Origin: Acidobacteriota bacterium
GTDB taxonomy: Bacteria > Acidobacteriota > Vicinamibacteria > Marinacidobacterales > Marinacidobacteraceae
DNA: 64,000 nt
Assembly (NCBI GenBank): GCA_022826195.1
Contig: JAJDVI010000001.1
Coordinates: 1-64,000 of the forward strand
Direction: 5' to 3'
In this document: positions 1 through 64,000 of the stretch, in pieces
How the letters are laid out: each line of letters starts with the position of its first letter
How positions within the stretch are numbered: position 1 is the first letter of the stretch
Notes under the pieces: model-generated
What the model was told of the DNA's origin: nothing
The model's input: only the letters and a program-made list of their open reading frames with translations
Database searches by the model: none
Position numbers and translations under genes: made by a program

Positions 1-3000
1 CGGGCCGTCCCGAACCCGGTGCCGGGCCTGTTGGCGCTTCTCCGCCGCCAGGGGCGCATCCCCGCCGCGGCCGCCAGCCGCGCGGCGGCGGTCGAGCGGC
101 TGCCGCCGCCGCGACACGAGGCCGCCCTGGTGGCCGAGGGAATCGTCTCGGAGGAGGACATCGCGCAGGCAGTCGCCGACGACGCCGGACTCCCCTTCCG
201 GGTGATCAACCCGCTGGAGCTCAACCCGGAAGTGGTGACCGGGGCTTTGCCGGCGCCGTTCGCCCGCCGGCACACCATCTGCGCCCTCAGCAGGATGGGG
301 GACACCCTGACGGTGGCGGTCGCGAATCCCTTCGACCGCGGAGCCATCGCGGATCTCGAACGGTATCTGGGGGTCCGGGTAAAGGTCGTGGTCGCGACCC
401 GTTCCGACATCGAGGGGATCAACGGCAGCCTCTACAACCTGCGGACGTCGCTGCGCGCCGCGGAAACCGAGCTGACCGACGGAGACGGCGACCGCGCAGA
501 CCCACCCGCCGCGGACCAGGAGTTCGTTTCGGGGTCCGAGGCGGCGGGCGACCTGGAGCCCACGACCCGCCCGGTCGTGGCCGCCCTCGACAGCATCCTC
601 CACCAGGCGTTCGAGCACCGCGCCTCGGACATCCACCTCGAACCGAAGCGCGACCACGCTGTCGTGCGTTTTCGCGTCGACGGCGTCCTGCGGACGATGC
701 ACACCTTTCCCCGAATCGTGTACCAGGCCGTCGTCAGCCGCCTCAAGATGCTCTGCGGACTCGACATCGCCGAGAAACGGCGTCCCCAGGACGGCCGCAT
801 CAAGCGCATCGAATCGGAAAAGGAAATCGAGCTGCGGGTTTCGACCCTCCCGACCGTCTTCGGCGAAAAGGCGGTCCTGCGGGTGTTCGACCCGGCGGCC
901 CTGGTCTCGTCGCTCGAGGAACTCAGGCTGGCCGAAGACGAGGAGCGGCGCCTCCGCCAGATGCTGAGCCGCCGGGAAGGGCTGCTCCTGGTCACCGGCC
1001 CCACCGGCAGCGGCAAGACCACGACGCTCTACTCGGTGCTCCGGCACGTCACGACCCCCGAAGTGAACGTCGTGACGATCGAGGATCCGGTGGAACTGGT
1101 CGTCCCGCCGCTCAGCCAGGTGCAGGTGAATCCCCGCATCCGTTTCTCGTTCGCGGCCGCCATTCGCAGCGTGCTCCGCCAGGACCCGGACATCCTCATG
1201 GTGGGAGAGATCCGGGATGCCGAAACCGCCGAAATGGCGGTGCAGGCGGCCCTCACCGGACACCTCGTCCTCTCGACGCTCCACACGAACGACGCCCCCG
1301 GTGCGATCACCCGCCTCGCCGACCTCGGCGTGCCGCGCTTCCTGATCGGTACCACGCTGGTGGGGGTCGTCGCCCAGCGGCTCGTCCGCACCATCTGCCG
1401 CGGCTGCGGCCGCGAGGCCACGCTCTCGGCGGGGGAGGCGGAGACCCTGTCGGCCCGCGAGGCCGCCGGCCGGCCGGTACGGGTGGGCGCAGGCTGTGCG
1501 CGCTGCCGCGACACCGGCTACCAGGGACGCCGGGCGGTCTTCGAGATCCTGCCCGTCGATTCGCGGGCGGCCGCCCAGATCCTGAACGGTTGCACCGCGG
1601 AGGACCTGGCGCGCTCCGCACGCCGCCGGGGAGTCCGGAGCCTCCGCCAGGCCGCGGTGCGCCTGCTGCTGGAAGGAGAGACGAGTGTCACCGAGGTGGT
1701 CCGGGTGACCGGCGCCGGTCCGGATCCGGGGCTCTTCGAGCACCCGCCCGGGCCGCCCCCAACCCGCCGCGGGGCCCGCGCCGCGTTACAGACCGAGCGC
1801 CCGGCTGATCACCAGGAGCAGGGCCGGGATTCCGTAGAACACCGCGATCACGTAGCCGATCGCCAGGCTCCGGTTCGCCACCGCGATGTCCGCGAGGCGG
1901 CGCGCCGCCGCCAGCGGGATCTGCCGGATCCGGGCGACGGGGTAGACCATCAGGATGCCGACCAGGTTGAACAGGAGGTGGACGACCGCCAACTGGAATC
2001 CCCAGTGGGCGTTGGGGCCCGAAACGGCGAGGGCGGCGAGGAATGCCGTGACCGTCGTGCCGACGTTGGCCCCCAGGGTGACCGGGAAAGCGTCGTCGAG
2101 GAGCAGGAGCCCGGCTCCGGCAAGGGGGACCAGCATCGACGTGGTGATCGAGCTGGACTGGACGAGAACGGTGACGACGGCCCCCGTTCCCATGGCGAGG
2201 AGCGCGTGACGGCCGAGCACCCGGTGGAGGGCAGCCTCGCCCCGGCCGGCGGAGATGCTCTTCAGGGTGCGGACGAGCAGGCCGAGGGCGACGACCAGCA
2301 GTACGACCGAGACGACGGCCAGCAGCGCGGCGGCCGCCTCGTCGGAGCCGGTCACGATGCCCGCGAACCACTCGATCGGTATCGGGACCACCTCGATGAT
2401 GCTCTTGAGGGGGCTCTCGTAATCGATACCGGTCCCGAGCAAGCCCCCGAATTGCGCGGAAACCACGCCGGAGAGCCGCGTCAGGAACCCGGTAGCGATT
2501 TCGAGCGGCAGGAGGATGGCAACCGCGATCAGGTTGAACAGGTCGTGGCAGGTAGCCACCTCGAAGGCCCGCCGCAGTTCCTTCCCGTCCCGCAGGTGTC
2601 CGAGAGCGGCGATCGAGTTGGTGACCGTCGTCCCGATGTTGGCGCCCATCACCATGGGGATGGCGTGTTCGAACGGCAGCGGGGACTCCGGGGCGGCGAC
2701 CAGTCCCACGATGAGCGAACTGGTGACCGAGGAACTCTGGACCAGCGTCGTGGCCAGGATTCCGATGATGAGTCCCACGAAGGGGTTCGCCGAAGCCTGG
2801 AAGAAGCCGTCGAGGAGCCCGGAACCGAGACCCTTGAATCCCTCCCCCAAGCCGTCGATCGCCCCCAGGAAGAGGACGAACAGCAGAATCAGTCCCGCGA
2901 AGCGCGGCAACTGGGCGAACCGGCTCCCGCCGGGTTCGCGTCCGGGTTCCATCATGCCGTCCCTCGACAGGTCCCCGGCGCGGGGTCAGGCAGCAAATCC

Positions 3001-3054
3001 TCGGGGCAACCGAAAGGCGCCGCACCGGAATTTCGCTTCGTCATGGATGACTGA
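1..3054 (+). CDS. gspE: GspE/PilB-type secretion or pilus ATPase; 5' end outside window, no stop at the expected 3' end
   Basis: This ATPase drives type II secretion pseudopilus or type IV pilus assembly from the cytoplasmic side of the inner membrane. Counting from the GTG at 19, a GspE N-terminal domain spans about residues 1-130. Walker A GPTGSGKTTT is near 327, the Asp box IEDPVE near 354, Walker B LMVGEIRD near 393, the His box STLHTND near 419, and a CRGC/CARC zinc element near 459-497. Family similarity ends at about base 1740. The frame is open to base 1 and no ribosome-binding site precedes the GTG, so the gene probably starts upstream. No in-frame stop occurs until 3052-3054. Everything after about 1750 is antisense to the phosphate transporter gene and is probably not genuine protein. 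A frameshift near the end, in the C-rich run at 1745-1760, or real read-through could explain this. The family assignment is secure; the 3' end is not. Confidence 0.8.
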   Translation, partial: RAVPNPVPGLLALLRRQGRIPAAAASRAAAVERLPPPRHEAALVAEGIVSEEDIAQAVADDAGLPFRVINPLELNPEVVTGALPAPFARRHTICALSRMGDTLTVAVANPFDRGAIADLERYLGVRVKVVVATRSDIEGINGSLYNLRTSLRAAETELTDGDGDRADPPAADQEFVSGSEAAGDLEPTTRPVVAALDSILHQAFEHRASDIHLEPKRDHAVVRFRVDGVLRTMHTFPRIVYQAVVSRLKMLCGLDIAEKRRPQDGRIKRIESEKEIELRVSTLPTVFGEKAVLRVFDPAALVSSLEELRLAEDEERRLRQMLSRREGLLLVTGPTGSGKTTTLYSVLRHVTTPEVNVVTIEDPVELVVPPLSQVQVNPRIRFSFAAAIRSVLRQDPDILMVGEIRDAETAEMAVQAALTGHLVLSTLHTNDAPGAITRLADLGVPRFLIGTTLVGVVAQRLVRTICRGCGREATLSAGEAETLSAREAAGRPVRVGAGCARCRDTGYQGRRAVFEILPVDSRAAAQILNGCTAEDLARSARRRGVRSLRQAAVRLLLEGETSVTEVVRVTGAGPDPGLFEHPPGPPPTRRGARAALQTERPADHQEQGRDSVEHRDHVADRQAPVRHRDVREAARRRQRDLPDPGDGVDHQDADQVEQEVDDRQLESPVGVGARNGEGGEECRDRRADVGPQGDRESVVEEQEPGSGKGDQHRRGDRAGLDENGDDGPRSHGEERVTAEHPVEGSLAPAGGDALQGADEQAEGDDQQYDRDDGQQRGGRLVGAGHDAREPLDRYRDHLDDALEGALVIDTGPEQAPELRGNHAGEPRQEPGSDFERQEDGNRDQVEQVVAGSHLEGPPQFLPVPQVSESGDRVGDRRPDVGAHHHGDGVFERQRGLRGGDQSHDERTGDRGTLDQRRGQDSDDESHEGVRRSLEEAVEEPGTETLESLPQAVDRPQEEDEQQNQSREARQLGEPAPAGFASGFHHAVPRQVPGAGSGSKSSGQPKGAAPEFRFVMDD
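1786..2955 (-). CDS. Na/Pi cotransporter family membrane protein
   Basis: This is a sodium-dependent phosphate transporter of the NptA/PNaS family (Na_Pi_cotrans repeats) in the inner membrane. The 389-residue protein holds two homologous halves. Each has a QSSS motif (TTLVQSSSVTSS near residue 70; VTVLVQSSSITTS in the second half) and a GANIGTT or GANVGTT motif, the family's inverted-repeat signature. About eight hydrophobic segments are visible. It lacks the C-terminal PhoU-like domain of longer homologues. Two ATG codons are adjacent (2953-2955 and 2950-2952), with a GAGGG stretch just upstream. It lies wholly antisense to the open frame that continues from gspE. Its family motifs show that this strand carries the gene. 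Confidence 0.88.
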   Translation of the reverse strand: MMEPGREPGGSRFAQLPRFAGLILLFVLFLGAIDGLGEGFKGLGSGLLDGFFQASANPFVGLIIGILATTLVQSSSVTSSLIVGLVAAPESPLPFEHAIPMVMGANIGTTVTNSIAALGHLRDGKELRRAFEVATCHDLFNLIAVAILLPLEIATGFLTRLSGVVSAQFGGLLGTGIDYESPLKSIIEVVPIPIEWFAGIVTGSDEAAAALLAVVSVVLLVVALGLLVRTLKSISAGRGEAALHRVLGRHALLAMGTGAVVTVLVQSSSITTSMLVPLAGAGLLLLDDAFPVTLGANVGTTVTAFLAALAVSGPNAHWGFQLAVVHLLFNLVGILMVYPVARIRQIPLAAARRLADIAVANRSLAIGYVIAVFYGIPALLLVISRALGL

Positions 3055-3062
3055 GCGCGGAG

Positions 3063-3085
3063 CGGCAGTGCGGCAGACACTGCCG
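3063..3085. terminator. Stem-loop downstream of htrA, possible terminator
   Basis: CGGCAGTG and CACTGCCG form a perfect 8-bp stem around a 7-base loop, between the htrA stop at 3154 and the transporter start at 2955, both on the minus strand. There is no T-run, so it is either a weak intrinsic terminator or an mRNA-stabilising hairpin for htrA. Confidence 0.35.
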
Positions 3086-3153
3086 GCGGAGGGTAGCGGC
3101 CCCGGTCCGTCCGGAATGTTACAAATCGGTAGGAAACTCGTCCCGCGGGAGTC

Positions 3154-4722
<1,569 letters not shown>

Positions 4723-4913
4723 GAACGGTGGCCTCCTTGGGCGGGTTCCGCTAATGGGCTGGGAAACGAATATAACGCGGGCAGACCGATGGGGTTCCAC
4801 CACCGAGCGGCCGGCGGGCGGCGGCGCCGACGGCGAACGAGCCGGTCCGGTCGTGGCACAGGCATTGCGGAAACGTGATCCAACGCGACCGACCACCCGG
4901 AAAGGAGTTCCCC

Positions 4914-5675
4914 ATGACTGGCACGCGGCACATCCTGACGACCCTGCTGGCGGCGGCCTGCCTGGCCGCGGGCACCACGGCGGCGGAGTCCGGGCAACCC
5001 CCGCGCCGGGGACCCTATCCGGACGCCTCCCAACGGAGCGTGCGCGACGCCCGATACGCCTTCTCGAGCTACGGCGGATTCCGCGTGCTGAATGTGACGA
5101 GCGATCTTTTCACCGCCAACGAGTTCGACTTCGGGATCACCGACGGTGACTTCCGGACCGGCAGCTTCGGCTTCGAGTTCGACTTCGCCGTCCTTCCCCG
5201 GGTGGACGTCTCGATCGGCATCGACAACGGAAACGCCGAGACCTACGGGTCCTACCTCGACCTCGTGTACGAAGACGGAGGAGAGATCGAACACTCGGCG
5301 CGGCTGGCCGTGACCGACCTGAGCCTCGGCGTGCGGCTGCGGCTGCTCGGCGGCGCGGCCCGGGTGCGCCCCTACCTGGTCGGCGGCTTTGCCGGGGCCT
5401 ACTACCGGTACACGGAGATCGGCGATTTCGTGGACTTCGAGACCGCGGACATCTACTACGACGTGTTCGAGGAGACGTCGTTCCTGCCCGGTTTCTTCGC
5501 CGGCGCGGGGGCCGACGTCGCCGTCATCCGGTTTCGTGAAGCCGGCAGCCTCGATCTCTTCGGCGAGTTCCGCTACGTCCGGTCCCAGGGCCGGCACACG
5601 GAGGGGTTCGACGGCTTCGGCGACCTCAAGCTCGACCGGTCGGGTGGCCTCTTCGGCATACGGGTCCGGTGGTAG
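4914..5675 (+). CDS. Outer-membrane beta-barrel protein
   Basis: This is a predicted outer-membrane barrel of unknown function. The 253-residue product starts at ATG 4914, eight bases after AAGGAG. It has a signal peptide (LLAAACLAAGTTAAES) and then a series of alternating, aromatic-rich beta strands (YAFSSYGGFRVLNV, FGFEFDFAVL, LVGGFAGAYYRY, LFGEFRYV). It ends in FGIRVRW, with the C-terminal aromatic residue typical of barrels inserted by BamA. The pattern resembles the OmpA-like or outer-membrane-protein beta-barrel (OMP_b-brl) families, but I cannot name a specific one. It is divergent from htrA and followed by a diverged paralogue, so the pair is a tandem duplication. Confidence 0.8.
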   Translation: MTGTRHILTTLLAAACLAAGTTAAESGQPPRRGPYPDASQRSVRDARYAFSSYGGFRVLNVTSDLFTANEFDFGITDGDFRTGSFGFEFDFAVLPRVDVSIGIDNGNAETYGSYLDLVYEDGGEIEHSARLAVTDLSLGVRLRLLGGAARVRPYLVGGFAGAYYRYTEIGDFVDFETADIYYDVFEETSFLPGFFAGAGADVAVIRFREAGSLDLFGEFRYVRSQGRHTEGFDGFGDLKLDRSGGLFGIRVRW

Positions 5676-5746
5676 CGCTCCTTGACCCGGGGCAACCGGA
5701 CAGCGCTGGCGCCGGCCCGACCGGCGCCGCCGGGAGGAACCTCACC

Positions 5747-6505
5747 ATGACCCGCTTCGGCCGAGGCCTGACCTGTCTCATCGCGGCCGCGTGTCTCGCG
5801 GCCACCCCGGTGGCCGCGGAAGAGGCGCAGCCCCCGCGCGGCAGCCGGGACCCCGACCGCTCGCGGTCCGCCGGCGCGCGGCCCCGCTACGGCTTCTCGG
5901 CGTTCGGCGGGTTTCGCGCGCTCCAGGTGGACAGCCGGCTCTTTGACGCCAACGAGGCGGAGTTCGGCCTCACGGAGGACGATTTCCGATCGGGGCGCCT
6001 GGGGTTCGAACTGGACTACGCGCTGCTGCCCATGCTGGAGATCGTCGTCGGGTTCGATACCGGCCAGGCAGAGGTTGATGGGAACTACCTGGACCTGGTC
6101 TACGAAGATGGGTCCGAGATCGAACACTCGGCCTTGCTCAGCCTGACCGACTAGACGCTCGGCGTCCGCATCCGGCCCTTTCAGCAAGGACGAGTGAGTC
6201 CCTACGTCGTGTTCGGCCTGGCCCGGACGCACTACAAGTACTCGGAACAGGGCGAGTTCGTGAACTTCGAGAACTTCGACATCTACTACGACGAACTCGA
6301 AGAGCGCTCTTCCTTCACGGGGTTCTTCGCCGGCGCGGGGTTCGACTTCGCGGTGGTCCGGATGCCCTTCGGGCGGCGGCTCGATGCCTTCGGCGAGTTC
6401 CGCTACTCCCGTGGGGAGGGCCGGCACCGCGGTGATTTCGCGGACTTCGGAGACCTCGGCGTGGCGCGCGGGGGCGCGCTCTTCGGCCTTCGTCTCCGCT
6501 TCTGA
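5747..6505 (+). pseudogene. Second outer-membrane barrel paralogue, interrupted by in-frame TAG
   Basis: This is a tandem copy of the preceding barrel gene, sharing the signal-peptide layout, YGFSAFGGFRALQV, LDLVYEDGSEIEHSA, FDIYYDE and the aromatic C-terminus (FGLRLRF). It starts at ATG 5747, eight bases after GGAGGA. A TAG at 6152-6154 interrupts the frame. Reading resumes in the same frame immediately afterwards (TLGVRIRPF, matching LSLGVRLRL of the paralogue), so it is a single nonsense codon and not a frameshift. The rest is intact, so the lesion is recent, a sequencing error, or a suppressed amber codon. Other genes in the window, including the paralogue next door, end in TAG, so the codon is not generally recoded. 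Confidence 0.75.
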
Positions 6506-6508
6506 CTG

Positions 6509-7348
6509 CTAGCCGCCCGAACGCGACGACACCGCGGCCGCTTCCGGGCGCCCACTGGCCCTCGCCTCGGCGAGGATCTCCAGCAGGGCCGGATGCAGCG
6601 GTCCGTTCGACACGGCGATGTTCGGCCCGCCGTTCGTGAACGGTCCACCGTCGAAGTCCGAAACGACCCCGCCGGCCTCCCGCACGATCACTTCCCCGGC
6701 GGCGGTGTCCCAGGCTCTGAGCGTCTCCTCCCAGAACGCATCGAGACGTCCCGCGGCCACGCAGCACAGGTCCAGCGCCGCCGAGCCGGCGCGGCGTACC
6801 GCCCGCACCCGCCGCATGATGCGGACGAACAGGTCCAGCGCCCGATCCATCGCCTCCGAGGAATAGGGGAACCCGGTGGCGAGCAGGGCGCGTTGCAGGT
6901 CCGCCGTCGGCGAGACCCGGATCGGAACGCCGTTCAGGTGCGCTCCGTGGCCCGCCTCCCCGGTGAACAGCTCCTCGCGGACGGGATCGAGAACGGCGCC
7001 GGCTACGACTTCCCCTCCTTCCTCGTACGCGATCGACACCGCGAACACCGGGAACCCGTGCGCGAAGTTGGTGGTCCCGTCCAGCGGGTCGACGATGAAG
7101 CGGCATCCGGTTCTGGAGCCTCCGACCAGACCGCGCTCCTCCGCCAGGATGGGCACGGAGGGCTCCAGCCGCTGCAGGCAGTCGACGATCGAGGTCTCGG
7201 CAGCGTGATCCACCGCGGTCACCAGGTCGATCGGGCCCTTGAGATCGACCCCGAAACCCCGCTCCGCGCGGGCGCGGTGGGCCTTCGAGACGACTTCGGC
7301 CCCGGCCTTTGCCGCTTCGACGCAGGCCCGCGCCGCGGCGCTCCTCAC
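6509..7348 (-). CDS. suhB: Inositol monophosphatase family protein (SuhB-like)
   Basis: This Mg-dependent phosphatase of the IMPase/FBPase/CysQ superfamily hydrolyses inositol 1-phosphate or related sugar phosphates; some members also act on ribosome maturation. The 279-residue protein has the metal-site motifs LAEERGL, VDPLDGTTNFAHG and AWDTAAGEVIVREAGG in the right order. The GTG start (7346-7348) overlaps the TGA of the upstream rsbW-like gene in GTGA, implying translational coupling. It is the third gene of rng-rsbW-suhB and converges on the broken barrel gene with only three bases between the stops. Confidence 0.9.
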   Translation of the reverse strand: MRSAAARACVEAAKAGAEVVSKAHRARAERGFGVDLKGPIDLVTAVDHAAETSIVDCLQRLEPSVPILAEERGLVGGSRTGCRFIVDPLDGTTNFAHGFPVFAVSIAYEEGGEVVAGAVLDPVREELFTGEAGHGAHLNGVPIRVSPTADLQRALLATGFPYSSEAMDRALDLFVRIMRRVRAVRRAGSAALDLCCVAAGRLDAFWEETLRAWDTAAGEVIVREAGGVVSDFDGGPFTNGGPNIAVSNGPLHPALLEILAEARASGRPEAAAVSSRSGG

Positions 7349-7800
7349 GGCGTCCGCGGCCCTTGCCGCTGGACCAGCACCACGCGCGTTCCTCCGCGGT
7401 CGGTGCGGGTCCAGGTCACGCCGTCCATGAACTGGCGCATGAAGAAGATGCCGCGCCCGCTGTCCTTGAGCAGGTTGTCCTCCAGCAGGGGATCCGGCAC
7501 CTCCGCCGTGTCGAAACCCTCTCCCTCGTCCTCCACTGCAATCCGGACCGCGGGACCGCCACCGCTGCCGTCGCGGGTCTCGATCTGAATCCGGAGGCGC
7601 TTCCTGGGATCCATGCGGTTTCCGTGACGCATCCCGTTGGTGACGGCCTCCCGGACCGCCGCCCCCATCCAGTGCGTGGCGTCCGGCTCGTAGCCGCACT
7701 GGGCACAGTGACGCTCGAAGACGCCCAGGACGACTTCAACCCATTCGATCCGCGTCTCGACGTCCAGCCGAACCGTCACGGGTTCGCTTGCCGGACTCAC
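7345..7800 (-). CDS. RsbW/SpoIIAB-type ATP-binding anti-sigma regulatory kinase
   Basis: This is a 151-residue single-domain HATPase_c_2 protein of the serine-kinase anti-sigma group, which phosphorylates a STAS-domain antagonist and sequesters a sigma factor or other partner. The ATP-site boxes look intact: N box REAVTNGMRHGN, G1 box VEDEGEGFD and G2 box GRGIFFMRQFMD. The GTG start overlaps the rng stop (GTGA, 7797-7800), and its own stop overlaps the suhB start, so all three should be co-translated. A STAS partner candidate is encoded at 16960. No PP2C phosphatase or sigma factor is seen in the window, so its target is unknown. Confidence 0.85.
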   Translation of the reverse strand: MSPASEPVTVRLDVETRIEWVEVVLGVFERHCAQCGYEPDATHWMGAAVREAVTNGMRHGNRMDPRKRLRIQIETRDGSGGGPAVRIAVEDEGEGFDTAEVPDPLLEDNLLKDSGRGIFFMRQFMDGVTWTRTDRGGTRVVLVQRQGPRTP

Positions 7801-9404
7801 GCGGACTTCAGGCTCGCTTCCGGCACTACCGGGTCTGCGAGGAACTCTCCGGCAGCGCCGGGTCGGGTTTCGGCGGCGCCGTCGGTCTCCCCCGCTCCCG
7901 GAACGAGTTCGAACTGCGGCTCCGGGAGCGCCGGGGCGTCCTCGATCGCCACCGGCCCCGCCACGATCGTCCGGATCTCCGGCAGGATGGCGGACCGGCG
8001 AATCGCCGACGCCACGGACGGCGCAGCGCGAATCACGAGTCCGGCGCTGAACTCTGCCGACTTCTTCTGGGCGCGAACGAGCACGTCCTGGCAAACGGCG
8101 CCCAGGGACCGGACCCGGCCCGATCCCCGGCACGCCGGGCAGGAGGCCAGCAGCGCGGACTCCAGCGACGGGCGCTCACGTTTGCGAGTGACGATGACGA
8201 GCCCGGCCCTCGACTCGGGCGGGGCGACCCGGGTGAAGGCCGGGTCCCGGCGCAGTTCGCCCTGCAGGGTGCGGAACACGCGGTCCCGGTTCCGGCCTTC
8301 CTTCATGTCGATGAAATCGATCACGATGATCCCGCCCAGGCCCCGCAACCGGAGTTGGCGCGCGGTCTCCACCGCCGCCTCGAGATTGGTGACGGTGTTC
8401 GTCTCGTCGCGCTCCCCGGTGTCCCCGGTGAAGCTCCCGGTGTTGACGTCCACGGCCACGAGGGCTTCCGTCTGATCGATGATGATCGACCCCCCCGAGG
8501 GGAGACGCACCCGGCGCCGGGTCGCCTGCTCGAAGGCCACCTCGACGCCGTATTCCTCGAAGATCGGGTAGTTCCGCGAGTAGAGCCGCACCTTGTGCTC
8601 CATTCCCGGGAGGAACTGGCGGATGAAGTTCACCATGCGTCCGTAGAGCGTTTCGCTGTCCACCCGGATGACGCTGAACCCCGAGGACAGCACGTCCCGG
8701 ATGTAGCGGAACACCATCGGCACCTCGGCCCGGAGGCAGGCCGGCGGCCCGGAGAGACTCTCTTTCCGGATCTCGGTCCAGTCGGCCTCGAGACGCGCAA
8801 TGTCCGCGGACAGCGTCTCCTCGTCGCGCTGTTCCGCCGTGGAACGCGCCACCCACTCTCCTTTCAGCGTGCTCCGGCGCTCGATGAGCGCCGCAATGCG
8901 AAGCTGCTCCCGTGGTCCCGCGGTGGCTCGCGAGGTGATGACCCCGGTGGGCGCCAGCGGCCGGAAATCGAAGAATCGCCCCTGGAGATTGAGGTCGCAG
9001 CTGACCTTGTAACCCTTCGGCCCGAGCGGCTCACGGACGACCTGCGCGAGTACGGGCTGTCCGGCGCGCAGAAGGTTCTCGAGCCGGAGTCCGGACGCTC
9101 CCGACCCGTTCCCGGTGCCGGCTCCGTCCTGCCCGGCTTCCGAAATGCGGCCTTCTTCCCGCCAGGCATCGAGCGCTCCCCGCGGAATCTGATCGATCTG
9201 CAGGAAGGCGTTGCGGTGCAGTCCGATGTCCAGGAAGGCCGCCTGGGTGCTGGGCACCACGCGCTGAACCCGTCCCCGGTAGATCCCGTGCAGGACGCTC
9301 TGCTCGGAGCGGTGTTCGACACCGAGTTCCACCACCACTCCGTCCTCGAGGAGCGCCATTCGGGTCTCGCCCGGAAGGCTCGTGACGATCAGCTCGCGGT
9401 GCAC
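7797..9404 (-). CDS. rng: Ribonuclease E/G family endoribonuclease
   Basis: This single-strand-specific endoribonuclease acts in rRNA 5' maturation and mRNA decay. The 535-residue protein begins at GTG 9402-9404 with the usual family start (HRELIVTSLPGETRMALLED). An S1 domain follows (HGIYRGRVQRVVPSTQAAFLDIG), then the catalytic DNase I-like part with acidic residues in VAVDVNTGSF and IVIDFIDM, then the zinc link in CPACRGSG. The length fits RNase G rather than RNase E, because there is no long degradosome tail. No good ribosome-binding site is visible at this start. An in-frame TTG at 9458 is an alternative, but it adds residues unlike the family. It follows the rod-shape operon in the same direction after a 132-base gap. 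Confidence 0.92.
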   Translation of the reverse strand: MHRELIVTSLPGETRMALLEDGVVVELGVEHRSEQSVLHGIYRGRVQRVVPSTQAAFLDIGLHRNAFLQIDQIPRGALDAWREEGRISEAGQDGAGTGNGSGASGLRLENLLRAGQPVLAQVVREPLGPKGYKVSCDLNLQGRFFDFRPLAPTGVITSRATAGPREQLRIAALIERRSTLKGEWVARSTAEQRDEETLSADIARLEADWTEIRKESLSGPPACLRAEVPMVFRYIRDVLSSGFSVIRVDSETLYGRMVNFIRQFLPGMEHKVRLYSRNYPIFEEYGVEVAFEQATRRRVRLPSGGSIIIDQTEALVAVDVNTGSFTGDTGERDETNTVTNLEAAVETARQLRLRGLGGIIVIDFIDMKEGRNRDRVFRTLQGELRRDPAFTRVAPPESRAGLVIVTRKRERPSLESALLASCPACRGSGRVRSLGAVCQDVLVRAQKKSAEFSAGLVIRAAPSVASAIRRSAILPEIRTIVAGPVAIEDAPALPEPQFELVPGAGETDGAAETRPGAAGEFLADPVVPEASLKSA

Positions 9405-9474
9405 AGAACTACGGGAAGGGGCGGCGGGGCGTTCGCCGAAACCGTAGCACGGCAGCAAACGGGTCCCCCCGCCC

Positions 9475-9505
9475 GGAGCGCCGGCCTCCGGCCGGCATCC
9501 AGGCC
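9475..9505. repeat. Palindromic repeat copy (GC-rich hairpin) between rodA and rng
   Basis: GCCGGCCTCCGGCCGGC forms a GC-rich hairpin. The reverse complement around it closely matches the unit at 45572-45602. It belongs to the hairpin family dispersed through intergenic spaces in this window. Confidence 0.6.
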
Positions 9506-9536
9506 GTGCCCGGCCCGTTCACCGGACCCCGCCCGG

Positions 9537-10640
9537 CTAGGTAAGGAAGTTGCGGCGGCGGACCGACGCGGCCAGGCCGATGGCCGCCGCGGCGATCAGC
9601 AGCGAGTTGCCTCCGTAACTCATGAACGGCAGGGGGAACCCCTTGATGGGGACGATCCCCGCCACCATCGCGATGTTGTAGAGCGCCTGGAGATGGAGCA
9701 TGAGAAAGAACCCGCCCACCATGAAGGCGCCTGTCGGGTCCTTGTTCTCGACCGCTTCCACCGCAATCTGGAGAAGTCGCAGGCCGAGCACGAGGTAGAG
9801 CGCCAGAACGACGACCACGCCCAGGAACCCGAACTCCTCGGCAAGCACCGCGAACACGAAGTCGGTGTGAGGAGCCGGGAGAAACTGGAGGCTGGTCTGC
9901 GGACCCTGAAGCCAGCCAGTGCCCAGGAGGCCTCCGGAACCGACGGCGATGGAAGCCTGCAGCGTCTGATATCCCGCCCCCAACGGATCGCTTTCCGGGT
10001 TCAGGAAGGAGAGGACCCGGACTCGCTGGTAGTCGCGCAGGCCGAAGACCCAGATCAGCGGGAGGGCCAGGACGGCGCTGCCGCTGGCGGCCAGCATCCA
10101 CTTGCGGGAGATCGTCACGCCGCTGAAGAACACCATCCCGACCCCGATGCCGAACAGGATCGCCGCGCTCCCGAGGTCGGGCTGCGCCGCCACCGCCAGC
10201 ACGAGAGCGCCGGACGCCGCGATCCACCCGACCGTGGCGCGGCGGCTCAGCGGCTCGTGCCGGGAGCGGGCGATCAGATGGGCCAGCAGGAGCACCAGGG
10301 AGATCTTCGCCAGCTCGCCGGGCTGCAGCGTCAGGGTGCCCACCTCGAGCCAGCGGCGGGTCCCCGCCCGCAGGGCGCCGGAAGTGATGGCGATCGCGCT
10401 GAGGCCGAGCGCCACCAGAAACAGCGCCGGGGACAACCGGATCAACTGGCGATGATCCATCCGGTACACGACCACTCCGACCCCGAGAGCAAGCCCGAGC
10501 CGGATGAGGTGCGCACCGAGCGTCGCTCCGGAGTCGACACCCCGCAGGGCGCTCTCCAGCAGCAGCACCGCAATCACGACCAGGAGCCCCACACAGCCGA
10601 GAAGCACCCGGTCGGCGCCCTCGCGGGCTCTCAGTTCCAT
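9537..10640 (-). CDS. rodA: Rod-shape peptidoglycan polymerase RodA
   Basis: This is a SEDS-family glycosyltransferase that polymerises lipid II during cell elongation, working with the class B PBP encoded just upstream. The 367-residue protein has about ten membrane segments and FtsW/RodA/SpoVE signatures: QPDLGSA, and near the C-terminus IVPIKGFPLPFMSYGG followed by a short basic tail. The ATG at 10638-10640 gives the usual family start. An in-frame GTG nine bases further upstream is possible. It lies 13 bases after mrdA, the last of five rod-system genes. Confidence 0.94.
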   Translation of the reverse strand: MELRAREGADRVLLGCVGLLVVIAVLLLESALRGVDSGATLGAHLIRLGLALGVGVVVYRMDHRQLIRLSPALFLVALGLSAIAITSGALRAGTRRWLEVGTLTLQPGELAKISLVLLLAHLIARSRHEPLSRRATVGWIAASGALVLAVAAQPDLGSAAILFGIGVGMVFFSGVTISRKWMLAASGSAVLALPLIWVFGLRDYQRVRVLSFLNPESDPLGAGYQTLQASIAVGSGGLLGTGWLQGPQTSLQFLPAPHTDFVFAVLAEEFGFLGVVVVLALYLVLGLRLLQIAVEAVENKDPTGAFMVGGFFLMLHLQALYNIAMVAGIVPIKGFPLPFMSYGGNSLLIAAAAIGLAASVRRRNFLT

Positions 10641-10653
10641 GGCGCGTACCGAC

Positions 10654-12429
10654 TCACTGGTCCACCCCTCCCCCGCCGGCCACCCGGGTCCCGGGTGCGT
10701 CCTCGAAGAAGGTGCGCAGGATCTCGCCTCCGATCGGCGCCGCCGCGGCTCCGCCGGCTCCCCCGTGTTCCACCACCACGGCAACCGCGATCTGCGGGTC
10801 GTCGAACGGCGCGAACCCCACGAACCAGGCGTGGGTGCGCAGCTCGTACGGCCGGTCCTCGTTGTTGGCGGCTACCAGGTTGGCGCTCGCCACCTGGGCC
10901 GTTCCGGTCTTTCCCGCCACCTCGGCGGCGGGCATCCGGGCCCGCCACGCCGTCCCCGACACCACCGCGTCCCGCATCCCGTCGCGGATCAGCTCGAAGT
11001 GCTCGGGCATGACTCCGCCCACCTGTTCGCCGGGTTCCATGCCGACCAGCCTCGGCGTCGGAAGGTCCCCTCCCGAGGCGATCGCCGCCGCCAGCCGGGC
11101 CATCTGGATCGGGGTCACCGAAACGGCTCCCTGGCCGACGGAGACCGAGGCCGTCTCGCTGGCGTACCAACGCTCTCCCATGGCCCGGCGCTTCCATTCG
11201 CGGGTCGGAACGAGCCCGGTCGATTCGTTCCTGAGATCCACGCCGGTCGGCGCCCCAAGGCCGAAGGCCCGGGCGTAGGACGCGATGACGTCCACGTCGA
11301 GGGCTTCCGACAGGCGGTAGAAGAACACGTTGCACGACTTCGAGATGGCTTCGCGAAGCGTCAGGGCGCCGTGACCCTGGGTGCGGTGGCAGTGGAAGGT
11401 CCGGCCGGCCACCCGGGCCCGGCCGTTGCAGGTGATGCGGGTTTCGGGCCCCACCACGCCCTCGGCCAGCCCCGCGGCCGCGGCAACCAGCTTGAAGGCC
11501 GACCCGGGCGGGTAGCGGCCCTGCACCGCCCGGTTGAGCAGGGGAGTCGCGCTGTCGGCGAGCATTTCCCGGAACCTTCCGGCGTCGCCGCGAAAATCCT
11601 CGGGGTTCTCCGCCGGGTAGCTGCCCAGTCCGAGCACCTCGCCGGTCCGCACGTCGAGGGCCACGAAGGCTCCGCGGTGTTCTCCGAACGCGCCGTGGGC
11701 CGCTTCCTGGATGCCGCCGAGGACGTTGAGCTGCAGCGTTTCGCCGCGTACCGGTTCCGTCCTTCGCAGCCCGCCGGAGACCAGGACTCGCTGGCGGCTG
11801 TCCACCACCCGGTCCAGGTATCCGTCGGCGCCGACCAGCGTCGCGTTGTAGACGCGTTCGATCCCGTCCTGCCCGACGAGGTCCCCCGACGCCGCGGTAA
11901 CGAACTCCTCGAGCAGCAACTGCGCCGCCGTGACCTCGCCCACGTACCCCAGGAGGTGCGCGGTCGCCTGGCCGAGCGGGTAGTCCCGCGCCGGGACGAA
12001 CTCCACCCGGACTCCCGGGAGTTCCCGCCGGCGGGCCTCGAAGAACGCCGCTTCGGCGAACGGTATCCCGGAGCGCACCACCGCCGGGCCACGCGCCGCG
12101 CGCGCCTCCAGGCCGGCGCGGTCCTCGTCCTCGACCTCGAGGAGTCCGAGGTCCTCGAGGTGGCGGAGTCCCGCACTGTCGGCGAGGAGCGTGAACGACG
12201 GCTCGCTGCGGGCGAGGACCTCCCCACCCCGGTCCACCACGAGTCCGCGGGGAGCGCGGCGGCGCTCGGTCTGGAGGTAGTTGTCCCGGGCCAGGATGCT
12301 GAACTCCTCGCCCCGCACGATCTGGAGGTGCCAGAAGCGGACGGTCAACAGGATGACGAACGCCCAGAGCGGGTAGCGCGCCAGCGACAGGCGGCGCCGG
12401 ATGCGGGCGAGATACTCGGCGTGGATCAC
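10654..12429 (-). CDS. mrdA: Penicillin-binding protein 2 (elongasome transpeptidase)
   Basis: This is the monofunctional class B transpeptidase that cross-links new peptidoglycan during elongation, paired with RodA. In 591 residues there is one N-terminal membrane anchor (about residues 18-36), the PBP dimerisation domain, and a transpeptidase domain with SAFK (about 309), SCN (about 363) and KTGTAQ (about 505). It starts with GTG (12427-12429), preceded by GGGAGGGAAGG about eight bases upstream, 28 bases after mreD. The alanine- and glycine-rich C-terminus, after the last beta strand, is unremarkable. Confidence 0.95.
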   Translation of the reverse strand: MIHAEYLARIRRRLSLARYPLWAFVILLTVRFWHLQIVRGEEFSILARDNYLQTERRRAPRGLVVDRGGEVLARSEPSFTLLADSAGLRHLEDLGLLEVEDEDRAGLEARAARGPAVVRSGIPFAEAAFFEARRRELPGVRVEFVPARDYPLGQATAHLLGYVGEVTAAQLLLEEFVTAASGDLVGQDGIERVYNATLVGADGYLDRVVDSRQRVLVSGGLRRTEPVRGETLQLNVLGGIQEAAHGAFGEHRGAFVALDVRTGEVLGLGSYPAENPEDFRGDAGRFREMLADSATPLLNRAVQGRYPPGSAFKLVAAAAGLAEGVVGPETRITCNGRARVAGRTFHCHRTQGHGALTLREAISKSCNVFFYRLSEALDVDVIASYARAFGLGAPTGVDLRNESTGLVPTREWKRRAMGERWYASETASVSVGQGAVSVTPIQMARLAAAIASGGDLPTPRLVGMEPGEQVGGVMPEHFELIRDGMRDAVVSGTAWRARMPAAEVAGKTGTAQVASANLVAANNEDRPYELRTHAWFVGFAPFDDPQIAVAVVVEHGGAGGAAAAPIGGEILRTFFEDAPGTRVAGGGGVDQ

Positions 12430-12457
12430 GAAGCGCCTTCCCTCCCCGCGAAGCGCG

Positions 12458-12943
12458 TCATGGCGCCCGGTACTCCGTGGGCCGCGACCGCAGGAAACGG
12501 ATCACCAGCAGTCCGTAGATCACGGTGATGGGGATCCCGAACCCGGCCGTCCCCAGTTCGAGAGCGGGAATCGTGGTGAATCCGGCGATTTCACCAAGGG
12601 CCCAGAGAATCGCCAGATCGGCGGCGGCGGCGAACACGAGGAGCACCGGGATTCCGGCCCGGGTGTCCAGTGGAGGGCGCTCACGGGCGCGCGCCGCCAG
12701 GAAGACGACCAGGGGTTTGGAAAAACCGTTCATCCCCAGCAGGCCACCGGAGAAGGAGTCCTGCAGGAGCCCCGTCACCAGCCCGAATCCAATGGCGGGA
12801 CCGGTCCCCGCGAGCAACGCCACCGCCGCCGCGGTGGCGAGCAGAAAATCCGGCGTGACCCCGTCGCCCACGGTGAGGGGCCAGACCGCGGTCTGGAGCA
12901 GGAAAGCGGCAACCACCGCGAGGGCGGCTCGCACATAACTCAT
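12458..12943 (-). CDS. mreD: Rod shape-determining protein MreD
   Basis: This is a 161-residue inner-membrane protein of the MreD family with five to six hydrophobic segments and the typical GLLQDSFSGGLLGMNGFSK stretch (family pattern GLxxDxxxxxxLGxxxxxx). It links MreC with PBP2/RodA in the elongasome. It starts at ATG 12941-12943, ten bases after the mreC stop. Confidence 0.92.
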   Translation of the reverse strand: MSYVRAALAVVAAFLLQTAVWPLTVGDGVTPDFLLATAAAVALLAGTGPAIGFGLVTGLLQDSFSGGLLGMNGFSKPLVVFLAARARERPPLDTRAGIPVLLVFAAAADLAILWALGEIAGFTTIPALELGTAGFGIPITVIYGLLVIRFLRSRPTEYRAP

Positions 12944-12952
12944 GACACGGCG

Positions 12953-13780
12953 TCAGGGTTGCGGGGCCAGCCCGGAATCGTCCCGGCGCGGCAGCACGAA
13001 CACCCGTTCCAGGGTGTCGAAATCCACGGCCGGCTCGACGGCGATCTCGAGGAGCAGGCCGGCGCCCTCGTGGACCGCGGACACGCGCCCGACCAGGAGC
13101 CCCTTCGGGTAGAGCTCGTCGAGCCCGCTGGAAATCACCTCTTCGCCGATCGCGATCGCCTGCCCCACCGGCACGAAATGGAGCCGGTAGCCGGCCTCTC
13201 CGTCAGCGGCACGGACCACCCCGCGGGTTCGGCTCGCGGAGGTGATGACCGCAACGGCCGCGGTGGAAGCCGACAGCAGCTCGATCTGGCTGACCCCGGG
13301 CCCCACCGCCACGACCCGCCCCGCGAGTCCGGTCGCCGTCATCACCGGGGCATCCCGCTCGACCCCGTGCCGGCTGCCCCGGTTCACGGTGACGGTGCGG
13401 TCGAGCGGCGACGCGCTGACGCCCACGACCTCGCCGGCAACCGGCTCGCCGAGGTCCATCGCCGCGGCGTCCAGGTCCGTGAACCCGCGCGCCCGCTCGA
13501 GCATGCCCCGCTGGACGGTCAGTTCCCACTCCAGCCGGGCCACCCGGTCGCGCAACTCGTCGCGGGCCAGCCGCATCTCGTGCGCCTCCCCCACGGTCTC
13601 CACCCACGACGAGACCGCGCGGGTGGAGCCCAGCACCAGGCTCTGCCCCCCGCCGAACACCGCGGCCAGGCCGTCCCGGATCGGAAAACTGATCCCGCTC
13701 CGCACCTGAAAGGTCAGTCCCAGGAAGTTCGCGGCCAACACGATCCCCAGGAGGATTCCGTGGCCGCGTTTCCCGGGCAC
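12953..13780 (-). CDS. mreC: Rod shape-determining protein MreC
   Basis: This periplasmic scaffold activates PBP2 and is anchored by one N-terminal membrane segment (about residues 8-25). A coiled coil follows (about 62-95, rich in Arg/Glu/Leu), then the paired beta-barrel MreC domain with VNRGSRHGVERDAPVM and YPKGLLVGRV motifs. It is 275 residues, normal for the family. The start is GTG 13778-13780, with no close ribosome-binding site except AAGGAG 17 bases upstream. It lies 60 bases downstream of mreB. Confidence 0.93.
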   Translation of the reverse strand: MPGKRGHGILLGIVLAANFLGLTFQVRSGISFPIRDGLAAVFGGGQSLVLGSTRAVSSWVETVGEAHEMRLARDELRDRVARLEWELTVQRGMLERARGFTDLDAAAMDLGEPVAGEVVGVSASPLDRTVTVNRGSRHGVERDAPVMTATGLAGRVVAVGPGVSQIELLSASTAAVAVITSASRTRGVVRAADGEAGYRLHFVPVGQAIAIGEEVISSGLDELYPKGLLVGRVSAVHEGAGLLLEIAVEPAVDFDTLERVFVLPRRDDSGLAPQP

Positions 13781-13840
13781 CGGTTCGCTGGTCTCGCTCC
13801 TTCAGGTCAACGTTCGCGATTGCATGTTAGCCCGGCGCCG

Positions 13841-14869
13841 TCACACGTCGTGCCGGGACACCTGCTGGAGCAGGTCCATGCGCTCGAGCATGACGCCGGC
13901 CCCGTTCACGACGCAGTCGAGCGGGTGCTCCGCCACCTTGACGGCCAGGTTCGTCTCGTCGGCGAGGAGTTCGGGCAGCCCTTCGAGGAGCGCGCCCCCA
14001 CCGGTCAGCAGGATGCCGTTCTCCACGAGGTCCGCGGAGAGTTCGGGCTCCACCTTTTCGAGGACGTTCGCGACTGCGGTGAGGAGCTGATGCAGCGGAC
14101 CGCTCAGGCCTTCCCGGATGTCCTGATCGGTCACCGTCAGCGTGGCCGGGGATAGCCGCGAGAGGTCCCGGCCGCGGATTTCCATGCTCCGCGCCTGCAT
14201 TCCGGGCCGGGCGCTGCCGAGGGCCATCTTGATCCGCTCGCCGGTCCGCTCGCCCACGAGCAGTCCGTGGGCCCGCCGCAGGTGTTCGATGATCCCCTGG
14301 GTGAACATGTCGCCCGCGGCGCGCACCGACGTTCCCGCGGCGATCCCCGACAGCGAGATGACCGCGATGTCGGTCGTGCCGCCGCCGATGTCCACCACGC
14401 AGCAGCCGATGGGCGTCGTGACGTCGAGTCCCGCGCCGATGGCGGCCGCGATCGGCTGCTGGACCAGGAACACCTCGCTGGCCCGCGCCCGGAGCACGCT
14501 GTCGCGGACCGCGCGCCGCTCCACGGGGGTGATCCTGAGCGGCACGCCGACCACCATGCGCGGGGCCGCCCAGCGGCGCCGTCCCAGGGCCTTCTGGACG
14601 AAGTGGCTGATCATCCGCTCCGCCGCCTCGAAGTCGGCGATGACCCCGTCCTGCATCGGACGGATCGCCTTGATGTGGTCGGGGGTCTTGCCGACCATGT
14701 CGTACGCCTCCGCCCCGACCGCCTCGACCCGTTTGGTGTTGGTGTTCATGGCCACCACGGACGGCTCGCGGAGGATGATGCCCGAGTCCTGGGTATAGAT
14801 GAGGGTGTTGGCGGTTCCGAGATCGACCGCGAGATCGACGGAGAAGAGACTGAGTAGGTATTTGAGCAT
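13841..14869 (-). CDS. mreB: Rod shape-determining actin homologue MreB
   Basis: This is a bacterial actin that forms membrane-bound filaments directing the elongasome. The 342-residue protein has all nucleotide-binding signatures: phosphate-1 DLGTANTLIY (residues 17-26), phosphate-2 VVDIGGGTTDIAV and the adenosine motif LTGGGALL. The N-terminal amphipathic MLKYLLSLF is the membrane-binding helix. It is the first gene of mreB-mreC-mreD-mrdA-rodA, so the promoter should lie in 14870-15053. Confidence 0.97.
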   Translation of the reverse strand: MLKYLLSLFSVDLAVDLGTANTLIYTQDSGIILREPSVVAMNTNTKRVEAVGAEAYDMVGKTPDHIKAIRPMQDGVIADFEAAERMISHFVQKALGRRRWAAPRMVVGVPLRITPVERRAVRDSVLRARASEVFLVQQPIAAAIGAGLDVTTPIGCCVVDIGGGTTDIAVISLSGIAAGTSVRAAGDMFTQGIIEHLRRAHGLLVGERTGERIKMALGSARPGMQARSMEIRGRDLSRLSPATLTVTDQDIREGLSGPLHQLLTAVANVLEKVEPELSADLVENGILLTGGGALLEGLPELLADETNLAVKVAEHPLDCVVNGAGVMLERMDLLQQVSRHDV

Positions 14870-15053
14870 CAGGCGAAGCCGGGTAGCGGAACGGAGTCCA
14901 GGATCTCAGGAAGGCCGGGACGGGAAAGTGCGGCGGGAGCCGCGCCATCCTAAAGACTACCAGTGAAGCCGCGGCCGTGACATTCTCAAACGCCGCGTTT
15001 CCCCGTCCCGGTTTGCCGGCTGGCCGTTCTCGGCGGTACCATGGCGGGTTGCC
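14870..15053. promoter_or_regulatory. Divergent intergenic region between mreB and ppiD
   Basis: These 184 bases separate two divergent operons and must hold promoters for both. I could not find a convincing -35/-10 pair by eye on either strand; the least GC-rich part is about 14950-14990. Confidence 0.4.
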
Positions 15054-16955
15054 ATGATCCTCGAGTATTTCCGCAACCGCCGATCCATCGGCTGGTTCGT
15101 CGGCGCCGGCCTGCTCGGGCTGGTGATTCTGGCGTTCGTCGCCCTCTATTTCCCGGACTTCATGGGAGATCCGGCCACCGCCGCGATGCGCCGCGGCGTC
15201 GCCTGGGTGGACGGCGAAGCCATCCCGGCATCGACCTTCCTGGACCGCTACCGGAACGTGGCGCGCATGTACCAGGAACAGAGCGGCGGCGACTTCTCTC
15301 CCGCCCTGGCCCGGCAACTCGGCATTCCGGAGCAGGTCGTGGGCGAGCTGGTGCGTAGCCGGGTGCTCGTCCGGGAGGCGGAACGCCTCGGGATCGAGGT
15401 CACCAACACCGAAGTCGGAACCAGCATCGCCACCTCTCCCACGTTTCAGGAGAACGGGGTCTTCATCGGCCGGGACGCCTACCTCGCCATGCTGCGCGCC
15501 GCCCGGCTGAACCCGCGGGACTTCGAGGACTCGATCCGGTCGGACCTGATGACGGAGAAGCTCCGGTCGCTGATCACCGAGTCGCCGCACGTGTCCGACC
15601 TGGAACTGATGGAGGAATACCGGCGCCGCAACGAGAACGCCTCGCTCGACGTCTGGTTCCTGAGCACCGGCAGCCGGCGCGGCGAGGTGGAGGTCACCGA
15701 GGCGGACGCCCGCGAGCGCTACGAGGCCGACCCGGCGGCGTTCGAGGTCCCGGAGCAGCGGCGGATCCGCTACCTGACGCTTTCGGAGCAGATCCTCGCC
15801 GAGGAGGTCTCGGTCCGGCAGCGCGAGATCCAGCGCTACTACAACCGGAACCTCTTCCAGTACCAGATGGGGGAGCAAGCGGAAGCCAGTCACATCCTGC
15901 TGCAGGCGGAGACGGAGGCGGACGAGGAGGCCACCCGCACCCTCGCGGCCCGTCTCGCCGAGCGGGCGCGGGGCGGCGAGGACTTCGCGGAACTGGCGCG
16001 GACCTATTCCGCTGACGAAGCGACCCGGGAAGCCGGGGGCGCCCTCGGAGTCTTCGGGCCGGAAGAGATGGTGCCCGAGTTCTCCGAAGCGGTCTTCAGC
16101 ATGATGCCGGGCGAGATCAGCGATCCCGTCCGCACCGACTACGGCTGGCACGTGGTCCGGCTCGACAGCCGGCAACCCGCGGAGACCCGGGAGCTGAGCG
16201 AAGTCGAGGGCGAGATCGAGAGCCGCCTGCGGCAGGAGAAGGCCGGCGACCTCCTCACGGAGCGGGCCCTCGCCCTCGAGGCGCGGGTCGGAGGCGCGGA
16301 TTCCCTCGACGAGCTGACGCGCGACCATCCCCTGCTCATTCCCCAGGAGTCGGACTTCTTCGCCGTCGGGGACCCCGTTGCCGGGGCCGGTTCGGGGGAG
16401 CTCTCCGCGCTCGCCTTCGAACTCGAGATCGGCGCTGTGGGAGGTCCGATCCGGCTGCCCACCGGTTACGCCTTCGTGGAAGTCCTCGAGGAACGGCCGC
16501 CCCACGTCCCCGCGTTCGAGGACATTCGCGAGCAGGTGATCGCCGAACTCGAGGAGGAGCGGGCCCGGTCCCTGGCCGAGGAGGCCGGACAGGCGCTGCG
16601 CGACCGGGTTGCCGAGGGCCGGACCGTCGAGACGGATCCGACGCCCCTGGAGCGCTGGTTCCGCGGCAGTCCGCTCGGGATCGCCGGGATGCTCCCCGAC
16701 CACGAGGAGACGGTCTTCGCGGCCGAGGTCGGAGACGTCGTCGGCCCCCTGGAGGCGGACCGCGGCTACGCCATCGTCCGGATCAACGCGAGAGAGGGTT
16801 TCGCCGAGGCGACCTACGAAGAGCAGAAGGAGCCCTTCCGGGCGCAGATGGCCGAAGAGAAGAAACAGCGGATCTGGGCCGCCTTCGTCGGGGCCGCGGG
16901 CGAGCGCTACGAGATCCGGATCGACCGCCAGGCGCTCAACGACCTGATCGGGTAG
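15054..16955 (+). CDS. ppiD: PpiD/SurA-type membrane-anchored peptidyl-prolyl isomerase
   Basis: This is a periplasmic folding factor with one N-terminal membrane anchor (about residues 13-34), a SurA/PpiD N-terminal chaperone domain (about 45-190) and one parvulin domain (about 275-370, with ASHILLQAE, FAELARTYS and GGALGVFGPEEMVPEF). A C-terminal substrate-binding part resembles the PpiD tail. At 633 residues it matches PpiD. It leads a plus-strand gene run in which the STAS gene begins four bases after its stop, so expression is probably shared. Confidence 0.9.
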   Translation: MILEYFRNRRSIGWFVGAGLLGLVILAFVALYFPDFMGDPATAAMRRGVAWVDGEAIPASTFLDRYRNVARMYQEQSGGDFSPALARQLGIPEQVVGELVRSRVLVREAERLGIEVTNTEVGTSIATSPTFQENGVFIGRDAYLAMLRAARLNPRDFEDSIRSDLMTEKLRSLITESPHVSDLELMEEYRRRNENASLDVWFLSTGSRRGEVEVTEADARERYEADPAAFEVPEQRRIRYLTLSEQILAEEVSVRQREIQRYYNRNLFQYQMGEQAEASHILLQAETEADEEATRTLAARLAERARGGEDFAELARTYSADEATREAGGALGVFGPEEMVPEFSEAVFSMMPGEISDPVRTDYGWHVVRLDSRQPAETRELSEVEGEIESRLRQEKAGDLLTERALALEARVGGADSLDELTRDHPLLIPQESDFFAVGDPVAGAGSGELSALAFELEIGAVGGPIRLPTGYAFVEVLEERPPHVPAFEDIREQVIAELEEERARSLAEEAGQALRDRVAEGRTVETDPTPLERWFRGSPLGIAGMLPDHEETVFAAEVGDVVGPLEADRGYAIVRINAREGFAEATYEEQKEPFRAQMAEEKKQRIWAAFVGAAGERYEIRIDRQALNDLIG

Positions 16956-16959
16956 TCCC

Positions 16960-17307
16960 ATGCAACTTGACCTGAGAGAGCGGGCCGGCGTCTCGCTGCT
17001 GCAACTGAATGGCCGCCTCGTGGACGGCCACGGTGACCAGGAGCTTCGGGAGGCGGTGGACGTGCTTCTCGACTCGGGCCGCACCCGCATCGTCGTCGAT
17101 CTCAGCGGGGTCAGCGCGATCGATAGCGCGGGCCTCGGCGAACTCGTCGCGTCCGCGCGGCGCGTCGCCCGCGCGGGCGGCGCCCTCAAGGCGCTCCATC
17201 CGCGGGAGCGCGTCGTCCACGTGATGAACGTCGCCCGGGTGCTGCCGCTGTTCGAGGTGTTCGAGACCGAGGACCAGGCGGTCGCCAGTTTCAGGACCGA
17301 CGCCTGA
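16960..17307 (+). CDS. STAS-domain anti-sigma factor antagonist
   Basis: This is a 115-residue stand-alone STAS protein of the SpoIIAA/RsbV class. It has the conserved phosphorylation segment AIDSAGLGELV, in which the serine (about residue 53) is the expected target of an RsbW-type kinase. The unphosphorylated form normally binds the kinase and frees a sigma factor. The obvious local partner is the kinase at 7345-7800, across the rod-shape operon. It lies between ppiD (4-base gap) and moeA (7-base gap). Confidence 0.87.
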   Translation: MQLDLRERAGVSLLQLNGRLVDGHGDQELREAVDVLLDSGRTRIVVDLSGVSAIDSAGLGELVASARRVARAGGALKALHPRERVVHVMNVARVLPLFEVFETEDQAVASFRTDA

Positions 17308-17314
17308 GACGTCC

Positions 17315-18580
17315 TTGATTCCGGTCGAGGCGGCGCTCCGCCGGATCCTCGAGCGGACCCCGCGGCTGCCGCTTGAGACGGTCGGCCTCGGAGCGGTCCG
17401 GGGCCGCGTGCTCGGGGAAGACGTGTTCGCGGACCGGGACCTGCCCCCCTTTCACCGCGCGGCGGTTGACGGCTATGCCGTCCGCGCCGCCTGCCTCGCG
17501 GGCGGCGGCCGACTGCGCGTCGTGGACCAGATCCCCGCCGGGACGATGCCGAAGGTCCGCTTGGGCGCGGGCGAAGCGGCGGCCATCATGACGGGCGCTC
17601 CGCTGCCCGAGGGCGCGGACGCCGCGATCATGGTGGAGGACACCGTGCGCGACGGGGACTTCGTCGTGTGGCCGGCCCCGGGGAGAACCCCGCCTCCGGT
17701 CGCGCCCGGGAACCGCGTCACCGCCCGCGGCGCCGAGGTTCCGAAGGGGACGAAGCTCCTCGAGGCCGGCGTCCGGGTCTCGCCCGCGGGCGTGGGGCTC
17801 CTCGCCACCGTCGGCAAGGTCCGGGTGCGAGTCGTGCGGCGGCCCCGGATCGCCGTGTTCTCCACCGGCGACGAACTGCGGCATCCGCGGACGGTCAGGC
17901 CGCGTCCCGCCGAGATCCGGGACGCCAACAGCCATCTGATCGCCGCCCGTTGCCGCGCCTTCGGCCTCCCGGTCCGGCGGCTGGGCTTCGCCGCCGACGA
18001 TCCCGGCCACCTCGCCGCGAAGGTCGCGTCCGGCCTCGCCGCGGACGTGCTCTTCATCAGCGGCGGCGTGTCCATGGGCCGCTACGACTACGTCGAGCCG
18101 GTGCTCGAGCGGGCCGGCGTCCGGCTCCTGGTGACCGCGGTCGCCATCCGTCCCGGCAAGCCCTTCGTCTTCGGGATCACCGGGGATACCCCCCCGGTGC
18201 TCGTCTTCGGCCTGCCCGGCAATCCGGTTTCGGCGCTCACCACCTTCGAGGTGTTCGCCCGCCCGGCCCTCGAGGCGATGCAGGGGATCGCCGATCCGGC
18301 GCCCCCGCGTCTCCGGGCGCGCCTGCTGGCCCCGGTCAGGGGGAGTGGGCCGCGGCGCTCCTTCCTGCCCGCCCGGGTGGGGGTCGCGGACGACGGGACC
18401 CTGGCGGCGCAGCCGATCCGCTCCCAGGGGTCGGGCGACATCGCGGCGGTGGCGCTCGCCAACGCCCTCGTCATCGTGCCCGAGGACGTGGAGACGATCC
18501 CCGCCGGTGCGAGCGTCGAAGCGCAGCCGCTCCCCGGGTTTCCGGACGCCGGGGCCGGGTGGCATGATCCCCGTCGATGA
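17315..18580 (+). CDS. moeA: Molybdopterin molybdenumtransferase MoeA
   Basis: This cytoplasmic enzyme inserts molybdate into adenylylated molybdopterin, the last step of Mo-cofactor synthesis. In 421 residues it shows PPFHRAAVDGYAV near residue 48, the MoCF-binding core with FSTGDEL and ISGGVSMGRYDYV near 248, PGKPFVFG and GLPGNPVS, and a C-terminal domain IV. The start codon appears to be TTG at 17315, seven bases after the STAS stop. Its stop overlaps the moaC start (ATGA). It could serve the molybdenum hydroxylase at 28741-31598. Confidence 0.93.
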   Translation: MIPVEAALRRILERTPRLPLETVGLGAVRGRVLGEDVFADRDLPPFHRAAVDGYAVRAACLAGGGRLRVVDQIPAGTMPKVRLGAGEAAAIMTGAPLPEGADAAIMVEDTVRDGDFVVWPAPGRTPPPVAPGNRVTARGAEVPKGTKLLEAGVRVSPAGVGLLATVGKVRVRVVRRPRIAVFSTGDELRHPRTVRPRPAEIRDANSHLIAARCRAFGLPVRRLGFAADDPGHLAAKVASGLAADVLFISGGVSMGRYDYVEPVLERAGVRLLVTAVAIRPGKPFVFGITGDTPPVLVFGLPGNPVSALTTFEVFARPALEAMQGIADPAPPRLRARLLAPVRGSGPRRSFLPARVGVADDGTLAAQPIRSQGSGDIAAVALANALVIVPEDVETIPAGASVEAQPLPGFPDAGAGWHDPRR

Positions 18581-19080
18581 GTTCCGGCGCTAGCCCGGCG
18601 TCCCCGGCGACCCTCAGCCACGTGGACTCCGGGGGAAGCGCGCGCATGGTGGACGTGGGGGCCAAACCCGTCACCGCGCGCGAAGCCGCCGCCGAAGCCT
18701 TCGTCAAGGTCTCGCCGGAGGCGCTCGCGCTGGCGCGCCGCGGAAACGCGCCGAAGGGCAGCGTGCTGGACACCGCGCGCCTCGCCGGGATCCAGGCGGC
18801 GAAGTCCTGCGCCAGCCTGATCCCGCTGTGCCATCCCCTGCCCCTCGACCACGCCGAAGTCTCGGCGGCGTTCGAGGAGACGGGGATCCGCATCGTGTCC
18901 CGGATCCGGTGCCGGGCCTCCACCGGGGCCGAAATGGAGGCGCTCACCGCCGCTTCGGTGGCCGCCCTCACGGTCTACGACATGCTGAAGGCCGCCGACC
19001 GGGCGATGGTGATCGGCCCGGTCCGCCTCCTCGAGAAGCGCGGCGGAAAGAGCGGCGACTGGAGGGTGGACGGTGCCTGA
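18577..19080 (+). CDS. moaC: Cyclic pyranopterin monophosphate synthase MoaC
   Basis: This enzyme, acting after the radical-SAM protein MoaA, converts 3',8-cyclo-GTP to cyclic pyranopterin monophosphate, the first stable Mo-cofactor intermediate. The 167-residue protein shows the family motifs MVDVGAKPVTAREA, IPLCHPLPLDH and GAEMEALTAASVAALTVYDM. Its ATG sits in the moeA stop overlap, and its own end overlaps the larE start by eight bases. No moaA, moaD or moaE lies in the window. Confidence 0.95.
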   Translation: MSSGASPASPATLSHVDSGGSARMVDVGAKPVTAREAAAEAFVKVSPEALALARRGNAPKGSVLDTARLAGIQAAKSCASLIPLCHPLPLDHAEVSAAFEETGIRIVSRIRCRASTGAEMEALTAASVAALTVYDMLKAADRAMVIGPVRLLEKRGGKSGDWRVDGA

Positions 19081-19915
19081 GGCGCGCGATTCCGTGCTCG
19101 CCGCGCTCGAGGCGGAGGGCTCGGCGGTCGTGGCGCTCAGCGGCGGCGTGGACAGCGCGACGCTGGCGGTGCTCTCCCACCTGGCGCTCGGGGAGCGAAG
19201 CCTGGCGGTCACCGGGGTGAGCGCGAGCCTCTCGCGTCATCAGCGCGGCCTCGTCGAGTCGGTCCTCGGCGCGCATCCGATGCCCCATGAATGGCTCGCG
19301 ACGGACGAGCTGGCGTCCGCGGACTACCGCCGGAACGGTGCGGACCGCTGCTTTCACTGCAAGAACGAGCTCTACCGCCGCCTGCGGGAGGTCGCCGACG
19401 CGCGCGGTTTCGCCGCCGTGCTCGACGGCACGAACGCCGACGACACGGGCGACGTCCGGCCGGGACGGCGCGCAGCGGCGTTCTACGGCGTTCGCTCGCC
19501 GTTCCTCGAGGCCGGGGTCGGCAAGGCGGCGATTCGGACACTGGCCCGCGAAATGGGCTTGCCGGTGGCCGAGGAGCCGGCGTCCGCCTGTCTCGCCTCC
19601 CGCGTGCCCGGGACGGTCCAGATCGACGCGGGGGTCCTGAACCAGGTCGAGGCGGGAGAAGAGGCGCTCCGGGAGTTCGGGTTCTCCGCTTTCCGGGTCC
19701 GCCACCACGGGGACCTGGCGCGCATCGAGCTGCCGGCGGGCCAGATCCCCCGCGCCCTGCAACCGGGGGTCGGAGGCCGGCTCGCGGAACGGCTGCTGGG
19801 CCTCGGATACCGCCAGGTGGCGGTGGACCTCCGCGGTTACCGGCCCGCGGGGCTCGCCGCCCCCTTCGACCCCGACCGCGACCTCGCCTTCCTGTCCCCG
19901 GGGGCCGCCGGGTAG
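19073..19915 (+). CDS. larE: ATP-dependent sulfur transferase LarE (nickel-pincer cofactor type)
   Basis: LarE is a PP-loop enzyme that adenylates the carboxylates of pyridinium biscarboxylate mononucleotide and transfers sulfur to make the Ni-pincer cofactor. The 280-residue protein has the PP-loop ALSGGVDSATLAV near residue 24. It keeps RCFHCK (cysteines about 93 and 96) and ACLASR (cysteine about 173). The last position corresponds to the sulfur-donating cysteine of Lactiplantibacillus LarE. The extra CxxC suggests the three-cysteine, [4Fe-4S]-dependent subtype. It starts with GTG inside the moaC 3' end. No larB or larC is present, so a role in another sulfur-transfer reaction is possible. 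Confidence 0.82.
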   Translation: MPEARDSVLAALEAEGSAVVALSGGVDSATLAVLSHLALGERSLAVTGVSASLSRHQRGLVESVLGAHPMPHEWLATDELASADYRRNGADRCFHCKNELYRRLREVADARGFAAVLDGTNADDTGDVRPGRRAAAFYGVRSPFLEAGVGKAAIRTLAREMGLPVAEEPASACLASRVPGTVQIDAGVLNQVEAGEEALREFGFSAFRVRHHGDLARIELPAGQIPRALQPGVGGRLAERLLGLGYRQVAVDLRGYRPAGLAAPFDPDRDLAFLSPGAAG

Positions 19916-19922
19916 CGGCCGA

Positions 19923-21002
19923 TTGCTCGAAATCCGCATCCTCGCGGATCCCGACGAGGACGACGGTTCGGGCCGGACCGTCGAGGTCCGCCTGATCGCC
20001 CGGCCGCGGCCGGACGAGGATCCGCTGGAGGACTCCCGGCTTTTCGCCGCGGGGGACCGCGAGCGCATCGTGGCCTTCGTCGCGGAGATGCTCGAACGCC
20101 ACGCGGCCGCGCTCCCGGCGCCCCGGCTGGAGTGCTGCCGGCGCTGCGACCGGGCGCTCGACCCGGAGGCGGAGGGCGACGGTCGGCGACCCTTCGTGTG
20201 CCGGAGCTGCCAGCAGGCGGCGGCGCGGGGTCCCCGGCCGGCCGGGCCGCAGGGCTCCGGTGAGGGAGTCGAAGTGCGCTTTCTCGGGACGGGCGACGCC
20301 TTCGGCTCCGGCGGAAAGCGCCAGGCCGCGATCTTCGTGCGGGCCCTCGGCAGCCCGCTGGGGCTCCTGCTGGACGCCGGACCGGGATGCCACGCCACCC
20401 TCCGCGCGGAAGGACTCACGAGCGACGACATCGGGGCCGTAGTGCTGAGCCACTTCCATGGAGATCACTACGGGGGGGTCCCGTTCCTCGAACTCGACGC
20501 GATGCGGAGCGGGCGGAGCGAACCGCTCCGGGTCATCGCCCCCCCGGGCGCGCCGGAACGGCTGGCGGCGCTCCGGGAGTGCCTCTACCGCGATCTGCCC
20601 CTCCGCTTCGAGCAAGAGATCACGGAGGCGCTCCCCGGAGAGACCGTCGGTCTGCCGGCCGCCCTGGGCGGCGGGTCAGCCCGGGCTCTGGCGGCGCGCC
20701 ACCAGCCCGAGGCCTGGGCGTTCTCGTGGAAGCTGGAACTCGGCGGCCGGACCGTCGTCTATTCGGGCGACACCGGCTTCAGCGACGAACTGATCTCCGA
20801 ATCGGCGGGGGCCGATCTCCTGATCCACGAATGCACGTCACTCGAAGCCCTTCCGGGGCACACCTCCCACCGGGAACTGGAGGAAGCGGCGTCCCGGATC
20901 ACCGCCCGCCGGGTACTGCTCGTCCACACCGGCGAGGACGTTCTCGGCGCGGCCGGCCTGGCGTTCGAGCGCGCCCACGACGGGTTGCGCGTCGTGGTTT
21001 AG
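19923..21002 (+). CDS. Zinc-ribbon plus metallo-beta-lactamase-fold hydrolase (RNase Z-like)
   Basis: This 359-residue protein joins an N-terminal extension (about 1-110) carrying CCRRC and CRSC, a probable zinc ribbon, to a metallo-beta-lactamase domain. The latter has FLGTGDAF, the dinuclear zinc motif SHFHGDHYGG (about residue 176), YSGDTGFS and a late LVHTGE, as in RNase Z/ElaC-type phosphodiesterases. The final His position of RNase Z is present in LVHTG. The start seems to be TTG at 19923, seven bases after larE. Its substrate is unknown. It ends the ppiD-STAS-moeA-moaC-larE run. Confidence 0.78.
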   Translation: MLEIRILADPDEDDGSGRTVEVRLIARPRPDEDPLEDSRLFAAGDRERIVAFVAEMLERHAAALPAPRLECCRRCDRALDPEAEGDGRRPFVCRSCQQAAARGPRPAGPQGSGEGVEVRFLGTGDAFGSGGKRQAAIFVRALGSPLGLLLDAGPGCHATLRAEGLTSDDIGAVVLSHFHGDHYGGVPFLELDAMRSGRSEPLRVIAPPGAPERLAALRECLYRDLPLRFEQEITEALPGETVGLPAALGGGSARALAARHQPEAWAFSWKLELGGRTVVYSGDTGFSDELISESAGADLLIHECTSLEALPGHTSHRELEEAASRITARRVLLVHTGEDVLGAAGLAFERAHDGLRVVV

Positions 21003-21018
21003 CGGAGCGCCGGTGGAC

Positions 21019-21246
21019 TCAGTCGGCGTTCTTGTCGGAGGAGGAGTCGTCCTCGGAACCGGCATCCGGGTTCGTGACGCTCTTCATCGAGTTCCGGAAG
21101 TTCCGAATTCCGGCTCCCAGACCCTTCCCGAGCTGAGGCAGCCGTGATCCGCCGAAAATCAGGATCACGATCCCCAGGATGATCAGGAGTTCGGTCGCCC
21201 CGAAGGGGCCGACCAGGAGGACCGGGACCCACAGGAAGGAAGTCAT
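21019..21246 (-). CDS. tatA: Sec-independent translocase subunit TatA/TatE
   Basis: This is a 75-residue Tat pore protein with one N-terminal membrane segment (about residues 8-29, GATELLIILGIVILIFGG), a hinge, and an amphipathic helix SRLPQLGKGLGAGIRNF. An acidic C-terminal tail follows. It is the only Tat gene here; tatB and tatC must be elsewhere. The molybdenum hydroxylase at 28741-31122 is a likely Tat substrate. Confidence 0.94.
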   Translation of the reverse strand: MTSFLWVPVLLVGPFGATELLIILGIVILIFGGSRLPQLGKGLGAGIRNFRNSMKSVTNPDAGSEDDSSSDKNAD

Positions 21247-21264
21247 GGCGGCGATTCTATCCGC

Positions 21265-22215
21265 TTATTCCCCGTCGCCGGGGAACGGCGCCGCTTCGGC
21301 CTTCGCCCGCCGGTACACGACCGCCGCCGCCGCGATGTCCTCGGCGGCGATTCCCTGGGACTCGAAGAGCGCCGGCCCCGCCGCCGCGCTCCCCTTCCCG
21401 GCCGCCACCACCTCGCCGATCGTCTCGAGATCGTCCCACCGCAGCTCCCCGGCGGCGACGAGCGGCGCCAGATCGCCGCACTCGAGCCGCGCCTGCTCCC
21501 GGTCGTCCACCACGATGCGGCCGGCATGGCGCACCGCGGCGGCATCGAGTTCGCGCCGCCCGAGCGCGTTCCCTCCCGCCGCCGCCACGAACGCGCCCGG
21601 GGCGAGCCACGCGCCCTCGACGACCGGCTCCGCCGCATTCGTGACCGCGACCACGATGGGTTTGCCGCGGACCGCCGCCTCCCCGCTGGGCGCCGCGACC
21701 ACCTCCAGGCCGAGCCGGCCGGACATCGTCTTCGCAAACCGGGCCCGCCGTTCCGGGTTCCGGCAAAACGCCTCCACGCGGGTGAGCGGCCGGACCAGCG
21801 CGAGCGCTTCCAACTGCGTCTCGGCCTGGTATCCGCACCCCACGATCCCCACGGTGGACGCGCCGGGCGCGGCCAGGTAATCCGCGGCGACCCCGGTGGC
21901 GGCGCCGGTCCGGATCTGTCCCAGGGCGTCGGCTTCCATGATCGCGGCGAGCGATCCGGTCTCCTGGTCGAACAGGAGGAGCACGAAGCGCATCCCGTCC
22001 CGGGCGGTCAGGTAGGTCTTGAGCCCCAGGTAGCCGAGCGCGGCACTCGAGGCGCTCATCGTGTGCAGCATGCGGCCCGGAACCCGGACCCGCTGCCGGG
22101 GACGGTTCTGGGCTCCGCCCTCGCCGAGTTCCCGGAAGACCGCCTCGACGGCGTCCAGAGCGTCCCGCATGGGAAGCGCCTCGCGGACGAGCGATTCCGG
22201 AAAGTAGAGGGTCAC
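21265..22215 (-). CDS. Ornithine cyclodeaminase / mu-crystallin family protein
   Basis: This NAD(P)-binding family includes ornithine cyclodeaminase, alanine dehydrogenase and imine reductases. The 316-residue protein has the dimerisation part with LGLKTYL and IRTGAATGVAADYLA, then a Rossmann motif VGIVGCGYQAETQ near residue 122. It starts with GTG 22213-22215 and is divergent from nnrDE. Sequence alone does not tell the substrate. Confidence 0.9.
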   Translation of the reverse strand: MTLYFPESLVREALPMRDALDAVEAVFRELGEGGAQNRPRQRVRVPGRMLHTMSASSAALGYLGLKTYLTARDGMRFVLLLFDQETGSLAAIMEADALGQIRTGAATGVAADYLAAPGASTVGIVGCGYQAETQLEALALVRPLTRVEAFCRNPERRARFAKTMSGRLGLEVVAAPSGEAAVRGKPIVVAVTNAAEPVVEGAWLAPGAFVAAAGGNALGRRELDAAAVRHAGRIVVDDREQARLECGDLAPLVAAGELRWDDLETIGEVVAAGKGSAAAGPALFESQGIAAEDIAAAAVVYRRAKAEAAPFPGDGE

Positions 22216-22271
22216 TGCCGGAAGGGTAAGCGGAGTACAGGCCGCGGAGGCAACGGGGTCCCTTTCCTACA

Positions 22272-23855
22272 ATGGACGCCATGGACGTGCTGACCGCGCA
22301 GCAGATGCGCGACGCGGACCGCCACACGATCGAGGAGGCCGGGGTTCCGGCGCGCGTCCTGATGGAGAACGCGGGGCGGGCGGTCGCCGACATCGTCGCC
22401 GCCGAAGCGGGCGCGGGCGGCCGCCGGATCCTCATCCTCTGCGGGCGCGGCGGCAACGGGGGCGACGGCCTGGTGGCGCTCCGGGCGCTCGCGGCGCGCG
22501 GGCTGCGCGGCACCGCCGTGCTGCTGGCCGATCCGGAACGGCTCACCGGAGAGACGAAGGCGAACTACGAGACCGCGATGCAACTCGCCCTCCATGTCGT
22601 TCCCTGCCCCGACGAAGCCACCTGGGAATGGGCGCTCCGCCATACGGGACCGGACGGACTCACCGCCCCCCGCCCCGGGGTCATCGTGGACGCGATCCTG
22701 GGGACGGGGAGTTCGGGCCCGCTCCGGGGGCTCGCCGCCCGGGTGATCGCCGACCTGGATCACGTGGGACGGTTCCGGGACGCGGTCCGGATCGCCGTGG
22801 ACATCCCGACCGGCCTTTCCGCCGACACGGGGACCGCGCCCGACCTTTGTTTCCACGCCGATCTCACGGTGGCGCTCGCGGCGCCGAAGATCTGCCACTT
22901 CGTCTATCCCGCGAGCGCCGCCTGCGGAGAGATCCGGGTGGCCGAGATCGGGATCCCGCGGGTCTGGCTGAACGCCGGCACCGCGGGGGTCCGGACCAAC
23001 GACGAACGGCGGGTGGCCCCCTTCTTCCCCGCGCGGGCGCCCGGCGTCCACAAGGGCCAGCTCGGCCGGCTGCTGCTCGTCGCGGGCTCCCGGCGCATGC
23101 CCGGGGCTGCGGCGCTCGCGGCGCAGGGCGCCCTGTCGGCGGGCGTCGGGCTGCTGACCGTGGCCGGCCCGGCCGACGGACTGACGGAGCTGCCTCCGGA
23201 AGCGATGCGGCTGCCCCTGCCCGCGTCCGGCGAAGGGGAGATCTCCCTCGACGGGGTTCCGGAGATCGCGCGGTTCTCCGGCGACGCGATCGCGCTCGGG
23301 CCCGGCCTCGGCAGCCACGAGGAGACGAAGGAGGCGCTGCGCCGGATCGTCTTCACGACCTCGCTGCCGCTCGTGCTCGATGCCGACGGGCTGAACGCCT
23401 GGGCCGAGAGGGCCTCGCGCCTCGCCCAGCGGCCGGGACTCGCGCTGACGCCCCATCCGGGCGAAGCCGCCCGGCTCCTCGGCCTGACCAGCGCGGAGGT
23501 TCAGGAAGACCGCCTGGAGACGGCCCGGCGCCTCGCCCGGGAAACCGAAGCGGCGGTCGCCCTCAAGGGACCCGGGACCCTCATCGCCGACCCGCGCGGC
23601 GCCGTCTTCGTGAATCGTTCCGGCGGGCCCGAACTCGCCGCGGGCGGATCGGGCGATGTCCTCACGGGAGTGGTGGGAGCGCTGCTCGCCCGCGGCCTGG
23701 CTCCCCTCGAAGCGCTTTCCGCGGGCGTGTTCCTGCACGGACTCGCCGGCGCCGAGGCGCGCGAGAGCAGCGGGGAGGACGGTGTCACCGCATCCGGCGT
23801 GGCCGCCCACCTCGGGAGGGCGGTGCACCGGTTGCGCCGGGAGGTCTCCCGGTGA
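22272..23855 (+). CDS. nnrD: Bifunctional NAD(P)H-hydrate epimerase / ADP- or ATP-dependent dehydratase
   Basis: This enzyme repairs hydrated NAD(P)H. The N-terminal YjeF_N epimerase domain (about 1-225; LMENAGRAVA, CGRGGNGGDGLVA, VDIPTGLSADTG) interconverts S and R hydrates. The C-terminal ribokinase-like domain (about 240-520; HKGQLGRLLLVAGS, ALGPGLG, DADGLNAW, LAAGGSGDVLTGVVGA) dehydrates them. It is 527 residues, as usual for the fusion. The start is ATG 22272 or the in-frame ATG at 22281. Its stop overlaps the tsaE start (GTGA), a pairing common in bacteria. Confidence 0.95.
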   Translation: MDAMDVLTAQQMRDADRHTIEEAGVPARVLMENAGRAVADIVAAEAGAGGRRILILCGRGGNGGDGLVALRALAARGLRGTAVLLADPERLTGETKANYETAMQLALHVVPCPDEATWEWALRHTGPDGLTAPRPGVIVDAILGTGSSGPLRGLAARVIADLDHVGRFRDAVRIAVDIPTGLSADTGTAPDLCFHADLTVALAAPKICHFVYPASAACGEIRVAEIGIPRVWLNAGTAGVRTNDERRVAPFFPARAPGVHKGQLGRLLLVAGSRRMPGAAALAAQGALSAGVGLLTVAGPADGLTELPPEAMRLPLPASGEGEISLDGVPEIARFSGDAIALGPGLGSHEETKEALRRIVFTTSLPLVLDADGLNAWAERASRLAQRPGLALTPHPGEAARLLGLTSAEVQEDRLETARRLARETEAAVALKGPGTLIADPRGAVFVNRSGGPELAAGGSGDVLTGVVGALLARGLAPLEALSAGVFLHGLAGAEARESSGEDGVTASGVAAHLGRAVHRLRREVSR

Positions 23856-24307
23856 CCATTGCACCGGCGACGGCGGACGCCATCGCCAGCCGCAGCCCGG
23901 AGGACACCCTCGAGGCGGGCGCCCGCCTCGCGGCCCGCGAACCCGGTTGCCGGGCCTTCTACCTCGAGGGGGACCTCGGCGCCGGCAAGACCGTTTTCGC
24001 CAAGGGACTCGCGCGGCACTACGGCGTGGACCCCCGCCAGGTCACGAGTCCGACCTTCGCGCTGGTGTCCCGCTACGGCGAGGGAGCACGCCCGGTGTAC
24101 CACCTGGACCTCTACCGGATCGAGCACGCCGCGGAGCTCCGGGAGCTGGGCATCGAGGAGATGGAGGAGGAAGACGCGGTGGTGATCGTCGAATGGCCGG
24201 AGCGGCTCGGACCCTACCGGCGCGCGGACGCCACGCGGGTGCGTCTGCTTCGGGAAGCGGACGGGGCCCGCCGCATCGAGATCCGGGCCGGGGCGGAGGG
24301 CCGATGA
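23852..24307 (+). CDS. tsaE: tRNA threonylcarbamoyladenosine ATPase TsaE
   Basis: TsaE is a P-loop ATPase that resets the TsaBD complex, which makes t6A37 in ANN-decoding tRNAs. The 151-residue protein carries EGDLGAGKTVFAKG near residue 40, VTSPTFALV, the HLDLYRIE motif and IVEWPERL, all typical. It starts with GTG in the nnrD stop overlap and ends in an ATGA overlap with the next gene. Confidence 0.94.
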   Translation: MTIAPATADAIASRSPEDTLEAGARLAAREPGCRAFYLEGDLGAGKTVFAKGLARHYGVDPRQVTSPTFALVSRYGEGARPVYHLDLYRIEHAAELRELGIEEMEEEDAVVIVEWPERLGPYRRADATRVRLLREADGARRIEIRAGAEGR

Positions 24308-25686
24308 ACGGCTGGCCGAATCGCCTCGCGGCGTCGGCGCTGGCCGCGCTGGCCGCGGCCGCCTGCGGGGATTCGGGGCCACAGGTTCCCACCGAGCGCT
24401 CCAACCTGGTGCTCGTCACCGTGTCCTCGCTGCGCGCCGACCACCTCGGGATCTACGGCTATCCGCGCAACATCAGTCCGAACCTCGACCTGTTCGGCGC
24501 GTCGGGAGCGGTGTTCCTTGAAGCGTTGACCCCCTGGCCGGAGACCGGGCGCGCCGCGGCGGCGCTCCTCACCGGGGTGGACCCGAGCCGGAGCACCCGG
24601 GGAGAGCCCGCGCGGCTGCTCGAGGCGGCGGGGCTCGCGCCCCGGTTGCGCGAGCACGGCTACCGGACCCTCGCCGCGGTCAGCCATCCCGCGCTGGCCG
24701 CCGAACTCGGCTTCGGGAGCGGGTTCGACGAGTTCCGGGAGCACTGGGGCGACGCGGCCGGCGCGACCGATCGGGTCCGGGACTTCGGAATCGAGGCGCT
24801 GGGAGCCGCCACCGAAGACGCTCCCGTGTTTCTCTGGCTCCACTTCGCCGCCCCCGCCCGGCCGCACGAGCCGCCGGAGGAGGACTTGGTCGCTGTGCGG
24901 AGCGACACGATGACCCCCGCCGGCCCGTGGTTCCGCGGCGGACCCGAGCCGACCGCGGCCGTCGCGCCCGGCGCCGGCTACGGGGAGCTGGTCGATGCCT
25001 ACGACGCCTCCATCCGCTCGGTGGACCGGGCGGCCGGCGCTCTGCTCGCGAGCGTGGCGTCGGGTCCGCTGGGAGGCAGGACGCTGTTCGTGGTGGCCGG
25101 GTTGCACGGCGAGTCGCTCGGGGAACACGGTCCTCCGTTCGAGGCCCCCCGGACGCTGTTCCGGGAGACGCTCGAAGTACCGCTGCTGGTCGGTTGGCCC
25201 GGCGGCGATGGGACGCGGGTCCCGGCCGAAACGCGCTTCGGATCGGCGGTGGGCCTCGCCGACGTGGGCCCGACGGCCCTCGAGCTGATCGGCGTGCCGC
25301 CCCCGGACACCCTGCCGCTGGGGACGCTCGGCAAGTCGCTGGTTCCGGCGCTGCTCGGGGACGACCCGCGTCCCCACCGGCGCCTCTACGCGCAGTCCGA
25401 GCGCGGGCTCTTCGGCGTCTACGACGGCCGGCTACGGATGCTGCGCATCCCGGTTCCCGGCCAGGAGGCCCCCCTGTTCGCGCTGTTCAACCTCGCGCGG
25501 GACCCCAACGAGGCGGAGAACGTCTATGAGCAGGCGCGGTTTTCGATGGAGCCCCTGAAGGCGCAACTGGAGACCCGGCGGATCCAGACGGTGGCGTGGC
25601 GGCAGGAGAACGAGGGCGGTGGGGCTGCGGATCCGGATGTGTCGGAGGAACTCACCGAGGCGCTGGAGGCGCGGGGCTACCGCTGA
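24304..25686 (+). CDS. Sulfatase-fold lipoprotein, probably catalytically inactive
   Basis: This 460-residue protein has a lipobox (ALAAAAC, Cys 21) and the alkaline-phosphatase-superfamily layout of N-type sulfatases: LRADHLGIYGY, PNLDLFG, ALLTGVDPSR, LGEHG, ETLEVPLLVGWPG. The usual metal-binding Asp before TLRADH is replaced (VTVSSLRADH, residues 38-47). The second metal Asp in the usual SDHGE is Leu (AGLHGES, about 265-271). A threonine (about 81) sits where the nucleophile aligns. I infer loss of sulfatase or phosphatase activity, with a binding or structural role left. It is translationally coupled to tsaE; a link to that tRNA-modification pathway is not implied. Confidence 0.75.
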   Translation: MNGWPNRLAASALAALAAAACGDSGPQVPTERSNLVLVTVSSLRADHLGIYGYPRNISPNLDLFGASGAVFLEALTPWPETGRAAAALLTGVDPSRSTRGEPARLLEAAGLAPRLREHGYRTLAAVSHPALAAELGFGSGFDEFREHWGDAAGATDRVRDFGIEALGAATEDAPVFLWLHFAAPARPHEPPEEDLVAVRSDTMTPAGPWFRGGPEPTAAVAPGAGYGELVDAYDASIRSVDRAAGALLASVASGPLGGRTLFVVAGLHGESLGEHGPPFEAPRTLFRETLEVPLLVGWPGGDGTRVPAETRFGSAVGLADVGPTALELIGVPPPDTLPLGTLGKSLVPALLGDDPRPHRRLYAQSERGLFGVYDGRLRMLRIPVPGQEAPLFALFNLARDPNEAENVYEQARFSMEPLKAQLETRRIQTVAWRQENEGGGAADPDVSEELTEALEARGYR

Positions 25687-25696
25687 CCGGTCGAGC

Positions 25697-25886
25697 GGGG
25701 ATGCTGAGGCCCAGAGTGGCCGGGACCGCTTGGAACGCCGGCTTCAGCCGGCACAGCCCGCCGCAGGCGGGCGGCGGGACGACGTCATTCGCCGGAATGG
25801 CGCGGCTGCGCGTCCGTCCACTCGGGTTAGCAACGAACCGCCCGCGGCCCTGGGGGCCGCGGTGCCGGCTGAAGCCGGCGTTCCAA
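25697..25886 (+). repeat. About 190-bp repeat, copy 1 (inverted relative to copy 2 at 37933-38123)
   Basis: Two hairpins (TTGGAACGCCGGCTTCAGCC and its near-complement GGCTGAAGCCGGCGTTCCAA) bracket a non-palindromic core containing GACGTCATTCGCCGG and CCGTCCACTCGGGTTAGC. The reverse complement of 37933-38123 matches along the whole length with roughly a dozen differences by eye. No credible gene lies in it. The intergenic stretch runs from 25687 to 25975. Confidence 0.85.
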
Positions 25887-25975
25887 GCCGGCGGCGCCAG
25901 CCGGGCTGTTGGCCAACTCCGCACGACCGCACTTTCGCAGCAACTCGCGCTATCGAAACTCGACGATGGTAAGGC

Positions 25976-26764
25976 TCAGCGGCTTCGTACGTTCGGCCAC
26001 TCGCGGACGAATTGCTCCCATCTCTCCGAGAGGCCGTCCACGGTCGGGACGAGGAACGAGCCAGTCGCTCGGTTGCCGAGGAGGATGACACTCGGGCTCG
26101 GTTCTCTCAGATCTCGCAGATAGAGAACACCCAGCAGGTAGCCAACCCAAGCGTCGAAGTCATCGTCATCGCCGTGATTCGGGGGGCACGGACACGCTAC
26201 CCCTCTCGTCTTTTCGCGGATAACACCCCACATCCGCTTCCTGAGTGCCTGATCCTTCTTGTACGGCCACGGCTCGCAGTCCTTCGGGAAACCGTCTCGG
26301 CCTCTGCACCACAGCCACGCCGCCACTGCCGGGTGAATCTCTACTACGGCCGGACGTGCATCTGCCGTCCGGTCGTCACCGGGAAGGAGATGAAACGGAA
26401 GATCTTCGTAGCGGGCGTCGTACTGTCCGGTGCGGGGCAAGCCCAGCAGCGATCGCGTGATCGCCCAGTGGGGACACCCGGAATACGGCAGTACGGAAAT
26501 GCCCTTTGGGGCCTTGAACTTTCCGCGAGAGAAGAAGCTCTCTATGCAGCGCTGCGAGAATTCGCGGGGCTTGTGAATCGCACGATCCGGATTCGTAGGA
26601 CCCGTCAGGGGCGCATCCCAGCAGACGACCGTATCGGGGTCGTGCTTCTTCTTCCGGAGCATCGCTCGAAGCTCCGACGCGCACAGTTTGCGGAACCCAG
26701 CCCCATCACAAACGGTGCTCCACTTGCTGGGGGCCGGGTCAATGGAGATCACGGAAACAGACAT
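25976..26764 (-). CDS. DUF429-like predicted nuclease-fold protein
   Basis: This is a 262-residue protein of unknown function. VISIDPAPSKW at the start, VVCWDAPLTGP near residue 46, VVEIHPAVAAWLW near 140 and DDDDFDAWVGYLLG near 195 match the order of acidic motifs in DUF429 proteins, a group with an RNase H-like fold. That assignment is by motif pattern only. It starts at ATG 26762-26764. The coding sequence looks less GC-rich than its neighbours, and it shares that trait with the next gene. Both sit between palindromic-repeat blocks, which suggests acquisition from elsewhere. Confidence 0.6.
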   Translation of the reverse strand: MSVSVISIDPAPSKWSTVCDGAGFRKLCASELRAMLRKKKHDPDTVVCWDAPLTGPTNPDRAIHKPREFSQRCIESFFSRGKFKAPKGISVLPYSGCPHWAITRSLLGLPRTGQYDARYEDLPFHLLPGDDRTADARPAVVEIHPAVAAWLWCRGRDGFPKDCEPWPYKKDQALRKRMWGVIREKTRGVACPCPPNHGDDDDFDAWVGYLLGVLYLRDLREPSPSVILLGNRATGSFLVPTVDGLSERWEQFVREWPNVRSR

Positions 26765-26881
26765 CAGTACTCGCTCTTTCGGGCAACTTGAGGACTCAAC
26801 GGGGCAACCGACTTCGAACCGGTCCCGGAACCGTCTCCCGCCGTTTTGGCGCAGTACCTGAGAGACACCACTGGCCGTGTC

Positions 26882-28105
26882 TCAACCACCCTCGGGAAAG
26901 ATGCACCGCAGCGCATCCACGTCCTCAAAGGTGACTCCAACGTCCTCCTCGTCCACGTAAACACCGGTCAGGCGTTGACTCATCCAATTCCCCTTCCAGT
27001 AGTCGTGCTCGCCCCGCCAGTCGTTCGGAGAATGATCGAAGCCGAACAGGTGAAAGGTGCTGTGAGCAACGGTCCCGTTGTCGAAACTCAGGCTGCCGGC
27101 CGTCATCGCGCACTGGTAGTTCGCCTGCGCCCTCTCCCAGTACATCCACACGATCTGCCCCCGCTCGCGCCAGGGGCACTCGCTGCCGCTGATGGGATAC
27201 TCGACCTCTGGATCCTCTAAGAAGCCTTCTACCTTGAAGATCGGATACCCGATCTGAACCTCGATCCGCTCGGCCAACCGTTCCGCTGCCTCCAACACAC
27301 GCTCGGCGTCCGCCTGCAGATGCTCCGGCATGCCGTTCGTGTTGAAGTAGAAGCTGAAAGGAGTGCCGTCCCACTCTTCGACTAAGACTGGGTGTCGGCC
27401 TCGGGCACGTGTCTGCTCGTCGGCACATACCCGGGGGCGAGGAGTTCCGTCCACGGGGTGCTCTGGCAATTCGAGTCCCGGCTCGCGGGCGGGCAACGAC
27501 CTCCGGCGCGGGTTGATGCCCCCGGTCGGATATCCCTCTGCGGAAGTAATGGACGTGATCTCGACCTCAACAGCCTCGCCTCCTTCGTTCAGAAGGGCCC
27601 CTTCAGTGAAGTCAACGGCGTCCGCACTGATGCTGAACCCGTCCGTGTCCACATCATCCGTACGGATCAGGTAGTCGAACCGCGGCAGGTACTCGTTACG
27701 ACTCCGATGCTCAGGTGTGGAATAGCGACGGCCCAGGTGGGACGGAGCGAAGTCGGCATACCGGAGCTCTTCTCCGATCCTGATTCCCAGCCGGGGCGAA
27801 TCCTCCACTCTGACGGGTTCGTCGAACTCCGCGACCAGCCGAATCCACATCCCTTCCGTGTACAGGCCCGAATAGGGACTTGGGATCGAATACACCGACA
27901 CGCGCGCTTGAAGAACCGGTGGCGGCGGCGCGAGTGGCGGGGTCGTAGTGGCAGCCGGCGTTGCTGGATTGGAGTCTCCGCCGCTACCACAGGAGGCGGT
28001 CAGGGCGGCCACGAGCAGGGCGCAGCCAGCCGTGTGTTTCAGGTGCCGTTTTCCGTCTTTCGCCCGGAGGATCAGGTCTGCCCTGCTCATGCCAGAGTTC
28101 GTCAT
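26882..28105 (-). CDS. Lipoprotein with Ig-like (SwmB-type) domain and degenerate metzincin-like domain
   Basis: From the ATG at 28103-28105 this is 407 residues; ATG 28088-28090 is an alternative, and neither has a clear ribosome-binding site. A lipobox (LVAALTASC) is followed by a proline-rich spacer and a beta-sandwich segment resembling SwmB/cadherin-like repeats (VRLVAEFDEPVRVEDSPRL-like pattern, then TDDVDTDGFSISADAV). The C-terminal part resembles a metzincin zinc protease: AHSTFHLFGFDHS has the three His of HExxHxxGxxH, and NWMSQ could be the Met-turn. The catalytic Glu is Ser, so proteolysis is doubtful. Base composition looks unlike the chromosomal background. Confidence 0.6.
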   Translation of the reverse strand: MTNSGMSRADLILRAKDGKRHLKHTAGCALLVAALTASCGSGGDSNPATPAATTTPPLAPPPPVLQARVSVYSIPSPYSGLYTEGMWIRLVAEFDEPVRVEDSPRLGIRIGEELRYADFAPSHLGRRYSTPEHRSRNEYLPRFDYLIRTDDVDTDGFSISADAVDFTEGALLNEGGEAVEVEITSITSAEGYPTGGINPRRRSLPAREPGLELPEHPVDGTPRPRVCADEQTRARGRHPVLVEEWDGTPFSFYFNTNGMPEHLQADAERVLEAAERLAERIEVQIGYPIFKVEGFLEDPEVEYPISGSECPWRERGQIVWMYWERAQANYQCAMTAGSLSFDNGTVAHSTFHLFGFDHSPNDWRGEHDYWKGNWMSQRLTGVYVDEEDVGVTFEDVDALRCIFPEGG

Positions 28106-28420
28106 GGAATCGAGTGACAGCGTGCCGCTGAACGGGGCCGCCACCACTCGGATACCGCTGACCGGAGTGTTGCAACCGGCTGGAACCGCGTGTGGCAGCC
28201 TTGAAATGAGTCGCACTGACGACGGAAATCCAGTATCCAGCGTGCTGGGAAGGAGACAGTCACCAGCCGTAACCGATCCTATCCAGCAGGCGAACGACAT
28301 GTCCGTGATATACCCGATTGAGATAGTGACTTTAGTGTGCTTCCAGCCCAACGCTGGTATGACCAACAGCGTCCAGACCGTATTCGTGATCGTCGCCCAA
28401 GCGGGCCGTGCCACCGTGGT
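28106..28420. other. Gene-free stretch upstream of the metzincin-like lipoprotein gene
   Basis: The 635-base gap runs from 28106 to 28740. In this first half I see no recognisable gene or RNA. The sequence looks less GC-rich than flanking DNA and presumably holds the promoter for the lipoprotein gene; a TATATC box on the minus strand near 28308-28313 is possible. Confidence 0.4.
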
Positions 28421-28740
28421 GATGGCGCGCTACGACGTGCGCGCCGCGGAGCGCCGCGCGTGCCGGTCGGAGACCGGCGGTCCAAGCCGTACGCGTGCTC
28501 TTGGCTGATTCGCGGTACGCGGTTTCGCGGCCCCTGGGGGCCGCGGTGCCGGCTGAAGCCGGCGTTCCAAGCCGGGCGCGTGGTTCCGGCGGATTCGCGA
28601 TGCGCGGTTTCACGGCCCTGGGGGCCGCGATTCCGGCCGGAGGCCGGCGCTCCGAACTGCGCCATGCGGCGGATTGGCCTACGCGCTCTGCGGGCCTGCG
28701 GCCCGCGTGCCGGTCTGAAGACCGGCGGTCCCTCCGACCG
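28421..28740. repeat. Tandem array of four degenerate two-hairpin repeat units
   Basis: Four units begin near 28421, 28501, 28588 and 28668. Each holds a variable first hairpin (for example GCGGCCCCTGGGGGCCGC or GCGGGCCTGCGGCCCGC) followed by a second one of the form TGCCGGTCTGAAGACCGGCG and a TCC tail. Unit length is about 72-87 bases. The units resemble the second half of the 190-bp repeat and the copy at 31681-31742. Spacing and degeneracy rule out CRISPR. Confidence 0.75.
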
Positions 28741-31122
28741 TTACACGCCCGCGGCTTGCAGCTCCGCCAGGACGCGTTCCGGGCGGAGGGGGAGGCGGCG
28801 CATCCGGACGCCCGTGGCGTCGTGGACGGCGTTGGCGATGGCCGCGGGGACGGGCTTGTGGGAGGGTTCGCCGGCGCCGTAGGGGCGGAGGTCCGGGCGG
28901 TCGGGGTTGGGGTCGCCGTTCACGACCACGACGTCGATGCGCTCGGGGGCGTCCCGGTGGGTGAGGGTCGGGTGCGTGCGCCAGTCGACGCTCGTGACCT
29001 TCTCGGTGTCGAACCGGACCTCCTCGAAGAGGGTCCGGCTGATGCCGTGGAGGAGGTTGCCCTGGATGGTGTTCTCGAGGCCGTCCGGGTTGATCACGAG
29101 GCCGCAGTCGTGAGCGCAGACCATCCGGGGGACCCGCACTTGGCCGGTCTCGCGGTCCACCTCGACCTCGGCGATCACCGCGACGGTGGTGCGGGCGCGG
29201 TAGGCGTAGGCGATGCCCCGTCCGGTGAGGAGGCGTCCGCTGCCCACCCTCGCGGGTGACGGGCGGGCATCCCAGCCGTAGGCCTTCGCGGCCGCTTCGA
29301 CCACCGCGATCGAGCGCGCCCGGCGGAAGATCTCGTCGTCGTCCGCCGCGCCCCGCAGGAGGCGCAGCCGGAACTCGACCGGGTCCGCGTCCGCGGCGGC
29401 CGCCAGCTCGTCCACGAACGACTCGGCGGCGAAGGTGATCTGCGGGCCGTTCGGGTCGCGGAGGTTCCCGGTGCGGAGCGGCGTCTCGAAGACCAGCGGG
29501 AGGCGGACCGCCCGCGTCTCCTCGCGCCGGTGCGGGACGTGGTACATGGCGTCCGGCCCGCCGGCGCCCCCGGGCGCCGGCCGCTCGGGACGGAGGCCCA
29601 TCAGTTGCGCGATGAGCACCGTCCGGGCCTGGTTGTAGCCGACGTGCGCGTAGTTGGCGATCCGGCCCTGGTAGTCCAGTGCGACCAGGTTGCCGTCCGC
29701 ATCGAGTCCGCCGCGGAGGTCGATGGCGAAGGCGGGACCCTTCGTGTCCCACGCCGTCTCCTCGTGCCGCATCCACTGCATCCGCACGGGACGCCCCAGC
29801 TCCTTCGCCAGGTAGGCGGCCTCGAAGCCCGCGTCGTCCGCCGCGGTGCGCCCGTAGAGCTGCGGGCCCTCCATCCAGATCACCCGCACCCGTTCCGGCG
29901 GCATGCCCAGGAACTCGGCGATGCCGGTCCGGTGGCTGTACGGCTTCATGTCGTTCGTGTAGATCGTCATCTGGCCGTCCGACGGATCGGCCAGCGCGTG
30001 GGCGGGTCCGATCGCCGTATGCCCCTGGAAGGGGACGTCGTAGGCGGCTTCGACGACGGTCGCGGCGCCCGCCAGCGCCGCGTCGGGATCGCCCTCGACC
30101 TCCGGCGCCCAGCGTCCGCCCGGGTTCGGCTCCGGCGCCGCGCTCCGCAGGTAGTCGAAGAGGTCGTCCGACGCCGGGAACGGCGCCGTGGCGGGCTTCT
30201 CCCAGGTGACGGCCAGGGTTTCCGCGGCCTCGATCGCCTGCTCCTCGCGCTCGCACACGACCGCGACGTAGTTGCCCTCGCGCACCACCCGGAGGAAGCC
30301 GGGCAGCCCGCGCACCGAGGACTCGTCGACGCCGGTCAGCGTCGCGCCCGCGAAGGGCGGGCGCACGTTCCGGGCGTGGACCATCCCCGGGAGGTTCACG
30401 TCGACGGCCCACTCGAACGACCCGTCCACCTTGGCGGGGATGTCGTAGCGCGGGATCGACTGGCCGACCAGCTTCAGGTCCTGCACCGGCTTGATGCTCG
30501 CGACCCCGCCGGCCTGGTTGATGTTGGCGCCGGTCAGCGCGACGTCGAAGCGCCGTCCACCGATCAGTTCCCCGTAGGTGACCGTCCGCGAGGGATCGGC
30601 CGCCAGCGAGATCACGCCCTCGCTCACGCGCAGTTCCTCCACCGGCACGCCGAAACGCTCGGAAGCCATCTCCAGCAGCACCCGCCGGGCCTCCGCGGCG
30701 ATCCGGCGTCCCACCATGGCGCCGCGCTCGATCGCGTCCGAACCGCCCGAGCCGCCCTGGTCCACCGTCAGGTCGGTGCGTCCCATGACCACCGTGGCCC
30801 GGTCGAAGGCGAGGTCGAGCTCGTCGCACATCATCTGCCGCGTGGCGGTCCCGGTCCCCTGCCCGCCGTCGGTCTTGCCGATGTAGAAGGTCGCGCTGCC
30901 ATCCTCGCCTACGACCAGCCACGAGTCGAGCTGGAGGAAGTCGGGATCCGGATAGGGGCCGGCCTCGGCCGGCTGGGCCCCGAAACCCGCGCGGGCCGCG
31001 CCGATGGCGCTCAGGCCGAAGACGAACAGTCCCGACGTCTTGAGGAAGTCGCGCCGGGACGCGGTCCCCTCCCAGCGCCCGAGCGCGCGGTCGATGGCGC
31101 TCAGGTCGCGCCGGCCGCTCAT
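28741..31122 (-). CDS. Molybdenum hydroxylase large subunit (xanthine dehydrogenase family), Tat-exported
   Basis: This is the molybdopterin-binding subunit of a xanthine/aldehyde dehydrogenase-family enzyme, closest in layout to the two-subunit isoquinoline 1-oxidoreductase type (IorB), which oxidises N-heterocycles or aldehydes in the periplasm. The 793-residue protein starts at ATG 31120-31122, overlapping the small-subunit stop. It has a twin-arginine signal (TASRRDFLKTSGLFVFG), GKTDGGQGTGT, FQGHTAIGP and the active-site glutamate region YGAGEPSHKP near residue 750. No FAD subunit gene is adjacent, consistent with the two-subunit type. The physiological substrate cannot be read from the sequence. 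Confidence 0.88.
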   Translation of the reverse strand: MSGRRDLSAIDRALGRWEGTASRRDFLKTSGLFVFGLSAIGAARAGFGAQPAEAGPYPDPDFLQLDSWLVVGEDGSATFYIGKTDGGQGTGTATRQMMCDELDLAFDRATVVMGRTDLTVDQGGSGGSDAIERGAMVGRRIAAEARRVLLEMASERFGVPVEELRVSEGVISLAADPSRTVTYGELIGGRRFDVALTGANINQAGGVASIKPVQDLKLVGQSIPRYDIPAKVDGSFEWAVDVNLPGMVHARNVRPPFAGATLTGVDESSVRGLPGFLRVVREGNYVAVVCEREEQAIEAAETLAVTWEKPATAPFPASDDLFDYLRSAAPEPNPGGRWAPEVEGDPDAALAGAATVVEAAYDVPFQGHTAIGPAHALADPSDGQMTIYTNDMKPYSHRTGIAEFLGMPPERVRVIWMEGPQLYGRTAADDAGFEAAYLAKELGRPVRMQWMRHEETAWDTKGPAFAIDLRGGLDADGNLVALDYQGRIANYAHVGYNQARTVLIAQLMGLRPERPAPGGAGGPDAMYHVPHRREETRAVRLPLVFETPLRTGNLRDPNGPQITFAAESFVDELAAAADADPVEFRLRLLRGAADDDEIFRRARSIAVVEAAAKAYGWDARPSPARVGSGRLLTGRGIAYAYRARTTVAVIAEVEVDRETGQVRVPRMVCAHDCGLVINPDGLENTIQGNLLHGISRTLFEEVRFDTEKVTSVDWRTHPTLTHRDAPERIDVVVVNGDPNPDRPDLRPYGAGEPSHKPVPAAIANAVHDATGVRMRRLPLRPERVLAELQAAGV

Positions 31123-31598
31123 CGGTCCGCCTCCGTCCCGGCCATGGCCGCCGCCGCCCGCTTCACCGCCGACTGGATGCGGAAGTAGGTCAGGCAGCGG
31201 CAGAGGATCGGGTTCATGCCCCGGCGGATCTCGTCGTCGGACAAGTTCGGGTTGTTGTCGAGCAGGGCCGCGGCGGTGAGGATCTGGCCGTTCTGACAGA
31301 ACCCGCACTGGGGCACCTGCTCGTCGATCCAGGCCTGCTGGACGGGGTGCAGCTTCCCGTCCTCGGGCAGGCCCTCGAGGGTCGTGATCTCCCCCCGGGT
31401 GCGGGAGACCGGCAGGATGCACGAACGGATCGGGCGCCCGTCCATCAGCACCGTGCACGTCCCGCACTGGGCAAGGCCGCAGCCGAAACGCGGCCCCCGC
31501 AGTCCGAGGTCGTTCCGGAGGACGTAGAGCAGCGGCGTCGCCGGATCGACGTCCAGCGTGTGGGTCTCGCCGTTGACCGTGAGCGTGGTCTCTCTCAT
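31119..31598 (-). CDS. (2Fe-2S) small subunit of the molybdenum hydroxylase
   Basis: This is the electron-transfer subunit with two [2Fe-2S] clusters. The plant-type ferredoxin cluster is bound by GCGLAQCGTCTV and a later Cys in RSCILPV, and the helical-domain cluster by CGFCQNG and CRCLTYF. It is 159 residues, typical of IorA/CoxS. Its stop overlaps the large-subunit start in ATGA. It has no export signal and is presumably carried through Tat with the large subunit. Confidence 0.94.
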   Translation of the reverse strand: MRETTLTVNGETHTLDVDPATPLLYVLRNDLGLRGPRFGCGLAQCGTCTVLMDGRPIRSCILPVSRTRGEITTLEGLPEDGKLHPVQQAWIDEQVPQCGFCQNGQILTAAALLDNNPNLSDDEIRRGMNPILCRCLTYFRIQSAVKRAAAAMAGTEADR

Positions 31599-31680
31599 CG
31601 ATGTCTCTCCCCTCCGCGCGGAGGATTGTCCGTCAACATCCTATGCCTCCCGCGCGCCATCCTGCACGTCAAGGCCGTGC

Positions 31681-31742
31681 GGTGCGCAGCGCGGAGCGCT
31701 GCGGTGCCGGTCTGGAGACCGGCGTTCCAAGCCGGCGGCGCC
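31681..31742. repeat. Single two-hairpin repeat unit
   Basis: AGCGCGGAGCGCT is followed by GTGCCGGTCTGGAGACCGGC and GTTCCAAGCCGG. The architecture is the same as the units at 28421-28740. It lies in the 152-base gap before the molybdenum hydroxylase operon. Confidence 0.7.
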
Positions 31743-31750
31743 ATGCGACC

Positions 31751-32308
31751 CTACCGGAGGGCCTCGACCCGTTCGAAGGTCATCGAGTTGCCGCTCGGGA
31801 AGTAGAGCGTCAGGACGCCGCTCTCCACAGACACCTCGCAGGGCTCGCGGTGGTTCGCGTCCGCTTCCGCGGCCGAACGCATCGCCATCGCGAGCGGGGC
31901 CGCCGCGAGCGGTCCGGCGGCGTCCCCCGCCGAGAGGTGGTACTGGTGGGTGAGGAGCAGGGATCTGCCCTCCCGCGACCACGCTCCGCCCTCGGCCGAC
32001 CCACGGACCGCGGCGCCGTCCGCGCCGGTCACGAAGAAGGTCACGGACCACTCGCCGCGCCTGCCGTCGTCGCTCCGGGCGAGGAACACGATCCTGCCAT
32101 CCACCGGAAGCGTCTCTCCGGCCGCGAGGCGGTACTCGCGCGGGCGCCAGGAGCCGACGATGGGATCCGGGGCGGCGGAAGCCTGCGGGGAGGCAGAATT
32201 GACGTTCGCCGGCCCCGCGGCGCCAGCGGCGGGAGACACGGTCAGCCCCAGCGACACCAGGGTGGACCCGGCCAGAAGCACAAGAGAAGGAGGAGGGTTC
32301 GAGCGCAT
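31751..32308 (-). CDS. Secreted protein, lipocalin-like
   Basis: This 185-residue protein has a signal peptide (LVLLAGSTLVSLGLTVSPAAGAAG) followed by IVGSWRPREYRL, then alternating beta strands (RGEWSVTFFVTG, LTHQYHLSAG, GVLTLYFPSGNSMTFERV). The GSW start and strand pattern resemble bacterial lipocalin-like domains, but similarity is weak and I assign no function. The ATG 32306-32308 fits the signal peptide and has AGGAGG-like purines nearby on the opposite strand only. It is divergent from the TRAP operon. Confidence 0.65.
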   Translation of the reverse strand: MRSNPPPSLVLLAGSTLVSLGLTVSPAAGAAGPANVNSASPQASAAPDPIVGSWRPREYRLAAGETLPVDGRIVFLARSDDGRRGEWSVTFFVTGADGAAVRGSAEGGAWSREGRSLLLTHQYHLSAGDAAGPLAAAPLAMAMRSAAEADANHREPCEVSVESGVLTLYFPSGNSMTFERVEALR

Positions 32309-32390
32309 GCGGCGAACAAGGCTACCCGCTCGCTGGCGCGGGCGTCCGGGCGCCGGACGGAACCCGCCCGCGGAGTAACCTTCCGCCGTC

Positions 32391-33332
32391 ATGAGGACCG
32401 TGGGAGCGGGGAGGATGCGGCTCGGTCCGGCTGCCGGCCTTCTCGCCGCGCTGACGTGGTTGCCGGGGTGCAGTCTCGTCGCCAACATGGCGGTGAATTC
32501 GATTTCGGGACTGCTCGCCGAGGGGGAGGCCGTTCTCCGTTCCGACGATGATCTGGACCTCGTCAAGGCGCCGCTCGCGAACAACCTCTGGCTCATGGAG
32601 ACGATGCTGGAGACGAGCCCCGAGCACCGCGAGATGCTGTTGAGCGCAACCAAGGGGTTCCTGCTCTTCGCCTACGGCTTCGTGGAGCCGGACCTCTTCG
32701 ATCTCGACTTCACCCAGTTCGAGGAGAAGCAGGCGGTGCGGCGGCGCGCCGGCCGGCTCTACCGACGCGCCACGGGCTACGGCATGCGGGGTCTCGAGGT
32801 GAACCATCCCGGCATCGAGGCGCGCCTCCGCCAGAACCCGGAGGCGGCCGCCGCCGAGCTGGAGGCCGAGGACGCCGCCCTGGCGCTCTGGACGGGCACC
32901 GCGCTCGGCGCCTGGATCGGGATGGATACCGCCAATCCCGAGGCCACCGCGGACCTCTCCCTCATGGGCGCTCTCCTGCACCGGTCCCGCGAACTCGACG
33001 ACACCGTGGACGAGGGGGTGGTCTACGACTACCTGAGCATCTACGAGGTGTCCCGGATCGGGGGCTCCATCGAGAAGGGCCGCGAGTACTACGAGCACGC
33101 CCTCGGGATCGGCCCGGCGCGGGCTCCCGTGCTCTGGGCCACCTGGGCCGAGACGGGATCGGTGGCGAGCGGCAACCGCGAGGAATTCGAGACCCTGTTG
33201 CGGCAGACGCTCGACTTCGACATCGACAGCGAACCCGGAGCGCGTCTCCTGAATCAGGTGGCCCAGGAGCGGGCCGCCTGGCTGCTCCGGAACGTCGACG
33301 ACTATTTCCTCGACGACATGCAGAACCCATAG
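32391..33332 (+). CDS. TatT-family TRAP-associated lipoprotein (TPR-like)
   Basis: This matches the TRAP transporter TatT component, a helical TPR-like lipoprotein thought to assist the periplasmic binding protein. The 313-residue protein has the lipobox LTWLPGC, the MAVNSISGLL and NLWLMETMLETSPEH stretches, a long helical body, and ends in FLDDMQNP. The ATG at 32415, eight bases after GGGAG, gives a more typical lipoprotein start than 32391. It is first in TatT-DctP-DctQM; the spacing of 22 bases to dctP supports co-transcription. Confidence 0.85.
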   Translation: MRTVGAGRMRLGPAAGLLAALTWLPGCSLVANMAVNSISGLLAEGEAVLRSDDDLDLVKAPLANNLWLMETMLETSPEHREMLLSATKGFLLFAYGFVEPDLFDLDFTQFEEKQAVRRRAGRLYRRATGYGMRGLEVNHPGIEARLRQNPEAAAAELEAEDAALALWTGTALGAWIGMDTANPEATADLSLMGALLHRSRELDDTVDEGVVYDYLSIYEVSRIGGSIEKGREYYEHALGIGPARAPVLWATWAETGSVASGNREEFETLLRQTLDFDIDSEPGARLLNQVAQERAAWLLRNVDDYFLDDMQNP

Positions 33333-33354
33333 CAACCAGCAGAGAATCCAGACT

Positions 33355-34380
33355 ATGCCGAACGTCAGAAAGTACCTCCCAGCCGGCCGGAGCGCCCTGC
33401 TCGCGGCCCTCGCCCTCGCCCTGCCGGCGGCCGCCGCCGAGGCGCGGGTCAACCTGCGGCTCGCGACCGTCGCGCCCCGGGGATCGGCCTACCACCTGAT
33501 CCTCGACAAGATGGCGGCCGAGATCGGCCGCGAGACCGGCGGCGAAGTGCGGATCCGCATCATCCCCGGGGGCGCCGCGGGCGACGAGACGGCGATGATC
33601 AGCAAGATGCGGATCGGACAGGTGCAGATGGCCGCGGTCTCCAACGTGGGACTCGCCGAGCTGGACCCGAGCGCCTGGACCCTCTCCATCCCCATGGTGT
33701 TCCGCGACTACCCGGAATGGGACCACGTCCGGGAGGCGATGAACCCGGCGATCGCGGAAACGCTTCGGGGGCACGGGTTCCAGGTCATCGCCTGGGCCGA
33801 CGTGGGCTGGCTCCACTTCTTCGCGAGCGATCCCGTCCATAGCCTGGAAGACCTGCAGGCGCTGAAGCTCGCGGGCGCCTCGAACGACCAGACGGTCCTC
33901 GATCTCCTGCGCTGGTCGGGCTTCGACCCGGTCCAGATCAGTTCGGTCGAGCTGGTGAGCGGCTTCCAGACTGGACTCATCGAGGCGGTCCCGCTGCCGA
34001 TCGTCCTGGCCGAGGGGTCGCAGATCTACCGCTCGGCCAAGTTCATGAACGACCTCCCCTGGGCGCCGCTCCAGGGCGCGATCATCGTGCACGAGCAGGG
34101 CTGGGAACGGCTCGACGCTTCCCAGCAGGAAGTGGTGCTCCGCAAGAGCAACGAGGCGGCGGAATCGTTCCGCGAGACCAACCGCGAGCAGGAGCGGAAG
34201 TCGCTCGCGGCGATGAGGTCACGGGGCCTCGAGGTGATCGAGGCCTCCTCCGCGTTCGAAAGCGCGTGGATGGAGACCGCGGAGAAGCTCTTCCCGCTGG
34301 TCCGGGAGCAGCTCGTATCCCCTCCGGTGTTCGACCGCATGATCCGGTTGCGCGACGAGTACCGGGCCGCCAATGAGTAG
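33355..34380 (+). CDS. dctP: TRAP transporter solute-binding protein (DctP family)
   Basis: This is the periplasmic ligand-binding subunit of a tripartite ATP-independent transporter. The 341-residue protein has a signal peptide (LLAALALALPAAAAEA), LATVAPRGSAYHL, GGAAGDETAMISKMRIGQVQM and the family helix with NDLPWAPLQGAIIV. The Arg that commonly binds a carboxylate group is not clearly placed by eye, so the substrate is unknown. It lies between the TatT and DctQM genes. Confidence 0.92.
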   Translation: MPNVRKYLPAGRSALLAALALALPAAAAEARVNLRLATVAPRGSAYHLILDKMAAEIGRETGGEVRIRIIPGGAAGDETAMISKMRIGQVQMAAVSNVGLAELDPSAWTLSIPMVFRDYPEWDHVREAMNPAIAETLRGHGFQVIAWADVGWLHFFASDPVHSLEDLQALKLAGASNDQTVLDLLRWSGFDPVQISSVELVSGFQTGLIEAVPLPIVLAEGSQIYRSAKFMNDLPWAPLQGAIIVHEQGWERLDASQQEVVLRKSNEAAESFRETNREQERKSLAAMRSRGLEVIEASSAFESAWMETAEKLFPLVREQLVSPPVFDRMIRLRDEYRAANE

Positions 34381-34421
34381 CCCGTCCGAGGGCTGACCCG
34401 CACGGTCCGCCCCGGGGAACC

Positions 34422-36308
34422 ATGAGTCCGGACGCCGCAGGGGCCCTCCCGGAGGCCGCCTCCGTGCCGGAAGAAACCAGCACGCCGCCCCGGAGCCGCC
34501 TCGCGGTCTTCGAGGACGCGATCTCCGTCGCCGCCCTCGTCCTCATGGCGGCGATCCCGATCACCGAGGCGCTCATCCGTCCGGTCTATCCGACGGGCAT
34601 CCCGGGCTCCTTCATGTGGGTGCAGCACCTGACCCTGTGGGTCGCCTTCCTGGGGGCGGCGGTGGCGTCCCGCCGGGGCGAGCTGCTCTCGCTGAGCGCC
34701 GGCCCGAGCATGGTGTCCGAGGCCTGGAGGCCGCGGCTCCTGTCGCTTTCCGGCGCGGTCGGGGTGGTGGTGTCGGTCGTGCTCTCCTACGCCAGCGTGG
34801 TGCTTACCCGGGCGGAGTGGGACGGCGGCCGGGAACTGGCGCTCGGCGTTCCGGTCTGGGCCGCGGTGGCGGTCATGCCGGTCGGGTTCCTGCTGATCGC
34901 CTGGCGGCTCTGGCGGCGGGTCCCGACCGGCTGGGGCCGCTGGACGGCGGTCCTCGGCCTCGCGATCCCGCTGCTGCTCCACGAGGGGCTCACCGGGTGG
35001 GACCTCACCGGATACGGCATCGAATGGCCGCTGCTCGCCCTCATCCTGATCGCCGCGGCGTTCGGGGCGCCCATCTTCGTGGCGCTCGGCGGCGCCGCCG
35101 CGGTGCTGCTGTGGAGCAACTGGGACCCGGTCTCGGCGATTCCCGCGGAGGCCTACAGCATGGTCACGAAGCCCATGCTGCCGACCATCCCGCTCTTCAC
35201 CCTCGCGGGATACATCCTCGCCGAGGGCGGCGCTCCCAAACGCCTTGTGGTGCTCTTCCGCGGCGTCTTCGGCTGGATGCCGGGCGGGGTTGCGGTGGTG
35301 GCGATCGTGATGTCCGCGTTCTTCACCTGCTTCACCGGGGGCAGCGGCGTGACCATCCTGGCGATGGGCGGGCTGATGTTCCCCCTGCTGCTCGCGGACG
35401 GGCACCGCCCCAAGTTCGCGACCGGCCTGCTGACCGCGGCGGGCTCGCTCGGCCTCCTCATTCCGCCCTCGGTCGCCGTCATCCTCTACGCGATCGTCGC
35501 CGAGGTGGACATCCCGCGGCTGTTCGTGGCCGGACTGGTCCCCTCGGCGCTCCAGATCGTGCTGGTCGCCGGGTTCACCATCGTGGTCACCCGGCGCTTC
35601 GCCGGCCAACGCTTCAAAGGGAGTACGTCGTCCTTCCGGATCGGGGAGGCGGCCAAGGCGCTCTGGACCGCGAAGTGGGAGGCGTCCATCCCCTTCGTGG
35701 TCATCGGCGTGATGCTCGGCGGGATCGCCACGCTCGTGGAGGCCGCCGCCATCACCGTCCTCTACGCCCTGTTCATCGAGTTCGTGGTCCACCGCGAGGG
35801 GAAGACGTTCTCGGATCTGGTCCGCACCGGGGCCAACGCGGTGACCCTGATCGGCGGCGTGCTGCTCATCCTGGGCGCCGCCCTCGGGCTCACGAACTAC
35901 CTCATCTTCGCCGACATCCCGGGGATGGCGATCGACTGGGTGCAGTCGTTCGTGGCCTCCCCGCTCTTCTTCCTGCTGCTGCTGAACATCTTCCTGTTGA
36001 TCGTCGGCTGCCTCATGGACATCTATTCGGCCATCGTGGTCGTGGTGCCCCTGGTCGCGCCGCTCGGGCTCGCTTTCGGCATCGACCCCCTGCACCTCGG
36101 GGTGATCTTCCTGACGAACCTCGAGCTGGGTTACCTGACGCCGCCGGTGGGCATGAACCTGTTCCTCGCCTCCTACCGGTTCAAGCGGCCGCTCGGCGAG
36201 GTGTACCGCGCCTCGGTGCCGTTCCTGCTGATCCGGGCGGGCGCGGTGCTGCTCGTGACCTACATCCCCTATCTGACCCTGGCCCTGCCGGGACTGTTCT
36301 TCGATTAG
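34422..36308 (+). CDS. TRAP transporter permease, fused DctQ-DctM subunits
   Basis: The small (DctQ, about residues 20-180) and large (DctM, about 200-628) membrane subunits are fused in one 628-residue protein. The large part has TLAGYILAEGGAPKRL, AFFTCFTGGSGVTILAMGG, AGSLGLLIPPSVAVILY and TPPVGMNLFLASY motifs of the ion-transporter superfamily. About sixteen membrane segments are seen. The start ATG 34422 lies 41 bases after dctP. Uptake is sodium-driven in characterised relatives. Confidence 0.93.
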   Translation: MSPDAAGALPEAASVPEETSTPPRSRLAVFEDAISVAALVLMAAIPITEALIRPVYPTGIPGSFMWVQHLTLWVAFLGAAVASRRGELLSLSAGPSMVSEAWRPRLLSLSGAVGVVVSVVLSYASVVLTRAEWDGGRELALGVPVWAAVAVMPVGFLLIAWRLWRRVPTGWGRWTAVLGLAIPLLLHEGLTGWDLTGYGIEWPLLALILIAAAFGAPIFVALGGAAAVLLWSNWDPVSAIPAEAYSMVTKPMLPTIPLFTLAGYILAEGGAPKRLVVLFRGVFGWMPGGVAVVAIVMSAFFTCFTGGSGVTILAMGGLMFPLLLADGHRPKFATGLLTAAGSLGLLIPPSVAVILYAIVAEVDIPRLFVAGLVPSALQIVLVAGFTIVVTRRFAGQRFKGSTSSFRIGEAAKALWTAKWEASIPFVVIGVMLGGIATLVEAAAITVLYALFIEFVVHREGKTFSDLVRTGANAVTLIGGVLLILGAALGLTNYLIFADIPGMAIDWVQSFVASPLFFLLLLNIFLLIVGCLMDIYSAIVVVVPLVAPLGLAFGIDPLHLGVIFLTNLELGYLTPPVGMNLFLASYRFKRPLGEVYRASVPFLLIRAGAVLLVTYIPYLTLALPGLFFD

Positions 36309-36328
36309 GGGACCAGCGCGGAGGCAAG

Positions 36329-37588
36329 GTGGACTTCCAGATCGCCGACCGGCAGCGGAAACGCCGCGTCCGGCGCCTGCTCCTGGCCGGCGGCGGCGCC
36401 GCCGCGCTGCTGTTGGTGTTCCTGCTGCTCGGCAGCATCGCTCCCGGCGCGCCCGAAGTGGACCGCTCGGTGGTCTGGACCGGCGTCGTCGAACGGGGCG
36501 AGCTGGTCCGCCAGGTCCGGGGACCGGGCACCCTCCAGGTGCCGCCCGAGCAGATCCGCTGGCTGGCCGCCGAGACCCGCGGGCGGGTCGAGGAACGCCG
36601 CGTGCTTCCCGGGACCCCGGTGGAGGAGGACAGCGTGCTGCTGGTGCTCTCGAATCCCGAACTCGAACAGCAGACCCGGGAGGCCGAGCTCCAGCTTCGC
36701 GCCGAGGAGGCGGAACTCCGGCGGCTGCTCGACCAGACGCGTTCCGACCTGCTGGAGCAGCAGAACGCCGCCGGCCAGCTCGCCGCGTCCTCGGCCCAGG
36801 CGCGCCGCCGCGCCGATGCGGACCGGAAGCTCTTCGAGGCGGGACTGGTCGGGGAGCTGATCCACCGCCGCAGCCAGGTGAGCGCCGAGGAACTGGAAAC
36901 GCGCCACGCCCTCGAGGAAGAACGCCTCTCCATCCTGGCCGACTCCAGCGAGGCGCAGGTCGCCTCCAAGGAAGCGACGGTCGCGCGCTACCGGGCCGTG
37001 CTCGAACTCCGCCGGCGGCAGCTCGCCGCCCTCACGGTGCGGGCCGGACGCGCCGGGACCCTCCTCGAAGTGCCGGTCGAGGTCGGCCAGGAGGTCAGTC
37101 CCGGGGAGAACCTCGCCCGGGTGGCCGATCCGCGGGAACTCAAGGCCGTGCTGCGGATCGCCGAGACGCAGGCCCGCGACGTCGAACCCGGCCAGCCGGC
37201 GCTGGTGGACACCCGGAACGGGGTCGTGGAGGGCGTCGTCTCGCGGGTGGACCCCGCGGTGCGCGAGGGAACGGTGGCCGTGGACATCTCGATCGCGGGC
37301 GAGCTGCCCCGCGGCGCCCGCCCCGACCTCTCGGTGGACGGCACGATCGAACTGGACCGGGTCCCGGACACGCTGCACGTCGGCCGGCCGGCCTACGGCC
37401 AGCCCGGGAGCACCGTGGGGCTCTTCCGGATCGCCTCCGACGGCGAGACCGCGGAGCGGGTGCCGGTCGCACTCGGCCGGGGCTCGGTGAACCGCATCGA
37501 GGTGCTGAACGGGCTCGCCGAGGGCGACGAGATCATCCTCTCCGACACCTCGGCCTGGGACTCCTGGGACCGCGTCCGGTTGCGGTAG
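36329..37588 (+). CDS. HlyD/MacA-type periplasmic adaptor subunit
   Basis: This is a membrane-fusion protein of an efflux system. The 419-residue protein has one N-terminal membrane anchor (about 20-38), a biotinyl-lipoyl-like half (GRVEERRVLPGTPVEEDSVL), a long coiled-coil hairpin (about 108-235, rich in Glu/Leu/Arg), the second lipoyl half (AGTLLEVPVEVGQEV) and beta-barrel and membrane-proximal domains. It starts with GTG 36329 after GGAGG, 20 bases downstream of the TRAP permease. No ABC or RND pump lies next to it. It is an orphan here, and its TRAP operon position is unusual. Confidence 0.88.
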   Translation: MDFQIADRQRKRRVRRLLLAGGGAAALLLVFLLLGSIAPGAPEVDRSVVWTGVVERGELVRQVRGPGTLQVPPEQIRWLAAETRGRVEERRVLPGTPVEEDSVLLVLSNPELEQQTREAELQLRAEEAELRRLLDQTRSDLLEQQNAAGQLAASSAQARRRADADRKLFEAGLVGELIHRRSQVSAEELETRHALEEERLSILADSSEAQVASKEATVARYRAVLELRRRQLAALTVRAGRAGTLLEVPVEVGQEVSPGENLARVADPRELKAVLRIAETQARDVEPGQPALVDTRNGVVEGVVSRVDPAVREGTVAVDISIAGELPRGARPDLSVDGTIELDRVPDTLHVGRPAYGQPGSTVGLFRIASDGETAERVPVALGRGSVNRIEVLNGLAEGDEIILSDTSAWDSWDRVRLR

Positions 37589-37591
37589 GGA
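37567..37591 (+). repeat. 25-bp direct repeat, left copy (3' end of adaptor gene)
   Basis: The adaptor gene ends in a 25-base segment (ACCGCGTCCGGTTGCGGTAGG region) that recurs at 37872-37896 with three differences. In both places it encodes DRVRLR or its equivalent plus the TAG stop. Confidence 0.5.
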
Positions 37592-37648
37592 TCTGCGAGG
37601 GCCGACGTGTAGGACGACGGTGACCACAAACTGCTGTAGCCTGCCATC

Positions 37649-37894
37649 ATGATCCGCACGCAGGTCCGTCTCTCCGACGCGGAACATGAAGCCGCCAAAC
37701 GCGAGGCGGCGCGCCTCGGGATTTCGCTGGCGGAGTTGGTTCGCCGCTCGCTGCGCGCCCTGATCCCTTGCGGCGACACCAGGCCCTGGATGCGGTTCGC
37801 CGGCATGGTCGCGACCGGCGATCCCCGCTCCAGCACGCGCATCGACGAGGAGGTGTACCGGGGGCAGCCCCGGGACCGGGTCCGACTGCGGTAG
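37649..37894 (+). CDS. Ribbon-helix-helix (CopG/VapB-like) protein without partner
   Basis: This 81-residue protein has an N-terminal ribbon-helix-helix DNA-binding domain (IRTQVRLSDAEHEAAKREA then ISLAELVRRSLRAL), typical of VapB-type antitoxins. The C-terminal part (STRIDEEVYRG) looks like an antitoxin tail. Its last residues (DRVRLR) copy the end of the upstream adaptor. No PIN toxin follows; instead the 190-bp repeat begins 38 bases later. It is probably a remnant of a toxin-antitoxin pair that lost its toxin, or a lone regulator. Confidence 0.7.
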   Translation: MIRTQVRLSDAEHEAAKREAARLGISLAELVRRSLRALIPCGDTRPWMRFAGMVATGDPRSSTRIDEEVYRGQPRDRVRLR

Positions 37895-37896
37895 GG
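37872..37896 (+). repeat. 25-bp direct repeat, right copy
   Basis: This is the second copy of the 37567-37591 segment (22 of 25 identical). The two bracket the ribbon-helix-helix gene, about 305 bases apart, in the manner of a duplicated insertion target. Confidence 0.45.
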
Positions 37897-37932
37897 GACC
37901 GCCGCCTCTGGCCGGAATCGCGGCCTAACGGT

Positions 37933-38123
37933 TTGGAACGCCGGCTTCAGCCGGCACAGCGGCCCGCAGGGCCGCGGACGGTTCGTCGCTAACCCGAGTG
38001 GACGGACGCCCAGCCGCGCCATCCCGGCGAATGACGTCCGTGTTGCCGCCCGCCTGCGGCGGGCTGTGCCGGCTGAAGCCGGCGTTCCAAGCGGTCCCGG
38101 CCACCCTCGGCCTCAGCATCCCC
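37933..38123 (-). repeat. About 190-bp repeat, copy 2 (inverted relative to copy 1 at 25697-25886)
   Basis: This has the same hairpin-core-hairpin order as copy 1, read on the opposite strand, ending in CCTCAGCATCCCC, the complement of the GGGGATGCTGAGG that starts copy 1. It fills most of the gene-free stretch 37895-38172. Confidence 0.85.
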
Positions 38124-38172
38124 ACCCGCACCTTCATGCCCGGCGGGGTGTGCCGCCTGAGCCAAACGCGGG

Positions 38173-38793
38173 TCACGGCCGGGTGAGCGAGAGCGCGATG
38201 CGCTCGCCAACCCAGTCGGCGAGTTGCCGGTCCTCGGCCTCTTCCAGGTCCGGCGATCCCAGCAGGAAGCGCTCGGCAAACACATGGGGCGGGTCCGAGT
38301 CCCGTACCAGGAGGATGTCCAGGCGGATCTCCTCGCCGCCGCCGCGGGCCTCGCGGGGGAGTGTCCAGGACGAACCCGGGCCGAGCGGCTCCCCCGGGCC
38401 CGATTCGAGGCTTCCCGCGAGCACGTAGTCCGCGCCCAGACGGGCGGCGATGCCGACGAGTCCCTCCTCACGCTCCCGCGGGCCGAACGCCGGACGGAGC
38501 CGCCGCGGCGAGAGTTCGAAGATGCCGCCCGGATCCCGTTCGAGGCGCGCCCGCACCGCGTCGGTCAGTTGTCGCGCCAGGGGGGTGAACTCGCCCCGGC
38601 CGGTGCGGTTGTCGAAGTCCGGGATCAGCAGGACCGGCCGGTCCACCGGGTCCGGCCGCCGGATGGCCGTCGGCTTCCCGGCGGCCGCGAGGAGGCCGAG
38701 CCCGGTCGCGAGCGCGAGGATCCCCGCCACCACGAAGGACCCTCTCGGTACTTTGCCGCTCACCTTGCCCCCGGACGCTACCGCAGCGATCAT
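38173..38793 (-). CDS. TolB-like N-terminal domain lipoprotein/membrane protein
   Basis: This 206-residue protein has one N-terminal membrane segment (about 20-38) followed by a compact alpha/beta domain of the TolB-like or CsgG-like kind: VLLIPDFDNRTGRGEFTPLARQLTDAVRARL, then ADYVLAGSLES. Such domains occur in cell-envelope proteins. It starts at ATG 38791-38793, with GGAGGA unusually close; an in-frame GTG at 38763 is possible. It is divergent from etfB. I assign no specific role. Confidence 0.65.
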   Translation of the reverse strand: MIAAVASGGKVSGKVPRGSFVVAGILALATGLGLLAAAGKPTAIRRPDPVDRPVLLIPDFDNRTGRGEFTPLARQLTDAVRARLERDPGGIFELSPRRLRPAFGPREREEGLVGIAARLGADYVLAGSLESGPGEPLGPGSSWTLPREARGGGEEIRLDILLVRDSDPPHVFAERFLLGSPDLEEAEDRQLADWVGERIALSLTRP

Positions 38794-38807
38794 TCCTCCC
38801 GAATTCC

Positions 38808-39587
38808 ATGAACGCCGTCGCCCTCGTCAAGCAGGTCCCCGACCGGAACTCGGCGTTTCGCCCGGCGGGTGACTGGATCGACGAGTCCAGCCTCGGGTAC
38901 GGCATCAACGACTACGACCGGTACGCCGTCGAGGCGGCCCTGGCGCTGAAGGAGGCGGGACACGCCGCGGAGACCGTGGCGGTGACCGCCGGCCCGGCGG
39001 ACGCCGGCCAGGTGCTGCGAAGCTGCCTGGCGATGGGAGTGGACCGCGGGGTGCACCTGATCACCGACCGCGCCCACCTCGCCGATCCCTTCTTCGTGGC
39101 GCGGGCGCTCGCGGACGCCGTTTCCGGGCTCGACGCCGGGGTGGTGCTCGCCGGCCTCCTCGCCGAGGACAGCGGCCACGGACAGGTGGGCGGACTGGTC
39201 GCGGGCCTGCTCGGCTTCTCGTTCGCCTCCGCCGCCACCGGACTGCACTTCCGGGAGGGGCGCCTCGAGGTGCACCGCGAACTCGAAGGCGGCCGGATCG
39301 CCGTCGTGGAACTGCGCCTGCCGGCGGTGGTGGCCGTCCAGACCGGCATCAACACCCCGCGCTACGCGAGTCTCCGCGGCATCATGGCCTCGCGGCGCAA
39401 GCCGGTGGAGCGCGTCGAACTCTCCCCTCCGGCCGGCGGCGGCGGGCTCCGCCGGCTGACGCTCAGCAGGCCCGAGCGGGGCGCGAGCGCCGAGATCCTC
39501 CCGGGTTCTCCCGAGGAGGCCGCGGCGGCGCTCGTTCCCCGGATGCGGGCCGGCGCCGGGATCACCTTTCCGGGAGACGCCGCATGA
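38808..39587 (+). CDS. etfB: Electron transfer flavoprotein beta subunit
   Basis: The beta subunit of ETF binds AMP and shuttles electrons from acyl-CoA and other dehydrogenases. The 259-residue protein shows the MNAVALVKQVPD start, INDYDRYAVEAAL, VLAGLLAEDSGHGQVGGLVAGLLG and PRYASLRGIMASRRKP, in family order. It is coupled to etfA by an ATGA overlap. No ETF-quinone oxidoreductase gene is nearby. Confidence 0.94.
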   Translation: MNAVALVKQVPDRNSAFRPAGDWIDESSLGYGINDYDRYAVEAALALKEAGHAAETVAVTAGPADAGQVLRSCLAMGVDRGVHLITDRAHLADPFFVARALADAVSGLDAGVVLAGLLAEDSGHGQVGGLVAGLLGFSFASAATGLHFREGRLEVHRELEGGRIAVVELRLPAVVAVQTGINTPRYASLRGIMASRRKPVERVELSPPAGGGGLRRLTLSRPERGASAEILPGSPEEAAAALVPRMRAGAGITFPGDAA

Positions 39588-40555
39588 GCCGCCGGGTGCT
39601 GATCCTCGCGGAGCGGAGCGAAACCGGCATCACGGACGCGAGCTACGAACTGCTCGAGTTCGCCTCCCGGCTCGCCGGCGGGCCGGAGGGGGTGAGCGCC
39701 GTCCTGCCGGTCGGTGACGCCAGCGAGGCCGAAGGGCTGCGCGAAGTCCTGCCGGCGGGAGAACTCCTGCTGGTGGAAGGGCCGGCGCTCGCGGCCCCGA
39801 CTGCGGACGGGACCGCCGCCGCGGTGCTGCACGCCCGGGAGGCCAGCGGCGCCGAGTGCGTCCTCCTGCCCCACGACCCGACCGGCTGGGACGTCGCGCC
39901 GCTGGTCGCGGCGCGGCTGGGAACCGCCGCCGCCACCGCCGTGTCGGCGCTTTCCTGGCGCGGGGACGGACTCGTCGCGAGGCGTTCCGCCTTTCTCGGG
40001 AAGTTCGTCCAGGAGGTGGAGGCGCCCGGCCTCCCCGCGGTGGCGACGGTGGAACGCGGGGCCTTCCCGGCCCGGGAACCGGGGCCGGCGCTCTCGGTGC
40101 GCATCCTCCCCTCCCCCGTGGGCCCCGGCGATCTGCGTTCGCGCCTCGTCGAGGTCCGGGAGGCGGGCGCTGGCGGGGTGGACCTGACGGCGGCGGACGT
40201 GGTGGTGGCGGCCGGCCGCGGCCTCGGCGGTCCCGAGAACCTCGACATCGTGCGCGAACTCGCGGCGGCGCTCGGCGGCGTGGTCGGGGCTTCCCGGGCG
40301 GTGACCGACGCCGGCTGGCTTCCCCACGAACTCCAGATCGGCTCGAGCGGCGCCACCGTGTCGCCGAAGCTCTACGTCGCCTGCGCCATCTCCGGCGCCA
40401 TCCAGCACCTCGTGGGCATGCGCGGCTCCCGCTTCGTGGTGGCCATCAACAAGGACCCCGACGCCCCCATCTTCGGCGCGGCCGACGTGGGGATCGTCGG
40501 TGACGCGCTGGAGGTGATTCCGCTGGTCACCAAGGCCGTCCGGGACAGCGGTTAG
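39584..40555 (+). CDS. etfA: Electron transfer flavoprotein alpha subunit
   Basis: This subunit binds FAD. The 323-residue protein has the N-terminal Rossmann-like part, [12 protein letters not shown] and the C-terminal FAD domain with [51 protein letters not shown] and [20 protein letters not shown]. Length and motifs are normal. It pairs with EtfB and depends on partners encoded elsewhere. Confidence 0.95.
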
Positions 40556-40570
40556 GGGCTGGGATCTCGC

Positions 40571-40975
40571 TCAGAAGTCGGGAATCCGCTCGATCCCGGT
40601 AGCGACGTCAAAACCGCGATCGAACGAGAGGATCCGGGAAACGCCGCGACTCTCCATGACGGCGAGATGCACCGCGTCGCGGGAGGAGATTTCCGGGAAC
40701 GAGACGAGCAGTTCGCCAGCTCGCAGCGTGTCGTTCAGGGTCACCGGAAAGATCTCCCCCTCGGTCAGTTCCAACAGCAACCGGATCGCCGGTTGGACGA
40801 ATTCACGGCGACCGATCGCGTGATACCGGTGCAGGATTTCCTGGACAACCTCGGCGCTGCTCACCAGCGGTTCGGTCTGCCGCACAAGCTCCGCCAGGGC
40901 GCGCACGGCATCTTCCCGGCGGGGATGTTCTTTCCCGACGAGGTACATCGGGACGTTCGAGTCAACGAAGGTCAA
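40571..40975 (-). CDS. VapC-type PIN-domain toxin ribonuclease
   Basis: This 134-residue PIN nuclease has the acidic catalytic set: DSN near residue 5 (FVDSNVPMYLVG), Glu in VVQEILHRY near 46, Asp in SRDAVHLAVM near 99 and Asp in FDRGFD near 119. Characterised homologues cleave tRNA or rRNA. Its start (ATG 40973-40975) overlaps the stop of the upstream antitoxin by four bases, the standard order for VapBC modules. It converges on etfA. Confidence 0.88.
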   Translation of the reverse strand: MTFVDSNVPMYLVGKEHPRREDAVRALAELVRQTEPLVSSAEVVQEILHRYHAIGRREFVQPAIRLLLELTEGEIFPVTLNDTLRAGELLVSFPEISSRDAVHLAVMESRGVSRILSFDRGFDVATGIERIPDF

Positions 40976-41223
40976 TCGGCAAGGCGTCCGGCCTCGATCT
41001 CGGCAAGCATCTGTTCCGGGTCCGCAGTCGGGGCTTTCCAGTTCGCCGCAGCTTCGATCGCCTGCAGCTTTCGCTCAATCCGTTCGGCCGACGCCGCCTG
41101 ACGGGCAGCGCGGAGCGTGCGGCGAACCCATTCGGAAAGGCGCAGTCCCTCGGCGCGAGCAGTCTGGTGAAAACCGTCGAGTTCTTCGTCTGACATGACC
41201 ACTTGCAGCCGCTTCATACTCAT
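40972..41223 (-). CDS. VapB-type ribbon-helix-helix antitoxin
   Basis: This antitoxin for the PIN toxin is up to 83 residues, with MKRLQVVMSDEELDGFHQTARAEGLRL forming a ribbon-helix-helix domain split here by the WVRRTLR helix; the acidic tail (TADPEQMLAEIEAG) would neutralise the toxin. ATG at 41215-41217 (MKRLQV) is the likelier start, because antitoxins of this type usually begin MKR. The ATG at 41221-41223 lies inside a promoter-like palindrome. Confidence 0.85.
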   Translation of the reverse strand: MSMKRLQVVMSDEELDGFHQTARAEGLRLSEWVRRTLRAARQAASAERIERKLQAIEAAANWKAPTADPEQMLAEIEAGRLAD

Positions 41224-41232
41224 TGAGTATAG
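41216..41232 (-). promoter_or_regulatory. Operator/-10 box of the vapBC module
   Basis: On the minus strand ATACTCAATGAGTAT is a perfect 7-bp inverted repeat with one central base, overlapping TATACT (41227-41232), a near-consensus -10 box. TTGAAT or CTTTGA lies 15-17 bases upstream. The expected start point falls at about 41220, making a leaderless mRNA beginning near ATG 41217 plausible. Autoregulation by the ribbon-helix-helix protein is inferred. Confidence 0.5.
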
Positions 41233-41289
41233 CAGCAGTATGCCTCATTCAAAGGAATGCGCTGACGGAGCGCCCGCCCGGGAACTCGT

Positions 41290-42678
41290 CTAAACCATCG
41301 CGTCAGGCCGGACCCACTCGTCGAACTGCTCGGCGGTGAGGAGGCCGAGGGCGAGCGCCGCTTCCTTGAGCGAGGTTCCGTCGGCGTAGGCCTTCTTGGC
41401 GATCTTCGCCGCGTTGTCGTAGCCGATGTGGGGGTTCAGCGCGGTGACGAGCATCAGCGAGCGCTCGAGGTTCTCGCGCAGGCGCCCCTCGTTCGGCTCG
41501 ATGCCGATCGCGCAGCGCTCCCGGAAGCTGTCGCAGCCGTCCGCGACGAGGCGGGCGCTTCCGAGGAAGTTGTGGGCGATCAGCGGCTTCATGACGTTCA
41601 GCTCGAAGTTGCCGCCCGCCCCGCCGACTCCGATGGCCACGTCGTTCCCGAGGACCTGGGCGGTCGCCATCAGGAGCGCCTCGGACTGGGTCGGGTTCAC
41701 CTTGCCCGGCATGATGGAGCTGCCCGGTTCGTTCGCCGGAATCCGGATCTCCCCGATGCCGGAGCGGGGGCCGGAGGCCAGCCAGCGGATGTCGTTCGCG
41801 ATCTTGTGGAGGGACACCGCCACCGTCTTCAGCGCCCCGTGGGCGGCTACCAGCGCGTCCTTCGAGGCGAGCGCCTCGAACTTGTTCGGGGCGGTCACGA
41901 ACTCGCAGCCGGTGAGGCGGGTCAGCCAGGTCGCGGCCCGCGCCCCCATCTCGGGGTGGGCGTTCAGGCCGGTCCCCACCGCGGTGCCCCCGAGCGCCAG
42001 TTCGCGCAGGTGGGGGAGCGACGCCTCGATGCGGGCGGCGCCGTGGTCGAGTTGGGCGGCGTAACCCGAGAACTCCTGGCCGAGCGTGAGCGGCGTGGCG
42101 TCCTGGAGATGGGTGCGCCCGATCTTCACGACCGACTGGAAGGCCTCCGCCCGTTCGGCGAGCGACGCGGCGAGCGCCCGCACCGCCGGGAGGACGCGCT
42201 CCTCAAGGGCCAGCACCGCCGCCACGTGCATCGCGGTGGGGAACACGTCGTTCGAGGACTGCCCCCGGTTCACGTCATCGTTCGGGTGGATCAGCCGCCC
42301 TTCGCCGCGTGGCCCGCCGAGGATCTCGCTGGCGCGATTCGCGAGCACCTCGTTCATGTTCATGTTGGACTGGGTGCCGCTGCCCGTCTGCCAGACGAGG
42401 AGGGGGAACTCGTCCGGATGCTCGCCGGCGAGCACCTCGTCCGCCGCCGCCGCGATGGCGTCGGCCTTTTCCTCGGAGATCAGGCCGAGGTCCCGGTTCA
42501 CAAGCGCCGCCGCCTTCTTGACGAGCGCCAGCGCGGCGACGATTTCCCGGGGCATCCGCTCCCCGGAGATCCGGAAGTTCTGCCGGGAGCGCTCGGTCTG
42601 CGCCCCGTAGAGCCGCTCGGCGGGAACGGCCACGTCGCCCAGGGTGTCCTTTTCGATTCGGGTGTTCGGCTCGCTCAA
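41290..42678 (-). CDS. fumC: Class II fumarate hydratase
   Basis: This is the iron-independent fumarase of the TCA cycle. From TTG 42676-42678, six bases after AAGGAG, it is 462 residues and starts in the family manner ([18 protein letters not shown]). Signatures include [44 protein letters not shown] and the fumarase/aspartase loop [15 protein letters not shown] near residue 318. The frame is open further upstream but there is no plausible protein there. It lies downstream of, and divergent from, the FitAB genes. Confidence 0.95.
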
Positions 42679-42774
42679 CGGATTCTCCTTGGATGGGATG
42701 GTCGTGTGCGCTGGAATCGTACTGCGGGGGATGCCGGCGGAAGCGGGAATCCGCGTCGTCCACGCCGGGCTCGG

Positions 42775-42796
42775 TGCTAGCACTCGTGTGCTAGCA
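42775..42796. promoter_or_regulatory. Perfect inverted repeat upstream of fitA, likely operator
   Basis: TGCTAGCAC and GTGCTAGCA form a perfect 9-bp inverted repeat with a 4-base spacer, 30 bases before the fitA start. Neisseria FitAB binds an inverted repeat containing TGCTATCA, so autoregulation of fitAB is likely here. Confidence 0.6.
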
Positions 42797-42825
42797 TTCC
42801 TCTCTTTCCTCCAGGAGGTGCGACC

Positions 42826-43098
42826 ATGGGTTCTGCCATCACCGTCCGCGGCCTGAACGAGGCCGAGAAGATCTGGCTCAAGGCGGAGGCGAAAGACGCC
42901 GGGATCTCCATGGAGGAGTTCGTGCGCCGGATGATCCGCAGGCAGCGCGAGGAGAGCACTCGCGGGGAAAGCGTGGCCGATATCTGTCGGCGGTATTTCG
43001 GTCCGGAGCACGGGGTTGAGCTGCCTCCCCGCGGCCAATACGGCTATCGACCCCTGGAGTTTCCGGAGGACGAGTTCCCGCTCGACGACGAGAAATGA
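42826..43098 (+). CDS. fitA: FitA-like ribbon-helix-helix antitoxin
   Basis: This 90-residue antitoxin has an N-terminal ribbon-helix-helix domain ([30 protein letters not shown]), as in FitA/VapB-like plasmid-stability proteins, and an acidic tail ([13 protein letters not shown]) that would occupy the toxin active site. The start is ATG 42826 after AGGAGG. Its stop overlaps the next gene's ATG. Confidence 0.85.
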
Positions 43099-43538
43099 CC
43101 TCGCCGTTTGCGTGGCTGTTGGACACGAACGTCGTCTCCGAGCTGATGCGGCCATTCCCGAATCGTGCCGTTCTGTCGTTCCTCGGACGTCGCGGAGCGC
43201 CAACCATCGGGATCGCCGCGGTGACCGAGTGGGAGATCCTCAACGGCTTCGGCAAGATGGCGGTGGGCGGGCGCCGCTCCGAACTGGAGGCACGGTTTCG
43301 TGGTTTTCGAGAGCGCCTCTTCGGAGATCGCATCGCCGGATGGACGTCCGACGAGGCTCGAACCTGCGCCCGGATCATGGAGGAGAAGCGGCGGCGCGGC
43401 GAATCGTTGGATGCCCAGCTTCCCGACGCCTTTCTCGCCGCCGTTGCGGTCCGCCGTGGCCTCACCATCGTCACCCGGAACACCCGCGACTTCCGGAACA
43501 CCGGCGCCCGGACAGTGAATCCCTGGAAAGACCGGTAA
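43095..43538 (+). CDS. fitB: FitB-like PIN-domain toxin
   Basis: This 147-residue PIN nuclease has the motifs [13 protein letters not shown] (acidic position about residue 11), [26 protein letters not shown] and [12 protein letters not shown]. The typical FitB end (NPW followed by a basic tail) is present. The ATGA overlap with fitA shows coupled translation. It is the second toxin-antitoxin pair in 3 kb. Confidence 0.9.
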
Positions 43539-43554
43539 CCCGGCGCACGACCGC

Positions 43555-45516
43555 TCAGCGGCATCCGCCGAGGCGCCGCCTGAAGAACTCCTCCACCCGG
43601 CGGTAGAGCGCGATCCGGTTCTCGGGGTCGCGGAAGCCGTGTCCCTCGGGGTAAGTGTGGGCCTCGTACTCGATCCCGTGTTCCTCGAATGCGGCAACCG
43701 CGAGTTCGAAGTTCAGGAACGGCGCCCGGACGTCCCGGTCCCCGTGCTGGATCAGCACCGGCGCGGTGATGTTGCCGATGCGGGCGAGGGTCTCGGTCTT
43801 GTCGTAGATCTCGGGCCGTTCCTCGGGAAGCCCCCCGTGGCCATCGATCGTGAAGATCCGGCCCAGCCGGTCCTGGTGCTCGAAGGTCTGCCGCTCGGAA
43901 TAGATGCCGGCCATCGGGGCGGCGGCATCGAACTTGTCCGGCGTGCGGGTGATCGCCGCCATGCTCTGCATTCCCCCGTAGCTGTAGCCGTAGATCCCGA
44001 CCCGGCCGTTGACGTAGGGCTGCTCCCGCAACCAGTCCGCGGCCGCGCCGGGATCGAGGGCCTGTTCGTTCAGCCAGTCTTCGTCCCCGAGGTCCTGGAA
44101 CTCGCGCCCGAACCCGGAGCCGCCCCGGTAGTTCACGGCGAGCACCACAAAGCCGCGGGAAGCGAGGTACTGGTCGGTGAGGTTGGGACCCGCCAGGTAG
44201 GAGTTCGTCCCGCCGCCGTGGACCTGCACGAGCGCGGGGCAGACGCCGGCCTCGGCCTCCGGCGGGAGATAGAGGAACCCCTGGATGTAGTGGCCGTCGA
44301 AGCTGCGGTAGGAGATCTCGCGTGGTGACTGCACTCCGTCCCAGACCGGCGCCAGCCGGGTCAGCCGCTCCGCCGGGCCGCCGGCCGCCGGGACCGTGTA
44401 GAGATCGGGACCCCCGGCCGCGGAAGAGCGGACGAAGGCGAACCGCTCCGCGCCCGCGCTGGCCGTGACGCTTCCGAACACCCCGCCGAGGTTCGTCACC
44501 CGGGTGGCGGCGCCGCCCGCGGCGGGAACCGACCACAAGTGGTGCTCGCCGCGCTCCTGGTGGGTGAAGTAGAGGCGCGCGCCGTCGCCGGACCAGAAGG
44601 GACGGAACCGGTACGCGGTGGCGAAGGACGACATCGGGAGCGGCTCTTCCGGGCCGCCCGCCGGGTCGAGGAGATAGAGATCGGCGATGTCGAGATACCA
44701 GTACTCCTCGTTCTTCACCCCGAGGACCGCGAGCCGGCCGCCGCCGGGAGACCACGCCGGGACCGTGGAGATGGCGCGGATCGAGGTGGTGAGCCGGCGT
44801 TCGTCGCCGGTCGCGACGTCGGCGAGCCAGATGTCGTCGGCGCGGTAGTCGGCCTTGTTCCCGACATAGGCGACCGTCCCGCCGTCCGGCGACCAGGAGA
44901 CCCCGAAACGCACCTCGTCGGCGGTCATGGCGCCCGAGGTGAGCTGGCGCGGGTCGCCGCCCGCCGCCGGCACGAGCCAGACGTCCTGACTGCCGCTCGC
45001 GCTCGCCATCACCGCGACGGTTTCGCCGCCGGGCGACCAGGCGGGGGCGCGGACGCCCGCGAGGCCGTCGGTGAGCGGGACGGCGTCCGGATCGCCGACC
45101 GGGGCGCGCAAGAGATTCCCGTCACGGAGGAACGCGAGGTGGCGGCTGTCCGGCGACCAGGCCGGGGAGCCGCCCGTGAGCCAGAAGCGCGCGACCGGCG
45201 GGTTCTCGGTGAGGTCGAGCAGGTGGATGCCCCGCCCGTCGGCGCTCTCGGCGACCGCCGCCACCCAGCGTCCGTCCGGCGAGATTGCGGCGGAGAAGAC
45301 GCCGCCCCGGGCGTCGCGGTAGATGTTCTCGAGGGTGAGGGGGACCCGTGCGTTTCCCGGACGTTCACCGTCCGAGGGACCGCCACAGGCCGTGAGAGCA
45401 AGGGCGCCGAAACCGATCGCCCGGAGAAGGGTCCCCGACCGGGCGAACCGGCCCGGGTGGAGGGGCAAGAGGGGAGGTCCGGGGGTGTTGTGCGGCACGA
45501 TGCCGTATCGTGCCAC
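43555..45516 (-). CDS. S9 family prolyl-oligopeptidase-like lipoprotein
   Basis: This is an envelope peptidase of the S9 (DPP4/acylaminoacyl peptidase) group. The 653-residue protein has a lipobox (FGALALTAC), a beta-propeller of TolB-like WSPDGG/WSPGG blades (about 45-390), and an alpha/beta-hydrolase domain with Ser in GYSYGG (about 512), Asp in HGDRDV (about 593) and His in EGHGFRD (about 624). The start is GTG 45514-45516, or the in-frame GTG 45496-45498. It converges on fitB and is divergent from the next gene. Confidence 0.9.
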   Translation of the reverse strand: MARYGIVPHNTPGPPLLPLHPGRFARSGTLLRAIGFGALALTACGGPSDGERPGNARVPLTLENIYRDARGGVFSAAISPDGRWVAAVAESADGRGIHLLDLTENPPVARFWLTGGSPAWSPDSRHLAFLRDGNLLRAPVGDPDAVPLTDGLAGVRAPAWSPGGETVAVMASASGSQDVWLVPAAGGDPRQLTSGAMTADEVRFGVSWSPDGGTVAYVGNKADYRADDIWLADVATGDERRLTTSIRAISTVPAWSPGGGRLAVLGVKNEEYWYLDIADLYLLDPAGGPEEPLPMSSFATAYRFRPFWSGDGARLYFTHQERGEHHLWSVPAAGGAATRVTNLGGVFGSVTASAGAERFAFVRSSAAGGPDLYTVPAAGGPAERLTRLAPVWDGVQSPREISYRSFDGHYIQGFLYLPPEAEAGVCPALVQVHGGGTNSYLAGPNLTDQYLASRGFVVLAVNYRGGSGFGREFQDLGDEDWLNEQALDPGAAADWLREQPYVNGRVGIYGYSYGGMQSMAAITRTPDKFDAAAPMAGIYSERQTFEHQDRLGRIFTIDGHGGLPEERPEIYDKTETLARIGNITAPVLIQHGDRDVRAPFLNFELAVAAFEEHGIEYEAHTYPEGHGFRDPENRIALYRRVEEFFRRRLGGCR

Positions 45517-45571
45517 CGCTCCCGCCGATTGGCGGAGCGCAGCGTCATCAGCGCTCGTTTCGCGCTCCCGC

Positions 45572-45602
45572 GCGATGCCGGCCGGAGGCCGGCGTTCCGG
45601 GG
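45572..45602. repeat. Palindromic repeat copy between S9 peptidase and beta-propeller gene
   Basis: GATGCCGGCCGGAGGCCGGCGTTCC is a GC-rich hairpin nearly identical to the reverse complement of the copy at 9475-9505, and related to the second hairpin of the 28.4-kb array. Confidence 0.6.
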
Positions 45603-45654
45603 GGTCGCGGGGCCGGTACCATTGGGTTTCCCATCAACGGAGCGACCGTCCGCC

Positions 45655-46782
45655 ATGAGAAGTGCCCCCCTGCCCCGCGGCCTCGTCGGGATGCTGACCG
45701 CGTTCGGCTTCGTCCTCGCCAGCCCCGCGGCGGGTCAGACGAGCGCCGACAAGAACTACTTCGCCTACGTCGCCGCGGAATCCGACGACACCGTGGACCT
45801 CGTCCGGTTCGGGCCGGACGGCGGCGAGCTGCTTCGGCGGATCCCCGTCGGGATCCTCCCGAACGAGATCGAGGGCCCGCACGGCGTCCGGGTCTCGCCC
45901 GACGGCCGGCACTGGTACGTGTCCATCGCCCACGGCATGCCCTACGGCACCGTCCACAAGTACGAGACCGGGACCGACCTCGAAGTCGCGGACACCACCG
46001 CCGGCCTCTTTCCCGCCACCATGGACATCAGCCCGGCGACCGGCTTCCTCTTCGTCGTGAACTTCAACCTGCACGGGGATCACGTCCCCTCGAACGTCTC
46101 GGTGATCGACACCGTCTCGATGACCGAGATCGCCCAGATCGAGCAGGGCGTGATGCCGCACGGATCGAGGCTGAGCACCGACGGGATGCTGGCCTACTCG
46201 GTCGCCATGATGAGCGCCGAGCTGTTCGAGATCGACACCATGACCTTCCAGGCCAGCCGGCGGATGCGCCTCACGGGCGACAACGAGACCACGAAGGCGG
46301 TCATGGACTCGGATCCGCACGCCGGGCACATGATGGGCGGGGGGCCGGCGGCGAGCCCCACCTGGGTCCAGCCCGCCCCCGACGGCAGGCACGCCTACGT
46401 GGCGCTACAGGGGCTGAACCAGGTCCTCGAGGTGGATCTCGAAGCCTGGGAGCCCCGGCGCCGGTTCCACACCCAGCGGGGGCCCTACAACGTCGATGTC
46501 TCGGCGGACGGCAGGCACCTTGTGGTCACCGAGAAGACGAACCACTCGGTCGGCTTCTGGGACCTCGAGAGCGGCACCGAGCGGGCCTCGGTCGCGGCCT
46601 CGGCGCGCATCACCCACGGGGTGGCGATCACTCCGGACAGCCGCTTCGCGATCGTCACCGTCGAGGAGATCGGCGGCGAGCCCGGGCGGGTCGAGTTCTA
46701 CAACCTGGAGTCCCTGGAGCGCGAAGCCGTCGTCGAGGTCGGGAAACAGGCTTCGGGCATCGCCTTTTGGAAGACGGAATAG
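45655..46782 (+). CDS. Secreted YVTN-type beta-propeller protein
   Basis: This 375-residue exported protein has a signal peptide (LTAFGFVLASPAAGQ) and about seven blades of the YVTN/lactonase-like type (DGRHWYVSIAHG, GFLFVVNFN, VSVIDT, DGRHAYVALQG, SADGRHLVVTEKTNHSVGFWDL). A central HAGHMMGGGPAASP loop, rich in His and Met, could bind copper or another metal; that is only a suggestion. It starts at ATG 45655. The GH63-like gene begins 14 bases after its stop. Confidence 0.8.
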   Translation: MRSAPLPRGLVGMLTAFGFVLASPAAGQTSADKNYFAYVAAESDDTVDLVRFGPDGGELLRRIPVGILPNEIEGPHGVRVSPDGRHWYVSIAHGMPYGTVHKYETGTDLEVADTTAGLFPATMDISPATGFLFVVNFNLHGDHVPSNVSVIDTVSMTEIAQIEQGVMPHGSRLSTDGMLAYSVAMMSAELFEIDTMTFQASRRMRLTGDNETTKAVMDSDPHAGHMMGGGPAASPTWVQPAPDGRHAYVALQGLNQVLEVDLEAWEPRRRFHTQRGPYNVDVSADGRHLVVTEKTNHSVGFWDLESGTERASVAASARITHGVAITPDSRFAIVTVEEIGGEPGRVEFYNLESLEREAVVEVGKQASGIAFWKTE

Positions 46783-46796
46783 CTGCGGCGCGCAGA

Positions 46797-52669
<5,873 letters not shown>

Positions 52670-52702
52670 GGGCGGAGCGCCGGAAAACCCACGCCAGCGG
52701 CC

Positions 52703-53821
52703 TCAGGTCCCTGCGGGGACCCTCAGGTCAGCGCTGTCCGGTTTCCGGGCGTGCACGAGGAAACAGGGCGTGAAGATCCCGGACTCGCCGGCCTCGACGA
52801 GCGCATCGGCAGCGGCGTTGAGGATACGGGCCGCGTCGCCGGCGCCGGACGGGACGACGCCGAGCCGCTCGAGGATGCCGGTTGCCGTGGCGGTGAACCA
52901 ACGGCCGGCGGGAATCCGCGCCAGCGACGCGAGCGAAACGTCGCGGCCCTGCAGCGACCGGTACCAGGGAGAGTCCGAATCGCTCTCGAGGGCCTGGTCC
53001 CGGCTCGAGAGAACCTCAAAGCCCGCCGCCGCCACCGCGGCGACGAACTCGGACGTCATCGGAAGGTTCGGTACCGCGTTCCCGAACTCGACCCGGTCGC
53101 GGATGTCGCGATGGACGGGGTCCTTCCCGTCGAAGACCGTCGTGAGGCACCACTCGGTCAGCGCGATCCGGCCTCCCGGTTTCACCAGACGCCAGAGCTC
53201 CCTGAGACACAGGCTCGTGTCCGGCGCGTGGCATATCGCCTCGAACGAGTACGCGGCGTCGAAGGAGCCATCGGCGAGAGGCACGTCGAGGTAGTCCGCC
53301 AGCAGGAAACTGCACGTCTCCTGAAGCCCGGCGCGACGCGCCGCCCTCCGGCCTCGCTCGATCTGGTACGCGTTGAGGTTCAGCCCCGTGATGCTGGCTC
53401 CGGTGGTCTTCGCCAGGTGGATCAGCGGACCGCCGACGCCGCATCCGAGATCGGCGACCCTGGCGCCCGGCGCCAGCTCCAGGAGTTCCCCCACCCCCGA
53501 CTCCTGACGGCGCTGCGCGGCGTGGAGGCCTTCGCCGGTCCGTCGTGGCGCGAAGTGGAAGGACTGCCCCCAGGCGTACTCGTAGAACCAGGTGACGACA
53601 TCGTAGAAACGACTCACCATCTGTGGTTGACCGCGCACGGCGCGATCAGCGTCCCGCGCCGCCGCGAGGTCCTGGAGTTCGAGGAAGTCGTCGAGCGCCT
53701 CCCTCAGACTGCCGCCGCTGTTCGCCTCGACGAAACGGCGATTCCGCGGTTCCCCGGCCCGGTAGTCGGTGCGTCCCGGAGGTTCGACTTCGGGAGCTCT
53801 CCTGAATCCCACCCGTGGCAT
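52703..53821 (-). CDS. Sterol C-24 methyltransferase (SMT/ERG6) homologue
   Basis: This SAM-dependent methyltransferase of the sterol 24-C-methyltransferase family would add a methyl group to the sterol side chain at C-24. The 372-residue length matches the family. Region I, FYEYAWGQSFHFAPR (residues 79-93, compare YEYGWG of yeast Erg6), the SAM motif DLGCGVGGP (124-132), and region III, YSFEAICHAP (191-200, compare YAIEATCHAP), are all present. RDIRDRVEFGNAVPNL matches the segment after. The C-terminal domain ends in GIFTPCFLVHARKP, as in SMTs (FTPMxLxVARKP). One change is Gly to Ala in region I. No other sterol-pathway gene is in the window. It starts at ATG 53819-53821, divergent from another methyltransferase gene. 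The family is certain; the actual substrate is not. Confidence 0.93.
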   Translation of the reverse strand: MPRVGFRRAPEVEPPGRTDYRAGEPRNRRFVEANSGGSLREALDDFLELQDLAAARDADRAVRGQPQMVSRFYDVVTWFYEYAWGQSFHFAPRRTGEGLHAAQRRQESGVGELLELAPGARVADLGCGVGGPLIHLAKTTGASITGLNLNAYQIERGRRAARRAGLQETCSFLLADYLDVPLADGSFDAAYSFEAICHAPDTSLCLRELWRLVKPGGRIALTEWCLTTVFDGKDPVHRDIRDRVEFGNAVPNLPMTSEFVAAVAAAGFEVLSSRDQALESDSDSPWYRSLQGRDVSLASLARIPAGRWFTATATGILERLGVVPSGAGDAARILNAAADALVEAGESGIFTPCFLVHARKPDSADLRVPAGT

Positions 53822-53918
53822 GGTGCAATGCTAAGTGACGCATCCATGCCGCGAGCGATTCACGGCAGCCTCCCCGGTGATGCCTCGCCAGCGTCTCCGC
53901 GTCGGTATATTCGGCCAC

Positions 53919-54605
53919 ATGGGTCGCCATTCCGTCGCGCGGCATCTCCGGGTGGAGGTGGACGCTTACGACGCGGCCATCCGGCGGTTCATCCCCGGCT
54001 ACGAGGCGATGCTCGGCGTCGCGGCTCGCGAGATCGCGAACGTCGCACCACGACACGTCCTCGACCTCGGGGGCGGCACCGGCGCCCTCGCGGAAGCCAT
54101 CCTGCTCGCGGCGCCGGGGGCGGCGGTCGAACTCATCGACCTCGACCCCGAGATGCTCGCGGTGGCGCGGGAACGCCTCGGCGGGTACGGAGGCCGGGCG
54201 CGCTTCCGCGAGGCCTCCTTCGACGATCCCCTCCCGGAGGCCGACGCGGTGGCCGCTTCGCTGGCCCTCCACCACGTCCCCACGATGGAGGAGAAGCGGC
54301 GGCTCTTCGCCCGGATCCACGACTGCCTCCGCCCCGGCGGCGTCTTCGTGAACGCCGACGCCACGATGCCGGCGGAACCGAACGCCCGGGAACCGGTGTG
54401 GCGCGCCTGGACCGCCCATCTCGTGTCCTGCGGTATTTCGGAAGAGCGCGCCCGGCGCCATTTCGCCGAATGGCAGGAAGAGGACACCTACTTTCCGAAG
54501 GAGGTCGAAGCCGCGGCGATGCGCGCCGCCGGATTCGAGGTGGCGGCTGTCTGGAGTGACGGCCCGATGGTGGTCGCGGTGGGGAAGCGTCCGGTTCCCG
54601 GCTAA
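53919..54605 (+). CDS. Class I SAM-dependent methyltransferase
   Basis: This 228-residue protein has a typical motif I (VLDLGGGTGALAE), motif II (IDLDPEML), LALHHVP and a PGG loop (LRPGGVFVNAD). ATG 53919 leaves 97 bases to the divergent SMT gene; GTG 53835 or ATG 53880 would extend the protein into residues unlike the family. TATATT at 53906-53911, seven bases before the ATG, could be a -10 box of a leaderless or short-leader transcript. Its substrate is unknown. It converges on the DUF819 operon with a 3-bp overlap of the stop codons. Confidence 0.8.
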   Translation: MGRHSVARHLRVEVDAYDAAIRRFIPGYEAMLGVAAREIANVAPRHVLDLGGGTGALAEAILLAAPGAAVELIDLDPEMLAVARERLGGYGGRARFREASFDDPLPEADAVAASLALHHVPTMEEKRRLFARIHDCLRPGGVFVNADATMPAEPNAREPVWRAWTAHLVSCGISEERARRHFAEWQEEDTYFPKEVEAAAMRAAGFEVAAVWSDGPMVVAVGKRPVPG

Positions 54606-55735
54606 CCCCCGAGCAGCGAGCGCGCCAGGACCCCCATCCCGAACCCGAAGTAGTTCCCCACCGCGTAGCCGGCGAGCGCCACCGCGATGCCCGGGAGCAT
54701 CTGGACCGCGTAGCCGCGGGCGGAGGCGATCGCCACCGCCGAGGCGGCCCCGCCGATGTTCGCCTGGGACGCCACCGAGAGGGTCCCGGCGTCGATCCGG
54801 AGCAGCCGTCCCACTCCGAAGATCACCAGTCCGTGGACGGCGACGATGAGGGCTGCGAACCAGAAAAGCACCGCCCCGGCCGCGAACATCTCGGAGATGA
54901 GCGACCGCGCCCCGTTCGCGGCCAGGAACAGGTAGAGCAGCGAGTTGCCGAGCACCGGCGCTCCCCGGAGCTTCCGCACCGGGCCGAGGTGGCCGAGGAT
55001 CAGGGTGATGGTCGTCAGCCAGAGGACCGAGGGGACGACCGGCCACGCCGCCGCGATCAGGCGCGACGCCACCATGGTCCCGAGCGTGATCGCCGCCAGC
55101 CCGAAGAAGTCCATCATCCGGAGGCTCTCGCCGCTCTCGTTGAGCCGCTGCTCGAGGGTCAGGGGCCCCTCGCGCGGACGGGGCGGATCGAGGTCCCTCC
55201 CTCCCCGCAGCAACGCGGGGATCGCGATGCAGGCGGCAAGCCAGATGCTGGTCACGATCACGTCGGCGGCGAGCGCTCCCGACATGAGGTTCGGGTCGGT
55301 CTCGAAGGCCGCGGCGAGCGCGTAGAAGTTGGCGCTGCCCCCGATATAGGTCCCGGTGAACTGGCCGGTGAGCTTCCACGCCTCCGGACCCAGCGCGTCG
55401 GCGAGCAGGACCGTCGCGAGGAACGTCCCGAGCATGGTGCCGAGCGCTCCGAGCCCGAAGGCGGTGAGCATCGCCCTCCCGGCCTTCCGGACCGCCCGCA
55501 GGTCCACGTTCAGGAGCACCAGCACGATCGCGGCGTTGATCCAGATGTTCGAGATCTGCTCGTAGCTCTCCGCCTCGCCCACCAGGAGCCCGGTGTTGGA
55601 GAGGACCATCCCGAAGACGAGGCAGAGAAGCCCCGCGCTCAGCGACCGGAAGAAGCGGTAGTTCCGCTCCAGCCAGACGGCGAGGAACACCGACGCGGCG
55701 AGCGCCAGGAAGATCCCGAAGGGGTCCTGGATCAA
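54602..55735 (-). CDS. DUF819 family integral membrane protein (downstream copy)
   Basis: This 377-residue multi-spanning inner-membrane protein begins with TTG 55733-55735 (IQDPFGIFLALAASVFLAVWL). It is a paralogue of the next gene upstream: both share GTYIGGSANFYALA or GTYIGGGANFYALA, ESLRMMDFFGLAAITLG, LRGAPVLGNSLLYLFLA and SQANIGGAASAVAIA. DUF819 proteins have no firm function; the glycine-rich motifs and pseudo-repeats suggest a transporter. It is fourth and last in a minus-strand operon. Confidence 0.87.
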   Translation of the reverse strand: MIQDPFGIFLALAASVFLAVWLERNYRFFRSLSAGLLCLVFGMVLSNTGLLVGEAESYEQISNIWINAAIVLVLLNVDLRAVRKAGRAMLTAFGLGALGTMLGTFLATVLLADALGPEAWKLTGQFTGTYIGGSANFYALAAAFETDPNLMSGALAADVIVTSIWLAACIAIPALLRGGRDLDPPRPREGPLTLEQRLNESGESLRMMDFFGLAAITLGTMVASRLIAAAWPVVPSVLWLTTITLILGHLGPVRKLRGAPVLGNSLLYLFLAANGARSLISEMFAAGAVLFWFAALIVAVHGLVIFGVGRLLRIDAGTLSVASQANIGGAASAVAIASARGYAVQMLPGIAVALAGYAVGNYFGFGMGVLARSLLGG

Positions 55736-55748
55736 GAGGAGCCCTTTC

Positions 55749-56882
55749 TCAGCCCCCGAGCAGCGTTCGCGCCATGGTCCCCATCCCGAACCCGAGGTAG
55801 TTCCCGAAGGCGTAGCCGCCGAGCGCCACCGCGATCCCCGGCAGCAGCTTGTCCCCGTAGCCGCGCGCGGTGGCGATCGCCACCGCCGAGGCGGCCCCGC
55901 CGATGTTGGCCTGCGACGCCACCACCAGCGTCCCGGCATCGAACCGGAGCAGCCGGCCGATGCCGAAGATCACGAGCCCGTGGGTCCCTACCGTGATCAG
56001 GGCGTAGAAGAAGAGCGACGGCCCGTAGGCCAGCATCTCCGAGACCAGCGACTGGGCGCCGTTCCCCGCCAGGAACAGGTAGAGCAGCGAGTTGCCGAGC
56101 ACCGGGGCGCCCCGGAGCTTCCGGACCGGCGGCGTGTGGCCGAGGACGAGCGCGATGGTGGTCAGCCAGAGCACCGCCGGGATCACGGGTACCGCCGCCG
56201 CCAGCAGCCGGGCCGCCCCCATCGCCCCCAGCGTGATCGCCGCGAGTCCGAAGAAGTCCATCATCCTCAGGCTCTCGCCGCTCTCCTTGAGCCGTTGCTC
56301 GAGCGTCATGGGGGCGTCGCCCTTCCGGACCGGGTCGAGCCCCTTCCCGCCGTAGAGCAGCGCCGGGATGATGAGGCAGGTGGCGAGCCAGCAGGCCGTC
56401 ACGATCACGTCGGCGGCGACCGCCCCGGACATGATGTTCGGATCGGTCCCGAAGGCGCCCGCGAGGGCGTAGAAGTTCGCCCCGCCGCCGATGTAGGTCC
56501 CCGTGAACTGCCCGGTGAGTTTCCACGTCTCGGGGCCGATGGCGCCGGCGAGCAGGAAGGTGGCGATCGCCGTCCCGAGCATGGTGCCGGCGGCGCCGAT
56601 CCCGAACGCCCCGAGCATGGGCTTCCCGGCGGCCAGCAGGGTGCGGAGGTCCACGTTCAGGAGCACCAGCACGATCGCCGCGTTCACCCAGATGTTCCCG
56701 AGCTGGTAGTAGGCCTCCGCGTCTCCCGGCAGGAGCCCGGAGTTCGACAGGATCATCCCGAACACGAGGCACATGAGGCCCGCGCTCATGGCCCGGAAGA
56801 AGCGGTAGCGCCCCTCCAGCCAGACCGCCAGGAAGACCGCCCCGGCGAGGGCCAGGAAGACGCCGAACGGGTCCTGGATCAA
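55749..56882 (-). CDS. DUF819 family integral membrane protein (upstream copy)
   Basis: This 377-residue membrane protein is nearly collinear with the following copy and clearly a tandem duplicate. It starts with TTG 56880-56882 and has about ten membrane segments with the same conserved motifs (GTYIGGGANFYALAGAFG, ASQANIGGAASAVAIATARG). The gap to the second copy is 13 bases. Its partner could form a heteromer. The function is unknown. Confidence 0.87.
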   Translation of the reverse strand: MIQDPFGVFLALAGAVFLAVWLEGRYRFFRAMSAGLMCLVFGMILSNSGLLPGDAEAYYQLGNIWVNAAIVLVLLNVDLRTLLAAGKPMLGAFGIGAAGTMLGTAIATFLLAGAIGPETWKLTGQFTGTYIGGGANFYALAGAFGTDPNIMSGAVAADVIVTACWLATCLIIPALLYGGKGLDPVRKGDAPMTLEQRLKESGESLRMMDFFGLAAITLGAMGAARLLAAAVPVIPAVLWLTTIALVLGHTPPVRKLRGAPVLGNSLLYLFLAGNGAQSLVSEMLAYGPSLFFYALITVGTHGLVIFGIGRLLRFDAGTLVVASQANIGGAASAVAIATARGYGDKLLPGIAVALGGYAFGNYLGFGMGTMARTLLGG

Positions 56883-56901
56883 GGGCGTTCCCTTTCCCGC
56901 G

Positions 56902-58020
56902 TCAGCGGATGGCGTCCGCCCACTCGCGCACCGGGTTCACGAGGGTGCCGATGCCCTCGGCCCAGCAGGCGGCGGTGTCGCCGGGCTTCATGAAGATGGG
57001 CGGGGTACGGGCATAGCCCACGCCGTCCGGGGTTCCGGTGGCGATCACGTCGCCCGGCCGGAGGATCAGGTTGTGGGAGGCGAACTGGATGAGTTCGGGG
57101 ATCTTGTGCTCCATGATCCCGGTGTTGGCGTCCTGCATGATCTCCCCCGACAGGGTGAAACGGATGTCCAGGTCGTGCGGGTCCGCCACGAACTCCGCGG
57201 GGGTGATGAAGGGGCCGAGCGGGGCGAAGGTCTCGGTGGACTTCCAGACCAGCCAATCCGACCCGTAGCGGTCGTCCCCCCTGCCCTCCCGGTCGCCGAC
57301 GTCGTTCATCATGGTGTAGCCGAAGACGTGGGCGCCGGCGTCCTCCGCCTCGACGTCGCTCGCGGGCCGGCCGATCACCACCGCCAGCTCGCACTCCCAG
57401 TCCACCATCTCCCGCTCGGGCTTCATCAGGATCGGCTCCCCGTGACCGATGGCGATGCTGCCCGGCTTCATGAAGAGGTACGGGTTCTGGCGGCGGTCGC
57501 CCGGCTCGCGTTCCCAGAAATGGTCCATCGAGACCTGCTGGTCGTCGAGCGCCGAGGCATCCGACATCGCGGCCGGCGCCCCGGTGGTCATCTCCACGCC
57601 GTGGGCCGGGTAGTTGAGGGCGGTGGCCAGGATGACCCCCGGGCGTACTGGCGGGAAGACGTGGAGCCCCTCGAGCTCGTGGATCCACACCGGACGCTCG
57701 TCCACGGGGCGGTCGAGCAGCGGGACCACCTGGTCCACGATGGCATGGACGCGGTCGCGCATCCCGAGATGCCACCGTCCGGCGAGTTCCTTCATGTCCT
57801 CCGGCATGGGGAGGCTCACCCACATGCGGTTGTGCCGCTCGAGCGAGGCGTTCGCGCCGGTGAGGTCCACCGCCCAGGCGTCGCGGAGGACGATCCCGAG
57901 GAACGCCTCGCCGCGGTGTTCGAAGGTCCCCAGCCGGAACGGTTCGGCCGAGGCGGCCGCGGCGGGAGCCGACAACAGCAGCGCGGCGCCGACCAGTCCG
58001 GCGATGGGTCCTGCGGTCAC
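56902..58020 (-). CDS. Secreted fumarylacetoacetate hydrolase family protein
   Basis: This metal-dependent enzyme of the FAH family (2-hydroxyhepta-2,4-diene-dioate isomerase, acylpyruvase and FAH group) hydrolyses or decarboxylates C-C bonds of acylpyruvates. The 372-residue protein shows YLFMKPGSIAIGHGEPI, the metal-binding glutamates in WECELAVVIG, DRYGSDWLVWKSTETFAPLGPFI and GDVIATGTPDGVG. Unusually for this cytosolic family it has an N-terminal signal peptide (IAGLVGAALLLSAPAAAASA). The ATG is 58018-58020. It lies 34 bases after DUF885 and 19 before the first DUF819 gene. Confidence 0.88.
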   Translation of the reverse strand: MTAGPIAGLVGAALLLSAPAAAASAEPFRLGTFEHRGEAFLGIVLRDAWAVDLTGANASLERHNRMWVSLPMPEDMKELAGRWHLGMRDRVHAIVDQVVPLLDRPVDERPVWIHELEGLHVFPPVRPGVILATALNYPAHGVEMTTGAPAAMSDASALDDQQVSMDHFWEREPGDRRQNPYLFMKPGSIAIGHGEPILMKPEREMVDWECELAVVIGRPASDVEAEDAGAHVFGYTMMNDVGDREGRGDDRYGSDWLVWKSTETFAPLGPFITPAEFVADPHDLDIRFTLSGEIMQDANTGIMEHKIPELIQFASHNLILRPGDVIATGTPDGVGYARTPPIFMKPGDTAACWAEGIGTLVNPVREWADAIR

Positions 58021-58054
58021 GGCGGCGGAGTATGGCAGCCCCGCGCCGGAGCTT

Positions 58055-59731
58055 CTACGGACGGAGATCCAGCACCGGATCCTTCTCGCCGGTCATCTCC
58101 CAGCGCACCAGCGTGATCGGGATGACTCCGGCGCCGTAGAAGCGGTCGAAGAAGTCCTTCACGCTGAAGTCCTGGCCCTCCAGCACCGCCACCTCGGCGA
58201 GGAGCTGCTCGATCTGGATCTTCCCCATGATGTAGCTGGTCCCGTAGCCGGGCTGACGCAGGTAGAGGCTCTGCTCGCCGCGTACCAGGGCGCCCTCGGT
58301 CAGCCAGCCGCGCGGGGTCCACTTCATCGCGTAGGCGACCGCCTCCTCCATGTCGAACCCGCCGCCGTGGAGGTGGAGCCCGCTGATGGCGCGCGCCGCG
58401 CGCTGGGCGAGCATGATCCAGGTCAGTTCCCGCGACCGCGGCGCACCCTCCAGCAGGCCAAGGTGCATGAACATCTCCTCGACCCCGGTGGCGAGGCCCT
58501 CCGAGCGGAACGCGTAGATGTTGAACAGCGACGGCACCGCGCGGATGGGGCTCAGGTGCGGCGCGTCGCGCATCGCCGCCAGCTCGATCCAGTGGTGCAT
58601 GTGCGGCCGGAAGGCGTCCGGGTCCCGGTAGTTGACCTCGCTGAAGAAGTTCCGCAGGTCGTCGGGGTTCTCGAGCGGCTGGAAGGTCCCGTTCACCGCC
58701 CGGAGCGCCGGATCCATGTAGTCCTCGATGCTCTGGACCTCCTCGCGGACAAGAAACTCCATGTATCGGTCCACGGACTCGTTGAGGCGCCGGTCGTAGT
58801 CCTCTGCCGAGGCGATCCGCTCCAGTTCGGGCAGCGCCCGGTTCCGGTTCTCCTCGAGGCGCATCGAGGAGTGCGAGCGGGCCAGCTCCCGCTCCATGAT
58901 GGTCACGATCTGCTCCCACGACCAGGGCAGCAGGTGCACGTGCTGCATCGCCCACGTGTAGTTCTCGGCGCCCACTCCCGAGGGGCCGGTCTTCGAGTCG
59001 GCCTCGGCCTCGAGGAACTCCCGGAAGTCCACGGTGGCGGCGTGGGCCGCCTCCACGGCGGCGTCGAGCGCGGCGCTCGTTCCCGCCACCCGCTCGCCAA
59101 ACGCGGTGAGGTCGGCCGCCTGGTTCCGGAAATAGCGGAATCCCCCGAGCCAGAGGTCTCGGGCGTTCGACGCGGCGAGGTTCTCCTTCGCCTGCGCCAA
59201 CACGCCGGGAACGGTCCCGATCCGCTCCGCCAGTTCGGCCGCATCCGGGTCGGAGAGCGGGTAGTCGTAGGTCCAGAGATCAATGAACCCGTGGAGCACC
59301 GGCCCTTCGTGGGCCGGCACGTCGCTCTGGGCCGTGAAGACCTGTACGTAGAAACCCGGATCGCGGGCCCACGGCCGCCGCACCCGGTGGTCGAAGTCGA
59401 GCCCGTTCATCTCGGCGCGGAGGAGGTGCCAGTCGACCTGCTCGGAAACCGGCCAGCTCCCGGGGGCGAGCGCGTCCAGCCGGGCGCGCCACGCCGGGAG
59501 CTCCGCCTGCTGGCGCGCCATCGCCGCGGCGCTGTAGTCCGGAATCCCGTCCCGGAACTCGGGCCGCTCGAACGCGCGCCACTCCTCGAAGAGCGCGACG
59601 AGGTCGGCGTGGGTACCGGGTTCGGCGGCGGCCGGCGGGGGTGGTTCGGACCCGCAGGCCGCGAGGAACCCGGCCATCAGCAACGGCAGCGAACGCAGGG
59701 GAATGGGGATGGACGGGGAACGGACGGTCAT
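58055..59731 (-). CDS. DUF885 family lipoprotein
   Basis: This 558-residue protein with a lipobox (MAGFLAACGSE) falls in the DUF885 group of helical envelope proteins of unknown activity. DUF885 members are distantly related to zinc carboxypeptidases. The stretches WWDYP-like LWTYDYPLSD, SLFNIYAFRSEGLATGVEEMF and QPGYGTSYIMGKIQIEQLL fit the family. The zinc-peptidase motif HExxH is not seen; only a SEGLATG element remains in that region. It is the first gene of the operon that includes the FAH-family and DUF819 genes. Confidence 0.8.
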   Translation of the reverse strand: MTVRSPSIPIPLRSLPLLMAGFLAACGSEPPPPAAAEPGTHADLVALFEEWRAFERPEFRDGIPDYSAAAMARQQAELPAWRARLDALAPGSWPVSEQVDWHLLRAEMNGLDFDHRVRRPWARDPGFYVQVFTAQSDVPAHEGPVLHGFIDLWTYDYPLSDPDAAELAERIGTVPGVLAQAKENLAASNARDLWLGGFRYFRNQAADLTAFGERVAGTSAALDAAVEAAHAATVDFREFLEAEADSKTGPSGVGAENYTWAMQHVHLLPWSWEQIVTIMERELARSHSSMRLEENRNRALPELERIASAEDYDRRLNESVDRYMEFLVREEVQSIEDYMDPALRAVNGTFQPLENPDDLRNFFSEVNYRDPDAFRPHMHHWIELAAMRDAPHLSPIRAVPSLFNIYAFRSEGLATGVEEMFMHLGLLEGAPRSRELTWIMLAQRAARAISGLHLHGGGFDMEEAVAYAMKWTPRGWLTEGALVRGEQSLYLRQPGYGTSYIMGKIQIEQLLAEVAVLEGQDFSVKDFFDRFYGAGVIPITLVRWEMTGEKDPVLDLRP

Positions 59732-59797
59732 GGCTTGCCTCCCGGACCGGCCATCGTACGCGCCCCGGCGGCGACGTGCAGGAGGACCCGTCTTGAA

Positions 59798-60934
59798 CTA
59801 GAGGAGCGACTCGAGCACGCGCAGGAAACGCTCCACGTCGTCGCGGGTGTGGTAGTGCCCGAGCGACGCCCGCACCACCCCGGTCTCCGGATCGTGCCCG
59901 AGGTTCTCCAGGGTGGTCGCGGACCCGAGGTCTCCGGCGGCGACTTGCACCCCCTCGGCCTCCAGCGCGGCGCCGAGCGCCGGCGCGCCTACTCCCTCGC
60001 AGGTGAAAGTGAACGTCGGAATCCGGTACGCCGCCCGCCGGGGATCGTCCTCCCCGAGGACCGAGACGCCCTCCAGGCGCGCGAGTCCGCGGAGCATCCA
60101 GCGCGAGAGGATCCGTTCCTCCTGGCGAATGCCCTGCATCCCCTTCCGCATCGGCTCCCGGCGTCCGAAGCGCTCGGAGGGAGGCGCCACCGGGGCGGTT
60201 GGCGCCTCGCCGAGCCGCTCGGCGTAGGAGACCGCCCGGGCCAGCCCGGCGAGGATGTTCGGCGAGACGGCCCCGTTCGCGGACGCCGCGGGGCCCAGCC
60301 GGCGGGCCCAGAGCGCCGCGCCGGAGGCTCCGAAGAGCTCGGCCACGTCCGCGATGACGGCGTCGCAGCGGAGGTTCCGGATGTCGAGCGAACCGTGTGG
60401 GACGAAGTGGCTTGCCTCGGTGACGAGCACCGCGTCCGTCCCTTCGAGAAGCCGCGCGACCGGGATGATCTCGTTCAGCGAGCCGGTCACCGGACACGCC
60501 TTGGTGAGCAGCACGAGGCGGGTCCGCTCGTGGAGCAGCGACTCGAGGTCGCGGAGCAGGACCCGGCCCAGCCGGCGCGGACGCCAGTCGGACACCTCGA
60601 CCCCGTCCGGAACGGCAGCCCGCCAGGCGGCGCGCCGGCCGTCCGGCTCCGAAGCGGAGAGCACGATCCGGTCGCCCTCCCGGAGTCCAAGCGAACGGAC
60701 CAGACGCCGCACCAGCGCCGCGTAGTTCTCCCCGACCGCGATCTGGTCGTCCGCCCAGTCCGCGTTCGAGTTCCAGAACCAGGCCAGGTCGGCCCGCAGA
60801 TCGGCTTCGGCCGACCCGCCCGCCCCCACCGGCCGCGGCCGCAGAGTGCGGGGCGACCCCACACTGTCGAAGTCAAGCCGGCGGGGCGCCGGGGGATTGA
60901 AGGATTCGGCGACGAGCGAGAGTGGGAGATCCAT
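59798..60934 (-). CDS. Aminotransferase class V fold protein lacking PLP-binding residues
   Basis: This 378-residue protein aligns along its length with class V aminotransferases (cysteine desulfurase/isopenicillin epimerase type). The segment VLVTEASHFVPHGSLDIRNL corresponds to VLVDGAQAV...HHPVDV, and CDAVIADVAELFGASGAALW to CDFYVFSGHKLYGPTGIG. In this alignment the PLP-binding Asp is Thr (172), its Gln/His partner is Ser, and the Schiff-base Lys is Glu (199), with Ala in place of the preceding His. I infer that it cannot be a PLP enzyme. Its start is ATG 60932-60934. It is divergent from ygfZ; its function is unknown. Confidence 0.7.
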   Translation of the reverse strand: MDLPLSLVAESFNPPAPRRLDFDSVGSPRTLRPRPVGAGGSAEADLRADLAWFWNSNADWADDQIAVGENYAALVRRLVRSLGLREGDRIVLSASEPDGRRAAWRAAVPDGVEVSDWRPRRLGRVLLRDLESLLHERTRLVLLTKACPVTGSLNEIIPVARLLEGTDAVLVTEASHFVPHGSLDIRNLRCDAVIADVAELFGASGAALWARRLGPAASANGAVSPNILAGLARAVSYAERLGEAPTAPVAPPSERFGRREPMRKGMQGIRQEERILSRWMLRGLARLEGVSVLGEDDPRRAAYRIPTFTFTCEGVGAPALGAALEAEGVQVAAGDLGSATTLENLGHDPETGVVRASLGHYHTRDDVERFLRVLESLL

Positions 60935-61003
60935 GAGTGGTGGGGGCCTCCGGGCCGGAGCGAACACCCTCCCCCGATTAGGATAAAGCGCCGGGAGCCA
61001 TCC

Positions 61004-61948
61004 ATGACCGATTCGATGCCGCAGCGCCCGGAGTTTCCGGGCGGCGAACCGCTTTTTTCGGCGCGGACCGGCAGCCGGGGGATGGTGGTGGTCACCGGGA
61101 ACGACCGGATCGGGTTCCTGACCCGCATCATGTCGGGCGCGCTGCCGGAGGCCCCCGGCGCGGCGCGGACGGCGCTCCTCGGGCCAAGAGGCAACCTGAT
61201 CGCGCCGGCCGTGGCGACGGTCACGAACGGAGCGGTGCTCCTCGAATGCGAACGGACCCGCGAGGAGGCGCTCGCGGCGGCGCTGGACCGGTACCGCATC
61301 GCGGACGACGTGGAAATCGCGCTCGCCGAACGCGGCGACTTCGAGATCGTCCGCACGGACGCCGGTCCCGATCCCGGCCGGCCCGACCCGGGTGCCCCCG
61401 GCTCGGTGCGGGAGACCGGAGCCGGGTTCGTCCGGCGGGACTTCCGGCCGTGGCCGGCGAGGACGATCGTCCAGGTCGGACTCCGGGCCGGCGGGCGCAG
61501 GTCGGCCGCGGAGCTGATCGAGGACCGCGGAGAGTCCGCCGAAGCGTCGCCCGAAGAGGAGGAGTACCTCCGGATCCTCGCGGGCGAGCCGCGTTGGGGC
61601 GCCGAACTCGACGAACGGTCCCTGCCCCTCCAGTGCGGGTTGTCCGCGCACGTCCGGCTCGGCAGGGGCTGCTACATCGGCCAGGAGTACGTGGCGCGGC
61701 AGGCGCACCGGGGCCGGATCCCCCGCCTCCTGCGCCGGCTGGAGTTCGACGAGGGGTCCCTGCCGCCGGCTGCATCGGTGGTCCTCTTCCAGGCCGAGCC
61801 CGCCGGCCGCGTCACGAGCGCCGCCAGCCGTCCGGACGGCTGGAGCGGCCCGGCCGGGCTCGCCCTCGCCGTGGTATCCGCCGACGTGCCGGCCGGCGCC
61901 GCGGTCCAGGTCCTCCGCGGCCCCGCCGCCCGCCTGCGCGCAATCTGA
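61004..61948 (+). CDS. ygfZ: YgfZ/GcvT-family folate-binding protein
   Basis: YgfZ proteins bind folate and help assemble or repair Fe-S clusters. In 314 residues, from ATG 61004 with GGGAG eight bases upstream, the diagnostic YgfZ motif is present as RGCYIGQEYVARQAHRG (about residues 222-238), with Arg replacing the usual first Lys. It has the GcvT fold with an N-terminal VVVTGNDRIGFLTRI strand-helix. The C-terminal end is truncated compared with the longest homologues. It is divergent from the class V aminotransferase-fold gene. Confidence 0.85.
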   Translation: MTDSMPQRPEFPGGEPLFSARTGSRGMVVVTGNDRIGFLTRIMSGALPEAPGAARTALLGPRGNLIAPAVATVTNGAVLLECERTREEALAAALDRYRIADDVEIALAERGDFEIVRTDAGPDPGRPDPGAPGSVRETGAGFVRRDFRPWPARTIVQVGLRAGGRRSAAELIEDRGESAEASPEEEEYLRILAGEPRWGAELDERSLPLQCGLSAHVRLGRGCYIGQEYVARQAHRGRIPRLLRRLEFDEGSLPPAASVVLFQAEPAGRVTSAASRPDGWSGPAGLALAVVSADVPAGAAVQVLRGPAARLRAI

Positions 61949-62065
61949 ACCGCCGGACCGCGGCAACGCCTCGAAGCGCCGGCCTCCACCCGGCCGCGAG
62001 CGCCACTCCGCCGGCACGCGCGCGGCGTCACCGGTCAGGGCTCGCATTTGATCCGAGCCCCTCGC

Positions 62066-62092
62066 TGCACCACAATGGTGCATCATGGTGCA
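62066..62092. promoter_or_regulatory. Three phased 7-bp operator half-sites at the start of a ribbon-helix-helix gene
   Basis: TGCACCA (62066), TGGTGCA (62076) and TGGTGCA (62086) lie exactly ten bases apart. The first two form an inverted repeat and the last two a direct repeat. The third overlaps the ATG of the regulator gene at 62085, so binding would block translation start or transcription. One helical turn phasing is typical of ribbon-helix-helix proteins. Confidence 0.55.
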
Positions 62093-62306
62093 GAAGGGCG
62101 GGGGATCCAGCCGCGAGCCGGCGGTCCGCCGGGTGTCGGTCTCCTTCGACGCCGCCGACTACGAGGAACTCCGGAAGATCGCCGCCGAGAAGCGGGTCTC
62201 GCTCGCGTGGGTGGTCCGCGACGCGGTCGCCGCCTACATCTTCCGCCGGGGTCCCCTCTTCCGGCAGCCGCCCCCCTCCCGGCCCGCCCGGAGGACTCCG
62301 GAATGA
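62085..62306 (+). CDS. Small ribbon-helix-helix regulator
   Basis: This 73-residue protein has a ribbon-helix-helix core: RVSVSFDAADYEELRKIAAEK and RVSLAWVVRDAVAAYIF. The tail is basic and proline-rich. There is no toxin gene next to it, so it is more likely a transcriptional regulator than an antitoxin. The start ATG 62085 overlaps the third operator half-site, suggesting autoregulation. It lies 76 bases before rmuC; co-transcription is possible. Confidence 0.75.
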   Translation: MVQKGGGSSREPAVRRVSVSFDAADYEELRKIAAEKRVSLAWVVRDAVAAYIFRRGPLFRQPPPSRPARRTPE

Positions 62307-62382
62307 GGCCCGCCGCTTTCTCCCGATCGCCGGCCGCCGGGGGTGTCACGTTCTGGCGTACCCGCCCCGGAGAATGCGTCCC

Positions 62383-63588
62383 ATGACGACCTCCACCCTC
62401 CTCTTTGCCCTGTTCGCACTGGCCCTGGGCATTGCCGCCTACGTCGTCGGCCTGCGGGCCGGCGAGCGCACCGGCCGCCGGCAGACCCACTCGGACCTCA
62501 GGGACATCGCGCGCGCCGCGGCCACCGAGAGCAACCAGCAGGCCCGGGAGGCCTACGAACACGCGACCGGACAGGCCGTCGAACGCCTGGAGGCGGCGGC
62601 GCGCTCGGACCGGGAACTCGGCCAGGCGAAGTTCGCCGAGACCGCGGGACCGCTGCGCGAGTCGCTCGCCAAGGTCGAGGGCCTCGCGCGGGAGCTGGAG
62701 CAGAAACGCGCTGAAGACCGCGGCGCCCTTCAAAAGGTAGCGGAACGCCTTGCCAGCCAGGTCGAAGACGTTCGGGACAGCAGTCGCTCGCTGCGTGAGG
62801 CGCTGAAGGGGGACAAGCAGGCCCGTGGCAAATGGGGCGAGATCCAGCTCCAGAACCTGATCGAGTCGGTGGGGCTCACGAGCCACGCCGACTTCAGGAC
62901 CCAGAAGGGGACAAATGGCGCACGGCCCGACCTGCTGCTCCAGTTGCCGGGCGGGGCGCGCCTGCCCGTGGACTCCAAGGTTCCGATGGACGACTACCTG
63001 ACGGCCACCGAGGTGGAGTCACCCGAGCTCCAGGACGCGGCGCTCGCGAAGCACGCAAAGCGGGTCAAGGCGCACACGGAGGAGCTTTCCCGTAGGAGCT
63101 ATCCGACCAAGCTCGGCGGCGGCCCGCCGTTCACGGTGATGTTCCTGCCGTTCGAATCGCTCCTCTCGGAAGCCATCCGCCACGAACCGGACCTCCTCCC
63201 GTTCGCGGCGAAGCGCAACGTGGTCCTCGCCACCCCCCACACTCTGATGGGACTTCTCTGGAGCGTCGCCGCGATGTGGCGGAGCGAGACCAGCACCCGG
63301 AACGCCGAGGAAATGAAGAAGGCCGGTCTCGAACTCGAGAAGCGTCTCGAGATCTTCCTGGGTCACTTCGCGGACGTGGGGAGCCAGCTCGCCCGGACGA
63401 ACGCCGTCTACAACGCCGCCGCGGGGTCCGCCGAGTCGCGTCTCACGCCGCACCTGCGGAAACTCCGCGAACTGGGCGGCCAGCCGGAGGAGACGGGCGA
63501 GGACCGGCTTCCGAAACCCGTCGAGGTAGCGCCGCGCCGGCTCTTCGGCGGCGAAGTGGACGTGGTCGCCGAGCGGGAACTGCTGTAG
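62383..63588 (+). CDS. rmuC: RmuC-family DNA recombination protein
   Basis: RmuC limits recombination at inverted repeats and carries a restriction-endonuclease-like fold. From ATG 62383 (GGAG ten bases upstream; ATG 62374 is an alternative) it is 401 residues. It has an N-terminal membrane segment (LFALFALALGIAAYVVGL), a coiled coil (about 20-140, Ala/Glu/Arg-rich), and the conserved domain with KGDKQARGKWGEIQL, PVDSKVPMDDY, VMFLPFESLLSEA and LATPHTLMGLLW. Length and motifs are normal. Confidence 0.92.
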   Translation: MTTSTLLFALFALALGIAAYVVGLRAGERTGRRQTHSDLRDIARAAATESNQQAREAYEHATGQAVERLEAAARSDRELGQAKFAETAGPLRESLAKVEGLARELEQKRAEDRGALQKVAERLASQVEDVRDSSRSLREALKGDKQARGKWGEIQLQNLIESVGLTSHADFRTQKGTNGARPDLLLQLPGGARLPVDSKVPMDDYLTATEVESPELQDAALAKHAKRVKAHTEELSRRSYPTKLGGGPPFTVMFLPFESLLSEAIRHEPDLLPFAAKRNVVLATPHTLMGLLWSVAAMWRSETSTRNAEEMKKAGLELEKRLEIFLGHFADVGSQLARTNAVYNAAAGSAESRLTPHLRKLRELGGQPEETGEDRLPKPVEVAPRRLFGGEVDVVAERELL

Positions 63589-63640
63589 GCCACCGGGAGG
63601 GGTGACGCCTTTTGGCGTATTCCCCGCCGATCATGGCCGC

Positions 63641-63769
63641 ATGACCCTCCTCGCCCTCCTTCTCGCGGCCCTGACGGCAGTCCTGGTCCCCGGCGGCCTC
63701 TATCTGGCCACCGTGGACGCGCCGAGTTCGTCTCCGGCACGCCGCCGCCCCGCGCCAAGTACCCGCTAG
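63641..63769 (+). CDS. Short hydrophobic-leader open frame, hypothetical
   Basis: A 42-residue frame from ATG 63641 begins with a hydrophobic segment (LLALLLAALTAVLVPGG) and ends in a short Ser/Pro/Arg tail. It could be a small membrane or secreted protein, but there is no clear ribosome-binding site and no homologue I recognise. The surrounding gene-free stretch is 63589-63878. Confidence 0.25.
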   Translation: MTLLALLLAALTAVLVPGGLYLATVDAPSSSPARRRPAPSTR

Positions 63770-63878
63770 CCCGTCAGCCTGACCGTCGAGCGCGGCAACC
63801 CCCGCGCCGGAGGGGCGCCGGCCTGAAACCGGGGCCCCGCGCAAACCCGAACCGGGCCCCGCCAAACGGGAAAGCGCC

Positions 63879-64000
63879 TCACCAGGGGTTCGGGGTGAGC
63901 TCGGGAAGCACGACCGCGGGCCGGGTCGTCTTGAAGAAGATGAGCACGTCGTACCACCGGGCCAGCGGGGTCGCGCGCCAGTAGCTCTCGGGGGCGTCAG
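63879..64000 (-). CDS. 3' end of an unidentified gene
   Basis: The frame on the minus strand is open from the window edge to TGA at 63879-63881, giving some 39 residues that end in TTRPAVVLPELTPNPW. It contains YWRATPLARWYDVLIFF before that, a pattern of hydrophobic and aromatic residues consistent with real protein. The family cannot be told from this fragment. Confidence 0.5.
   Translation of the reverse strand, partial: DAPESYWRATPLARWYDVLIFFKTTRPAVVLPELTPNPW

What the first reader, a model, noticed from the sequence alone, without database searches (positions are those of the whole stretch)
6509..9404. RNase G, RsbW-type kinase and SuhB fused by 4-bp overlaps
Both junctions in rng-rsbW-suhB are GTGA overlaps, so the kinase should be made in step with a ribonuclease and a phosphatase, each of which has been tied to rRNA maturation in other bacteria. 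RsbW kinases normally sit next to sigma factors or STAS genes. A partner-switching link to RNA processing is an untested idea.
Basis: partly seen in the sequence, partly recalled or inferred. Interest (0 to 1): 0.55.

Follow-up and report, generated by a model that had tools for sequence, protein, structure and literature searches.

The report
Partner-switch kinase beside RNase G gene
An acidobacterial regulatory kinase of a well-known type sits tightly between an RNA-cutting enzyme gene and a sugar-phosphatase gene, but comparison with relatives suggests that genes once lying in between were lost, so the position is no sign of a role in RNA processing.

Summary
On the minus strand rng (9404-7797), an RsbW/SpoIIAB-type kinase (7800-7345) and suhB (7348-6509) are joined by two GTGA overlaps. 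All three genes are under purifying selection.

The RNA-processing reading is not supported. The window comes from Acidobacteriota. The rng-kinase contact occurs in 10 of 10 genomes of the window's family. In a phylum sample, only the window's genome among 87 with both genes has them within 2 kb. A genome of the sister family shows the likely older order: mreBCD-pbp2-rodA-rng, then two genes plus a phosphoesterase-aroK-aroA block, then the kinase and suhB. The window's family lacks that block here.

What is old is kinase-suhB: they lie within 150 bp in 71 of 76 loci. In sister lineages the kinase is followed directly by a STAS gene instead (17 of 80 named loci), the classic RsbW-RsbV pair.

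The window's genome keeps two STAS genes of that same clade. One is in this window (16960-17307, +).

Best reading: an ordinary partner-switch kinase that parted from its STAS gene, gained suhB as neighbour, and was later brought against rng by gene loss. Its output target is unknown. Kinase-suhB coupling is the one open question.

The parts
7797..9404 (-). rng, Rne/Rng-family ribonuclease, last gene of the mreBCD-pbp2-rodA-rng run
   Evidence: family motifs DVN, IDFID and CPAC read in the translation (motif roles recalled)
7345..7800 (-). RsbW/SpoIIAB-type serine kinase (HATPase_c_2), E51/N55 and D-x-G-x-G, GRG boxes intact
6509..7348 (-). suhB, inositol-monophosphatase family, catalytic motifs DPLDGT and WDTAAG intact
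7797..7800 (-). GTGA overlap rng/kinase; the point where the sister family has two genes and the phosphoesterase-aroK-aroA block
7345..7348 (-). GTGA overlap kinase/suhB
16960..17307 (+). STAS-domain-only protein (RsbV/SpoIIAA type), IDS56AGLG phosphorylation motif; candidate substrate of the kinase, 9.2 kb away
9537..14869 (-). rodA, pbp2, mreD, mreC, mreB upstream on the same strand; 132 bp between rodA and rng
   Evidence: rodA by NCBIfam; the others named from recalled resemblance and blast-conserved order
15054..16955 (+). PpiD/SurA-like gene (name recalled) directly before the STAS gene
4917..6505 (+). two outer-membrane-barrel-like genes, convergent with suhB; probably related to the barrel gene that follows suhB in the class
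   Evidence: function inferred from sequence only

Best explanation
The middle gene encodes the serine kinase of a partner-switching module (RsbW/SpoIIAB type). It most likely phosphorylates the conserved serine of one or both STAS proteins of its own clade, at C32:16960-17307 (this window) and C4:27737-28072. SpoIIE-type phosphatases reverse this. Unphosphorylated STAS then pulls the kinase off an unknown target. Its place between rng and suhB is a product of genome history. The kinase-STAS pair is seen in other acidobacterial lineages. In the window's class the STAS gene lies elsewhere and suhB follows the kinase. In the window's family the phosphoesterase-aroK-aroA block and two further genes are missing between rng and the kinase, so the kinase and suhB became the tail of the mre-rodA-rng run. 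Shown: orthology, gene orders, intact kinase and STAS motifs, purifying selection. Inferred: the phosphorylation, the partner assignment, the direction of the rearrangements, co-transcription with rng.
For: Order STAS-ppiD | mreBCD-pbp2-rodA-rng - GT9-like - 124 aa - MPE-aroK-aroA | KIN-suhB-barrel-degP on one contig of sister-family genome G010, against rng-KIN-suhB in 10 of 10 family genomes. The family's only aroA hit lies elsewhere and is about 31% identical to class aroA, against about 48% for G010's. KIN directly followed by STAS in 17 of 80 named loci and by suhB in the class. KIN orthologues form one clade apart from the genome's two other HATPases. Both STAS genes fall in the KIN-adjacent STAS clade, apart from STAS C9, C12 and C95. 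Profile hits to RsbW 6m36 and SpoIIAB 1til and, for the STAS, to TM1442 and SpoIIAA. Four SpoIIE phosphatases in the genome. Only 1 of 87 genomes with both genes has them within 2 kb.
Against: No biochemical test. The STAS clade separation is modestly supported (89/84), its placing of the window STAS beside two KIN-adjacent rows is weak (87/61), and long branches meet there. The intermediate order rests on one genome (G010); G013 shows only the aroA-KIN-suhB-barrel-degP half. Which order is older is parsimony. The kinase-suhB coupling, old and tight, is not explained by this account.
Confidence: 0.75

Rival explanations
1. The kinase and SuhB work together: SuhB (or its sugar-phosphate chemistry) is an input or output of the partner switch, which is why the pair stays coupled across the class and moved together.
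For: Kinase-suhB distance under 150 bp in 71 of 76 loci, 26 of 76 with a possible 4-bp overlap start; the pair stays together in the family although aroA is no longer beside it.
Against: Much of the surrounding order (phosphoesterase-aroK-aroA, barrel, DedA, GT2) is conserved too, so slow rearrangement may suffice; in family f3 suhB lies 1.6-6 kb from the kinase; kinase-STAS lineages have no suhB there.
Confidence: 0.12
2. One reading: a partner switch tied to RNA processing, the kinase controlling RNase G and/or SuhB in rRNA maturation.
For: Two GTGA overlaps; E. coli SuhB is a Nus-complex member in rRNA synthesis (PMC6614801 passages) and RNase G acts in 16S 5' maturation (reference titles in PMC4319933).
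Against: rng contact is confined to one family and goes with absence of a gene block; K251 of the E. coli NusA contact is Pro here, L254 kept; two STAS relatives provide conventional partners.
Confidence: 0.04
3. The kinase is an anti-sigma factor of a SigB/F/G-type sigma factor encoded elsewhere (a special case of the best explanation, with the target named).
For: Closest solved relatives are RsbW and SpoIIAB; several sigma-70 family matches exist in nearly every genome.
Against: 0 of 40 genomes have a SigBFG match over the curated cut-off, where 1 of 14 control genomes has one; no sigma gene was identified among the blast-named neighbours, though many neighbouring ORFs were not annotated.
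Confidence: 0.3

Closest known systems
RsbW / SpoIIAB anti-sigma serine kinases (Bacillus)
   Same: Fold family, length, ExxxN, DxGxG and GRG-type boxes; STAS partner adjacent in sister lineages
   Different: No SigB/F gene beside it and none over the cut-off in 40 relatives; neighbours are rng and suhB
Chlamydial RsbW with RsbV1 and RsbV2
   Same: One kinase with two STAS-only proteins and no SigB target (PMC8256260, passages); here too two clade members remain and some relatives carry tandem STAS genes
   Different: Target unknown here
E. coli mre operon with rng
   Same: rng lies in the mre operon (PMC4319933, passages)
   Different: E. coli has yhdE between them; no kinase or suhB is described there
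E. coli SuhB, Nus factor
   Same: 41% identical, catalytic residues kept
   Different: K251 of the NusA-AR2 contact not kept; E. coli suhB has other neighbours, trmJ divergent and yfhR after it

Membership tests
RsbW/SpoIIAB partner-switch kinase | HATPase_c_2 domain with intact ATP-site boxes and kinase Glu/Asn | tested here: met
   (invariant R48,E49,N53,H57,G58,N59,D88,G90,G92 in A1 numbering); roles of residues recalled
RsbW/SpoIIAB partner-switch kinase | Cognate STAS protein with D-S-x-G serine encoded beside it or in the genome | tested here: met
   beside orthologues in 17 of 80 named loci; two clade members in the own genome
RsbW/SpoIIAB partner-switch kinase | Meets the curated cut-off of a named RsbW/SpoIIAB model | tested here: not met
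   43.2 bits against a cut-off of 135 for TIGR01925; 34.9 against 145 for PRK04069: works like one and belongs to the wider HATPase_c_2 kind, but is not an equivalog of either
RsbW/SpoIIAB partner-switch kinase | Sigma factor of B/F/G type as target | tested here: inconclusive
   0 of 40 genomes over the TIGR02980 cut-off; other sigma factors not excluded
RsbW/SpoIIAB partner-switch kinase | Phosphorylates the STAS serine | not testable with these tools
   needs protein work
RNase E/G | RNase_E_G catalytic domain | tested here: met
   TIGR00757 353 bits over the 325.95 cut-off
E. coli-type SuhB (Nus factor) | NusA-AR2 contact residues K251 and L254 | tested here: not met
   L254 kept, K251 is Pro in the window protein
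Inositol monophosphatase family | Inositol_P domain with DPxDGT and WDxAAG | tested here: met
Operon conserved across a clade wider than the family (rng-kinase-suhB) | Same order in relatives beyond the family | tested here: not met
   0 of 86 other genomes with both genes in the phylum sample have rng within 2 kb of the kinase

The most novel reading that the evidence does not exclude
In the class that holds the window (Vicinamibacteria by many of the relatives' names) the partner-switch kinase has changed its genetic partner from STAS to suhB, and the inositol-phosphatase-family enzyme is a working part of the switch (a target, or a metabolic sensor feeding it), with STAS proteins acting in trans.
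Probability: 0.1. Interest if true: 0.6.

Novelty: new member of a known kind. Interest (0 to 1): 0.25.

Why it matters
It shows how a tight operon with overlapping genes can arise by loss of the genes in between and mimic a functional unit. It also charts, across Acidobacteriota, a partner-switch kinase that is found with its STAS gene in some lineages and with suhB in others. If suhB proves functional in the switch, that would be a new kind of partner.

Tried and rejected
RNA-processing link: rejected as the leading reading because rng contact is confined to one family and explained by a missing block. Chance adjacency of kinase and suhB: rejected by class-wide order. Window STAS as sole partner: not claimed, because the C4 STAS shares synteny with the class-wide purD-STAS-GT locus and lies in the same clade. 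Simple deletion with relocation of aroA: left open, because aroK sits beside the divergent aroA in the family, so either a divergent relocated pair or a replacement. Structure prediction was not run; sequence-profile matches to solved RsbW and SpoIIAB sufficed. Paper searches for RsbW + partner switching + Acidobacteria, for inositol monophosphatase + anti-sigma + gene cluster + STAS and for gene order/aroA/Acidobacteria/rsbW, three of four gave no papers; SuhB + RNase G + anti-sigma gave one Pseudomonas review, seen only in the listing.

Rows dropped: OWN_C42 and OWN_C6 STAS were left out of the STAS tree. Thirty loci without a suhB match and four without a start were not counted in the 76: 10 f3 loci with short flanks, 2 contig ends, 17 with STAS, 1 Bacteroidota. 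Some named loci and G-handle loci are probably the same contigs (equal contig lengths), so the 76 are not all independent. Alignment A1 holds one row twice. The KIN tree used a chosen subset of the loci. The count of 87 genomes was made by eye from the lists.

Full report
OBSERVATION. Domain searches agree: RNase_E_G, HATPase_c_2 and Inositol_P. Pairwise comparison with two congeners gives dN/dS well under 1 for all three. Four-base overlaps are ordinary here: two more occur in the first 24 kb. Upstream on the same strand lie rodA, pbp2 and mreDCB; 132 bp separate rodA from rng.

WHERE IT COMES FROM. Named relatives found with the kinase alignment are nearly all Acidobacteriota, many labelled Vicinamibacteria or Vicinamibacterales.

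HOW FAR THE ORDER IS CONSERVED. All 10 genomes of the family (own plus 9) have rng-kinase-suhB. The kinase/suhB overlap is kept in 9 of 10. The rng/kinase overlap is a feature of the genus: 8 of 8 by start context, while a second genus has an 18-bp gap and the third no 4-bp overlap start. Outside the family the kinase has no rng beside it in the loci examined. In a phylum sample of 139 genomes, 116 have a kinase match and 93 an rng match at strict thresholds; 87 have both (my count from the lists), and only the window's genome has them within 2 kb. Two genomes have them 12-14 kb apart.

WHAT LAY BETWEEN. In G010, a genome of the sister family in the same order, one contig reads STAS-ppiD | mreB-mreC-mreD-pbp2-rodA-rng, then a GT9-like frame and a 124-aa frame (labels recalled or by length), then phosphoesterase-aroK-aroA on the other strand, then kinase-suhB-barrel-degP. 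Removing the middle gives the window's order. The window's family has no aroA at this place. Its only aroA hit is on another contig beside an aroK, and is about 31% identical (median) to class aroA, where G010's is about 48%. So the simplest history is loss of the intervening block, which set the kinase against rng. That this happened in this direction is parsimony, resting on one genome with the full intermediate order.

WHAT THE KINASE SITS BESIDE ELSEWHERE. Among 80 named loci, gene clustering shows two arrangements. In most, aroA stands divergent and the kinase is followed by suhB and a barrel-like gene. In 17 the kinase is followed directly by a STAS gene; these include Blastocatellia, Pyrinomonadaceae, Acidobacteriaceae, Korobacteraceae and Polarisedimenticolaceae by record title or tree label, and in several Blastocatellia or Pyrinomonadaceae loci aroA is still divergent upstream. 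Three loci have two STAS genes in tandem. None of the 17 has a suhB match. Over 110 loci searched, 76 had both kinase and suhB in readable form; 71 of these lie under 150 bp apart and 26 could start suhB at a 4-bp overlap (30 without suhB match and 4 without start set aside). In family f3 suhB is 1.6-6 kb away.

THE STAS PARTNERS. The own genome has 7 STAS hits, 5 HATPase_c_2 hits and 4 SpoIIE hits. One complete SpoIIE-HATPase-STAS set lies on contig 12 and a HATPase-STAS pair on contig 9, apart from this locus. A STAS-only gene lies in this window at 16960-17307 on the plus strand, between a PpiD-like gene and moeA, with the motif IDSAGLG. In a tree it and a second STAS on contig 4 fall among the STAS genes found next to the kinase in sister lineages, apart from the contig 9, 12 and 95 STAS (44-row clade, 89/84). 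The contig 4 STAS is also syntenic with a STAS found beside purD and glycosyl-transfer genes across the class (purD, UbiA and GT names recalled). The kinase itself forms one clade with the STAS-adjacent kinases, apart from the two other HATPases of the genome (94/87). These are modest supports with long branches, as the tool warned.

MECHANISM. Solved relatives are RsbW and SpoIIAB for the kinase, and TM1442 and SpoIIAA for the STAS. The reviewed scheme (PMC8256260, passages) is that the kinase phosphorylates the STAS serine, a phosphatase reverses it, and free STAS draws the kinase off its target. All motif requirements that I could check are met. No SigB/F/G gene reaches the curated cut-off in 40 relatives, so the target is open: a housekeeping or other sigma factor, as in Chlamydia (same review), or a non-sigma output such as envelope polysaccharide, as for SypA (PMC4517449, passages). 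The STAS genes beside envelope and sugar-transfer genes hint at the latter; that is inference.

RNA PROCESSING. E. coli SuhB binds NusA-AR2; the K251A/L254A double change broke this (PMC6614801, passages). In the alignment L254 is kept and K251 is Pro in the window protein. RNase G in an mre operon is known from E. coli, with no kinase described there (PMC4319933, passages). With the missing-block account, nothing is left that points to RNA processing beyond possible shared transcription.

VERDICT. A new member of a known kind, with an instructive neighbourhood. The one unexplained point is why the kinase and suhB stay so close across the class.

Noticed in passing
window 5669-6505 (+): A barrel-like gene is split by one in-frame TAG; relative G004 (L158) has an open copy. 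Sequencing error or young pseudogene.
   Followed up: partly
window 16960-17307 (+): STAS-only gene directly after a PpiD/SurA-like gene, an arrangement seen in families f1-f3.
   Followed up: yes
L136, L141, L156: Kinase followed by two tandem STAS genes in Pyrinomonadaceae/Blastocatellia, with a receiver-like gene before the kinase in L136 and L141.
   Followed up: no
G000:C38:37390-39209: The family's aroA-aroK pair is very divergent from class aroA, and aroK lies in an open frame of 764-1202 aa in all 9 family genomes with a hit: possible fusion or replaced aro operon.
   Followed up: no
L185-L193: Class-wide purD | STAS - UbiA-like - GT locus: a STAS protein leading a sugar-transfer gene run.
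   Followed up: partly
G118:C100 and G152:C81: rng and the kinase lie 12-14 kb apart on one contig in another family.
   Followed up: no
G011, G029: G029 has no kinase match and G011 only a weak one, although both keep a STAS match of the ppiD type.
   Followed up: no

Follow-up and report, generated by a model that had tools for sequence, protein, structure and literature searches.

The SMT-Family Gene and Its Conserved Motifs

The window, i.e., the whole stretch of 64,000 nucleotides analyzed here, carries a gene of the sterol C-24 methyltransferase (SMT) family at positions 52703..53821, on the (-) strand. This open reading frame starts with ATG, is intact, and encodes a protein of 372 aa, assigned to clade A of the family from the reading frame, the Pfam match, the tree, and the identity to plant SMT1. 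In the Pfam search, a class I methyltransferase domain precedes the Sterol_MT_C domain PF08498 (52739..52909, (-)), whose C-terminal end is FTPCFLVHARKP and which reaches 67.5 bits where the cut-off is 21.7 (E 1.1e-18). The same family search gave no match in the 14 control genomes and was positive in 15 of 396 Acidobacteriota genomes. Because of this score and these counts, the match of the window protein lies far above chance. When compared with A. thaliana SMT1, the protein also aligned over 295 aa with 42% identity (E 2e-92 for this one comparison). ERG6, SMT1, and SMT2, which serve here as the eukaryotic references, are not database copies; each of them matches as an SMT in Pfam.

Alignment to ERG6 and ten bacterial SMTs located region I, the aromatic sterol side-chain region, as YEYAWGQSFHF (residues 80-90; 53552..53584, (-)); region II, the predicted SAM-binding loop, as ADLGCGVGGP (residues 123-132; 53426..53455, (-)), with DLGCGVGGP at residues 124-132; and region III as YSFEAICHAP (residues 191-200; 53222..53251, (-)). 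Compared with yeast ERG6, regions I to IV follow one another in order, region IV being TEWCLT, and the C-terminal FTP...ARKP block is also present. Downstream of YSFEAICHAP come RDIRDRVEFGN and then FTPCFLVHARKP; an earlier note on this DNA had listed these segments in the same order, and we located all of them as it stated. Regions I and III are near the SMT consensus. Region I carries Ala at a position where most SMTs carry Gly, a change for which the earlier note had suggested an effect on specificity. The aromatic residues of this region are known to steer the side-chain cation that arises after transfer of the SAM methyl group (PMC5711494). The Gly-to-Ala change also occurs in the SMT of locus L005 and in one SMT of genome G064, so that we dropped it as a unique specificity switch, and nothing ties it to specificity.

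We also modeled the window protein with AlphaFold2, using an alignment of ten bacterial relatives (mean pLDDT 75, pTM 0.78). The solved folds nearest to this model are AtmM, TleD, RebM, and MitM; the fold search returned RebM-type structures only and no solved SMT, and a PDB search with the protein sequence returned no full-length eukaryotic-type SMT. Judged by domain content, motifs, and phylogeny, the window protein is confirmed as a genuine bacterial member of the sterol side-chain methyltransferase family.

Position of the Window Protein among SMT Clades

The tree comprises 37 SMT rows, with the cores of RebM, MitM, AtmM, and TleD as the outgroup; gamma-tocopherol methyltransferase and the assayed SMTs of PMC10070321 are not among its rows. 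All 37 SMT rows, including that of the window, fall on one side of a branch with 100/99 support that separates them from the outgroup cores. This placement, with the PF08498 score and the SMT1 identity, upholds the claim of the earlier note that a bacterial SMT homologue lies here.

Clade A groups the window protein with rows from Thermoanaerobaculia (71% and 70% identity), Acidimicrobiia (69%), and Gammaproteobacteria (51-53%, or 58% for a single SMT of G064, a Pseudohongiella genome). In the tree, the window and Acidimicrobiia rows form a pair (support 99/94). Clade B is formed by Acidobacteriota and Gammaproteobacteria, with single rows from one Dehalococcoidia and one Acidimicrobiia genome, and its region I reads M-V/x-x-GWGESLHF, as against YEYGWGxSFHF. 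Clade C members adjoin the oxidosqualene cyclase (OSC) gene in Dehalococcoidia and Acidimicrobiia, and this clade also holds one SMT of the congener G003. A fourth, small bacterial group lies near ERG6 and SMT1. In the uncultured Pseudohongiella genome (L045, L058, and L088), four SMT-family matches occur; they belong to clade A, clade B, and the ERG6-like group, and a pair of them are neighbors in L088.

The p-values of the tree tests are indicative only (three eukaryotic rows, fragmentary outgroups, and groups named post hoc); with this reserve, the tests rejected the monophyly of all bacterial SMTs (p 0.013) and a clade made of the window row and the acidobacterial clade-A rows alone (p 0.021). 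An AU test did not reject a topology in which the window row branches apart from the remaining SMTs (p 0.087), but clade A lies next to the root, which makes this value uninformative.

A Single-Gene Insertion and Its Neighbors

The host genome (G000; 3.85 Mb, 107 contigs, 93% complete) belongs to an acidobacterium outside the class Thermoanaerobaculia. The clade-A locus of G346, a genome listed in the host phylum, agrees in contig number, coordinates, and score with that of G060, the genome of a named Thermoanaerobaculia MAG. With this MAG in the same phylum, Gemmatimonadota (Palauibacter) was dropped as the host lineage. No 16S was recovered from G000, and RpoB identities were ambiguous. DNA and protein synteny with five congeners (G002, G003, G004, G006, and G007) delimits an insertion of ~1.2 kb, of approximate extent 52684..53910. 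Indeed, homology to the congeners ends at 52669-52683 and restarts at 53911-53925, and synteny extends on both sides of the site at roughly 85-93% DNA identity. In 5/5 congeners, the GH2 gene and the neighboring methyltransferase gene are adjacent with no SMT between them, and it is for this reason that we read the window gene as a single-gene insertion. The spacers between these two genes measure 207-447 bp in the congeners and are of unrelated sequence. No SMT remnants, which would have pointed to loss instead of gain, were found in these five spacers. Among the sampled congeners, the clade-A SMT occurs in G000 only; G003 carries its clade-C SMT at a different locus. In the simplest history that these comparisons suggest, the SMT would have been gained as one gene by horizontal transfer; five independent clean losses would be possible but less simple. 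Palindromic, short, REP-like G+C-rich repeats lie in the congener spacers that the SMT replaces (L198, L200, L201, L202, and L203).

Codon and GC bias was dropped as a mark of foreign origin, the difference in GC3 being too slight (0.84 in the SMT gene against about 0.90 in most window genes). The earlier note had also pointed to a divergent neighbor of the SMT. Such a gene exists at 53835-54605 on the (+) strand, with a likelier ATG start at 53919, and encodes a generic class I methyltransferase in which Pfam finds no SMT domain. Its role as a functional partner is ruled out, since it adjoins GH2 without any SMT in the five congeners. At 54602-56882, two tandem genes encode DUF819 membrane proteins that are 76% identical, and both are conserved in the genus.

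In relatives, a gene for a KshA-type Rieske oxygenase directly follows the clade-A SMT (L003, 10001-12271; L004, L084, L006, and L008), and this pairing is found in Acidobacteriota, Actinomycetota, and Gammaproteobacteria. No such gene lies beside the window SMT. A recently gained insert with no working role here, for instance one that is unexpressed or being lost, would fit this missing partner, the presence of the gene in a single sampled species of the genus, and the lack of a promoter-like match. We consider it very unlikely. Indeed, the promoter scan covered the sigma-70 consensus only, and the frame is intact, the motif residues are conserved, and identity to relatives of another class reaches 71%.

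A Second SMT Locus and Other Sterol-Type Genes

G000 carries a second SMT, of clade B, on contig C87 (L075:8974-10029). It belongs to a cluster (L075:8974-19961) that encodes this SMT, an RND permease, a GPP34-P450 fusion, a flavin amine oxidase, a KshA-type Rieske oxygenase, HlyD, and TolC. The cluster is also found at L077, L078, L079, L080, L082, L083, L087, L089, and L205. Its core recurs, rearranged, in the congeners, in G008, in G049 (another family), in G167 (another class), and in the Gammaproteobacteria G063 and G064; in G007 it is interrupted at a contig end. The fusion of GPP34 (Golgi phosphoprotein 3) to a P450 (L075:13338-15398) is conserved between phyla, and G004 (L078) has two copies of it. 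Its P450 has the heme-cysteine motif, and its best solved match is cholesterol 24-hydroxylase, followed by CYP51; a literature search on this fusion returned nothing relevant. For both Rieske types, i.e., that of the cluster and that paired with clade-A SMTs, the best solved match is KshA (3-ketosteroid 9alpha-hydroxylase), and G000 has a single KshA_C protein, that of the clade-B locus. The AcrB-type protein of this locus scores as an efflux permease. A predicted sterol transporter of Methylococcus, BstA, is of the RND family (PMC10942540). In G063, a homologue of the cluster amine oxidase (77%) adjoins genes for squalene synthase, OSC, squalene epoxidase (SQMO), a P450, and a sterol reductase.

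Elsewhere in the host genome, on contig C34 (L227:9237-10430), lies a gene for a sterol reductase of the ERG4/ERG24 family (397 aa, 2.3e-34), a family found in none of the 14 control genomes. A eukaryotic-type carbonic anhydrase gene adjoins it. From the company that the SMT gene keeps, the host is likely associated with sponges.

No Detected Route for de novo Sterol Synthesis

We searched for OSC with TIGR01787 and for SQMO with PF08491. Neither gave a match in G000, so that the absence of cyclase and epoxidase, which the earlier note had reported for the window, extends to the rest of this 93% complete genome. It extends also to the five congeners (91-93% complete), which have no SQMO and only weak, partial cyclase matches below the cut-off. 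The same two models found both genes in G060, G063, G064, G065, G066, and G067; in G060, the Thermoanaerobaculia genome from which L003 comes, they lie side by side. If a de novo sterol producer is recognized by the presence of SQMO and OSC in its genome, G000, at 93% completeness, falls outside this group. On contig C17 (L226:2037-4129), two squalene-synthase-like genes stand in tandem, in a genome with no detected cyclase or epoxidase.

De novo synthesis could still take place if the cyclase and epoxidase genes were in the 7% that the assembly lacks, or if unrecognized enzymes took their place. The incomplete assembly, the squalene-synthase-like genes, and the adjacent OSC and SQMO of G060, in the same phylum, speak for this scenario. 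We nevertheless hold it to be highly improbable, since the congeners also have no SQMO and no cyclase match above the cut-off, and it is unlikely that the same genes were missed by chance in six assemblies. Since SQMO and OSC were found neither across the whole genome nor in the five congeners, we hold import of the substrate to be most likely.

Proposed Function

The window protein is probably a SAM-dependent sterol C-24 methyltransferase acting on imported delta-24 sterols, its gene having been gained horizontally as one gene. SAM would be bound through the DLGCGVGGP loop, and the sterol side chain would be held by regions I, III, and IV. The enzyme may then methylate a delta-24 sterol at its C-24 double bond, e.g., converting desmosterol to 24-methyl or 24-methylene sterols, and possibly perform a second methylation on 24-methylene products. 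A eukaryotic host or neighbors that make sterols would supply the substrate, because the bacterium has no recognizable sterol-making route of its own. Sterol processing is probably tied to the second SMT locus, with its RND efflux, P450, Rieske, and flavin oxidase components, and to the sterol reductase encoded elsewhere in the genome. Family membership, the conserved motifs, the pattern of a single-gene insertion, the lack of detected SQMO and OSC, and the other sterol-type genes are observed, and from them we infer the substrate, the reaction, the import, and this link between loci.

Several observations favor this reading, i.e., the PF08498 match, the ordered regions, the SMT1 identity, the tree, the lack of detected OSC and SQMO, the second-SMT cluster, and the ERG4/ERG24 reductase, to which are added the pairs of clade-A SMT and KshA-type Rieske genes in three phyla and the empty site in five congeners. 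It is also in line with the methylation of desmosterol in vitro by assayed bacterial SMTs (PMC10070321). On the other hand, 2 of 10 sponge-symbiont SMTs and 2 of 14 other bacterial SMTs were inactive in that same study, and we found no enzyme assay of any clade-A SMT in the literature. The window SMT has no adjacent Rieske partner, unlike its relatives, and at 93% completeness gene absence is not absolute. Moreover, with two squalene-synthase-like genes, the cell might make a non-sterol substrate of its own.

The protein could thus be an SMT-family enzyme that methylates a self-made non-sterol triterpene such as squalene, as do the triterpene methyltransferases of Botryococcus braunii, SMT-like enzymes with variant sterol-binding domains (PMC3533583). 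Such an activity would suit a genome in which two squalene-synthase-like genes stand in tandem and neither cyclase nor epoxidase was found. Yet regions I and III are near the SMT consensus, the genome holds other sterol-type genes, including the ERG4/ERG24 reductase, and clade-A relatives adjoin KshA-type oxygenases; we regard a triterpene substrate as unlikely.

Comparison with Known Systems and Implications

As the earlier note had proposed, the window SMT is a further case of bacterial SMTs already published, and possibly one from a new lineage: in our limited search of open-licence papers, we found no report of an SMT from Acidobacteriota outside Thermoanaerobaculia. Functional bacterial SMTs have been described, three of which make 24-isopropyl side chains (Brown et al. 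2023, PMC10070321). These proteins, from uncultured bacteria including sponge symbionts, belong like ours to the SMT family, and one of them, an assayed SMT of a Chlamydiae MAG, likewise comes from a genome with no other sterol biosynthesis genes. In contrast, the main text of that paper names no Acidobacteriota, and the window gene differs from these SMTs in that it was inserted alone, into a genome that has a second, clustered SMT. SMT genes are enriched in Ircinia sponge symbionts (Kelly et al. 2022, PMC9531527), where SMT1/ERG6 genes occur in MAGs across many bacterial phyla and horizontal transfer of steroid clusters was inferred. However, those clusters are centered on ERG24, CYP51, and ERG7, whereas the window SMT is a solitary gene, and no cyclase was detected in its genome.

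With the eukaryotic SMTs (yeast ERG6, plant SMT1 and SMT2), the window protein shares the domain architecture, regions I-IV, the C-terminal domain, and, for SMT1, the 42% identity; it differs by its separate clade, the Ala in region I, and a bacterial genome without a detected sterol pathway. It resembles TMT-1 to TMT-3 of Botryococcus in being SMT-like, and G000 has squalene-synthase-like genes, but their sterol-binding domains are described as variant (PMC3533583), and the regions of the window protein are near the SMT consensus. RebM, AtmM, and MitM share its class I SAM fold and core sequence and are its best solved matches; they fall on the opposite side of the tree, and the RebM core, when tested, gave no Sterol_MT_C match.

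The more novel part of these findings is the putative remodeling set without OSC. Neither the cyclase-free clade-B set nor the gain of an SMT as a single gene was found in our limited search of open-licence papers. We tentatively propose, as a possibility that we would put somewhat below even, that Acidobacteriota unable to make sterols carry a conserved, horizontally spread set of genes that would remodel sterols obtained from elsewhere. Its core would consist of the clade-B SMT, RND/HlyD/TolC, the GPP34-P450 fusion, the flavin oxidase, and the KshA-type Rieske oxygenase, with clade-A or clade-C SMTs added per species.

C28-C30 steranes serve as biomarkers of eukaryotes and sponges, and such molecular fossils are used to follow the early history of eukaryotes and animals. 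This use was already complicated by the bacterial SMTs in the literature, to which the window SMT adds a lineage. In addition, it is a case of single-gene insertion seen in one sampled species of its genus, and, more broadly, SMTs are found here in genomes with no detected cyclase. The copy number of SMT genes differs among close relatives and is thus a poor guide to sterol output. Surveys of bacterial sterols that use oxidosqualene cyclase as a marker would miss such SMTs. If the proposal holds true, remodeling Acidobacteriota could supply side-chain-alkylated sterols that are invisible to oxidosqualene cyclase searches.
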